Shown: positions 1 to 37,459 of the stretch, in pieces
Layout: the number at the start of each line of letters is the position of its first letter
Numbering within the stretch: the first letter of the stretch is position 1
Assembly (NCBI GenBank): GCA_015296085.1
Contig: DVDT01000101.1
Coordinates: forward strand, 1-37,459
Direction of reading: 5' to 3'
From: Trichormus sp. M33_DOE_039
GTDB taxonomy: Bacteria > Cyanobacteriota > Cyanobacteriia > Cyanobacteriales > Nostocaceae
Length of the DNA stretch: 37,459 bases
The notes under the pieces: model-generated
What the model saw: only the letters and a program-made list of their open reading frames with translations
Databases searched by the model: none
Told to the model about the DNA's origin: nothing
Program-made: the position numbers and the translations under genes

Positions 1-129
1 ATTAATCCCAGAGTCGTGAAAAAACCTGTATCAAAATTTCGTTCTAAAAAACCGCAACACAGAGGGACTGGACAACGAGTAGAAGCTCCGAAATTTCATA
101 TCACTAATCAGCTTTCTAGCCTTAACTGA
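1..129 (+). CDS. Transposase, C-terminal 42 residues (partial)
   Basis: Frame 1 is open from the first base to TGA at 127-129. The residues begin INPRVVKKPVSKFRSKKP and end near NQLSSLN. The pattern NPRVVK followed by a lysine/arginine-rich tail resembles the extreme C-terminus of IS4-family DDE transposases, so I assign it as the end of such a transposase. The catalytic part lies outside the window. The same 42 codons recur on the minus strand at the other window end, which fits a multicopy IS. The family is inferred from memory of the tail pattern, not from an alignment. Confidence 0.65.
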   Translation: MNPRVVKKPVSKFRSKKPQHRGTGQRVEAPKFHITNQLSSLN

Positions 130-139
130 ACCGTATTGG
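1..139 (+). mobile_element. Right end of an insertion sequence (left copy)
   Basis: Positions 1-139 are the exact reverse complement of 37320-37458. I compared them base by base; the match ends at 139/140. The segment holds the 3' end of a transposase reading frame (stop at 127-129) and then 10 bp to the presumed IS tip, which read inward-to-outward starts CCAATACGGTTCAG. The IS body lies outside the window. The element sits directly against the truncated LRR gene. The IS family is not certain; an IS4-type DDE element is my best guess from the transposase tail. Confidence 0.85.
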
Positions 140-1234
140 TTTATATGCAGCAGCTAAGTCTGGATTAAGTGGATTATCTGAAAGATCAAGCTTCTCTTTC
201 AGGGGAAGTTGACTTAACGAGGTTGGTAAGTCACTCAGGTAATTTTTTTGTAAGTATAGAGAATTTAGAGAACTAAATTCTCCTAACCAGTCAGGCAATG
301 TTTTCAAGTTGCATCCTCCAGCCCAAAGCGTATCAAGTTTTTTGAGTTGCCGGATGCAATAAGGAACATTGTTCAACGGAATATAGCCTATAAATAGTTC
401 TGTGAGCTTTGATAGTTTGTCTAAAAAGTTCGGAAAATCAATGAGGGGATTATCGCTAACAACCAGTTTTTCTAGTAATACTAGATTGCTAATTACTTCC
501 GGTATTACTGCTAATTGGTTTTTAGCGAGGTAAAGAAATCGTAAATTGCTAAGGTTAGCAATAGCCTTTGGCAGTGTTTTCAATTTATTTGTGTTGAGAT
601 CGAGTGATTGCAATTGTGTAAGGGATGCAATCATCTCTGGCAGTTGGGCAAGTTCGTTGTACGATAGGTCAAGTAATTGCAAACCTATCAGGGATGTGAT
701 CGCCTCTGGTAGTTGGGTCAGTTGGTTGCCACTCAGATAAAGCTGTTGCAACCCAGTCAGAGATGCGATCTCCTCTGGCAGTTCGGTCAATTGGTTATCA
801 GAGAGATTAAGTGATTGCAACTGAGTAAGATTTGCGATCGCCTCTGGCAGTTGGCTCAATGCGTTGTAGGATAGGTTAAGCTGTTGCAACCCAGTCAGAA
901 ATGTGATCGCCTCTGGTAGTTGGCTCAGTTGGTTGTCATGCAGGTTAAGCCGTTGCAACCCAGCCAGGGATGCGATCGCCTCTGGTAGTTCCGTCAGTTT
1001 ATTCCCAGAGAGATTAAGTGATTGCAACTGAGTAAGGGATGCGATCACCTCTGGTAGTTCTGTCAGTTCATTCCCAGAGAGGTCAAGCTGTTGCAACTTG
1101 GTTAGGGATGCGATCACCTCTGGTACTTCAGTGAGTCCCATATTGCTCAGATCGAGTTTTATCACACCCTCTCGTCTTGCTTTTTCAATGTGCTGCTTGA
1201 CTTCTCGATAAACCTTATCTCGCACCATGACCAA
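122..1234 (-). pseudogene. Leucine-rich-repeat (Roco-like) protein, 3'-truncated by IS
   Basis: A short helical N-terminus starting MVMVRDKVYREV is followed by about 13 leucine-rich repeats of 23 residues (consensus L..L..LNLSGN.LTELPE.IA.L), so the DNA shows 69-bp periodicity from about 580 to 1130. Sequence like NPLNPDLAAAY normally precedes further domains (a Roc GTPase and COR domain) in cyanobacterial Roco proteins. Here the frame crosses into the IS right after the AAAYK codons, at 139/140, and the last residues PIRFS and the stop come from the IS end. The 370-residue product therefore probably lacks its signalling half. It may still be made as a plain LRR protein. The assignment to Roco is inferred from the N-terminal style, because no GTPase domain is present here. 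Confidence 0.75.
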
Positions 1235-1413
1235 ATCCTTTTTCTCACTACCAAAATCGGAGTAATAGCCAGATTTTCCCTGTAAAAGCCTATACAGAAA
1301 ATCTCAGCCTAGCATTCTCATAAACAACGAGCAACAAAATGAAAATAGAGTGAACTACCTTCAAATAGTGATTTCGATAGCCTTTCTTCTATGAAATCTG
1401 CGGTTTGATTTGT

Positions 1414-1755
1414 GTAGACAAAACAGATTTAACTTTTAGATTGCTTGATGAGACATTACCTTTCGACCACGGCTATGAATTATTTTCTGCGATCGCCCAC
1501 TTTTAACCCAAACTTCATACATTAGACACGCTGGGAATTCACATCATTGCAGGTATTCCCAAGAATGGTGTAATTAATTTAACCCAAAATTCTATGCTTC
1601 GTATTCGGATACCAGTAAATCAGGTACGTTTGGTTTACCCATTAGCGGGTAAGTCCCTGATAATTGGCAAGCATACAATTCATTTGGGTATTCCCGACAT
1701 ATGTTTGCTTCAACCTGCGGAGAAACTGCGATCGCGTAGGTTTCGATGTATGTGA
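1414..1755 (+). pseudogene. Decayed Cas6-like (Cmx6-type) CRISPR endoribonuclease remnant
   Basis: One frame reads VDKTDLTFRLLDETLPFDHG, then a stop TAA at 1504-1506, and continues without frame change through TLDTLGIHIIAGIPKNGVIN, LRIRIPVNQ, LVYPLAGKSLIIG and LGIPDICLLQPAEKLRSR to a stop at 1753-1755. The pattern PxDHGYxLxSAI, then LxIRxP, LAGK and LxPAxxLxSR, is the one I associate with Cas6 of the I-MYXAN type (Cmx6). The family identity is from memory of these motifs. The internal stop, the lack of a usable start and the early end show it is dead. No CRISPR array or other cas gene is visible nearby. Confidence 0.55.
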
Positions 1756-1841
1756 GGTTTATTTGCTAGGCTAAATAATTATTTTCTCAATTAATGCCTG
1801 TAACGAGTAAGACATGAATCAAAGTGTACTCAACTGGGTAA

Positions 1842-1870
1842 TTGTCAGGCAAAATATCCAATTATAGGAT
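1842..1870 (+). promoter_or_regulatory. Candidate promoter for the DJ-1/PfpI gene
   Basis: TTGTCA at 1842-1847 and TAGGAT at 1865-1870 are separated by 17 bp and lie 33 bp before the ATG at 1904. This fits a sigma-70 type promoter, though AT-rich spacers give such matches by chance. Confidence 0.4.
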
Positions 1871-1903
1871 AACTGTATTAGTCACAGTCTTGGAAATAAC
1901 AGT

Positions 1904-2608
1904 ATGTCAAGTGTAAAACACACAATTGGATTGGTAATTTATCCTGATATGACCCAGTTAGATATCACAGGGCCACATCAAGTTTTTTCATTTATGCCTA
2001 ATACTCAAGTTTTGCTGTTGTGGAAAAACCTAGAGCCTGTTGTTAGCAGTGGTTTAACTATCCTACCGACTACCACCTTTGCTGAATGTCCGCAACTCGA
2101 TGTTTTATGCGTTCCTGGTGGGTCTATGGGAACTGTAGAGATGATGCAAGATGTAGAGATGTTGGAGTTTCTCCAAAAGCAAGCACAAGTAACTAAGTAT
2201 GTCACGGCTGTGTGTACAGGTTCGCTCATCTTAGCAGCTGCAGGTTTACTCCAAGGGTATCGTGCAGCTTGTCATTGGGCATTCCGGGAACAGTTGGCAT
2301 CGATGGGAGTAGAAGTCGTTCCCGAACGAGTGGTGATAGACCGCGATGGACGGATCACAGGCGGCGGTGTCACCGCAGGGATTGATTTTGCTCTCACTAT
2401 TGTTGCTCAGTTATGCGGAGAAGATACCGCTAAATTTATTGAATTATTGTTGGAATATAACCCTGCACCACCTTTTGGGGTTGGTTCACCAGAAAAAGCT
2501 GGTTCTCAATTAACACAAACCGTTTTAAATATGGGCAAACCCTTAATTGCAGCCGCAGATACCGCCAGTAAAAAAGCCGCTTCTGTAATACAGGCAAGAT
2601 TGACATAA
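1904..2608 (+). CDS. DJ-1/PfpI (class I glutamine amidotransferase-like) family protein
   Basis: The 234-residue protein starts with a flavodoxin-like strand (IGLVIYPDMTQLDITGP). It carries the nucleophile elbow AVCTGSLILAAAGLL with the cysteine around residue 104, followed by the CHWAFREQL helix and the glycine-rich GGGVTAGIDFAL segment. This order matches the isonitrile hydratase-like branch of the DJ-1/PfpI superfamily. Length is normal and no signal peptide is seen, so it is probably cytosolic. The true substrate cannot be told from sequence; members include isonitrile hydratases and uncharacterised stress proteins. The gene is transcribed with the dehydrogenase that follows 131 bp downstream, but a shared transcript is not proven. 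Confidence 0.85.
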   Translation: MSSVKHTIGLVIYPDMTQLDITGPHQVFSFMPNTQVLLLWKNLEPVVSSGLTILPTTTFAECPQLDVLCVPGGSMGTVEMMQDVEMLEFLQKQAQVTKYVTAVCTGSLILAAAGLLQGYRAACHWAFREQLASMGVEVVPERVVIDRDGRITGGGVTAGIDFALTIVAQLCGEDTAKFIELLLEYNPAPPFGVGSPEKAGSQLTQTVLNMGKPLIAAADTASKKAASVIQARLT

Positions 2609-2739
2609 ATTTGGCAATAAACACCTAAAAATCTAAAATCATTTCTGTCCTAGCTATAGCTCACCATTAATTCCTGATAAATTTCAAGACGGCTTGAGGT
2701 GAAGTTAATCAATCTACCAAAACTGCGGTGAGGGAAATT

Positions 2740-3462
2740 ATGGCCTTACGGGATAAAGTCGTGATTATTACAGGAGCTAGCAGTGGTATTGGTGCTGCTA
2801 TTGCTACTAACTTGGATGCTGCCGGTGCGAAGTTAGTGCTGACAGCGCGATCGCAACAAAAGCTATCTGATCTGTGCAGCCAATTACAAAATGCGGTAAT
2901 TCTACCTGGGGAAATTACTGATCCGGCTTTGCCTGGACAACTTTTAGAAACAGCGATCGCCAAATTTGGTCAGTTGGATGCAGTCATCAATAACGCCGGC
3001 ATTATGCACATGATGTCTATCGAAAATGCAGATATCGAAGCCCTCTGTACAATGATTCGCGTCAACTTTGAAGCTGTAGTTCGCATGAGCTATGCAGTGT
3101 TACCCTACTTCAAAAAACAGGGCAGTGGGTTTATTGTCAACATATCAAGTATTTCTGGATTAAAAACCACTCCCATGACTGGTGTTTATGATGGCACAAA
3201 ACATGCCCTCGAAGCCTTTACTGATTCTCTGCGGATGGAATTGGCAGGTTCAGGTGTTAGTGTCGCAACAGTTGAACCCGGAGCTGTAGCCACAAACTTG
3301 TATGATTCCTGGAAAGATCGTGGTCAACAAGGCTACGATGAAATCGTGCCGCATCCTTTGCAAAGCCAAGATGTAGCCCATTGTGTGCGGTTCATTCTAG
3401 AGCAACCAAATGGGGTGATTGTGCCAAGGTTGCTTGTTGTTCCAGCTACCTCTCCTATCTAA
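2740..3462 (+). CDS. Short-chain dehydrogenase/reductase (SDR)
   Basis: A classical SDR of 240 residues. The nucleotide-binding motif TGASSGIG is near the N-terminus, NNAG follows around residue 87, and the catalytic set Ser (NISSISG) with YDGTK (Tyr-x3-Lys) is in the second half. It should reduce or oxidise a hydroxyl/carbonyl group with NAD(P)(H); the substrate is unknown. A GTG at 2728 would add four residues, but GAGGGA lies just before the ATG at 2740 at normal Shine-Dalgarno spacing, so I chose the ATG. A hairpin (arms 3505-3511 and 3516-3522) follows the stop but lacks a T-run. Confidence 0.88.
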   Translation: MALRDKVVIITGASSGIGAAIATNLDAAGAKLVLTARSQQKLSDLCSQLQNAVILPGEITDPALPGQLLETAIAKFGQLDAVINNAGIMHMMSIENADIEALCTMIRVNFEAVVRMSYAVLPYFKKQGSGFIVNISSISGLKTTPMTGVYDGTKHALEAFTDSLRMELAGSGVSVATVEPGAVATNLYDSWKDRGQQGYDEIVPHPLQSQDVAHCVRFILEQPNGVIVPRLLVVPATSPI

Positions 3463-3819
3463 AGAAACATAGGCTTGAAATTCCAAAGTCATTCATAAAG
3501 TTTGTTGACTGCTGACAGTCAATAGTGATACCAATTCACAATTCGCAATGGACTTCTCTTCGAGACGCTGCGCGAACGTCCCGCTTCGCTAACGCAATGG
3601 ACTTCTCTTCGAGACGCTGCGCGAACGTCCCGCTACGCTAACGCAATTAAAAAACTGAGATGCAGTAAAACTTTCAGGGTTTACATCTGTATCAGGTTTT
3701 TCGTGAAATGGTATGAGATAGTGCTTTCCTGTCGCCTTGCGTCGGAAAGCAACTATCGTTAGCGTAGCGGTAGCGACGTTAGGAGCGTCACCCATAAGGG
3801 TCAACAGTCAACCAAAAAA
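3463..3819. other. Intergenic region with repeats, no gene seen
   Basis: This 357-bp gap lies between the SDR and the minus-strand Cdc48-like gene, whose stop is at 3820. Both genes end here. It holds the 3505-3522 hairpin, the 49-bp tandem repeat and a GC-rich repeat fragment at about 3750-3790. No credible coding sequence or RNA gene was found. Confidence 0.6.
3545..3642. repeat. Two tandem copies of a 49-bp cyanobacterial repeat
   Basis: Copy 1 spans 3545-3593 and copy 2 spans 3594-3642. They differ at one base (CGCTTCGCT against CGCTACGCT). The unit contains GAGACGCTGCGCGAACGTCC, and a related stretch (GTTAGCGTAGCGG, about 3757-3770) lies further on in inverted sense. Repeats of this style are scattered through Nostocales genomes. 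It explains the spurious minus-strand open frame across 3589-3804. Confidence 0.85.
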
Positions 3820-5658
3820 CTAATTTGCTCTCTGCTCTGTTAGCACTTGATAAGCATAATTGAAATCATCATTGGAAATCTTAATTTCCGTTGGATCTGT
3901 CAGACCTTCAGAGCGAAAACGACGAATAGCTTCTACAGCCGCTTGATTGCTGAGTAAAGTTAAATCTGCACCGTTCCAATCTTTGGTCATTTCTGCCCAA
4001 TATGTCAAATCCACATCTTGCAATGGTCGTCCTTGACAATGAACTTGCAGAATCGCTAATCGACTAGCTAAATCTGGTAAATCAACCTTCATCTGTAAAT
4101 CCAAGCGTCCAGCGCGTAACAAAGCTGGGTCAAGGGCATCAGGTCGATTCGTCGCCCCAATCACTAAGATAGTGCTACCTACTTCTATACCATCTAACTC
4201 AGTCAGCAATTGTCCAACGATGCGATCGCTCACTCCCGAATCACCGCTAAAACTACCGCGTGCAGGGGCTAATGTATCGATTTCATCAATAAATACTACG
4301 CAAGGTTCTGCCTGACGTGCCTTTGCAAATAATTCTCGCACCGCCTGTTCACTCGCACCTACCCAACGACTCATTAATTCTGGGCCGTTGACACCAATGA
4401 AATTCGCTCTGGCTTGGGAAGCGACGGCTTTGGCTAATAAAGTTTTACCTGTTCCGGGAGGCCCCCACAACAAAATGCCTTTGGGTGCTAAAGCTTTCGT
4501 TTGCAGATACAGTTCTGGATAGAGTAACGCCCCTTCCACTGATTCCCTTAGAGTTTGCTTGATGTTATCCAAACCGCCAATGTCATCCCAGGCGATTTGC
4601 GGCATTTCTACTTCCACACTCCGCAGGACGGCTGGTTTGATTTCTTTGAGTGCTTGTAAGAAATCGGCTGCACTCACCGTCATATTTTCTGGAATCTCGC
4701 CGTCAATCGAAGGAATTTGACGACGTAAGGCAGTATACGCAGCTTTTTGGCAGACGGCTTTCAAATCAGCCCCGACAAATCCCACCGCCCGTTCAGCGAT
4801 CGCATCTAAGTCAACTGTCTCTTCTAAAGGCATCGCACGGGTGAGAATTTGCAATATTTCTCTGCGTCCCTTCACATCAGGGACACGAAACTGCACTTCC
4901 CGATCAAATCTCCCCGGACGACGCAACGCCGGATCAAGATGATCAGGACGGTTAGTCGCTGCCAAAACAATCACACCTTGACTTTGGGAGAAACCATCCA
5001 TCAAACTTAATAATTGAGCTACAAGGCGTTTTTCCACTTCGCCTTCTACCGCACTGCGATCGGGAGCTAAACTATCGATTTCATCAATAAAGATAATACA
5101 GGGCGCATTCTTCGCCGCTTTCTCAAAAATACCCCGCAATCTTTGTTCTGCTTCCCCATAGTATTTGCTGATGACTTCAGGCCCGACTAAGGCAATATAA
5201 TTTACACCGAGTTCTTCAGCTAAAGCACGTGCCGTCAAAGTTTTACCAGTACCAGGAGGGCCAACTAACAGTACGCCCCGTGTCGGTTCAAGTCCCAATT
5301 TTGCCAGCAAATCAGGACGTTTTAAGGGAATAGCAATGAGTTCTTTGAGTTCTTTGAGAACCTCGCCCAATCCCCCCACATCTTTTAACGTATAGTCCGC
5401 AGAGCTATGAGGTGGGACAACCTCAGAATCGTCTCCATGACCACTATTAGAATTAGGAGTAGGCGGGGTACGAAAACGGCTAGTACCAACATCATTACCC
5501 ATATTATTAGGACGTGGTATCGTCCCATAACGGGGAATACTACTCATTGGACGGGAGTTAATCTGTACATCCGTCTTAATTTCTCCCTTCTCAATCTTAT
5601 CTTCTAAAGTTTTTACCAAATCTAATAATTGCTCAAATCCCTTGAATAATTCACTCAT
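3820..5658 (-). CDS. Double-AAA ATPase, Cdc48/VAT-like, in the gas vesicle region
   Basis: Two AAA modules are in tandem in 612 residues. D1 has Walker A GPPGTGKT at about 133-140 and Walker B IIFIDEID at about 188-195. D2 has GPPGTGKT at about 399-406 and VVFIDEID at about 454-461, with ATNRPD and arginine-finger regions in both. Cdc48/p97-type enzymes are hexameric unfoldases. The Cdc48 N-domain is missing: the first 87 residues are a short amphipathic helix (FEQLLDLVKTLEDKI) and a Pro/Asn/Ser-rich linker. The frame extends to 5772, but that extension runs through a palindromic repeat. The ATG at 5658 has GGGAG seven bases upstream, so it is chosen. It follows the ArsA-type gene after 154 bp. 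A role in gas vesicle assembly or turnover is inferred from position only. Confidence 0.85.
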   Translation of the reverse strand: MSELFKGFEQLLDLVKTLEDKIEKGEIKTDVQINSRPMSSIPRYGTIPRPNNMGNDVGTSRFRTPPTPNSNSGHGDDSEVVPPHSSADYTLKDVGGLGEVLKELKELIAIPLKRPDLLAKLGLEPTRGVLLVGPPGTGKTLTARALAEELGVNYIALVGPEVISKYYGEAEQRLRGIFEKAAKNAPCIIFIDEIDSLAPDRSAVEGEVEKRLVAQLLSLMDGFSQSQGVIVLAATNRPDHLDPALRRPGRFDREVQFRVPDVKGRREILQILTRAMPLEETVDLDAIAERAVGFVGADLKAVCQKAAYTALRRQIPSIDGEIPENMTVSAADFLQALKEIKPAVLRSVEVEMPQIAWDDIGGLDNIKQTLRESVEGALLYPELYLQTKALAPKGILLWGPPGTGKTLLAKAVASQARANFIGVNGPELMSRWVGASEQAVRELFAKARQAEPCVVFIDEIDTLAPARGSFSGDSGVSDRIVGQLLTELDGIEVGSTILVIGATNRPDALDPALLRAGRLDLQMKVDLPDLASRLAILQVHCQGRPLQDVDLTYWAEMTKDWNGADLTLLSNQAAVEAIRRFRSEGLTDPTEIKISNDDFNYAYQVLTEQRAN

Positions 5659-5724
5659 ACAATCACTCCCAAAATTGACTAATAATTGGCGTTGCATAAA
5701 AGGATGATTTATTATTTTGTGGGA

Positions 5725-5771
5725 TGGGCATCTTACCCGTCCCTTGTATCTCCGGGCAGGCAAGATGCCCA
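5725..5771. repeat. Imperfect palindrome between the ArsA-like and Cdc48-like genes
   Basis: Arms TGGGCATCTT (5725-5734) and AAGATGCCCA (5762-5771) are exact complements and extend imperfectly inward (CCCGTCCC against GGGCAGG). This is the style of dispersed palindrome common in Nostoc genomes. On the minus strand it lies in the leader of the Cdc48-like gene and could fold in the transcript. Confidence 0.7.
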
Positions 5772-5812
5772 CCTTAAAAGATTCATCCTGTTATTTAGCA
5801 AAGCCTAATAAT

Positions 5813-7717
5813 TCAGCGTTTATTTGCAGTTAATTCCTCAACTTCAAATAAAAGATTAGCTGCCCCTTGAATTCTGGCAAGAGGCTCAACAGAGCGGGGT
5901 AAGTTCGGTAAACGAATTATGGTTTGCTCTGGAAATAAACTGCCATCAATTTTTCCCTCTTGGCTGTAGCGATTCTGCACTACATAACGCTGATCTACAC
6001 CCATTTTTTTTAGGGATGCTGTTAAGCGAATGTGTTCAGATATAATTGCTGCTTCTGATTGAATGACTCCAACAAATTGAGTGTGTTGGGGATTTTTTAA
6101 TTTTTTTTGTGCTTGGACAACTTGTTGGCGTAAACTTCTTAATCGTCCAATAAAATCCACTCTACCCAAAACATCTTGATATTTAATCCACAGTTTAAAT
6201 ATCCAAGATAACCAATCACTTAAGGCTGATGGCATTTCTAAAAATCGCATCAAATGACCCGTAGGTGCTGTATCTAAAATAATTAAATCTTGTTGATTAC
6301 TATCTAATAAATCCATGACAGTCACCAGGGATAGCATTTCATCGATTCCTGGTAAAGCTTGAGACATAATCTGCCGCCATGCCTCTGGAACATAGGCAAT
6401 ATTAATTGTTGCGTCTGTTTGCGAACCTTCACCGCTAATCATATCTGCTAATTCCCACAGATAGTCAGCACGGAATTGTTCTAAAACTCTATTGGCATCA
6501 ATTTCTTGCCCACTCAAATTAGCTGTTAAAGACAAAGGTTCATGCCCTAAGTTTTTACCAAAAGCATCCCCTAAAGAATGGGCTGGATCTATAGAAATCA
6601 CACGAATTTTTTTATCTGGATGTTGTTGAGCAGAAGCCCAAGCTATAGCAGCAGCTACTGTTGTTTTACCAACACCTCCTTTCCCTCCAATAATGACTAA
6701 TTGACATCCTTCATTCACGAAATCTCGAAAACTAGGTAAAACTTTAGTCGGCCATTGAATCTCCGGTGGCGCAGCTAGCTCTACACTCTCAATTTTTTGA
6801 ATTTGGGATGCTAAAGCATCTAAAGATACCCCACCCAAGGGTTCTACTCTTTGTTGGGGAACGGTAAAAACAGGCTCTTTAATAACAAGTTGTAAATATT
6901 TCTTGAGGAGATTTTGCTGTTCAGCATAACGGTCTGGTTCTATTTCTGCATTTGTTAATACTCTATTAATGAATAAGCCAGCAAAAGGTACTTCTAGATT
7001 TTCTAAATTCTGAATAAAACGCTCAGTTTCTAAAAAACACATGGGTTCAGAAATACCTACTACCAAGCAACCAGTAAATTTATCGTCTTGCAGTAAACGT
7101 CTACCTTCTGCCAGTTGGGTTCTCATTTCTACTAAAAAATCATCAACTTCATCAGCAGTGTAAGAACCTGTAAAACTTTTGGTAATTACTCGATGTTTTT
7201 CTTGAAATAATTCTAGAGAATTTAAGATAACATCTAAAAAATCTTTTAAGCGCAATAAATTTAGTGTATGTCCAGAAGGGGCCATATCTACAATTACTCG
7301 ATCTGCTTCTTTTTCAGCTAACAGGCGTTGAATTTCTAATAACCCCATTAATTCATTTAAGCCAGGCCAGTCTAAATCCCAAACTGGTGCTAAATCATCT
7401 CCATCTGCTAAACTACCCCGCTCAACCAGTAATTCTAAAAAGCAGCTATATTTGGCTTTAAACTCTAATAATAATTTTTGAGCATCCAATGCTTGAACAC
7501 TCAAGTTAGGTAAATCAGCTAACGGTGAAGCAATACCTTGCACTTCTGTCAGCAGTACATCGCCTAAAGAATGAGCTGGATCTGTAGAAAGTAACAGAAT
7601 CTTTTCTTGAGGAAATTGTCTAGCCCAATAACGAGCAAAACTGCAAGCGAGGGTCGTTTTACCAACCCCTCCTTTGCCGCTAAACATAACTAAATGTAGT
7701 GAGTCGTAATATTTCAT
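5813..7717 (-). CDS. ArsA/Get3 (TRC40)-type tandem ATPase
   Basis: A duplicated SIMIBI ATPase of 634 residues. The first half has a deviant P-loop GKGGVGKT at about 14-21, switch I DPAHSLGD at about 46-53 and DMAPSGH near 144. The second half repeats these as GKGGVGKT at about 345-352, DPAHSLGD at about 377-384 and DTAPTGH near 482. Tandem fusion is the ArsA layout, but no arsB, arsC or arsR is near, so arsenite export is unlikely to be its job here. Get3-type relatives escort hydrophobic tail-anchored proteins. The gene starts 16 bp after the gvpW-like stop, which suggests one operon. A TTG at 7741 is possible, but the ATG at 7717 places the first P-loop at the usual distance. Handling of vesicle proteins is inference. 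Confidence 0.87.
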   Translation of the reverse strand: MKYYDSLHLVMFSGKGGVGKTTLACSFARYWARQFPQEKILLLSTDPAHSLGDVLLTEVQGIASPLADLPNLSVQALDAQKLLLEFKAKYSCFLELLVERGSLADGDDLAPVWDLDWPGLNELMGLLEIQRLLAEKEADRVIVDMAPSGHTLNLLRLKDFLDVILNSLELFQEKHRVITKSFTGSYTADEVDDFLVEMRTQLAEGRRLLQDDKFTGCLVVGISEPMCFLETERFIQNLENLEVPFAGLFINRVLTNAEIEPDRYAEQQNLLKKYLQLVIKEPVFTVPQQRVEPLGGVSLDALASQIQKIESVELAAPPEIQWPTKVLPSFRDFVNEGCQLVIIGGKGGVGKTTVAAAIAWASAQQHPDKKIRVISIDPAHSLGDAFGKNLGHEPLSLTANLSGQEIDANRVLEQFRADYLWELADMISGEGSQTDATINIAYVPEAWRQIMSQALPGIDEMLSLVTVMDLLDSNQQDLIILDTAPTGHLMRFLEMPSALSDWLSWIFKLWIKYQDVLGRVDFIGRLRSLRQQVVQAQKKLKNPQHTQFVGVIQSEAAIISEHIRLTASLKKMGVDQRYVVQNRYSQEGKIDGSLFPEQTIIRLPNLPRSVEPLARIQGAANLLFEVEELTANKR

Positions 7718-7733
7718 AATAAGTTGAAAATAA

Positions 7734-8420
7734 TTAAACAAAGTGATAGGGGGGAAGAGGTTCTCCTAAGATTAAATTCCAGTGAGGACAAGCTTTTTGC
7801 CAAGCCGAAAATTGCGCTAAAAGTGCAGCTTGCTCATCAGTATTAACTAAAAAATACAAGCGTACTTCTTCTGCTTGTGGTTGAACTATAACTGATGATT
7901 GATAAATTTCCGTAATGTAATCAATGAATTGATTTTTTTCCTCATTTTGTTCAAGACTAAAGCTTTTTTGAATTTCATATTGTTGCTTTTTAGCTAAAAA
8001 ATAGTCTCTACCACCTCCCACTGTTAATTTTGTCGGCTCTGCCAATACTTGAGGAACTAGTTTTAAAGTATATTCATGTTTATCCTTGATACTTACTAGT
8101 TTTTCTAAGTATTCTCCGGCATGATCATCCATATGATTGAGCAAGATTTCATGGGAATTGAAATGAGTCCCGAAACGCAAAGGTAAAATTGTAGTTTGGC
8201 AAAATAGTTCACGGATGACGCGATCGTGAGCTAAAACCATTTTGATGACTTGTTCATCATTATTTTGATATGTCTCTGGGGATATGCCATATTCAACGAT
8301 AGCTGAGAGATTAACCCCATTAATCAAAGTTATCTGAGCAGTATTACCTTTTGGTAAATTCAAATCAAAATTAGGATTTTTGAGAAAAGCGTAAGTGTAG
8401 AAATTTTGCGATCGCATCAT
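7734..8420 (-). CDS. gvpW: Gas vesicle protein, GvpF/GvpL family (gvpW-like)
   Basis: This 228-residue protein is the second GvpF/L-family member in the cluster. It has the family pattern: an N-terminal FYTYAFLKNP strand, a HDRVIRELF helix, the signature TTILPLRFGTHF, a charged middle, and a C-terminal domain with RLYFLVNTDEQAA and the ending LPPYHFV. GvpF/L proteins are minor, essential assembly factors; GvpF of cyanobacteria lines the gas-facing side. Its place beyond gvpG and gvpV matches gvpW of Microcystis and Anabaena clusters. A TTG at 8459 would extend it, but two adjacent ATGs (8420, 8417) directly precede RSQNFYTYAF and are preferred. No clear Shine-Dalgarno is seen. Confidence 0.82.
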   Translation of the reverse strand: MMRSQNFYTYAFLKNPNFDLNLPKGNTAQITLINGVNLSAIVEYGISPETYQNNDEQVIKMVLAHDRVIRELFCQTTILPLRFGTHFNSHEILLNHMDDHAGEYLEKLVSIKDKHEYTLKLVPQVLAEPTKLTVGGGRDYFLAKKQQYEIQKSFSLEQNEEKNQFIDYITEIYQSSVIVQPQAEEVRLYFLVNTDEQAALLAQFSAWQKACPHWNLILGEPLPPYHFV

Positions 8421-8512
8421 TTTAACTAGATAAAGTATTTTATGTAGAAACTTGAGCAATTAAATATTTATATTGTCACAAAACTCAAAAAATCGGATGT
8501 TTAACCTATTTA

Positions 8513-8540
8513 TTTACATTGGCAAAATCTTAGTTATAAT
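8513..8540 (+). promoter_or_regulatory. Sigma-70 type promoter for gvpV
   Basis: TTTACA at 8513-8518 and a perfect TATAAT at 8535-8540 are spaced 16 bp apart, 25 bp before the gvpV ATG. This is the best-looking promoter in the gas vesicle block and shows that gvpV can be expressed independently of the gvpA operon. Confidence 0.65.
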
Positions 8541-8565
8541 GCTATCAATTATTCAGGTAGCTTCA

Positions 8566-8880
8566 ATGAAAAAAATACGTAATCGCGGTGCAATTAGACC
8601 TAAAGTTACTACAATGCCTCGTAGTAAATCTGAAGCATCCAATCAATTAGAACTCTATAAACTAGTGACAGAACAACAGCGAATTAAGCAAGAATTGAAT
8701 TTCATTGAGCAGCGGACTGTACTACTTAAACAACGCTTGATTACGCTCAAAACTCAAATAGAAGACACAGAAAGAAATATTCAAAATTTACGAGGTATAG
8801 AAGCAAAAAATTCTCCTGTATCGCGTCCACAGATATTCTTTGAATCCAACAACTACCAAACTTTTGATATTGAATATTGA
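8566..8880 (+). CDS. gvpV: Gas vesicle protein GvpV
   Basis: This is a 104-residue basic, then coiled-coil protein. It opens MKKIRNRGAIRPKVTTMPR, followed by SNQLELYKLVTEQQRIKQEL and a long heptad-rich helix, then a polar tail. This matches the short GvpV proteins of cyanobacterial clusters. The frame is open upstream to 8473, but the upstream part overlaps the promoter and is hydrophobic leader-like noise; ATG 8566 has CAGG about 9 bases ahead. It is on the plus strand, against all other gvp genes here, divergent from the gvpW-like gene and convergent with gvpG. Its precise role in vesicle formation is not known to me. Confidence 0.78.
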   Translation: MKKIRNRGAIRPKVTTMPRSKSEASNQLELYKLVTEQQRIKQELNFIEQRTVLLKQRLITLKTQIEDTERNIQNLRGIEAKNSPVSRPQIFFESNNYQTFDIEY

Positions 8881-8906
8881 GCTAGCACAGTAAATATGAG
8901 ATTATT

Positions 8907-8927
8907 AACCCGCAAATGCGGGTTTTT
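8907..8927 (+). terminator. Rho-independent terminator after gvpV
   Basis: Stem AACCCGC (8907-8913) and GCGGGTT (8918-8924) closes a 4-base loop and runs into a T-tract, 27 bp after the gvpV stop. In the opposite direction there is no T-run, so it mainly serves gvpV. Confidence 0.85.
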
Positions 8928-9008
8928 AATTTTCTGATTTCACTGTCGGTTCTAAATTAAAGAGAACAGCTAGCAGAGGCAAAAAACTCATGATTCAGCA
9001 CTCAGAAG

Positions 9009-9386
9009 TTAAGGTGATAAAACTAAATTTTCATTATCTTCATAATCTGTATTGAATTGAGGGGTTTCTTGGTAAATTTCATTTAATTCTGATGCTGCTG
9101 GCAATGCAGGTTGCAGTGCAAAATGTTCATCTTCTTCTGCTTCATCATTCACGTTTAATTCTTCTTCTAATGCTTGAATTCTTAAAAGTAATTCTTCCTC
9201 TTTCTCCTCAAACTCTTCTTCTGATATTTCACCCATGTCAAAGGATAATTGTAGACTTAATAATTGTTTATGCAAATTTTCTTGGGCATCAAATTCAGTA
9301 TTGGTACGCTCTTGAATTTGTTCTCCAATCCACACTAATCCACTAATTGGCCCCATGACTGGAAATAGTAAGATTTTCCCTAGCAT
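9009..9386 (-). CDS. gvpG: Gas vesicle protein GvpG
   Basis: The 125-residue protein opens with LGKILLFPVMGPISGLVWIG, the GvpG hallmark, and continues into a glutamate-rich coiled coil with the conserved QLLSLQLSFDMGEISEEEFE stretch. It ends in an acidic tail that is longer than in some relatives. GvpG is a minor protein needed for assembly, probably by interaction with GvpF. Its Shine-Dalgarno AGGAG (reverse complement of 9395-9399) overlaps the gvpF stop codon at 9398-9400, with 8 bases to the ATG, so translation of the two is probably coupled. Confidence 0.92.
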   Translation of the reverse strand: MLGKILLFPVMGPISGLVWIGEQIQERTNTEFDAQENLHKQLLSLQLSFDMGEISEEEFEEKEEELLLRIQALEEELNVNDEAEEDEHFALQPALPAASELNEIYQETPQFNTDYEDNENLVLSP

Positions 9387-9397
9387 AATATGGACTC

Positions 9398-10135
9398 CTA
9401 AGCAGTAATTTGAGCAAATGTATAAGGTGCAGTAAAGTTGTTATAGCGAATGCGTAAACGTTCACCAAATCGATCATCAATTGCTTCTACGCGTTCGCTA
9501 AATAAAGATTCTTTGTCCCAAGGAATCAAAAAAGCCGCATTGTAAATCATGTCCTCTGTCATGGGGTCACTTTCGATTACCTCATTTGCTAGAGGCTTTA
9601 ACTCATTAAAGAAAGCTTGAATTACAGATTGTTTGCGGGCTGCTAAATTACTTTCAATTAATTGCCCAATATGAATCACTTCCTCCATGCTTAAAGCCTT
9701 TCCCTCCATTTGATCACGCTGCTGCCTCAAATTGGGATTAGACTCCATCATGGCTTGCAATTCAGCTTTAGTGTCCCAAAAAATCTTGATGCTAACTTCT
9801 CGCGTGCCGTGCAATTTTTGGAATAATTCTTGTAGTCTCTCTTTGTATGGTTGGATGAGTTGTGTGATTACTGTGTCCCAACTTTTGACAACTAATCCAA
9901 AACGCAAAGGTAGAAGAGTACAGAACCCTTCTTGCATTGCTTGTTCAAGAACTTTTTCGTGACTGATTAAATTACGACGGGAGGCTAAATATTTCTCTTG
10001 TTTTGCTTCTGAATATAAAAAAGTTAATCCATCAATTACTTGACTATAAACTGGTTGAGAATCCAATCCTTTGATTGCAATTGTTGTGGGAATTGCATCA
10101 GGAAAAATTCCGTAGAGATAAAAACCGCAATCCAT
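9398..10135 (-). CDS. gvpF: Gas vesicle protein GvpF
   Basis: Full-length cyanobacterial GvpF of about 245 residues. The N-terminal domain starts DCGFYLYGIFPDAIP, then PVYSQVIDGLTFLYSEAKQE, the signature TLLPLRFGLVV, the helix ALSMEEVIHIGQLIE, and a C-terminal alpha/beta domain ending RIRYNNFTAPYTFAQITA. GvpF is a structural/assembly component on the inner face of the nascent vesicle. Three starts are stacked (TTG 10144, ATG 10141, ATG 10135); I give the last, which directly precedes the conserved core, but 10141 is equally possible. It lies 12 bp upstream of gvpG. Confidence 0.92.
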   Translation of the reverse strand: MDCGFYLYGIFPDAIPTTIAIKGLDSQPVYSQVIDGLTFLYSEAKQEKYLASRRNLISHEKVLEQAMQEGFCTLLPLRFGLVVKSWDTVITQLIQPYKERLQELFQKLHGTREVSIKIFWDTKAELQAMMESNPNLRQQRDQMEGKALSMEEVIHIGQLIESNLAARKQSVIQAFFNELKPLANEVIESDPMTEDMIYNAAFLIPWDKESLFSERVEAIDDRFGERLRIRYNNFTAPYTFAQITA

Positions 10136-10159
10136 GATCATCAAAAATACTAACTTTAA

Positions 10160-10633
10160 TTACAAAGGTTTTGCTGTCAAAACTAAACGTAACTTGGCAT
10201 GAATGAGATTGAGTTGTGCTAAACCCAAATCTATCTCGCCATCTACTACAATCCCGGTGTTTAAAAGACGGTCTAGTAGTTCTAGCACTGAAGGTTGAGT
10301 CCCAGGTTCACCAGGATAATAAGAACCAGGTGATGGTAAAAGAGTACCGACATCTCCTAAATGGACATTTAAGTCTGTGGGATCGATCTCAAAAATCTGG
10401 CACAAATTTAAAACTTGTTCTTCTAACTTTTTCAAGCTTTCTGCGGCTTGTTCTAGTTCAGATTCACTGAGACATCCCTGATCCATGCGTCGGATTACTT
10501 GCGCTTCCATCAGCTGACGTACTAGTTCCACTACAGTTAAAAGTAGAGGAACTAAACCCGCTTGGCTATTAGCTTTAGATGTGATAGGTGGCAAATCAGG
10601 AGAGCTTTCAACTGGATTACAAACCATTGTCAT
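10160..10633 (-). CDS. gvpK: Gas vesicle protein GvpK
   Basis: The 157-residue protein has the GvpK helix AGLVPLLLTVVELVRQLMEA followed by QVIRRMD and a coiled segment, LNVHLGDVGTLLPSPGSYYP, and a C-terminal GvpA-like helix pair (LLDRLLNTGIVVDGEIDL, HAKLRLVLT). GvpK is a minor protein required for vesicle formation. It lies 24 bp upstream of the gvpF reading frame and 79 bp downstream of gvpJ; that gap is too small for the gvpX gene that I recall at this place in Microcystis. Confidence 0.92.
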   Translation of the reverse strand: MTMVCNPVESSPDLPPITSKANSQAGLVPLLLTVVELVRQLMEAQVIRRMDQGCLSESELEQAAESLKKLEEQVLNLCQIFEIDPTDLNVHLGDVGTLLPSPGSYYPGEPGTQPSVLELLDRLLNTGIVVDGEIDLGLAQLNLIHAKLRLVLTAKPL

Positions 10634-10712
10634 GATGCCATCTACCTTTTCTAAAGTTATTGAAATCTGTGCAATCTTGGGGTGAAATTAATTTGATATT
10701 TTCAACAGTTAA

Positions 10713-11153
10713 CTAAGCCTCAAGTTGCGAATCTTCTACTAATTCATTTAATTGACTGCTGACCTCATTCTCAGCATTAGTGGATAATGTAACGCTCTCT
10801 TTCAAATTGGCCGCCGTGAGCAGACGAAGCTGAGTTTCTAAACTTTCTAGCCGTTGATGAAGTTGTTGGTTTTCTTCAATTAAATGTTGAGATTTGCTAC
10901 TGAGATAGGGGTCATTTTCCCACCAATTAATACCCATCTCACGGGCTTTATCAACAGAGGAAATTAATAAGCGAATGCGGATATGTAGCAGTTCAGTAGA
11001 AGCAATGGAGACAGAGATATCACCAGCAATCACAATTCCTTTATCCAACACCCGTTCGAGAATATCTGCTAAGGTAGAACCTTGCGTAGATGTGGAAATC
11101 GCTCGACTGGAGTTAGTTAGCGGACGTGTTGGCTGTAGTGGGGTAGTAGTCAC
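10713..11153 (-). CDS. gvpJ: Gas vesicle protein GvpJ
   Basis: A 146-residue paralogue of GvpA. The GvpA core is seen as TLADILERVLDKGIVIAGDI, SVSIASTELLHIRIRLLI and DKAREMGINWW; this is followed by a coiled coil (QHLIEENQQLHQRLESLETQ) and an acidic tail absent from GvpA. GvpJ is a minor shell-like protein thought to act in nucleation or at the vesicle tips. The start is GTG, two bases after the gvpN stop, so translational coupling with gvpN is likely. Confidence 0.92.
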   Translation of the reverse strand: MTTTPLQPTRPLTNSSRAISTSTQGSTLADILERVLDKGIVIAGDISVSIASTELLHIRIRLLISSVDKAREMGINWWENDPYLSSKSQHLIEENQQLHQRLESLETQLRLLTAANLKESVTLSTNAENEVSSQLNELVEDSQLEA

Positions 11154-11155
11154 GA

Positions 11156-12223
11156 TTAATTCGACTCTTTGATGTTAGGTATAGTTTTGTTAATCACTAA
11201 GCCTTTTTGTTGGAGAGGCATAGGATTTTCTGGAGTTGCTTGTTCGTCTTCTGCGCTCACTGTGTCATCTGATGTGACACGATGATGTGATTCCTCTATT
11301 GCTTGTATGTGTAGCTGGTTGAGCAATTCTAAGAAAATAGTTGTGGCTTCGCTGGCAGACCAATTCGTGCGATTGAATAGCACATCTGCACAAATTTCTT
11401 TAAAATCTGAATTCTCTGGTAAGACCAAAATATTGTGTTCCCCACAAACCTTCGCAATCATCAAACAAGACCTTAAGCCAGAGGTCTTTTCCCCACCAGT
11501 TCCTAAACGAAATGCTTTTACTAAACGTACAATTAACTGAGCATCTTCTCTAGCAATGCCGGTTTTATGAACTAGGATCTCGATTTGAGTTTGCTCATCC
11601 GGTTCTGGCATATTAATAGTTATCAACCTATCCATTAAAGCGTCTTGCGTTGAATGAACTCCGCAGTATTCTTCAGGGTTGGAGGTAAAGATTGCCCGAA
11701 ATTGGGGATTAACGTGGAGGTATTCTGGCTGATTGCTACTGGGAGGAAGGGTAAGAATTTTTTCTTCCAATGCTGAAAGTAAGACGTTGTTTACTTCAGG
11801 TTTAGAACGGTTAAATTCATCGTAGACTAAGGTAAAACCTTCACGACAGGCTAAAGTTAATCGAGAGTCAACCCAATTTTGCTTCAGTTCATCTTCGACT
11901 TTCAGAACGTTGTGAATGTAATTATCCAATAACTTTTTATGGGTGTAACCAGATTCACTACCAATCAAGTCAGAACTTTTAAATTCATCATCTCCGAAGA
12001 CTAACATAATTGGTCTATCTAGACAGTTAGCTAAGTGCATAGCTAAAGTTGTTTTTCCTGTACCAGCCGGGCCGCGTAAGTGAATTGCAAACCCTGATGT
12101 GAGATAACGTAGTGCGCGAATGGCCACTCGCTCGATTGCTGGTGTGACGACAAACTGCCCAGGACGAACACGAAGAACAGCTCTTTTCTTATTATTTGCG
12201 GGATGATTTGTGGTGAGAGTCAT
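11156..12223 (-). CDS. gvpN: Gas vesicle ATPase GvpN
   Basis: A MoxR-like AAA+ ATPase of 355 residues. The Walker A motif is [11 protein letters not shown] near residue 55, Walker B is [13 protein letters not shown] near 132, and sensor-1 is [14 protein letters not shown]. The GvpN-specific start [18 protein letters not shown] is present. A polar C-terminal tail of about 45 residues (from about [11 protein letters not shown]) looks like a linker. GvpN is an assembly ATPase that lets vesicles grow to full width. No Shine-Dalgarno is evident before the ATG. Confidence 0.95.
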
Positions 12224-12342
12224 AGATGAATTTGAAGTGAACTAATATTGTCAAACAAAAAAATTGAGATGCTTAGATACAATTTGTAAATAGATGTGTT
12301 ATTCTAGGTATAGAAATTATCAATCAGTATCTATAGCTTAGT

Positions 12343-12365
12343 AACTCCTTCAAAATATAGGAGTT
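12343..12365 (-). terminator. Hairpin upstream of gvpN (possible attenuator)
   Basis: AACTCCT (12343-12349) pairs with AGGAGTT (12359-12365) across a 9-base loop; one more A-T pair extends it. In the minus-strand transcript no long U-run follows, so termination is doubtful. Confidence 0.35.
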
Positions 12366-12489
12366 ATTTATTGTTAACTAGAAGCATAAATCGAGGAATA
12401 GAGTTTAGGGGTGGTTCAGCTCCTTGCATTAAATTAAGCAATAGCTTAGGATATTTAAAGTTTTACATTAAAACTCATTGTTGAATTCG

Positions 12490-12530
12490 CCCCCTGGTCT
12501 GACCAGTTTTTAACCTGGAAGATTAGGGGG
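12490..12530 (-). terminator. Two-tier hairpin after gvpC
   Basis: Outer arms CCCCCT (12490-12495) and AGGGGG (12525-12530) enclose inner arms CCAG (12503-12506) and CTGG (12515-12518); a perfect palindrome CTGGTCTGACCAG overlaps it. It starts about 60 bp past the gvpC stop. On the minus strand the 3' flank lacks a T-run, so it may act as an RNA stabiliser or weak terminator. Confidence 0.4.
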
Positions 12531-12589
12531 TTTTACTATCTAGCCAAGTCAATAAGTTCACTCCATTGTTGGGGAGCATTGACTAATTA

Positions 12590-12979
12590 CTAAAATGTGC
12601 CGAAAACGCTGGCAAACAAATCTTGCCGAAATTGGTGCAGATTTTGCCTTTGTGCTTTTGCTTTCTTAGCTCTGTCCTTTGCTGTTTCAGCTAAAAAGTC
12701 GTAAGTATTATGCTCCAGGTCTTGGTGGAACTGATGCAAAAACTTTGCTTGTGCTTGTGCTTGAGCAAATCTCGCTTTGGCTGTTTTCGCTAGAAAATCT
12801 TGAGTTGTGTACTCAAGTTCTTCGTGGAACATACGCAGCTCTTGCGCTTGCTTTTTAGCTTGCTCTTGTCTGTGTTCTGTTGTTGCGGACAAGAATTCAC
12901 GAGTCTCTCTGAATAGTTGATTGACTTCCTCAGCGATTGACTGATGCTCTTGCCGGATTCTTTGCATTAAAGCCGTCAT
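12590..12979 (-). CDS. gvpC: Gas vesicle outer protein GvpC (short form)
   Basis: The 129-residue protein is built of 33-residue repeats: Phe-Leu pairs at 29-30, 62-63 and 95-96 mark an exact 33-residue period, giving two full repeats and one slightly short one, with HxFHxDLE and DFLAxTAKxR as repeat landmarks. The N-terminal 28 residues ([19 protein letters not shown]) resemble the conserved GvpC start. GvpC winds around the outside of the shell and strengthens it. The Anabaena flos-aquae protein has five such repeats, so this one is short, which is expected to affect collapse pressure. GGAG lies six bases before the ATG. The sequence is rich in Gln, Ala and Lys. Confidence 0.92.
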
Positions 12980-13089
12980 GAGTTTCTCCGCAATATAATT
13001 ACAATCTTGAAGGAACTACATTTACTGGATAATTGAGATTCAGCAAATGTAGCTCGCAGAATATCTGCTTTTTTCGCCTGTTCCTTTTT

Positions 13090-13112
13090 GATACTCTTGA
13101 TTCAAAAGTATC
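13090..13112 (-). promoter_or_regulatory. Hairpin in the gvpA-gvpC spacer
   Basis: GATACTCTTG and CAAAAGTATC form a ten-pair stem with one mismatch and a three-base loop (ATT). It lies between gvpA and gvpC. The minus-strand 3' flank is AAAAAGG, not a U-tract, so it more likely protects or processes the gvpA message than terminates it. Confidence 0.45.
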
Positions 13113-13171
13113 AGGATGAGGGAATAAAAGCAGAATCAATATCAGGATTACAAATTAGTAATTCTGAGTAA

Positions 13172-13387
13172 TTAAGCAGGCATTGCGGCGGATTGAGTTA
13201 GACCTACGGCTTCTGCATATTTCAGGTAGGTTTCTACAGATGCAATCACGATGCGGGCTTCAATTGCTAATAGTTCAATACCAACTAAAGAAACACGTAC
13301 CCAAGCATCTACAACGATACCTTTGTCTAAGATACGATCAATAACTTCTGCCAAGCTGGAGGAAGAATTAGTTTTTTCAACTGCCAT
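13172..13387 (-). CDS. gvpA: Gas vesicle structural protein GvpA
   Basis: The 71-residue major shell protein. [40 protein letters not shown] and [15 protein letters not shown] form the near-invariant helix-strand-strand-helix core. The subunits polymerise into the ribbed, water-excluding wall. Only one gvpA copy is present, while several cyanobacteria have tandem copies. AAGG is nine bases before the ATG. gvpA is first in the operon and is followed by gvpC after 192 bp. Confidence 0.98.
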
Positions 13388-13774
13388 TGTTTTACACCTT
13401 AACTCATTGTTGATTCTTAGTACTGGCTAGGCATTTGCTCTAGCTCGTTACTGAATTAATCTTAGACTCGGCTCTTCGGTAATGTAAAGAGTTTAACAGG
13501 ATGAAAAGTGTAAAGAAATGCAAAAAAAGTTACAATGTAACAGCAAAAATGTAAACTTATAGTTTGAATTGTATGTTCTTGCAATATTTTTTATTGAAAA
13601 TGTCAGTTTTTATCTGAAAAATTGTTTGTTTTGTGAGTTTTTCTGTATATTTTTGTTTAAAAACATCGCTATTTATTTTAAGTAAAAGTTGCTTCGATTT
13701 AAGTAATAATACGGTTTCTAAATGTTTGGTGGTATAACATAGGATATTTTCAACAATTATTTTTGACCAAAATC
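13388..13774. other. Divergent regulatory region between gvpA and an unknown gene
   Basis: This very AT-rich 387-bp region must hold the promoters of gvpA (minus) and of the unknown gene at 13775 (plus). Apart from the gvpA promoter candidate and the 13-bp palindrome at 13529-13541, TATAAC at about 13733 may be the -10 of the plus-strand gene; its -35 is unclear. No coding sequence was seen. Confidence 0.5.
13459..13488 (-). promoter_or_regulatory. Candidate gvpA operon promoter
   Basis: On the minus strand TTTACA (complement of 13483-13488) is followed after 18 bp by TAAGAT (complement of 13459-13464), about 70 bp before the gvpA ATG. Upstream lies the palindrome GTTACAATGTAAC (13529-13541), a possible operator. 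No known gvpA promoter was available to compare. Confidence 0.45.
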
Positions 13775-14041
13775 ATGTCTATAGAAGCTACTTCTGATCC
13801 AGTACGCCAAGGAGCGTTAGCCGGGCTAATTGCTACCTTTGTACAGCAAGGACATCCGCCTCAGTATGCTCAATTTATGGCAACTTCTATTATTTTTCAG
13901 ACAGACTTAGATTTAAGAAATGCCCAAATTTCTCGTCTTTTAAATTGGTTGAAACAGGAACATGAGAGTGTTTATACATCTGCTTTAACTGTAGTGGAAA
14001 AAACTCGTGAGGAATTTGAGCGTCGCGTTCAACAAGATTGA
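13775..14041 (+). CDS. Unknown 88-residue protein divergent from gvpA
   Basis: I do not recognise a named family. The protein starts MSIEATSDPVRQGALAGLIA and is predicted largely helical: a hydrophobic first helix, a HPPQYAQFMATSIIFQTDLD segment, then amphipathic helices (RLLNWLKQEHESVY) and a charged C-terminus. No signal peptide or transmembrane helix is obvious. A TTG at 13763 would add four residues; the ATG is preferred. A strong terminator follows, so it is a real single-gene transcript. Its divergent placement with gvpA suggests, but does not show, a link with gas vesicles. Confidence 0.7.
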   Translation: MSIEATSDPVRQGALAGLIATFVQQGHPPQYAQFMATSIIFQTDLDLRNAQISRLLNWLKQEHESVYTSALTVVEKTREEFERRVQQD

Positions 14042-14086
14042 ATCGAGCTACTTTCTTGAGAAATGGGATGGTATTTTGAAGAATAA

Positions 14087-14119
14087 TTCAGCAGTCAGTA
14101 GTGACTGCTGAATTTTTTT
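14087..14119 (+). terminator. Strong terminator after the gene divergent from gvpA
   Basis: TTCAGCAGTCA (14087-14097) and TGACTGCTGAA (14102-14112) form a perfect 11-bp stem with a GTAG loop, followed by seven T. Confidence 0.92.
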
Positions 14120-14137
14120 CTTGCTGACTAAAAGACA

Positions 14138-15769
14138 ATGTACAAAATCCTCTCTAAACAAACTGCTTCTATGTACACCCGTGACGGTGTGCGCCTTGAC
14201 GCAGATATCTATCGTCCTGATGGAGAAGGTGAGTTTCCTGTATTATTAATGCGACAACCTTATGGTAGGGCGATCGCGTCTACTGTGGTTTATGCTCATC
14301 CTACTTGGTATGCAGCTCATGGTTACATCGTTGTGATTCAAGACGTGCGGGGACGCGGTACTTCAGAAGGAGAATTTCAGTTATTCACTCACGAGATTGC
14401 TGACGGTGCAGATAGTGTTAATTGGGCTGCAAGTCTATCTGGTAGTAACGGATTGGTGGGAATGTATGGCTTTTCTTATCAGGGGATGACTCAATTATAT
14501 GCGGCGATCGCCAAATCGCCAGCCCTAAAAACTATTTGCCCCGCGATGATTGGCTATGATTTGTATCCTGATTGGGCTTATGAAGGCGGTGCATTTTGTT
14601 TGCACACTAATTTAGCTTGGGCGATACAATTGGCTACGGAAACAGCTCGGTTACGAGGTGATCAACTAGCGTATCAAGCCTTATTTGCTGCATCGCGTCA
14701 TCTACCTGTAAATCATCCTGAAATTTTGCAACAACTCGCGCCAGAATCTTTTTATCACGATTGGGTAGCCCATCCCAAAGCTGATCATTATTGGCAAGAA
14801 CTCTCCCCCAAAAGCTATTTCTCTGAAGTAGACTTACCGATGTTGCATATCGGCGGTTGGTTTGATACTTATCTGCGCGGTACACTGCACCTCTACAAAG
14901 ATATGGTAGCCCGCGCCACCACTCCCCAACATTTAGTCATCGGGCCTTGGGCGCATTTACCTTGGGGACGCAAAGTTGGTGCAGTCGATTTTGGTCAACT
15001 AGCTGCTAGTCCTGTAGACCAAATGCAGATTCGCTGGTTTGATCAATTTCTCAAAGGTGTAAATACAGGTTTATTAGAAGAGTCTTCTGTATGCTTGTTT
15101 GAAATGGGTAGTAACATTTGGCAAACTTTACCCAGCTTACCTACACCAAACCAAAAATCCTACTTTTTGTCAACCACAGGACTAGCCAGCATCAGAGAAG
15201 ATGCCGGAATCCTCATACCCAACCCCCATTTCCTAGTCCTCAGTCCCCAAGACTTACTAGTCCACGATCCTTGGCGACCAGTCCCAGCGACGGGTGGTCA
15301 TGCCGCAATCCCGGCTGGTGTATTTGAGCGATCGCAAATTGATTGTCGTTCTGATGTTTTAACTTACACGAGCGCACCTTTGACCGCAGATTTATTGCTA
15401 CTGGGGGATGTATTAGTAGAAATTTGTTGTGAATCTGACCAAGATGGTTATGATTTGTGTGCTGTATTGTCGCAAGTATATCCTGATGGTAGTGTTTACA
15501 ACATAACCCAGGGTTATTTACATTGCCAGGACGGTAAAAACAGCGTCACTAGAAAGATAGAACTGCAACCAATATCTATCAGAATAGCCACAGGTAATTG
15601 TTTGCGTTTGAGTTTGAGTTTAGCTTGTTACCCAGCCTATGCTATGAACTCCGGGAATGGGACTGTATTAAGTAGCGATAGTTTAATGAATGCTCAGATC
15701 ATCACACTGACAGTTAATTGTGCAGCTTCTCAGGTTTTGTTACCAGTAATATCAAGTTTGGCGAATTAG
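14138..15769 (+). CDS. CocE/NonD family (S15-type) alpha/beta hydrolase
   Basis: A 543-residue protein with the X-Pro dipeptidyl-peptidase/cocaine-esterase layout. The N-terminal alpha/beta-hydrolase domain has TRDGVRLDADIYRP, the oxyanion-region VIQDVRGRGTSEGEF, nucleophile elbow GMYGFSYQGMTQ (Ser near 115), catalytic Asp in GGWFDTYLRG and His in IGPWAHLPWG. The C-terminal part from about residue 370 is the jelly-roll domain. It should cleave ester or amide bonds of small acyl compounds; the substrate is unknown. No signal peptide is seen, so it is probably cytoplasmic. It begins 18 bp after the preceding terminator. Confidence 0.9.
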   Translation: MYKILSKQTASMYTRDGVRLDADIYRPDGEGEFPVLLMRQPYGRAIASTVVYAHPTWYAAHGYIVVIQDVRGRGTSEGEFQLFTHEIADGADSVNWAASLSGSNGLVGMYGFSYQGMTQLYAAIAKSPALKTICPAMIGYDLYPDWAYEGGAFCLHTNLAWAIQLATETARLRGDQLAYQALFAASRHLPVNHPEILQQLAPESFYHDWVAHPKADHYWQELSPKSYFSEVDLPMLHIGGWFDTYLRGTLHLYKDMVARATTPQHLVIGPWAHLPWGRKVGAVDFGQLAASPVDQMQIRWFDQFLKGVNTGLLEESSVCLFEMGSNIWQTLPSLPTPNQKSYFLSTTGLASIREDAGILIPNPHFLVLSPQDLLVHDPWRPVPATGGHAAIPAGVFERSQIDCRSDVLTYTSAPLTADLLLLGDVLVEICCESDQDGYDLCAVLSQVYPDGSVYNITQGYLHCQDGKNSVTRKIELQPISIRIATGNCLRLSLSLACYPAYAMNSGNGTVLSSDSLMNAQIITLTVNCAASQVLLPVISSLAN

Positions 15770-15830
15770 TTGCAATCACTAAACTCTAGATGGAAAGCGC
15801 AAAAGCCTATCCTCTCCACTGACTTGAAAG

Positions 15831-15926
15831 GGGTGTAGGGGTGTAGGGGTGTAGGGGTGTAGGAGTGTAGGGGTATAGGGGTGTAAGGGTATAGGGGTGT
15901 AGGGGTATAGGGGTATAGGGGTGTAG
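15831..15926. repeat. Octanucleotide tandem repeat, 12 units
   Basis: Twelve consecutive 8-bp units of consensus GGGTGTAG (variants GGGTATAG, GAGTGTAG, GGGTGTAA) run without slippage through 15926. Such short tandem repeats are common in Nostocales spacers and vary in number between strains. The minus-strand open frame of Pro-Tyr-Thr repeats over it is not a gene. Confidence 0.95.
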
Positions 15927-15998
15927 GGGAAAGACACCTTTCCTCCTTGACTGTGAAACTTGTTTAATTGGGACTGCCTTGATTGACAGCAAACACTA

Positions 15999-16865
15999 TC
16001 AGCTATCTTTTGATTTGCTAGCCCCTTCGTGGAGTGATACTAGTTGATCTAATTCCTGCTGCATCTGACTGACTACTAATTCATAACATTCATTGACGTA
16101 TTGGCGATCGCTAGCAGCTGAACGTCCGTAGCGTTTAAATACAATTGGCGGGCAAACCCGCGTATGAATTTGTATAGGGAAGGGAATGTTCGGTAAAGGG
16201 CCAATTGCTAATCCCCAAGGCCAACCTAGATAAACGGGAAATACCTCTGGATCAATATTAAATAACCAAGGCAAACCCAACTCATGTAACCGTTCCATCA
16301 GCTTGTAGAAGTCAGCTAAGACAATCAGCGTATCATGCGCCCCGTAGGAAATTGCAGGTATAATCGGCACATTTTCCCGCAACGCTAATTTGATAAAACC
16401 TTGCCGTCCCGCAAAATAGATTTTGTTACGTAAATGATGGGGTCGAAACACATCTTCAGCCCCCCCAGGATACACCAGCACACTCGCACCAGAACGCAAA
16501 GCAGCGATCGCCATTTTGGGATGCGCCATAACCGCGCCAGTTTTCGCTGCTAATTGTGCGATTGGGAGACTGACTTGCCAAGCTTTGGGGTGCATCAGTC
16601 CATAAGCTGGTCTCTCAACACCAAAGCGGCGAAACCAGTCGTACATCATCATCAACATATCAGGTGCTGCTAGTCCTCCATTGTGAGAACCAACAATTAA
16701 GACTTTTTCCAGGGGTGGGATATGTTCCCAACCACTAGTTTGCACACGGAAGTAGTAATTGTAGAAGAAACCCAAAAAGGGCATGAGGGATTGGATGAAC
16801 TTTGGATCTCGTTCGTCTAAAGACCATCCGGGTTCGGTGTTCTGGGGATGTTGCTTGGTTAACAT
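15999..16865 (-). CDS. LPLAT-superfamily acyltransferase
   Basis: The 288-residue protein carries the acyltransferase block VLIVGSHNGGLAAPDMLM, where His and Asp are seven residues apart, a spacing found in several LPLAT/DGAT-like members. It is followed by VLVYPGGAEDVFRP (the E-D block), FIKLALRENVPIIP, and a C-terminal YLGWPWGLAIGPLPNIPFPI segment. It transfers acyl groups to a lipid hydroxyl. Cyanobacterial relatives of the Slr2103 type make acylglycerols or acylplastoquinol, so a neutral-lipid role is possible, but glycerophosphate acylation is not excluded. Moderate hydrophobic patches suggest a peripheral membrane enzyme. Confidence 0.82.
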   Translation of the reverse strand: MLTKQHPQNTEPGWSLDERDPKFIQSLMPFLGFFYNYYFRVQTSGWEHIPPLEKVLIVGSHNGGLAAPDMLMMMYDWFRRFGVERPAYGLMHPKAWQVSLPIAQLAAKTGAVMAHPKMAIAALRSGASVLVYPGGAEDVFRPHHLRNKIYFAGRQGFIKLALRENVPIIPAISYGAHDTLIVLADFYKLMERLHELGLPWLFNIDPEVFPVYLGWPWGLAIGPLPNIPFPIQIHTRVCPPIVFKRYGRSAASDRQYVNECYELVVSQMQQELDQLVSLHEGASKSKDS

Positions 16866-16924
16866 TTAGGAATTTTAGCAGCAGTTATGTTGTGTGGGGA
16901 GTGGTGGAGGAAATTAAACACATT

Positions 16925-16955
16925 CGCCCCTAAGCGTTCCCGTAGGGTAGGGGCG
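16925..16955. repeat. Dispersed palindrome CGCCCCTA/TAGGGGCG
   Basis: CGCCCCTA (16925-16932) and TAGGGGCG (16948-16955) are complementary arms around a 15-base loop. The arm sequence recurs in the longer palindrome at 30514-30576, so this belongs to a dispersed repeat type. Confidence 0.7.
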
Positions 16956-17050
16956 CAAAGGTATGCTGAGAGTGTTTTGAGATGAGGTATTTTTACTTTT
17001 GCTTGATTCGGTGATAGGCTATCTGCGTCAGGAGTGTAGAGGTAATGATA

Positions 17051-18151
17051 ATGAATAAGTTGCGGGTAGGATTACTGTTTGGGGGTCGTTCTGGGGAACA
17101 TGAAGTTTCTATTAGTTCAGCACGGGCGATCGCTAAAGCCCTAAGTGCGGCAGAAAATGCTCATAAGTATGAAATACTGCCTTTTTATATCGAAAAAAAT
17201 GGGCGTTGGCTAGCAGGAGAAGCCCCCCAACAAGTTCTGCAATCTGGTGTACCTCTGTTAGACACACAAAATTCTCCCGCGTCGGAAACACATGATCTAG
17301 TATCTCATGGCAAAACACCAGCCCTTGATCGTTGGCAATCGCCTTCTCAAGTTGCAGAAGTAGATGTGTGGTTTCCCATTCTGCACGGGCCGAATGGGGA
17401 AGACGGCACAATTCAGGGTTTACTGACTTTAATGCAAGTGCCATTCGTTGGTTCTGGGGTGTTAGGTTCGGCTTTAGGGATGGATAAGATAGCTATGAAA
17501 ATGGCCTTTGAGCAAGCAAGCATACCTCAAGTAAAATATAAAGCCGTCACCAGAGCGCAAGTATGGTCAAATCCTTGTGTGTTTCCTCAATTGTGCGACG
17601 AAATTGAGGCGGAACTCGGCTATCCTTGTTTTGTCAAACCTGCCAACCTCGGCTCATCAGTGGGGATTAGCAAAGTGCGATCGCGGCAAGAATTAGAAGC
17701 CGCTTTAGATCAAGCCGCTAGTTATGACCGTCGCATTATTGTAGAAGCCGGAGTCACAGCCAGAGAAATAGAATGTGCCGTTTTAGGTAATGACCAACCC
17801 CAAGCCTCTGTCGTTGGAGAGATTACGTTCAACAGCGATTTTTATGATTATGAAACTAAATATACGGAAGGTAGGGCAGATTTACTGATCCCCGCACCCA
17901 TTCCTGACAAAATTAGTCAAAAAGTTCAAGAATTAGCCATACAAGCCTTTGCTGCCGTGGATGCGGCTGGGTTAGCCAGAATTGATTTTTTCTATGTTGA
18001 AGCCACAGGGGAAGTCTTGATCAACGAGATTAACACTTTACCTGGTTTCACAGCTACTAGTATGTATCCTCAACTTTGGTCTTATAGCGGTGTTCCCTTT
18101 CCAGAATTAGTAGATCGCTTGATTCAGTTGGCTTTGGAGCGACACAAATAA
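17051..18151 (+). CDS. ddl: D-alanine--D-alanine ligase
   Basis: An ATP-grasp enzyme of 366 residues. It starts [20 protein letters not shown] (GGxSxEHxVS signature), has [20 protein letters not shown] (HGxxGEDG), the ATP-binding [19 protein letters not shown], the [16 protein letters not shown] region, and ends with [17 protein letters not shown] carrying the metal ligands E and N. It joins two D-alanines for peptidoglycan. It is slightly long because of an insert at about residues 75-100, common in cyanobacterial Ddl. An ATG at 17045 is also in frame; AGAGG at 17037-17042 is well spaced only for 17051. Confidence 0.95.
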
Positions 18152-18369
18152 AGGCAAAAGGTAAAAGGTAAACAGCAAAATTAAAGAGGCCTAGAGTATA
18201 GCTTCTGTTTTTCTACTCCCCCTGCTCCCCGCCCCTTGACCCCTGCCCCAATTTGTAGCCTAAATAGCACAAAAAAGTTACTATATTTTGAAAATTGGCT
18301 ACGGATACCTGATAGCTCGCCCCTTTAGTACAATCTATTGACTAGAGGGGAAACAATCTGTAATTGATC

Positions 18370-19002
18370 ATGGAAAACAGTCAAAGCTTACAGCATGAGC
18401 TAACCCAGGTAAACAGAACCAAAGCAGAAGCACAAAAAAGAAGTTCCAATCTTTTCATGTTCCTGCTGACACGCCATCCTTTGCTGTTATTGATCGGTTT
18501 TTTGGCAACGTGTCTAGGATCTGCAACCCTTGCTTTGTACAGCCTGATTCATGTGAGTGATGTGGAACAGGCTGAGTCAGAATCAGTCCCGGCTGTGGTG
18601 GAAGTACCTGTGACCACCAACACTGATATGAGTAATCCCATACCATTATGGATGGTGGTGGCGATCGCTCTCAGCTGCGCTAGTGGTTGCTGGGTGATTC
18701 TCCGCTTAGTTAACCAACCCAAACAACGTCCCACAGTTTCAAATCAACGTGTGGCTGCTGCTCGTCCATCAACAACCAAACGCCGCCAAAGATTAGCAAG
18801 GCAGACTTTAAAACCCCAACCTCTTTTCGCATCAGTAAAACCCTTGCCTGCGATCGCGCCACTGTCATCGCGTCAAGCATCCGTCATGAGCATTCTACCA
18901 CCAGAACAAAAGCATCCATTAGATAGCGGCAAGGAATCATTAGCGGATTTAGTAGATTGGCGTAAACACAATTCTCTGTCAGCTTTATTGCAAAAGTATT
19001 AA
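18370..19002 (+). CDS. Unknown protein with two transmembrane helices
   Basis: Unrecognised 210-residue protein. Residues about 32-58 (LTRHPLLLLIGFLATCLGSA) form a first membrane helix and about 93-115 (LWMVVAIALSCASGCWVIL) a second, with a short acidic loop between. The rest is a basic, Pro/Ser/Arg-rich cytosolic tail ending LADLVDWRKHNSLSALLQKY. By the positive-inside rule both ends are cytoplasmic. The TTG at 18364 would add two residues. It has no clear operon partner. Confidence 0.65.
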   Translation: MENSQSLQHELTQVNRTKAEAQKRSSNLFMFLLTRHPLLLLIGFLATCLGSATLALYSLIHVSDVEQAESESVPAVVEVPVTTNTDMSNPIPLWMVVAIALSCASGCWVILRLVNQPKQRPTVSNQRVAAARPSTTKRRQRLARQTLKPQPLFASVKPLPAIAPLSSRQASVMSILPPEQKHPLDSGKESLADLVDWRKHNSLSALLQKY

Positions 19003-19022
19003 TCTCTAGTTTTCGGGGTCAT

Positions 19023-19038
19023 CGAGGCGATCGCCTCG
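19023..19038. repeat. 16-bp perfect palindrome containing HIP1
   Basis: CGAGGCGATCGCCTCG is fully self-complementary and centred on the cyanobacterial HIP1 octamer. It lies 21 bp past the preceding stop and could fold, but no T-run follows. Confidence 0.7.
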
Positions 19039-19209
19039 GTTGGGACAGAGCATCGTTGAACTTTTAGCTAGTTGATGAAGTTTAAAGTCTGAATTTTGAA
19101 TTCCCCGAATGGGTTGACTCCTGCTCTGATACTATTTTCTGTAATTTCCTGGTCATCAGGAAAACTATTTGAATAAACATCAGACACGGTGAAATTAAGG
19201 AGGAGTGAA

Positions 19210-19647
19210 ATGGGACTGAGCGATGGACTCTTAGACCCTAAGAAAAAGGCTATGGTGGTGGATGACTGCTGCAACATGATCGAAACCCAGCTAGCAGCTA
19301 AGTCTGGTATTAGTGGAATTGCTCTGAGAACTGCCTTTGCTGCCTTAAAGGGAGTTAAACCAGGGTATATTCCCTACATTGTCGAACAGCTACTACCACC
19401 ATGCTTTAGCGCAATTGATCCTATCTGGAGCGAAGGTATACAAAAAGGCGACCCAGTAGCACATTTAGTTGCTAGTCGTTCTCACACGGCAGATGCTCTA
19501 CTCAGTGTCACCGATACTAGAGTTAAAAGTAGCACTCGCTCGATTGTGCGTGGAACATATGAAAAATTGCGTGGTTCAGCTAAACAACATATAGAAGAAG
19601 CAGTACCAGACTTTGCTCAGGTGATTGAAAATTATACAAAATCCTAA
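19210..19647 (+). CDS. DUF6918 family protein
   Basis: A 145-residue helical protein that starts GLSDGLLDPKKKAMVVDDCC and continues LAAKSGISGIALRTAFAALK, PGYIPYIVEQLLPP, WSEGIQKGDPVAHLV and RSIVRGTYEKLRGSAKQHIE. The pattern fits DUF6918, found in cyanobacteria and actinobacteria. Its function is unknown. AAGGAGG at 19197-19203 lies six bases before the ATG, so the GTG at 19189 is excluded. A perfect terminator follows. Confidence 0.85.
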   Translation: MGLSDGLLDPKKKAMVVDDCCNMIETQLAAKSGISGIALRTAFAALKGVKPGYIPYIVEQLLPPCFSAIDPIWSEGIQKGDPVAHLVASRSHTADALLSVTDTRVKSSTRSIVRGTYEKLRGSAKQHIEEAVPDFAQVIENYTKS

Positions 19648-19745
19648 CAAAGAGGCAGGGGGTAAAGCAGTGAGATCTTCTCTGTAAGATGCTTTGCGAA
19701 AGACTAGAACTTCTCTCCTGATCTCCCCTATCATCCTTGTCTCAC

Positions 19746-19772
19746 AAACCCCACGCCGGCGTGGGGTTTTTT
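19746..19772 (+). terminator. Perfect 24-bp palindromic terminator
   Basis: AAACCCCACGCC (19746-19757) and GGCGTGGGGTTT (19758-19769) are fully complementary and run into TTT. It ends the DUF6918 transcript and lies at the 3' end of the convergent small cysteine-rich gene, so it may serve both. Confidence 0.88.
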
Positions 19773-19950
19773 ATTTTGCATCACTCTCAAAAGAAACGCA
19801 AGGACTATCAACTTCCTGTGCTGGTTGAAATGAACTGCAAAAAATCACAGTGGAACAGTTAATTCCACTTTCGTCAGGGTGAACGCACTCTATTTCATCT
19901 TGTGCTTTGACATGAAAAGCACAATCACTGCACATGGTTTGACATGACAT
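19771..19950 (-). CDS. Small cysteine-rich protein (59 residues)
   Basis: A short gene read from the minus strand: MSCQTMCSDCAFHVKAQDEI, then ECVHPDESGINCSTVIFCSS and an acidic tail. Seven cysteines (at about 3, 7, 10, 24, 34, 40 and 51) in 59 residues, with a CxxxCxxC start, suggest a zinc or iron-sulfur binding site, or disulfides. AGGAG lies eleven bases before the ATG, and the stop abuts a strong terminator; this supports a real gene. I do not recognise a named family. It is convergent with the DUF6918 gene. Confidence 0.72.
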   Translation of the reverse strand: MSCQTMCSDCAFHVKAQDEIECVHPDESGINCSTVIFCSSFQPAQEVDSPCVSFESDAK

Positions 19951-20208
19951 AGTTGTAAATACTCCTGAGAACCGATGCAGTTTTGTTGTAATTCTTTATC
20001 TTTAATTTAAAAAAAATCTGAGAATAACACTACCTATTTTCCATAAATTTGCTGTATCCTAGATTTCCTTGGGTAATTTTTTCAACACTAAGTTCATAAA
20101 ACTTTCTTACGGATCTATATCATGATTCTTGAAGAACTTTATTATCTCTCCAAGAATCGACGTTTAGATTCTCTTTTTTCTGTAAATCTTTCAAACTGAG
20201 CAAAACAA

Positions 20209-20478
20209 ATGGATATAAGACTCATCAAAAAATCAGAAAAACTCCTCATGGAGAAAATAAAGATGATGGAAGAGGCTGAAGAACAAAATCTTCCAACTGA
20301 TAATCTTGATGTGCAAGAGCCAGTAGCAGAAGAAAAATCCAATCTATATATTGAAGCAAAACAACCATACTATATTCCGCAACGTGACTACCCTTTAGTT
20401 CAATCTGTGGGTAATTCTGGATGGCAAGTTTCTGATATTTGGCGAGATATCAGAGTCGATAATTTTTGCAATGATTAG
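20209..20478 (+). CDS. Unknown 89-residue protein
   Basis: Not recognised. The N-terminal half is a charged helix (RLIKKSEKLLMEKIKMMEEA), the middle is acidic and disordered, and the C-terminal half is aromatic-rich (YYIPQRDYPL, GWQVSDIWRDIR). No cysteine pair, signal peptide or membrane helix is evident. The ATG at 20209 has no clear Shine-Dalgarno. A weak hairpin (20491-20497 with 20504-20510) follows the stop. Confidence 0.55.
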   Translation: MDIRLIKKSEKLLMEKIKMMEEAEEQNLPTDNLDVQEPVAEEKSNLYIEAKQPYYIPQRDYPLVQSVGNSGWQVSDIWRDIRVDNFCND

Positions 20479-20801
20479 TTGCATAAATTGACCCATACAA
20501 TAATATGGGTTGATCAAAATAATGTGAGCAACTAAACATCATCTCTAGAATGATGGTCTTGATCACAGATAATTTTTTCTACTCATTTTTAAATATACAA
20601 AGAATTGTCCATGCTGTGAGTGTGAGAGGAATTGCTTCTAACACTCATGGTAGGCGATCGCTTTGTGGTATTAGGTTGGCATCAGACCCAGAAAAATAAC
20701 CTATTTGAGCAAAGGTAAAATACTAAACTCCTGAAGAATACCCTCTGCTCTCAGCATAGCTGCCTTGCCCGAAGGCGAGATAAACTTTTAGATTTATAGT
20801 C
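20479..20801. other. Intergenic region, no gene seen
   Basis: The 323-bp gap holds the weak hairpin ACCCATA/TATGGGT at 20491-20510 and one HIP1 site at about 20655. No coding sequence, RNA gene or convincing promoter was found. Confidence 0.5.
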
Positions 20802-21539
20802 ATGAAATTTATTGGTGTGGATTTAGGTTGGAAATCTCAACCTAGTGGGCTATGTTGCTTAAAACTGGTAGAAGGGAAAGTAGAATTAGTTGATTTAGAA
20901 CGCCAAGATGCGATCGCTCACATCCTAACTTGGATAGATAGCTGGGTAAAACCAGATGAATCTGCACTCATTGCTGTAGACGCGCCTACTCTCATTCCTA
21001 ACGCTACAGGTAGCCGTCTTCCTGATCAACTGACTCACAAATACTTTGGCAAATATCACGCAGGCTGTTATCCCGCTAACCAAAATCTCCCGTTTGCTGA
21101 ACGCACAATTAATTTTGGCTTAGAATTAGAATCCCGTGGTTTTATCCATGCACCCACCATCGAACCACAAACGCCAGGGAGATATCAAATCGAAGTCTTT
21201 CCCCACCCTGCCATAGTTCACTTATTTGGTTTAGAACGCATCCTAAAATACAAAAAAGGGCGTATCAGTGAACGCCGCTTAGAATTAATCAAACTCTATC
21301 AATATATTGTGGAAATTCTGCCTCAGTTTGAGCCTGCTTTGTGCATCGGTAGTTGGTTGACTGATGAAATTCCCTATACAGGTACAGAACTCAAAGCCAC
21401 GGAAGATAAACTCGATAGCCTCATCTGTGCATATGTGGCTGCTTACTGGTGGTATTGGGGAGAACAACGCAACTTAGTCTTAGGCGATCGCACTACAGGT
21501 TACATTGTCATTCCCAAGGAAGCGGGATCTGGGGACTAG
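20802..21539 (+). CDS. DUF429 domain protein (RNase H-like fold)
   Basis: The 245-residue protein begins MKFIGVDLGWKS, the first acidic strand of an RNase H-like nuclease fold. It continues with ESALIAVDAPTLIPN (second acidic strand), the HAGCYPANQNLPF segment, the RYQIEVFPHPAIVHLFG strand, and DKLDSLICAYVAAYW (final acidic helix). This order matches DUF429. Nuclease activity is predicted for the family but not demonstrated to my knowledge. It is convergent with the phosphorylase gene, with 44 bp between them. Confidence 0.82.
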   Translation: MKFIGVDLGWKSQPSGLCCLKLVEGKVELVDLERQDAIAHILTWIDSWVKPDESALIAVDAPTLIPNATGSRLPDQLTHKYFGKYHAGCYPANQNLPFAERTINFGLELESRGFIHAPTIEPQTPGRYQIEVFPHPAIVHLFGLERILKYKKGRISERRLELIKLYQYIVEILPQFEPALCIGSWLTDEIPYTGTELKATEDKLDSLICAYVAAYWWYWGEQRNLVLGDRTTGYIVIPKEAGSGD

Positions 21540-21583
21540 GGATTGGGGATTGGGTAAACCCCGTGCATCCCCTGTTCCCTACT

Positions 21584-24148
21584 TTACTCTGCCCAAGCGA
21601 TCAATCTGGGTTCATACAGACTAGACAAGTGTGGGTGTTTAGGTAATACCCGCAAAGACAAGCCTTGTAAACCAGAGGTGGTGTAGATAATATCAGCAGT
21701 GTAAACGCTTAATCCGTTTGTATCCTGTCCTTGGTAATCCATGACTACGGGTACAGCGTTGACAATCTCGCCGTTGGCATCAATTGAGCCTTGATATAGT
21801 TCTACTTGCACATCTTCATTTGTTAAAGTTGTCAAGTCAACTTTAGCTTTTACACCAACAGTTTGATTAACTTCTATATCTGCACTTGCAGATACATCAA
21901 TATCTTTGATTCTGATATTAAACCAGTGATCACCAAGTTTTGTTTTCCAAGCCGCTAATTCTTTGGCTGGAGCATAGTTATCGGAGTTCAAAGTATGATA
22001 GCGATCGCTAGCTGGGAAGTAAGCCCTTTGTGCATATTCCCTAACCATCCGCGCTGTATTGAAGAAAGGACAATTCAAGCGAATTGCATCTTTCATTTTG
22101 GCAACCCAAGGACGGGGTAAACCATCGACATCCCGATGATCATAGAATAGCGGTACTACTTCTTTTTCCAATAAATCGTAGAGAGCGTTAGCTTCTACTT
22201 CATCCTGGTAGTTGGGATCTTCATAGTTTTCGCCGTGACCAATTGCCCAACCTGTACGGACATAATCGGCTTCATCCCACCAACCATCTAGGACGCTGAG
22301 ATTAGGCAATCCATTCATGGCTGCTTTCATCCCACTAGTACCAGAGGCTTCACGGGGACGACGGGGTGTATTTAACCAGATATCGCAACCAGCCACCATC
22401 AATCGAGAAATATGAATGTCATAGTTAGGAACAAACACTATTTGTTTTTCTAAGTGTTGTTCCGTGATGAAGTGATTGATGTCGCGGATGAGTTCTTTAC
22501 CGGGAATATCTTTCGGGTGTGCTTTACCTGCAATTACGAACTGCACTTTGCGGCCTTTGTTGCCTAGTAAAATGCGCTTAATCCTTTCAATGTCTCGCAT
22601 CCACAGAGTAGCGCGTTTGTAGGTGGCGAAACGACGAGCAAAACCAATGGTTAAAACATTGGGATCGAGAACTTCTTGTGCCTGGGCAATTTCAGAGGGG
22701 GAAGCACCACGATCAAGTAGATGCTTGACTAAATGATCCCGCACATACAGAATCATATCTAAGCGACAACGCTCATGATTGCGCCACAACTCTTCATCAG
22801 GAATTGCTTCCATCCTCTCCCACAGGGGGCTATCTGGTGGGGTTGATGACCAATTTGGCCCTAGGTAGCGATCATACAACTCTTGAGTTGATTTAGCCAC
22901 ACAACTCCGGGCATGAACTCCGTTAGTAATGGCCGTAATTGGTACTTCCTCTACAGGGACTTTTTTCCACAAACCTTGGAACATTTGGCGGGATACCACA
23001 CCGTGCAGTTGGGCAACACCATTAGAAGCGGTTGCCATCTTTAAAGCTAGCACTGCCATACTAAAGGGGCCGGATAAATCTCCTGTATTTTCCCGTCCCA
23101 GTCCTAAAAATTGTTCTTTGGGTAAGTCGAAAATATCTGCATAGTAACCCAGGTAGTGCAGAATTTTGTCGGGGGGGAACAAGTCAATGCCAGCAGGGAC
23201 AGGTGTATGGGTAGTAAAGATATTACTGGACATTACCACCTGTTTAGCTTCGGCGTAACTCAACCCCTGTTCTTGAATCAACATCCGAATGCGTTCTAGG
23301 GCTGAGAAGGCGGCGTGACCTTCATTCATGTGATAGGCGGTGACTTCATATCCCAACGCCTTCAACATCTGGACACCACCAATCCCTAACATAATTTCTT
23401 GGTGGATACGCATATCGATATCACCACCATACAACTGATCTGTGATGTCGTGGTCGTAGGGATTGTTTGGTTCAATGTTGGTATCGAGCATATACAGGGG
23501 GACTGTTCCCACCTGTACTCGCCACACCCTAGCGTATACCTTCCGCCCTGGATAGTCTACGGCAATCCGCAGTTCCGAACCGTCGGCATTGCGTTCTAGG
23601 TGCAAGGGCATATTGTAGAAATCGTTAATGGGATAGCGTTCTTGTTGCCAACCATCCACATTGAGATACTGAGCAAAGTAGCCTTGCTGATACAGTAAAC
23701 CCACTCCCACCAACGGTAAGCCCAAGTCACTGGCAGATTTGAGGTGATCCCCTGCCAGTACACCTAAGCCGCCAGAATAGACAGGTAGACAATCTACCAA
23801 TCCAAATTCAGCCGAAAAATAGGCGTAACATTCTTTTGGTTTCTGACTGCGCTGTTTCTGATACCAAGTGCGTTCTTGCAAATAGTCTTCTAATTGACGG
23901 GCGGCACGATCCATTTGCGCCAGGAAGCCTTCATCTTCGACCACTTCCAAAAGCCGCGCTTGGCTGATTGTACCTAGCATCAATACTGGGTTGTGGTGGC
24001 TAGATTCCCACAAATCGGGGTCTAGGCGGCGAAATAAATCTTTAGTCTCTACATTCCAGTCCCAGTGTAAGTTGTACGCCAACTTCCGCATTGGTTCTAG
24101 TCTTGGCGGTAGTGAAGGAGAAACGTTGAATGTGCGAATCGGCTGCAT
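21584..24148 (-). CDS. glgP: Alpha-glucan phosphorylase
   Basis: The 854-residue enzyme starts with the DUF3417 extension (RKLAYNLHWDWN) and then ECYAYFSAEFGL, VYSGGLGVLAGDHLKSASDL and YHMNEGHAAF. The pyridoxal-phosphate lysine is in REASGTSGMKAAMNG, followed by VLDGWWDE. It releases glucose-1-phosphate from glycogen or maltodextrin. The N-terminal extension marks it as the bacterial alpha-glucan phosphorylase type rather than the plant-like long form. It sits alone between DUF429 and an unknown gene. Confidence 0.95.
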   Translation of the reverse strand: MQPIRTFNVSPSLPPRLEPMRKLAYNLHWDWNVETKDLFRRLDPDLWESSHHNPVLMLGTISQARLLEVVEDEGFLAQMDRAARQLEDYLQERTWYQKQRSQKPKECYAYFSAEFGLVDCLPVYSGGLGVLAGDHLKSASDLGLPLVGVGLLYQQGYFAQYLNVDGWQQERYPINDFYNMPLHLERNADGSELRIAVDYPGRKVYARVWRVQVGTVPLYMLDTNIEPNNPYDHDITDQLYGGDIDMRIHQEIMLGIGGVQMLKALGYEVTAYHMNEGHAAFSALERIRMLIQEQGLSYAEAKQVVMSSNIFTTHTPVPAGIDLFPPDKILHYLGYYADIFDLPKEQFLGLGRENTGDLSGPFSMAVLALKMATASNGVAQLHGVVSRQMFQGLWKKVPVEEVPITAITNGVHARSCVAKSTQELYDRYLGPNWSSTPPDSPLWERMEAIPDEELWRNHERCRLDMILYVRDHLVKHLLDRGASPSEIAQAQEVLDPNVLTIGFARRFATYKRATLWMRDIERIKRILLGNKGRKVQFVIAGKAHPKDIPGKELIRDINHFITEQHLEKQIVFVPNYDIHISRLMVAGCDIWLNTPRRPREASGTSGMKAAMNGLPNLSVLDGWWDEADYVRTGWAIGHGENYEDPNYQDEVEANALYDLLEKEVVPLFYDHRDVDGLPRPWVAKMKDAIRLNCPFFNTARMVREYAQRAYFPASDRYHTLNSDNYAPAKELAAWKTKLGDHWFNIRIKDIDVSASADIEVNQTVGVKAKVDLTTLTNEDVQVELYQGSIDANGEIVNAVPVVMDYQGQDTNGLSVYTADIIYTTSGLQGLSLRVLPKHPHLSSLYEPRLIAWAE

Positions 24149-24586
24149 AGGTTAGCAAAGTTCCTAGTATAGCTATGGCTATTGTTGACTGTCTTTACCC
24201 AATGTTGCCAATTCTTTATACTATGTTTGTAAAATTGCCCTGACTTTGTTAAGCATTGAAATTTACAAAATTTGATTGGCTATTAGTTCATCCTAATGGT
24301 ATTTCTTGCTATTTGCTCATCCTAAAAATTTATACTTAAATTCCGTAAAATTTAATGATTTTTTTATAAATTTTCAACTGTATAAGGGTTTCACAAATAA
24401 TCATTAATTTTGTTTAATATCTTTTTAGGTTTGCCGAGTTAATGATGATCCCAAAATAATAATTATATTTATTGAAAACTTATATAAAATCTGGTATCAG
24501 TATCACACTAAATTTTGGGAAAAAGCGATGCCTGCGGCGATGCTCACCCTACAATCATCTAGATTGATGATATTTTTGATGAAATT
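24149..24586. other. Intergenic region upstream of glgP, no gene seen
   Basis: The 438-bp AT-rich gap must hold the glgP promoter, but no clear -35/-10 pair stands out. The short phrase CATCCTAA repeats at about 24290 and 24320. A GC-rich fragment (about 24527-24553) looks like part of a dispersed repeat. Nothing coding was found. Confidence 0.5.
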
Positions 24587-24892
24587 TCATGTACCGAGTG
24601 AAGGTTGCTCATGGGTATTTTTGGTCATACTCAGAGCCACTGCTGCGGCGAAAGTCATTTCAGCTGCGGCTAAGTAAGCCTGTTTGAGACTTGATTTATT
24701 TTCCTGACTTTTTTGACGACGCGACTCGCGCTGTACTTTTCCAGATGCGATCGCTCTTTGCAAAAGAATTAACGCATCCACATCTTCAGAGTCATAATTT
24801 GACTGTAAAAGTGTGTTAATTTGGTTTTGGGCTACGATTCCCAAGTAACCAATGCTTAAAGCTTGTTGGGCGATTTCTTTAATTAAAGTCAT
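24587..24892 (-). CDS. Unknown 101-residue protein
   Basis: Unrecognised, all-helical protein. It starts MTLIKEIAQQALSIGYLGIV, has NQINTLLQSNYDSEDVDAL, a basic linker QRESRRQKSQENK and an alanine-rich helix (AYLAAAEMTFAAAVALSM). The alanine helix is too weakly hydrophobic to call a membrane segment. The ATG at 24892 with GGAAA before it is preferred over the TTG at 24904. Proteins of this kind occur as hypotheticals in filamentous cyanobacteria. Confidence 0.6.
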   Translation of the reverse strand: MTLIKEIAQQALSIGYLGIVAQNQINTLLQSNYDSEDVDALILLQRAIASGKVQRESRRQKSQENKSSLKQAYLAAAEMTFAAAVALSMTKNTHEQPSLGT

Positions 24893-25108
24893 AATTTCCG
24901 TCAAGATTGTGAGTTAACGGTGATATTTCAGACATTTAAAAATGCAGAAGGGAAGGTAATTTCTAATTGTCCATGAGGATATCATGTCCGTTACTGCTGT
25001 TTTGATTGTCTTCAAAATTTATAATGTAAGCTATCAACTACACATCACCCTATTGGATTACCTGATTGGGTGATTGACAAATTTGTCTTAATAGCTAAAA
25101 GAATCTTA

Positions 25109-25136
25109 TACCTGGATTTTGGAGAATATCCAGGTA
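25109..25136 (-). terminator. Hairpin after the copper amine oxidase gene
   Basis: TACCTGGAT (25109-25117) and ATCCAGGTA (25128-25136) are complementary around a 10-base loop, 15 bp past the stop. The minus-strand flank is only moderately T-rich, so termination is probable but not certain. Confidence 0.55.
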
Positions 25137-25150
25137 AATTAATTAATCAA

Positions 25151-27133
25151 CTACTCAGGTAAATTAATGGCAGGATTACGACTAAAAAATCCTCTAGGGG
25201 AAAGTTTAAACCCAAGTTTGTGAACAGGCATTACCGGCCAATCTTCTGGTTTAGGTACATGAGTAATACCCATTGTGTACCAGACAACAATATCTTCACC
25301 CGTTAAAGATTCATTATCAGCAATATATTTTGGTAGACCTTCTCCTGGTGTAGCTTGATTGGGATAATTGCCACCAGCATACAATTCATGAGGCTGATAT
25401 TTTGTCACCCAGAAATGATGGGTGGCAAAACCAGCTTTCTGGCGAATTTTTGACCCTTCTACTGGAAACAATATTGTATTCCCTCCTGGCATGAGCATAT
25501 ATGCAGATGCAGCCCCTAAAGTGTTACTTTTCTCTGCACTAGTAATCATCCATTCACGACTATGTTTAATATCCGCATCGCGAACGGCAGCTTTTTCGGT
25601 GGTTAATGGGGTATCTTCTACGACAATGGCATTTCCTAGAGGATTGTTTTCATCCATTGGTAAGCTGTTCACATTCATTTCCATGACGGAATTAGCCTGT
25701 CCATCAACATCCATATCTAAGCGGTAGTTGAAAAAGTGCTGATGATTTACCCCAAAGGTATTTTTTGCCAACATCCGGCCATAGGAATTATCAAACTTTT
25801 CTTGTTCAGCAGCCGTTCCCTGTGCCAAAACAATTCCTGATAAATCGTTTTCTACTTCAATACTTCCGTCTTGATGGAAAATCCAATTAATGCTGTAGTC
25901 ATAGTTGTCAATAGCAGCCGTCATCGTCAAGACTAACTCGCGATCGCGGCGTACGTCATTCCGTTGAGTATTATACTCGTAATGCTTCCAAAGGATGCCG
26001 CGATCGCGCTCGTAAATTCCCACCACTCCCGGCATTGTATACGGTTCACCCTCTTCATTGGCAAACACAGCATCAAGTAAAACCCCATTTTCGGGGACTT
26101 CCTTTCCCATCTCCATTGTGTTGGCGAGTAATCCCAGATTATATTCCCCCACATCAAAAGCGTTTCTAAATGACCAAGTGGGGTTAGGATCGCCATAAGG
26201 GACTACCATTTCCGATAAACCTGCGCGGTACAGCACAGGACGTTCATTTTCGCCGTCTTGATAAGTGACTTGATACAGCACCAGTCCGCTACGGGGGTGC
26301 ATCATGTAACGAAATTTCCAACCTTGCCAAGTGATTTCATTACCCTTGATTTGGAAAGTTTTGCCATTGGGTTGGAGGATTTTTAAAAGTTTTGGCGGGG
26401 ATAGAAGTTTACCTAAAGACTGTAAATCATAGTTCCAATTAGTTTGAGAGATGGGAACTATACCTTGGTCAATAAAACTGCTAACTGTGTTGGTATTTAA
26501 ATTAACAGTCGCTAGTACACCCTCAATGGGACTGCCATAATAATTCCAATTGTTACCCCTGTAAAATAATAAAGTCCGACAAATCCGACTACCTGTGGCG
26601 GCTTCCGCTTCACTTAAAATTCCCGCCGCCCAACAACTAATCTGTACTTGATTGAAATCTGTAATTCCCCGCTTTTTCATTGCTGCTTGCCATCGGGGGT
26701 CAGATTTGACTACCTGCCTAGCGATTTCGTATTCTGAGGACAGAATAGACGGTTGGACATTGAGAATCTCTTGCCATGATGCGATTTTTTGAGTTTTGAG
26801 GTCAACTGTAGCCTCATAGGTTTTGTTTTGCACTCTCTCATAGACTACTAAAAAAGCTTGGCGTGTAAATGGTTGACCTGGTGTAAATTTCAAAACCTCG
26901 GTTTTATCTGGTTCAGCTAGAGTAATCAGGGGGAAAGCCGCCATATCAGTTAAAGACTTTTCCTTTCTAATCACTTCTACAGCTGTTTTAATTTCTGCTT
27001 CTGTTAACGCTGTAAGGGGGTGAGTAATTGCTGGCTGTTGCGCTGCAAGTGTCCCCATGAATTTCAGTGAGAGAGCGAAGCAAAGAATAATGGTAACAAG
27101 TAAACAAAAGAATAATCGGATTCGCTTATTCAT
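25151..27133 (-). CDS. tynA: Secreted copper amine oxidase (primary-amine oxidase)
   Basis: A 660-residue protein with an N-terminal signal peptide (basic MNKRIR, then LFFCLLVTIILCFALSLKF, likely cut near AAQQ). The catalytic base lies in FRNAFDVGEYNLG (Asp327). The topaquinone tyrosine is Tyr411 in AAIDNYDYSINW. Copper ligands are His464 and His466 (GVNHQHFFNY) and His625 (GITHVPKPEDW). It oxidises primary amines to aldehydes, giving ammonia and hydrogen peroxide, in the periplasm or outside. All key residues are present. No amine transporter or aldehyde dehydrogenase is beside it. Confidence 0.93.
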   Translation of the reverse strand: MNKRIRLFFCLLVTIILCFALSLKFMGTLAAQQPAITHPLTALTEAEIKTAVEVIRKEKSLTDMAAFPLITLAEPDKTEVLKFTPGQPFTRQAFLVVYERVQNKTYEATVDLKTQKIASWQEILNVQPSILSSEYEIARQVVKSDPRWQAAMKKRGITDFNQVQISCWAAGILSEAEAATGSRICRTLLFYRGNNWNYYGSPIEGVLATVNLNTNTVSSFIDQGIVPISQTNWNYDLQSLGKLLSPPKLLKILQPNGKTFQIKGNEITWQGWKFRYMMHPRSGLVLYQVTYQDGENERPVLYRAGLSEMVVPYGDPNPTWSFRNAFDVGEYNLGLLANTMEMGKEVPENGVLLDAVFANEEGEPYTMPGVVGIYERDRGILWKHYEYNTQRNDVRRDRELVLTMTAAIDNYDYSINWIFHQDGSIEVENDLSGIVLAQGTAAEQEKFDNSYGRMLAKNTFGVNHQHFFNYRLDMDVDGQANSVMEMNVNSLPMDENNPLGNAIVVEDTPLTTEKAAVRDADIKHSREWMITSAEKSNTLGAASAYMLMPGGNTILFPVEGSKIRQKAGFATHHFWVTKYQPHELYAGGNYPNQATPGEGLPKYIADNESLTGEDIVVWYTMGITHVPKPEDWPVMPVHKLGFKLSPRGFFSRNPAINLPE

Positions 27134-27520
27134 TCTTGAGTATCTGGAAACAACTTGATTGTTATTTATTTCCAGAAATCAGATAAAAAACAGAATTGTG
27201 CGTCAATTAGACTGTGTCTATACCAAAGAAAGTGGGAAGTAAGCTCTCCACCTAGTTGCAAAAGATCGTTACAATACTCGCAAAAGCCCAAAACTAAGAA
27301 AATTCAGCCTTTAATTTTTTACTTTAGTTGCCACAACCCAGTGAAATCAATGTTCTTGAGAGCCAGTGCGGTGTATCTCTATTGCAAAGTATAGGCTCCC
27401 AAAATTGCGATCACTGCTTTTATATTGATAAGTAATTATTATTGATATATAGGGATTGGTACTAAAAACTTTGGTGTGCCTGCATAATAAAGTAAAAACT
27501 TGCTTATTAATAAAAACGCA
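27134..27520. other. Divergent spacer, no gene seen
   Basis: The 387-bp region separates the amine oxidase (minus) from the membrane protein (plus). It is AT-rich, holds no convincing reading frame, RNA gene or strong hairpin, and must contain both promoters; none could be fixed with confidence. Confidence 0.45.
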
Positions 27521-28321
27521 ATGAATAATAGCAATGAGTATAGTTTTAAGAGCCAAAAGCCTATATCTAGACTGGAATTAACAATTCAAATTATCTTGCG
27601 AAGTATGGCAATAGGGCTAATATCTGGCGGTATACTGGGTGCGCTTTTTGGCTTTGTCTTTTTTGTTTGGACTGGAACAGTTGGGGCGGTATTAGGTTTA
27701 GGACTGGGGTTAGTTAATGGAATATTGCTGAGTTTAATAACCTGTCTATTCTTTTATCCACTAAAGTCTCTTCGACTCTATCATGTGATTGTCAAGGTTA
27801 TTAGTGCTTCTATAGCTGGAGTCGGAGTAGCAAGTTTTGGCCCTTGGTACTTTTCCTCCAATTACATGACACCCTCTTCAGGAGTTTTGATTGGTTTTAG
27901 CTCTGTAATTGCATCTGTAGTTGCTGGATTCGCAGGATGGTTAGCAGGAAAAAACATTTTTCAATGGTATGAACAAAAAAATCAAAGAGAAAGACGAAAA
28001 TCAACTCTAAAGGCGACGCTGCATGATACTACTACACTAAACACAGCAGAACAGCATTTAGAAGATAGCCTGTGGTCTAGAAATTTAGGCTGGATATATC
28101 TTGGTCTAATTTCATTTCTGTGTTCTTTTCGAGGGCAAATGCTTTTGCAATTCATAGTCTGTGGAAATCAAGATGTACGTTCTTGCCTTCCTTCTCCTCG
28201 TCTTTATACATCAGTAATAGCAGGCTTTAAAGTAGTCATTCCTACAATTTTAGTAATTATTCTGATATTAAATTTAGTTAAAATTCTATATAAGAAACAC
28301 AAGAATAAGCTTACAAGCTAA
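27521..28321 (+). CDS. Unknown polytopic membrane protein
   Basis: Unrecognised, 266 residues, about six transmembrane helices. They begin with SMAIGLISGGILGALFGFVF, GAVLGLGLGLVNGILLSLIT, VISASIAGVGVASFGPWYF and GVLIGFSSVIASVVAGFAG, then a cytosolic charged loop of about 45 residues (EQKNQRERRKSTLKATLHD), then two more C-terminal helices (GLISFLCSF, VVIPTILVIILILNLV). The glycine-zipper-like first helices are notable. The TTG at 27500 is passed over for the ATG. Function unknown. Confidence 0.65.
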   Translation: MNNSNEYSFKSQKPISRLELTIQIILRSMAIGLISGGILGALFGFVFFVWTGTVGAVLGLGLGLVNGILLSLITCLFFYPLKSLRLYHVIVKVISASIAGVGVASFGPWYFSSNYMTPSSGVLIGFSSVIASVVAGFAGWLAGKNIFQWYEQKNQRERRKSTLKATLHDTTTLNTAEQHLEDSLWSRNLGWIYLGLISFLCSFRGQMLLQFIVCGNQDVRSCLPSPRLYTSVIAGFKVVIPTILVIILILNLVKILYKKHKNKLTS

Positions 28322-28591
28322 ATAATGAGTGTCCGCTACTATAGGAAAATTTTAGAAGGGATTGAAGTTTAAATGAGAAGCTTAGGGGAACAGACATAGC
28401 ATAGATAACACAAAGGCAACGACCTCGACCGAGCAAGGAAGTTGTGACATAATGGCGGCTCAAAGCCTTAACAGAGATTACTTTTAGATATTCATTAAAT
28501 TTTTTTTCTTACTCGTTTGTTACTTGATATTAATTTAAGAGCGATCGCCTTTACCAAATTAAAAGCGATCGCCCCCCAAAGTTTCTACTGA

Positions 28592-29116
28592 CTACGCAGC
28601 CACCAACCGACGCAAAGATTCAGCACGACGTTTAGCTGTAGCGTTATTTGGTTGAAACTTGAGTGCTTCTTCGTACATTTGCAACGCTTGAGCATTCAAT
28701 TTCTTCCGCTCATAAGCATGACCCAAATTATTTAGTGCTACCACATAATCCGGTTTCAATTTCAGAGCTTCTTTGTAATGACGGATCGCTAAGTCATACT
28801 GATCTTGGGCAAAATAAGCATAACCTAGACCATTGTAGATAGGAGCAGTATTTTCTTCTCCTTCTTCCTCAGCAGACTTGAGTGCTTTTTGAAACAATGG
28901 TATCGATTGGGTAAACACTTTTTTCTCAGAATAAATACAAGCTAGTTCGTAATATTCCTGAGTCGTACCCTTTTCTTTACTCAACTTGTTTCGCAACCGC
29001 GATAACGAACTTTCGCGTTTACGAGTTTTGAACAGCTGGCGGAAAACACTCACAACTGCGAATGTCAGTAAACCCACCAAAACAGAGAGATAAACAACCG
29101 CTAGACTGTTATCCAT
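28592..29116 (-). CDS. ycf37: Ycf37-like TPR protein (photosystem I assembly)
   Basis: 174 residues: an N-terminal membrane anchor (LAVVYLSVLVGLLTFAVVSV), a basic stretch (FKTRKRESSLSRLRNKLSK), then three tetratricopeptide repeats (EYYELACIYSEKK, APIYNGLGYAYFAQDQYDLA, VVALNNLGHAYERKKLNAQA). Anchor plus TPRs with this N-terminal sequence fits Ycf37, a thylakoid protein implicated in photosystem I assembly and stability. ATG 29116 begins MDNSLAVVYL; the TTG five codons upstream is rejected. Confidence 0.85.
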   Translation of the reverse strand: MDNSLAVVYLSVLVGLLTFAVVSVFRQLFKTRKRESSLSRLRNKLSKEKGTTQEYYELACIYSEKKVFTQSIPLFQKALKSAEEEGEENTAPIYNGLGYAYFAQDQYDLAIRHYKEALKLKPDYVVALNNLGHAYERKKLNAQALQMYEEALKFQPNNATAKRRAESLRRLVAA

Positions 29117-29256
29117 TACCTTCAAATACAAATATTAAAGTTGCTTCTCTATCTATTATCGGTCTTATTGGGAGTGCTGTTAGCGGTAGTGGAACGTTGA
29201 GTAGGGTGCTGAGTAAAGACAAGCGAGAGAAATTATTAAACGATGATGGAAAGCGA

Positions 29257-29306
29257 GAAACTTTTAGCAGGGAAAGGTTGAGATGACCATCCCTGTTAAA
29301 AGTTTC
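29257..29306. repeat. Long 17-bp stem hairpin
   Basis: Arms 29257-29273 (GAAACTTTTAGCAGGGA) and 29290-29306 are complementary apart from one G-T pair, with a 16-base loop. It lies between the PEP-CTERM gene and ycf37, both minus-strand, so in their transcripts it would be a stable stem without a U-run. Confidence 0.75.
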
Positions 29307-29383
29307 CTCACACCAGTCCAGTAGGTTAGGTTGACGTAAGGAAAACCAAGACCATATCAAACGCACTTCTTTGGGTCAGACTG

Positions 29384-30130
29384 CTACGGATTGAAACCTC
29401 TTATGCTTTTTACAGAAGACGCTAACTTTTTACGCAGACCTACGACAACACCAAGTCCAGCAATACTGAAGAGTGCTTGAATGCTAGATGGTTCAGGAGT
29501 AGTTCTAGGAGTAACTGTAATTTTGGCGTAGAGGGAAGCGGTATCTGTTTCACTTTCCCGAACACGGAATTCGTTAACTAAGGTAGTCCCACCATCCTTA
29601 CTGAAACCAAGTAACTGTAAAGTATAGTCTTGCCCACCAAAGTTAAAGTTAGTGCTGCTAAAACTATTAGGTGGAAAAACAAAATCGGCATTTTCGTCTG
29701 GAGTACCATTGTTATCAGTACTAATTAGATTAAACGAAAAATTAAAATTCTCATTTAATCCTGATGGATCTGTAAAAGCCAATAAAACATCTAATGGTAC
29801 AGACTCAGGGGTTGTTCCTATTGTAGTTGTGCCGTTGAAATAAGTTAAATTACCAATTTGAAATGGAGTATCGAAGTTTGTACTGAAGGCATTACCGACG
29901 AAATTTAGATAGTTAGCTCCTGTACCAAAACTAGCAGCATCTCCCCATGTGAATGTATCTGTACCTACTCCACTGTATACAATACTAGCAGTAGAAGGGA
30001 TGGGAGTTCCCCAAGTACCACTGGAATTGCCAGTGAAAGGCGGAGCAGCTTGTACACTGTTTGCTAAAGCGAGAGATGCCAAAGCAGTCAATGTAGTTTT
30101 TGTTGCAACACTAGAGAAATCTATTGCCAT
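29384..30130 (-). CDS. PEP-CTERM, choice-of-anchor K domain exported protein
   Basis: 248 residues. A signal peptide (TKTTLTALASLALANSVQA, cut before APPF) precedes a beta-rich domain with GTWGTPIPSTASIVYSGVGT, FTWGDAASFG, NYLNFVGNAF and IGNLTYFNGTT, the choice-of-anchor K pattern. The C-terminus has TPEPSS, a hydrophobic stretch and RKK, the PEP-CTERM sorting signal for exosortase/archaeosortase-like processing. The protein is exported and probably linked to extracellular polysaccharide. ATG 30130 gives the natural signal peptide; the frame extends upstream to 30166. Confidence 0.85.
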   Translation of the reverse strand: MAIDFSSVATKTTLTALASLALANSVQAAPPFTGNSSGTWGTPIPSTASIVYSGVGTDTFTWGDAASFGTGANYLNFVGNAFSTNFDTPFQIGNLTYFNGTTTIGTTPESVPLDVLLAFTDPSGLNENFNFSFNLISTDNNGTPDENADFVFPPNSFSSTNFNFGGQDYTLQLLGFSKDGGTTLVNEFRVRESETDTASLYAKITVTPRTTPEPSSIQALFSIAGLGVVVGLRKKLASSVKSIRGFNP

Positions 30131-30745
30131 AATTTGCAGTTCGGCTACATAAATGTATGGATACAAAAAACTCTATAGCCACAACATATAGCAATCCTCA
30201 GCGAAAAGTTAGCAGATAAAGAGAAAAACGACCATTTATAAGTATTTCGGACATTTTATCTCTCATTAGGTATTCAGTCTTGCTATATGATGTTGATGTA
30301 TTAAATATCTCTATAGATGTGAAATATCTTATCTGAAATGGGTTTCTTTGTACGTGAAATTACGTTAATTTTTTTAAGATTTAGTGAGGATAGAATTTCT
30401 ACTATTAAAAGATAAAAATATATGGAGTAATTCTGAGAGATTAACACCTGATGTGAATTAGGAAATCCTTCTATATCCAAAAAATAGCCTATGCTTAGAG
30501 CTAATGAGACTCGGTAGGGGCGGGTTCACCTGGATCATCGTTAATTGTTCATGATATTTGATTAACCCGCCCCTACAAATGCCTACGGAATATAAGATTT
30601 TAATTCACATTAGACGTGATTATTGATCAAGTAACTCTCTTCCGTTGATGTTTTTCACGAATAATACTTATATTTCTTGTATAAATAATTTCATGATCAC
30701 CACAATTGATTGATCGAATTTGTGAATTTTGAATTCAGCGCAAAG
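30131..30745. other. Large intergenic region with a palindrome, no gene
   Basis: The 615-bp AT-rich region upstream of the PEP-CTERM gene and downstream of the solute-binding protein contains the palindrome at 30514-30576 and otherwise nothing recognisable. No reading frame of note was seen on either strand. Confidence 0.5.
30514..30576. repeat. Palindromic dispersed repeat with 13-bp perfect arms
   Basis: GTAGGGGCGGGTT (30514-30526) and AACCCGCCCCTAC (30564-30576) are exact complements around 37 bp of AT-rich sequence. The short arm core TAGGGGCG is shared with 16925-16955. This is the size and form of a MITE-like or REP-like cyanobacterial element. Confidence 0.8.
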
Positions 30746-31561
30746 TTATGAGACTAATCCCCAATATTTGATGCGTTCTTTGAGCCAGCCTTTAGCGATG
30801 TAACTAGCGATCGCTTCATTCACTTTTCTTCTAAACTCATCGTACTGCAATCCTTTGGGCATGACTACAGATAAAGGTGCAGTTGAGAGTTTTGTGGGTA
30901 GTATGCGGTATTGGGGATTTTGTTGTACCCAACCACTCAGCACACTAGCATCAGCGGCAAAGGCTACGACAGTATTATTTTCTATTTGCTGTTGCGCTTC
31001 TATGTAAGAATCTACTCCTACTAATTCCGCTTCGGGAATATAGTACCGGACTTCAGCGATGGTGCTGGAGTGATTTAAGACAGCGATTTTCTGCTTTTGC
31101 AAATCGCTGATTTTCTGTATTGACGCATCTTTAGTAATTAAAACCGTGCCATCAAAGTAATAAGGGACACTAAAACTTACTAAACGTGAGCGTGATTCTG
31201 TAGCTGTTACCCTAGCGATCGCCATATCCACTTGATGATCGTAGACTGCCGATAAGCGATCGCGATTCCTGACTGGCTGGAATTTCACAGAGTCGGTTTT
31301 TCCCAATAAATCAGCGGCTAGACGCTGTGCTAAGTCAATTTCTAACCCTTGCAGTTTGCCATCAGCATCTTTAAATCCCAGAGGCGGCGTATTATCTTTT
31401 ACAGCTACAGTCAAATAACCCCGCCGTTGAATTTCTGTTATAGGGGCGGCAGATGCAGCCAATCCTGTGCTAAAAAACACGCAAAAAATACAAATAATGG
31501 TGGCGGATAATACCAGATGTAACTGCCTAATTATTTGCCATTTGTTACATCTGTTATTCAT
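30746..31561 (-). CDS. Amino-acid type solute-binding protein (SBP_bac_3)
   Basis: 271 residues with a signal peptide (LVLSATIICIFCVFFSTGLA, cut near AASAAP), then ITEIQRRGYLTVAVKDNTPP, GLEIDLAQRLAADLLG, MAIARVTATESR, SFSVPYYFDGTVL, and a second lobe ending with FRRKVNEAIASYIAKGWLKE. This is family 3 of periplasmic binding proteins, usually feeding polar amino acid ABC transporters. No permease or ATPase is adjacent, so it is an orphan receptor. It begins 12 bp after the rplT stop and is probably cotranscribed with it. Confidence 0.88.
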   Translation of the reverse strand: MNNRCNKWQIIRQLHLVLSATIICIFCVFFSTGLAASAAPITEIQRRGYLTVAVKDNTPPLGFKDADGKLQGLEIDLAQRLAADLLGKTDSVKFQPVRNRDRLSAVYDHQVDMAIARVTATESRSRLVSFSVPYYFDGTVLITKDASIQKISDLQKQKIAVLNHSSTIAEVRYYIPEAELVGVDSYIEAQQQIENNTVVAFAADASVLSGWVQQNPQYRILPTKLSTAPLSVVMPKGLQYDEFRRKVNEAIASYIAKGWLKERIKYWGLVS

Positions 31562-31573
31562 CCGGTTTCACCT

Positions 31574-31930
31574 TTAACCTTGAACTTGACTGGCTATTTC
31601 CACTACTTTACTGAAGCTAGCAGGATCGAGGACTGCTAATTGTGCCAACATTTTGCGATTGAGTTGGATGTTAGCTTTTTTCAGGTTGCCGATCAAGCGG
31701 CTGTAGCTTAAGCCATGTAATCTAGCAGCAGCATTAATACGGGTAATCCACAGACTGCGGAAATCGCGCTTTTTCTTTTTGCGATCGCGGTAAGCACTCC
31801 GCAGTGCTTTCATTACCTGTTGGTTAGCGGTTCTAAACAAAGTTGAATGAGAACCACGGAAGCCTTTAGCTAGTTTGAGAATTTTATTGCGGCGTTTACG
31901 AGCAACGTTACCGCGTTTTACACGGGTCAT
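31574..31930 (-). CDS. rplT: 50S ribosomal protein L20
   Basis: 118 residues, full length: starts [20 protein letters not shown] and contains [36 protein letters not shown] and [21 protein letters not shown]20 binds 23S rRNA early in large-subunit assembly. It follows rpmI by 22 bp. infC, which precedes these genes in many bacteria, is not here. Confidence 0.98.
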
Positions 31931-31952
31931 ATTTTATTCCTAAAGAACGAAT

Positions 31953-32150
31953 TTACAAATAAGGAAGCATCAAACGCACGTTTTCTTCGTCGCGTTCATT
32001 GACAATTGCCATTTTAGACAGACCCCGTTTCTTGTTGGTGGTCTTGTGTTCTAACAAGTGGTTTTTGAAAGCTTTGCGGCGCACAATTTTACCGCTACCA
32101 GTGGCGCGGAATCGCTTTGCTGCGGCTTTGCGTGTTTTGAGTTTAGGCAT
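31953..32150 (-). CDS. rpmI: 50S ribosomal protein L35
   Basis: 65 residues, basic: [20 protein letters not shown], then [12 protein letters not shown] and VRLMLPYL at the end. This is complete L35. It is first in the rpmI-rplT operon; the promoter must lie in the 273-bp divergent spacer shared with miaB. Confidence 0.98.
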
Positions 32151-32423
32151 GAATTGGCTCTAATTCGACACAATCCCTCATTATATACTACTCAAACCAC
32201 GTTGGAAGCACTAACAACACTTCAAACATTCACAGCTAAAGGCAAAGAAGAATTGGAGAAAGGCAGAAGGAACAATTAGTCTCACCTTGACAAATGCTAG
32301 AACAGCTACATTGGCAACACAGGAATACTTTCAGGGAGATGTTAACGTTGTATTTCTTATACTCTAATACAATAGAGAAGAACACAAAACTTACCTAACA
32401 TCTAGCTAACTCAGCAATTGCCC

Positions 32424-33788
32424 ATGACCACTTCTAACCGCCGCTATCACATTACTACTTTCGGTTGCCAAATGAATAAAGCCGACTCAGAACGCATGGC
32501 TGGCATATTAGAAGACATGGGTTTTGAGTTTTCCGAAGATCCCAACAACGCAGATGTCATTCTCTACAATACTTGCACCATTCGGGATAATGCCGAACAA
32601 AAAGTATATTCTTATCTTGGTAGACAAGCCAAGCGCAAACACGAACAACCCAATTTAACCTTAGTTGTTGCTGGCTGTGTCGCCCAACAAGAAGGTGAAG
32701 CACTGCTGCGGCGAGTCCCAGAATTAGATTTAGTCATGGGGCCACAACACGCCAACCGCCTCAAAGATTTACTAGAGTCAGTCTTTGCCGGGAATCAAGT
32801 TGTGGCGACAGAAGCAGTCCACATCATGGAAGATATTACTCAAGCGCGGCGGGATAGCACCGTGACAGCTTGGGTGAATGTGATTTACGGCTGCAACGAA
32901 CGCTGCACCTATTGCGTAGTTCCTGGCGTGCGCGGCGTGGAACAGTCCCGCACACCGGAAGCTATCCGCGCCGAAATGGAACAATTAGGACGGCAAGGTT
33001 ACAAAGAAATTACCCTTCTAGGTCAAAATATTGACGCTTACGGACGAGATTTACCCGGTACAACACCAGAAGGAAGACATCTGCATACCTTCACTGATTT
33101 ACTGTATTACGTCCATGATGTGCCGGGAGTAGAGCGGATTAGATTTGCTACTAGCCATCCCCGTTATTTCACCGAGAGATTAATTAAAGCTTGCGCAGAA
33201 TTGCCCAAAGTTTGTGAGCATTTTCATATTCCCTTCCAGTCTGGGGATAACGAACTATTAAAAGCAATGGCGCGAGGTTACACCCACGAAAAATATCGCC
33301 GGATTATTGACACAATTCGTCAATATATGCCAGATGCGTCAATTAGTGCTGATGCCATAGTGGGTTTTCCTGGCGAAACGGAAGCACAGTTTGAAAATAC
33401 CTTGAAATTGGTAGAAGATATCGGCTTTGACCAATTGAATACGGCTGCTTATTCTCCCCGTCCTGGCACACCTGCGGCGTTGTGGGAAAATCAGTTGAGT
33501 GAAGAAGTGAAAAGCGATCGCCTACAAAGATTAAACCATTTAGTGGGTATCAAAGCAGGCGAGCGATCGCAACGTTACATGGGACGCATCGAGGAAGTGT
33601 TAGTAGAAGACCAAAACCCCAAAGACAAAACCCAAGTCATGGGACGCACACGCGGTAATCGTCTCACTTTCTTTACAGGCGATATTAATGAGTTAAAAGG
33701 GCAATTGGTGAAAGTAAAAATCACCGAAGTTCGAGCTTTTAGCTTGACTGGCGAACCCATAGAAGTGCGTCAAGCTGTGCCGGTTTAA
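32424..33788 (+). CDS. miaB: tRNA-2-methylthio-N6-dimethylallyladenosine synthase MiaB
   Basis: 454 residues. The N-terminal UPF0004 domain holds the three auxiliary-cluster cysteines ([35 protein letters not shown]). The radical-SAM motif is [17 protein letters not shown]. The C-terminal TRAM domain is [13 protein letters not shown] onward. It adds the methylthio group to A37 of tRNAs using two 4Fe-4S clusters and S-adenosylmethionine. The TTG at 32418 is passed over for the ATG that begins [13 protein letters not shown]. Confidence 0.97.
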
Positions 33789-33835
33789 AGGAATTGACAC
33801 CACACTAAAATTAATCACTTGCGGAGTTCTATTGA

Positions 33836-34033
33836 ATGTCAGACTTATGACAAAGAATCACAGTCAACCTTAGACAGTGTGGTGATCGTCCTTGTATTCG
33901 CGGTATGAGAATCAGAGTATTAGATGTGCTTGATCTGTTTGCTGCGGGACTGAGTGCCGAGCAAATTTTAGCATAAATGCCCGATTTAGAGATAGATGAA
34001 CTGAAAGCAAGACTCACATACGCTGTTGTGTGA
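33836..34033 (+). pseudogene. Broken DUF433 (VapB-like) antitoxin
   Basis: A 65-codon frame from ATG 33836 to TGA 34033 reads MSDL, stop (TGA 33848), QRITVNLRQCGDRPCIRG, MRIRVLDVLDLFAAGLSAEQ, ILA, stop (TAA 33974), MPDLEIDELKARLTYA. The frame never shifts, and the sequence is a whole DUF433 antitoxin of the CIRGxRIRVxDVL type with two nonsense changes. A partner toxin is not seen next to it. It lies just upstream of the Mrr-type gene. Confidence 0.8.
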
Positions 34034-34126
34034 AATCTTTTCGTCTAGTAACCTCGTTAAACTAGAATCTTCTTTGGAAATGCTAATAAAATGTTGATTT
34101 AGCATCTATATCTTTGTTTTTCTAAA

Positions 34127-34987
34127 ATGAAGCGTTCTTCCTTGTCAATGCCTACGTTTGATGTAATGCTTTTGCCTGCTATCAAAGCTCTACAAACTCT
34201 AGGTGGCTCTGGTACAACTGAAGAGATATACGACAAGGTTGTTCAGATTTTGAACTTGCCTGACAAGGTTCTAGAAATACCGCATGGTAGTACGTCACAA
34301 AGTGAGGTTGAGTATAGACTAGCTTGGAGTCGCACTTATTTAAAGAAGTATGGACTGATAGAAAACTCAGCACGGGGTATATGGTCTTTGGTATCAACTT
34401 CTATCAACTTAGACGATTTGGATGCTAAAGAAATTGTCAAAGCCGTTCGTGAAGCAGAAAAAATTAAACCAATACCAACAGAATCTTCTGATGAATCAAT
34501 TGTGCCTACAGCACCTTTAGAAGAAGTCGCTTGGCACGAACAACTCCACAAAACATTATTGTCTTTGCAACCAGATGCGTTTGAGCGTTTGGTACAGCGA
34601 TTACTGCGTGAGTCAGGATTTATACAGGTGCAAGTTACAGGTAAATCCGGTGATGGTGGTATTGATGGTGTAGGTATTGCTCGTATCAGTGGTTTTTTGA
34701 GCTTTCATGTTCTGTTCCAATGTAAACGTTATCAAGGTTCAGTTACAGCCAGTCAAATCAGAGACTTTCGGGGAGCAATGCAAGGACGTACCGATAAAGG
34801 ATTATTTATTACAACTGGAACATTTACTAGAGACGCTATTAAAGAAGCCACACGAGATGGCGCACCCCCAATTGATTTAATAGATGGTGAACAGTTAGTT
34901 CAACGATTGAAAGAGTTGAGGCTTGGTGTGAAGATAACAATGATTGAGTCTGTTGAAGTTGATACGGATTGGTTTGGAAACATTTGA
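34127..34987 (+). CDS. Mrr-type (type IV) restriction endonuclease
   Basis: 286 residues. The N-terminal half is the Mrr_N winged-helix domain (MLLPAIKALQTLGG, GTTEEIYDKV, RLAWSRTYLKKYGLIEN, GIWSLV). The C-terminal half is the Mrr_cat PD-(D/E)xK-like domain: FERLVQRLLRESGFIQVQVT, KSGDGGIDGVG, and FQCKRYQGSVT (Gln198, Lys200). Mrr enzymes cut methylated foreign DNA. No methyltransferase is nearby, consistent with type IV. ATG 34127 or the in-frame ATG seven codons later could be the start; no Shine-Dalgarno distinguishes them. The neighbouring antitoxin genes make this a small defence patch. Confidence 0.9.
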   Translation: MKRSSLSMPTFDVMLLPAIKALQTLGGSGTTEEIYDKVVQILNLPDKVLEIPHGSTSQSEVEYRLAWSRTYLKKYGLIENSARGIWSLVSTSINLDDLDAKEIVKAVREAEKIKPIPTESSDESIVPTAPLEEVAWHEQLHKTLLSLQPDAFERLVQRLLRESGFIQVQVTGKSGDGGIDGVGIARISGFLSFHVLFQCKRYQGSVTASQIRDFRGAMQGRTDKGLFITTGTFTRDAIKEATRDGAPPIDLIDGEQLVQRLKELRLGVKITMIESVEVDTDWFGNI

Positions 34988-35074
34988 ATTTCAGGCAACT
35001 TCAACTAGCCATGAAAGCAGTAGTGCGATCGCCTACCAATACCCTTCAATGTTACAATCAAAATATATATAATT

Positions 35075-35419
35075 ATGTTTATGACACTAACAATTGTAGC
35101 TGAACCCGCACCACTAGAAATGAACTCTGACGGTGTGGTTCTAGTGAGTAAAACGCGCATCACACTAGACACCATAGTTGCTGTTTTTAAACAAGGGACA
35201 ACAGCCGAAGAAATCGTTCATCGCTATCCATCACTTCAGCTAGCTGATGTATACGCCACAATTGCTTTTTATCTCAAACACCAGCAGGAAGTTGAAGCAT
35301 ACTTACAACAAAGACAGCAGCAAGCACAAGCGATTCGCAAAATGAATCAGTCTAGATTTGATTCGCAAGGTTGGCGTGATAGGCTGCTGAATCGCAAGGC
35401 TGAACAAGAAAAATGTTAA
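35075..35419 (+). CDS. DUF433 antitoxin
   Basis: 114 residues. GVVLVSKTRITLDTIVAVFK, GTTAEEIVHRYPSLQLADVY and IAFYLKHQQEVEAYL are the DUF433 winged-helix pattern; a coiled, basic C-terminal tail (RQQQAQAIRKMNQSRF) probably wraps the toxin. The stop overlaps the toxin start by 7 bases (35413-35419), the classic toxin-antitoxin arrangement. A second ATG two codons in could also be used. Confidence 0.85.
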   Translation: MFMTLTIVAEPAPLEMNSDGVVLVSKTRITLDTIVAVFKQGTTAEEIVHRYPSLQLADVYATIAFYLKHQQEVEAYLQQRQQQAQAIRKMNQSRFDSQGWRDRLLNRKAEQEKC

Positions 35420-35763
35420 AGCTGCTTGCTGATGAAAACTTTGATAACACTATTGTCAGAGGGTTGCTGCGACGCAATCCAAGTATTGATATTGTGAGAG
35501 TCCAAGACGTTGGTTTATCTGGTAAGGATGACCCAACAATATTGTCATGGGCTGCACAGGAAAATCGAGTGCTACTTACCCACGATGTTGCTACAATCAC
35601 CCACTATGCCTATGAACGGTTAGCACAAAATCAGCCAATGCCAGGGGTGATTGAAGTTGGTCTTAATGTTTCGATTGGAATAGTTATAGAAGATATTCTA
35701 GTTATCCTAGAATGCAGCTTAGATGGAGAACTAGATGGGCAAATTCACTATCTTCCATTATGA
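35413..35763 (+). CDS. DUF5615 family PIN-like toxin
   Basis: 116 residues. MLKLLADENFDNTIVRGLLR has the first acidic site of a PIN-like nuclease, then DIVRVQDVGLSGKDDPTILS and NRVLLTHDVATI supply further acidic residues, and PMPGVIEV follows. DUF5615 proteins are Mut7-C-like PIN nucleases, usually toxins paired with DUF433 antitoxins, as here. The target RNA is unknown. Confidence 0.87.
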   Translation: MLKLLADENFDNTIVRGLLRRNPSIDIVRVQDVGLSGKDDPTILSWAAQENRVLLTHDVATITHYAYERLAQNQPMPGVIEVGLNVSIGIVIEDILVILECSLDGELDGQIHYLPL

Positions 35764-35847
35764 GTGAACGCCAAGATTTTATTTAAAGCGATCGCACCAT
35801 AATTTATCTCTTAAACTAACCCAATTTTAGCTAGATTAGGTTTTATC

Positions 35848-36729
35848 TCACCTAAAATCAATTAACGTTTGGCGATAGGTGTCTGGTAAACCTGTATCAA
35901 AACATTTACCTCGTATGACATAACCTGTCATCCCTTCTGCCTGACATAATTGATCCAAACAAGTTGTTAACTGAAATTCACCACGGTAGCGGCTATTTTC
36001 TTGAATGCTTTTTGCCAAAAAATCAAAAATTTTTGGTGTCAATACATATAGACCAAACACACATAAAAATTCATCTTCTGCTATGCCTTCTACTCGTAGA
36101 TGCTGGCGTGCATAATCAATACTTGGCTTTTCTGCTAGTTGTGTGATTGTCAATAGTGAATTGAACTCTTGCCATACTCCTGCTACACATCCAGCTTTGT
36201 CAATAATTTCAGATGGCATAGTAGTTAAGCTGACTACACTTTGATTAACTTGTTGATAAATTTCAATAAGTTGTCGCGCACAAGATTTATCAATGTCGGA
36301 TTTATAAACATGATCACCCAACATTAACAAAAATGGCTCATTTTGTACCCAATCTTTAGCACAAAATACTGCGTGACCATATCCTTCTTGTTCTTGTTGG
36401 GTTAATAGCACAACTTTCTTACCCAATTCTTGCAGATATTGACTATATTCTTGATTAGATGGTGAGAGTTTTTGCCAAAGTTCTGGCGTTGGTGGCTTGT
36501 GAAATAAATCTGCGAAAATTTCAACATCATCAGGTTGGACAACAATACCCACTTCTGTAATACCCGCACTAATTGCTTCTTCTACAATTGCTAAAATTAC
36601 AGGTTTTGCTCTCCCTTTTTCGTCAATAATTGGAAAAAGCTCTTTTTTGACGACTTTAGTAGCAGGAAATAATCTAGTACCAAAACCAGCCGCCGGAATT
36701 ACTGCTTTTCTTACTTGATTGATTGGCAT
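35848..36729 (-). CDS. galU: UTP--glucose-1-phosphate uridylyltransferase-like protein
   Basis: 293 residues. The nucleotidyltransferase signature AVIPAAGFGTRLFPATKVVK is followed by KELFPIIDEKGRAKPVI, EEAISAGITEVGIVVQP, GYGHAVFCAKDW, FLLMLGDHVY and LAEKPSIDYA. It would make UDP-glucose from UTP and glucose-1-phosphate for polysaccharide and lipid synthesis. The KGRAKP stretch deviates from the GalU KPAIQ pattern, so a close relative in the sugar nucleotidyltransferase family is possible. It lies 8 bp downstream of the truncated kinase gene and may share its transcript. Confidence 0.82.
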   Translation of the reverse strand: MPINQVRKAVIPAAGFGTRLFPATKVVKKELFPIIDEKGRAKPVILAIVEEAISAGITEVGIVVQPDDVEIFADLFHKPPTPELWQKLSPSNQEYSQYLQELGKKVVLLTQQEQEGYGHAVFCAKDWVQNEPFLLMLGDHVYKSDIDKSCARQLIEIYQQVNQSVVSLTTMPSEIIDKAGCVAGVWQEFNSLLTITQLAEKPSIDYARQHLRVEGIAEDEFLCVFGLYVLTPKIFDFLAKSIQENSRYRGEFQLTTCLDQLCQAEGMTGYVIRGKCFDTGLPDTYRQTLIDFR

Positions 36730-36737
36730 AAATAAAT

Positions 36738-37319
36738 TTAATTATGTATAGAAACACAACTGGATTCTGATCTGGCTGTAGCTAAAACTTCTGATATGGC
36801 TTGAAATAATATCTCTGTTTCTACAGGCTTAACTAAGTGTTTTTGAAAGCCAGCAGCTAATGCTTGCTTTTGGTTAATTTCTCCAGCATAAGCGGTGAGT
36901 GCGATCGCTGGAATTTTTCCTCCTTTTTCTAAAGGCATAGCTCGAATTAATCTCATCAGTATATAACCATCTATTCCAGGCATACCAATATCACTCAATA
37001 GCAAATCTACTTGAGTTTTGGCTATAGTTTCTAAAGCTTCCCCTGCTGATGTAACTGCTGTCACTTCTGCACTAGATTGTGCCAATATGTATGTGAGAAA
37101 TTCACCTGTATCGACATCATCATCCACCACTAATATATGCAAACCCGACAAACTAGCAACATAATTCGGTTGTCCAGTTTCTGGTACGATTTGGGGTCTA
37201 TCAGACATTAATGGTAATCTGACTGTAAATGTTGCCCCCATATCTTCTCCTGCACTGTCTGCTTCTACAGTACCACCATGTAATTCTGTCAGATGCTTAA
37301 CAATCGCTAGCCCTAAACC
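36738..37319 (-). pseudogene. Hybrid histidine kinase, C-terminal part (truncated by IS)
   Basis: The remaining 193 codons start exactly at the IS edge with GLGLAIVKHLTELHGGTV, the second half of the histidine kinase G2/ATP-lid box, then DMGATFTVRLPL. A receiver domain follows: HILVVDDDVDTGEFLTYILA, phosphoacceptor Asp in LLLSDIGMPGIDGY, ALTAYAG and HLVKPVE. The sensor, dimerisation and most of the ATPase domain are beyond the insertion. Residual translation could start at Met37241 and yield a receiver-only protein. The gene ends 8 bp before galU. Confidence 0.85.
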
Positions 37320-37458
37320 CCAATACGGTTCAGTTAAGGCTAGAAAGCTGATTAGTGATATGAAATTTCGGAGCTTCTACTCGTTGTCCAGTCCCTCTGT
37401 GTTGCGGTTTTTTAGAACGAAATTTTGATACAGGTTTTTTCACGACTCTGGGATTAAT
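37320..37458 (-). mobile_element. Right end of the same insertion sequence (right copy)
   Basis: Exact reverse complement of 1-139. The IS tip touches the kinase fragment at 37319/37320. The element therefore lies in opposite orientation to the left copy, with both transposase 3' ends facing the interior. Confidence 0.85.
37330..37458 (-). CDS. Transposase, C-terminal 42 residues (partial, right copy)
   Basis: The same frame as at 1-129, read on the minus strand, ending at a TGA at 37332-37330. Identical residues (NPRVVKKPVSKF near its start). Its frame differs from that of the kinase fragment, so the two are not a fusion. Confidence 0.65.
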   Translation of the reverse strand: MNPRVVKKPVSKFRSKKPQHRGTGQRVEAPKFHITNQLSSLN

Positions 37459-37459
37459 A

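Follow-up and report, generated by a model that had tools for sequence, protein, structure and literature searches.

The window, that is, the whole stretch of 37,459 nucleotides from Trichormus sp. M33_DOE_039 that was analysed (contig DVDT01000101.1), contains a gas vesicle gene block. Pfam and NCBIfam searches, covering 10 proteins of the window, identified on the minus strand gvpC (12590..12979; PF01304, TIGR02641), gvpN (11156..12223; TIGR02640, 411 bits, above the cut-off), gvpJ (10713..11153; PF00741, with NF046090 GvpJ as the best NCBIfam match, below its cut-off), gvpK (10160..10633; PF05121), gvpF (9398..10144; NF052351, 390.6 bits against a cut-off of 350) and gvpG (9009..9386; PF05120). 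An ORF on the same strand that is translated into 71 aa (13172..13387) is presumably gvpA, judged by the GvpA sequence. Also on the minus strand, and as the initial annotation had described, gvpW (7734..8420; ATG 8420, stop 7734), a member of the GvpL/GvpF family (GvpL_GvpF, PF06386, 1.1e-33), stands 16 bp before a tandem ArsA/Get3-type ATPase of 634 aa (5813..7717; ATG 7717, stop 5813; PF02374 in two stretches, TIGR00345), after which comes a Cdc48-like double-AAA ATPase of 612 aa (3820..5658; PF00004 twice); the genes and strand of that description were confirmed by coordinates and protein families, whereas the start of the AAA ATPase and the continuity with gvpG had to be corrected. The start is most likely the ATG at 5658 rather than the GTG at 5772, which falls inside an inverted repeat of the ArsA-AAA gap (5714..5782; 29-nt arms, 72% complementary); an ATG stands immediately 5' of a conserved helix in all 30 aligned AAA proteins, the window protein included, and this start results in a gap of 154 bp. 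As for continuity, an ORF on the plus strand (about 8566-8880), which we take to be gvpV from the gene order, lies between gvpG and gvpW. For comparison, see PMC7204071. The counterpart in NZ_CP031945, annotated 'gas vesicle protein', is likewise inverted, and in the Nostoc sphaeroides plasmid p4, gvpV is also on the opposite strand between the unit and gvpG. Thus, the gvpW-ArsA-AAA unit is discontinuous with gvpG and is probably transcribed separately, as a transcript of its own. A promoter scan returned 12 sites against 13.5 expected, and promoter and terminator sites were not above those in shuffled sequences.

The tandem ArsA comprises half a (residues about 1-325; 6743..7717), with a GKGGVGKT P-loop and the switch motifs STDPAHS and DMAPSGHT in the alignment, and half b (residues about 326-634; 5816..6742), with GKGGVGKT, SIDPAHS and DTAPTGH, and it scored 339 bits with TIGR00345 against a cut-off of 135. 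We take the arsenite-binding cysteines of Escherichia coli ArsA to be Cys113, 172 and 422. In the alignment, the arsenite cysteine columns 113, 172 and 419, as present in the ArsA of Aquincola and Halobacterium, correspond to G119, A188 and G457 of the window ArsA, and the score with TIGR04291, the arsenite-efflux equivalog, was 171.9 bits, not reaching the cut-off of 650. In a tree with few outside sequences (two arsenite pumps, L001 and one haloarchaeal TRC40), with long branches flagged and with L101 and the L004 protein of the window's genome left out for want of the P-loop pattern, the gvp proteins formed a half-a clade (99/97) and a half-b clade (92/82), both separate from the two arsenite ArsA. 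The annotation names would make the protein the ATPase of an arsenite pump, and the family name, the arsenite ArsA as the closest solved fold of the AlphaFold model (pLDDT 80; CrArsA1 and Get3 came next) and a Nodularia ArsA gene, numbered next after the gvp genes and listed under arsenate functions (PMC3610870), go in that direction; however, given the score below the TIGR04291 cut-off, the replaced cysteines and the separate clade, this reading was rejected, and its probability is negligible. The annotation's statement that arsenic genes are lacking nearby also held, no ars gene being recognised on inspection of the window ORF translations, with family searches covering 10 of the proteins. 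A gas-vesicle role may account for some 'ArsA' genes that have been catalogued with arsenic functions (PMC3610870).

For the ArsA, profile searches gave CrArsA1 and archaeal Get3 as the best matches, and for its single-domain kin in gvp loci the best fold match was archaeal Get3/TRC40. Compared with TRC40/Get3 and CrArsA1 (5zme), which are carriers of tail-anchored proteins, the window ArsA is alike in TIGR00345, in fold and in the P-loop and switch motifs, with CrArsA1 being a tandem too, but it is restricted to gvp genomes in our samples, lacks the CxxC zinc motif of Get3 proper and has no known tail-anchored client. Among the loci listed, four of the eight single-domain gvp ArsA had CxxC, as did each half of four of the five full-length non-cyanobacterial tandems. 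Helices are predicted in the region where the client groove of Get3 would be expected. Half b has a helix with W502 and F507, invariant in 9/9 aligned tandem proteins. Because GvpA is not a tail-anchored helix, client binding of the Get3 type would be an extrapolation. The resemblance to Get3 and CrArsA1 in sequence and fold could also mean that the protein is an ordinary bacterial Get3, inserting a membrane protein needed in floating cells, but this is quite improbable, since in the cyanobacterial genomes sampled the tandem ArsA was found only with GvpN, its relatives adjoin gvp genes in several phyla, and further ArsA-family genes are present in the window's genome. With its two ArsA domains, gvp neighbourhood and absence of the ars cysteines, the window protein belongs to the gvp-associated ArsA.

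The AAA ATPase contains two PF00004 matches, two Walker A P-loops and the pore loops KYYG and RWVG, an architecture that would suit threading. It shares two AAA domains and aromatic pore loops with Cdc48/p97/VCP but lacks the N domain, neither CDC48_N nor CDC48_2 being matched (Pfam, 1e-6), whereas both were present in the three non-cyanobacterial gvp Cdc48 proteins scanned (L127, L119 and Methylosinus). Similarly, its TIGR01243 score of 669 bits was below the cut-off of 802.65, which was passed by 17/38, 11/11 and 21/22 matches in gvp genomes of other phyla. No HbYX-type tail, the proteasome-docking type, was found among the 30 AAA tails listed. In the place of the N domain there is a GvpH/Hsp20-type helix (residues 1-34; 5557..5658), connected to AAA domain 1 by a low-complexity linker (5392..5556) that is variable among relatives and presumably disordered.

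The N-terminus of the AAA ATPase and GvpH matched each other in profile searches in both directions. The GvpH N-terminal profile came from 18/28 Hsp20 ORFs, which had been selected by a typed pattern already modelled on the helix. With this same profile, hhalign gave a probability of 89%, an E of 2e-6 and a score of 30.6, and the top score among 40 permuted controls was 15.5 (probability 4.9%). The AAA ATPase shows the helix pattern of the GvpH N-terminal module, with LFKG followed by a leucine-rich part and an LEEK-like element. Under E 0.1, the helix profile matched only 6/28 Hsp20 ORFs; column-permuted AAA profiles never fell below E 0.1 on Hsp20 and reached 0.011 on some non-Hsp20 ORF (median of best 0.76). 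A chance likeness was ruled out by the shuffled, reversed and column-permuted controls, and, as judged by these sequence comparisons, the N-terminal helix of the AAA ATPase is homologous to that of GvpH/Hsp20. It differs from GvpH, an Hsp20-type chaperone, in lacking the alpha-crystallin domain, which was not matched in a search with 17 Pfam families at 1e-6. A typed pattern for the helix overlooked divergent AAA proteins, and a profile search was used for them; by profile, the helix was present in 10 of 11 additional cyanobacterial gvp genomes, and it was unclear in L191 and in the second copy, L196.

To assess the association with gas vesicles, we compared gene occurrence in 291 genomes of the cyanobacterial phylum, of which 44 contained GvpN, 42 the tandem ArsA and 43 the AAA ATPase. 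The initial annotation had named as a contrary outcome that the pair be as common without gvp genes; this was contradicted, since at the thresholds used neither was found in any of the 247 genomes without GvpN. The hypergeometric p for co-occurrence with GvpN, ignoring relatedness, was about 1e-48 for ArsA and 1e-50 for AAA, and four genera (g1, g4, g6 and g13) each included genomes with all three genes and genomes with none. ArsA was missing in two GvpN-positive genomes (G185 and G274) and AAA in one (G091). The three genes were all inside 20 kb in 28 of the 44, and in 7 genomes ArsA and gvpN lay on one contig at 131 kb to 3.3 Mb from each other by contig coordinates. It could be supposed that the pair is simply carried along as the last part of a gvp block that is mobile, a near relative of this block being on a 35.8-kb plasmid; however, co-occurrence survives unlinking and is also seen in phyla with different gene orders, and such passive linkage was therefore rejected as highly improbable. 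The co-occurrence check was thus strongly positive for Cyanobacteria; for Cdc48, the same outcome was obtained in the Chlorobi-Bacteroidota phylum and one Desulfomonile-type class. That both ATPases serve gas-vesicle biology, as had been suggested for this locus, is almost certain.

In the Chlorobi-Bacteroidota phylum (392 genomes), Cdc48 was found in 22, GvpN in 24 and both in 21, and in the Desulfomonile-type class (42 genomes), Cdc48 above 850 bits was found in 9, GvpN in 11 and both in 8; the 850-bit line was chosen after the scores had been seen, and the centre genomes G293 and G376, picked as gvp carriers, are included in the counts. At 1e-120, 13 of the 42 genomes of the class of G293 gave a Cdc48-type match, namely all 11 with GvpN and the GvpN-negative G331 and G341. 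GvpN occurred without Cdc48 in G537, G652, G687, L108 and L118, and Cdc48 without GvpN in G611 and G331. Among the loci listed by a GvpN scan, a sample of at least 52 after ten weak loci (L158-L167; E 8e-6 or worse) had been left out, Cdc48 was present in 42 of the 52 genomes behind them, compared with 0/10 named bacterial control genomes, and within 10 kb of gvpN there was a Cdc48 in 25/52 and an ArsA in 17/52. Eight gvp genomes of Bacillales type (L147-L154) were without Cdc48, and both ATPases were missing from the stretches read of the gvp clusters of Octadecabacter, Spartinivicinus and Halobacterium. Many non-cyanobacterial clusters contained an Hsp20 and a canonical Cdc48, often together with an ArsA in single or tandem form. 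Among the loci listed, 19 of 22 non-cyanobacterial ones had Hsp20 (gvpH) as the direct upstream neighbour of Cdc48, 8 of these 19 with a single-domain ArsA interposed, and a tandem ArsA came immediately after gvpG in four of the five full-length non-cyanobacterial tandem loci; the label Hsp20 rests on database names and similarity to named proteins, since the GvpH of L121 matched no Pfam family at 1e-6. No Hsp20 was labelled in the 15 cyanobacterial gvp loci among those listed (loci only). Taken together, relatives of the two ATPases are shown to be part of a recurrent Hsp20-ArsA-Cdc48 gvp module.

As a whole, these results are best explained by a holdase/unfoldase system dedicated to gas-vesicle shell proteins, to which we assign a probability of roughly 55%. 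GvpH reportedly prevents the aggregation of GvpM and binds GvpL and GvpF, and GvpF binds GvpA (PMC9501494, PMC7688916); GvpG has a predicted N-terminal hydrophobic segment (PMC2963123). A division of labour between ArsA as carrier and AAA as unfoldase, for which we see the chances as even, could operate as follows. The Get3-like ArsA would have a groove gated by ATP, in which it would hold its client, either a new hydrophobic protein of the GvpA/GvpJ family or GvpG by its hydrophobic N-terminus; it would prevent aggregation of this client and pass it to a GvpF/L/W platform, to which the Cdc48-like AAA, presumably a hexamer, would be anchored by its GvpH-type helix. The AAA would then thread and unfold trapped, misassembled or collapsed shell protein for re-entry into assembly. 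In other phyla, the helix is on a separate holdase, GvpH, encoded beside Cdc48; in cyanobacteria, with no GvpH seen in the gvp loci examined, it is fused to the presumed unfoldase where Cdc48 has its N domain. More tentatively, gas vesicles may be served by a proteostasis line of their own, made up of a small heat-shock protein, a carrier of the Get3 type and the unfoldase Cdc48, with the helix as a docking address label for GvpF/L/W and, in Bacteroidota-like phyla, a Cdc48 kept essentially for gas vesicles; if so, the label would put the unfoldase to work at the growing shell. The chaperone/unfoldase idea put forward with the initial annotation is thus partly supported, fitting the Hsp20-Cdc48 adjacency and the GvpH-type helix on the AAA.

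Two other functions were weighed, and both are affected by the finding that gas vesicles arise in human cells from Anabaena flos-aquae gvpA and gvpNJKFGWV without these ATPases (PMC10344784), which, together with natural clusters that lack them, indicates that they are not required everywhere. Such independence goes against ArsA and AAA being assembly motors that power nucleation or rib insertion alongside GvpN, as does the Hsp20 adjacency and the GvpH-type helix, which point towards a chaperone; nevertheless, the strict co-occurrence in the cyanobacterial sample, the position of the tandem ArsA right after gvpG in most full-length non-cyanobacterial tandem loci, the precedent of GvpN, itself an AAA+ ATPase on which elongation depends (PMC11445434), and the proposal of the ArsA version by Castillo and Saier (2010; PMC2963123) leave this function an appreciable, though minor, chance. 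A restriction of the pair to turnover, in which collapsed or surplus vesicles are taken apart for reuse of GvpA with no role in assembly, is somewhat less probable still: the double ring of Cdc48 type with its aromatic pore loops and assembly without the pair in human cells would suit it, but a Get3-like holdase with Hsp20 neighbours is better suited to nascent clients, and proteasome-docking tails were not seen among those listed.

With respect to earlier work, the initial annotation had regarded the system as a new candidate, which does not apply to its ArsA part. Castillo and Saier (2010) described a two-domain ArsA of ~637 aa in gvp operons, those of Anabaena variabilis and Nostoc PCC 7120 among them, for which they suggested a role in biogenesis (PMC2963123), and a 2017 profile study grouped ArsA with eight gas vesicle proteins as co-evolving (PMC5464585). 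The present ArsA is like those of their clusters 4 and 6 in being a two-domain gvp protein without the ars cysteines; beside some of theirs, an Hsp20 was also noted. The co-occurrence counts, the forms with a single domain, one duplication, the partner Cdc48 and the common helix go beyond their paper, in whose text the terms Cdc48 and VCP are absent. Within the literature searched, no mention of a Cdc48-gvp link or of the common helix was found, the Cdc48 in PMC6107691 being a Ni-NTA contaminant, and the association thus appears from these searches to be undescribed so far. The pair travels with gas vesicles in several bacterial groups, and in many bacteria the sticky shell proteins of the vesicles are probably handled by a set of proteins dedicated to them. 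The upkeep of insoluble shell proteins such as GvpA and the clearance of collapsed vesicles could be addressed by such a dedicated ATPase pair, and bacterial Cdc48, rare as the above counts indicate, gains a likely job. Furthermore, the two ATPases are suggested as candidate missing factors for engineered gas vesicles, which serve as ultrasound reporters; the authors of the human-cell study likewise considered that genes outside the annotated operons might be needed for gas vesicle expression (PMC10344784).

The arrangement described in the initial annotation was seen in the window: on the minus strand, a gene for a tandem ArsA-type ATPase of 634 aa (7717–5813) begins 16 bp after the end of gvpW (8420–7734), and a gene for a double-AAA, Cdc48-like ATPase of 612 aa (AAA; 5658–3820) comes 154 bp further on. 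The genes gvpG, F, K, J, N, C, and A are located upstream; gvpV, on the opposite strand, separates gvpG from gvpW, and gvpW-ArsA-AAA is therefore probably a separate transcription unit. The gene order on plasmid p4 of Nostoc sphaeroides (NZ_CP031945.1) is identical, with the same gene inverted; this 35.8-kb plasmid carries the entire gvp block with gvpW, ArsA, and AAA and is a possible route of its transfer. The ArsA-AAA gap contains an inverted repeat (5714–5782), inside which the listed AAA start, GTG 5772, is located, and an ATG stands immediately 5' of a conserved AAA helix in all 30 proteins compared, that of the window included.

One set of 291 cyanobacterial genomes was searched in turn for GvpN, ArsA (E up to 1e-40), and AAA (E up to 1e-130, with all best matches at or above 790 bits). 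As a result, GvpN was found in 44 genomes, ArsA in 42, and AAA in 43, and comparison of the sets placed all ArsA-positive and AAA-positive genomes inside the 44 (hypergeometric p near 1e-48 and 1e-50 for the two ATPases, kinship ignored), so that the co-occurrence check was positive in Cyanobacteria, the group in which co-occurrence of ArsA was assessed. The GvpN-positive exceptions were two genomes without ArsA (G185 and G274) and one without AAA (G091). Within each of four genera (g1, g4, g6, and g13), some genomes had all three genes and some had none. The three genes lie within 20 kb in 28 of the 44; gvpN and ArsA are 131 kb to 3.3 Mb apart on one contig in seven (by contig coordinates, hence less if circular) and on separate contigs in six.

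The ATPase pair had been put forward as new. For ArsA this did not hold: a 2010 study placed it in gvp operons and proposed that it has an energising role (PMC2963123), and in a 2017 study it co-evolved with eight proteins of gas vesicles and with two that are uncharacterised (PMC5464585). The literature searched yielded no mention of a link between Cdc48 and gvp, of the three-part module, or of the shared helix.

Scanning with a GvpN alignment yielded at least 62 loci; 52 were retained as gvp loci, and the 10 with weak matches were left out. When neighbours were labelled with profiles built in this analysis, in fetched flanks where many contigs end early, the 52 loci included 25 with a Cdc48-type AAA, 17 with ArsA (one truncated, L116), and 25 with Hsp20. 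All 22 non-cyanobacterial Cdc48-bearing loci among them have Hsp20 within the cluster, and 19 have Hsp20 labelled directly upstream of Cdc48 (L132, L134, and L137 break the pattern), with a single-domain ArsA between the two in 8 of these 19. In Methylocella and Methylosinus, the gvp clusters on plasmids end with Hsp20/GvpH (GvpH being an Hsp20-type gas vesicle chaperone), an unnamed gene, and a "CDC48 family AAA ATPase," an ending not found in the Octadecabacter or Spartinivicinus gvp clusters. The unnamed gene (L104:18636–19193 and L105:11080–11661) could be an extra partner. Both methanotroph clusters start (L104:8517–12660 and L105:1378–5686) with genes for a sigma-54 activator, GvpF/L, a protein of ATP-binding or PAS type, and a response regulator, which might together form a dedicated control system.

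At the whole-genome level, a Cdc48-type protein was found in 42 of the 52 gvp genomes (28/38, 11/11, and local copies at L133, L136, and L157), but not in the other 10, namely eight Bacillales-type Firmicutes (L147–L154), L108, and L118, which counts against a general requirement; among named controls, all 4 archaea and none of the 10 bacteria had it. In the phylum of L122 (Chlorobiaceae; Bacteroidota in GTDB), 392 genomes, the gvp-positive centre counted, included 22 with Cdc48, 24 with GvpN, and 21 with both (p about 1e-30); G611 had Cdc48 without GvpN, G537, G652, and G687 had GvpN without Cdc48, and the two were on separate contigs in G303, G459, G505, G517, G613, and G644. Of 42 genomes from the class to which L109 (a Desulfomonile) belongs, 9 had Cdc48 scoring above 850 bits, a line set after the scores were seen, 11 had GvpN, and 8 had both (p about 1e-5). 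At E 1e-120, 13 genomes had a Cdc48-type match, including all 11 GvpN genomes, because a second paralogue of about 525–627 bits is also present. This lower-scoring paralogue (e.g., G293:C102:2697–4706, L197, in the gvp-positive centre genome) also occurs in G341 without GvpN. High-scoring Cdc48 was present in G611 and G331, with GvpN found in neither; gaps in the assembly, loss of vesicles, or a different role could explain this.

The window AAA has both P-loops (2/2) and aromatic pore loops (KYYG and RWVG), and an HbYX-like C-terminal motif was found in 0 of the 30 AAA tails listed. CDC48_N and CDC48_2 are both there in three scanned non-cyanobacterial gvp Cdc48 proteins, whereas the window AAA has neither. 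A profile of the first 45 AAA residues (30 proteins), used to query 11,442 ORFs from 57 gvp loci, matched at E < 0.1 four cyanobacterial AAA and six GvpH/Hsp20 (E 0.0021 to 0.069; 6 of 28 Hsp20 ORFs) and nothing else, the best shuffled and reversed matches being 6.3 and 0.43; 40 permuted-profile searches gave no Hsp20 under E 0.1 and one other ORF at 0.011. In the opposite direction, a search with 18 GvpH N-termini chosen with a typed pattern recovered AAA N-termini among the matches listed, and hhalign aligned the AAA N-terminus with GvpH at a probability of 89% (E 2e-6, score 30.6), against a top score of 15.5 (4.9%) for 40 column-permuted profiles. Ten of 11 additional cyanobacterial gvp genomes showed the helix clearly, and none of 17 Cdc48 loci from outside Cyanobacteria did; by eye, its pattern is also seen in Halobacterium GvpH, and no Hsp20 was labelled in the neighbourhoods of 15 cyanobacterial gvp loci. 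Components found apart in some lineages and joined in others frequently act together; here, GvpH and Cdc48 adjoin each other outside Cyanobacteria, and inside them a GvpH-type helix is fused to AAA.

An arsenite-type ArsA was rejected, as the arsenite cysteines are replaced (G119, A188, and G457 in the window) and the gvp clades are separate from the two arsenite ArsA in the tree. Searched against solved chains, gvp ArsA profiles had CrArsA1 (5zme) and archaeal Get3 (3zq6) at the top, with arsenite ArsA well below them for the single-domain profile. In fold comparisons, the tandem model (pLDDT 80) matched arsenite ArsA first, with CrArsA1 in the top five and then Get3, and the single-domain model was closest to archaeal Get3/TRC40. 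In a tree of 40 halves and single domains, with few outside sequences and long branches flagged, half-a (99/97), half-b (92/82), and single-domain proteins (92/90) each formed one clade, which suggests that the tandem form arose by one duplication-fusion. Four of 8 single-domain proteins and 4 of 5 full-length tandem proteins from outside Cyanobacteria retain the Get3 CxxC motif, whereas the five cyanobacterial proteins compared lack it, perhaps because a fused pair has no need of a zinc bridge.

GvpH binds GvpL and GvpF and stops GvpM aggregating, and GvpA is bound by GvpF, according to two reports (PMC9501494, PMC7688916). The best-supported reading of the observed co-occurrence, synteny, and helix is that ArsA would shield hydrophobic Gvp proteins and AAA would unfold trapped ones at a GvpF/L/W platform; which client is bound, where docking occurs, and in which direction the pair acts are inferred. 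Vesicle formation in human cells stands against this reading; however, human cells possess TRC40 and p97, and such formation is therefore no clean test. There, Anabaena flos-aquae gvpA with gvpNJKFGWV gives vesicles, and the cluster is weak in E. coli, with vesicles invisible by phase contrast (PMC10344784); the words ArsA, ATPase, and AAA are absent from the text of that paper.

Other features were observed in the window. Just 3' of the AAA gene is a 49-nt repeat in two head-to-tail copies (98%; 3544–3641), GvpK (10160–10633, minus strand) has a C-terminal GvpA-type domain (PF00741, 1.4e-13, residues 115–153), and a 92-aa ORF (13763–14041, plus strand) lies upstream of gvpA and divergent from it.
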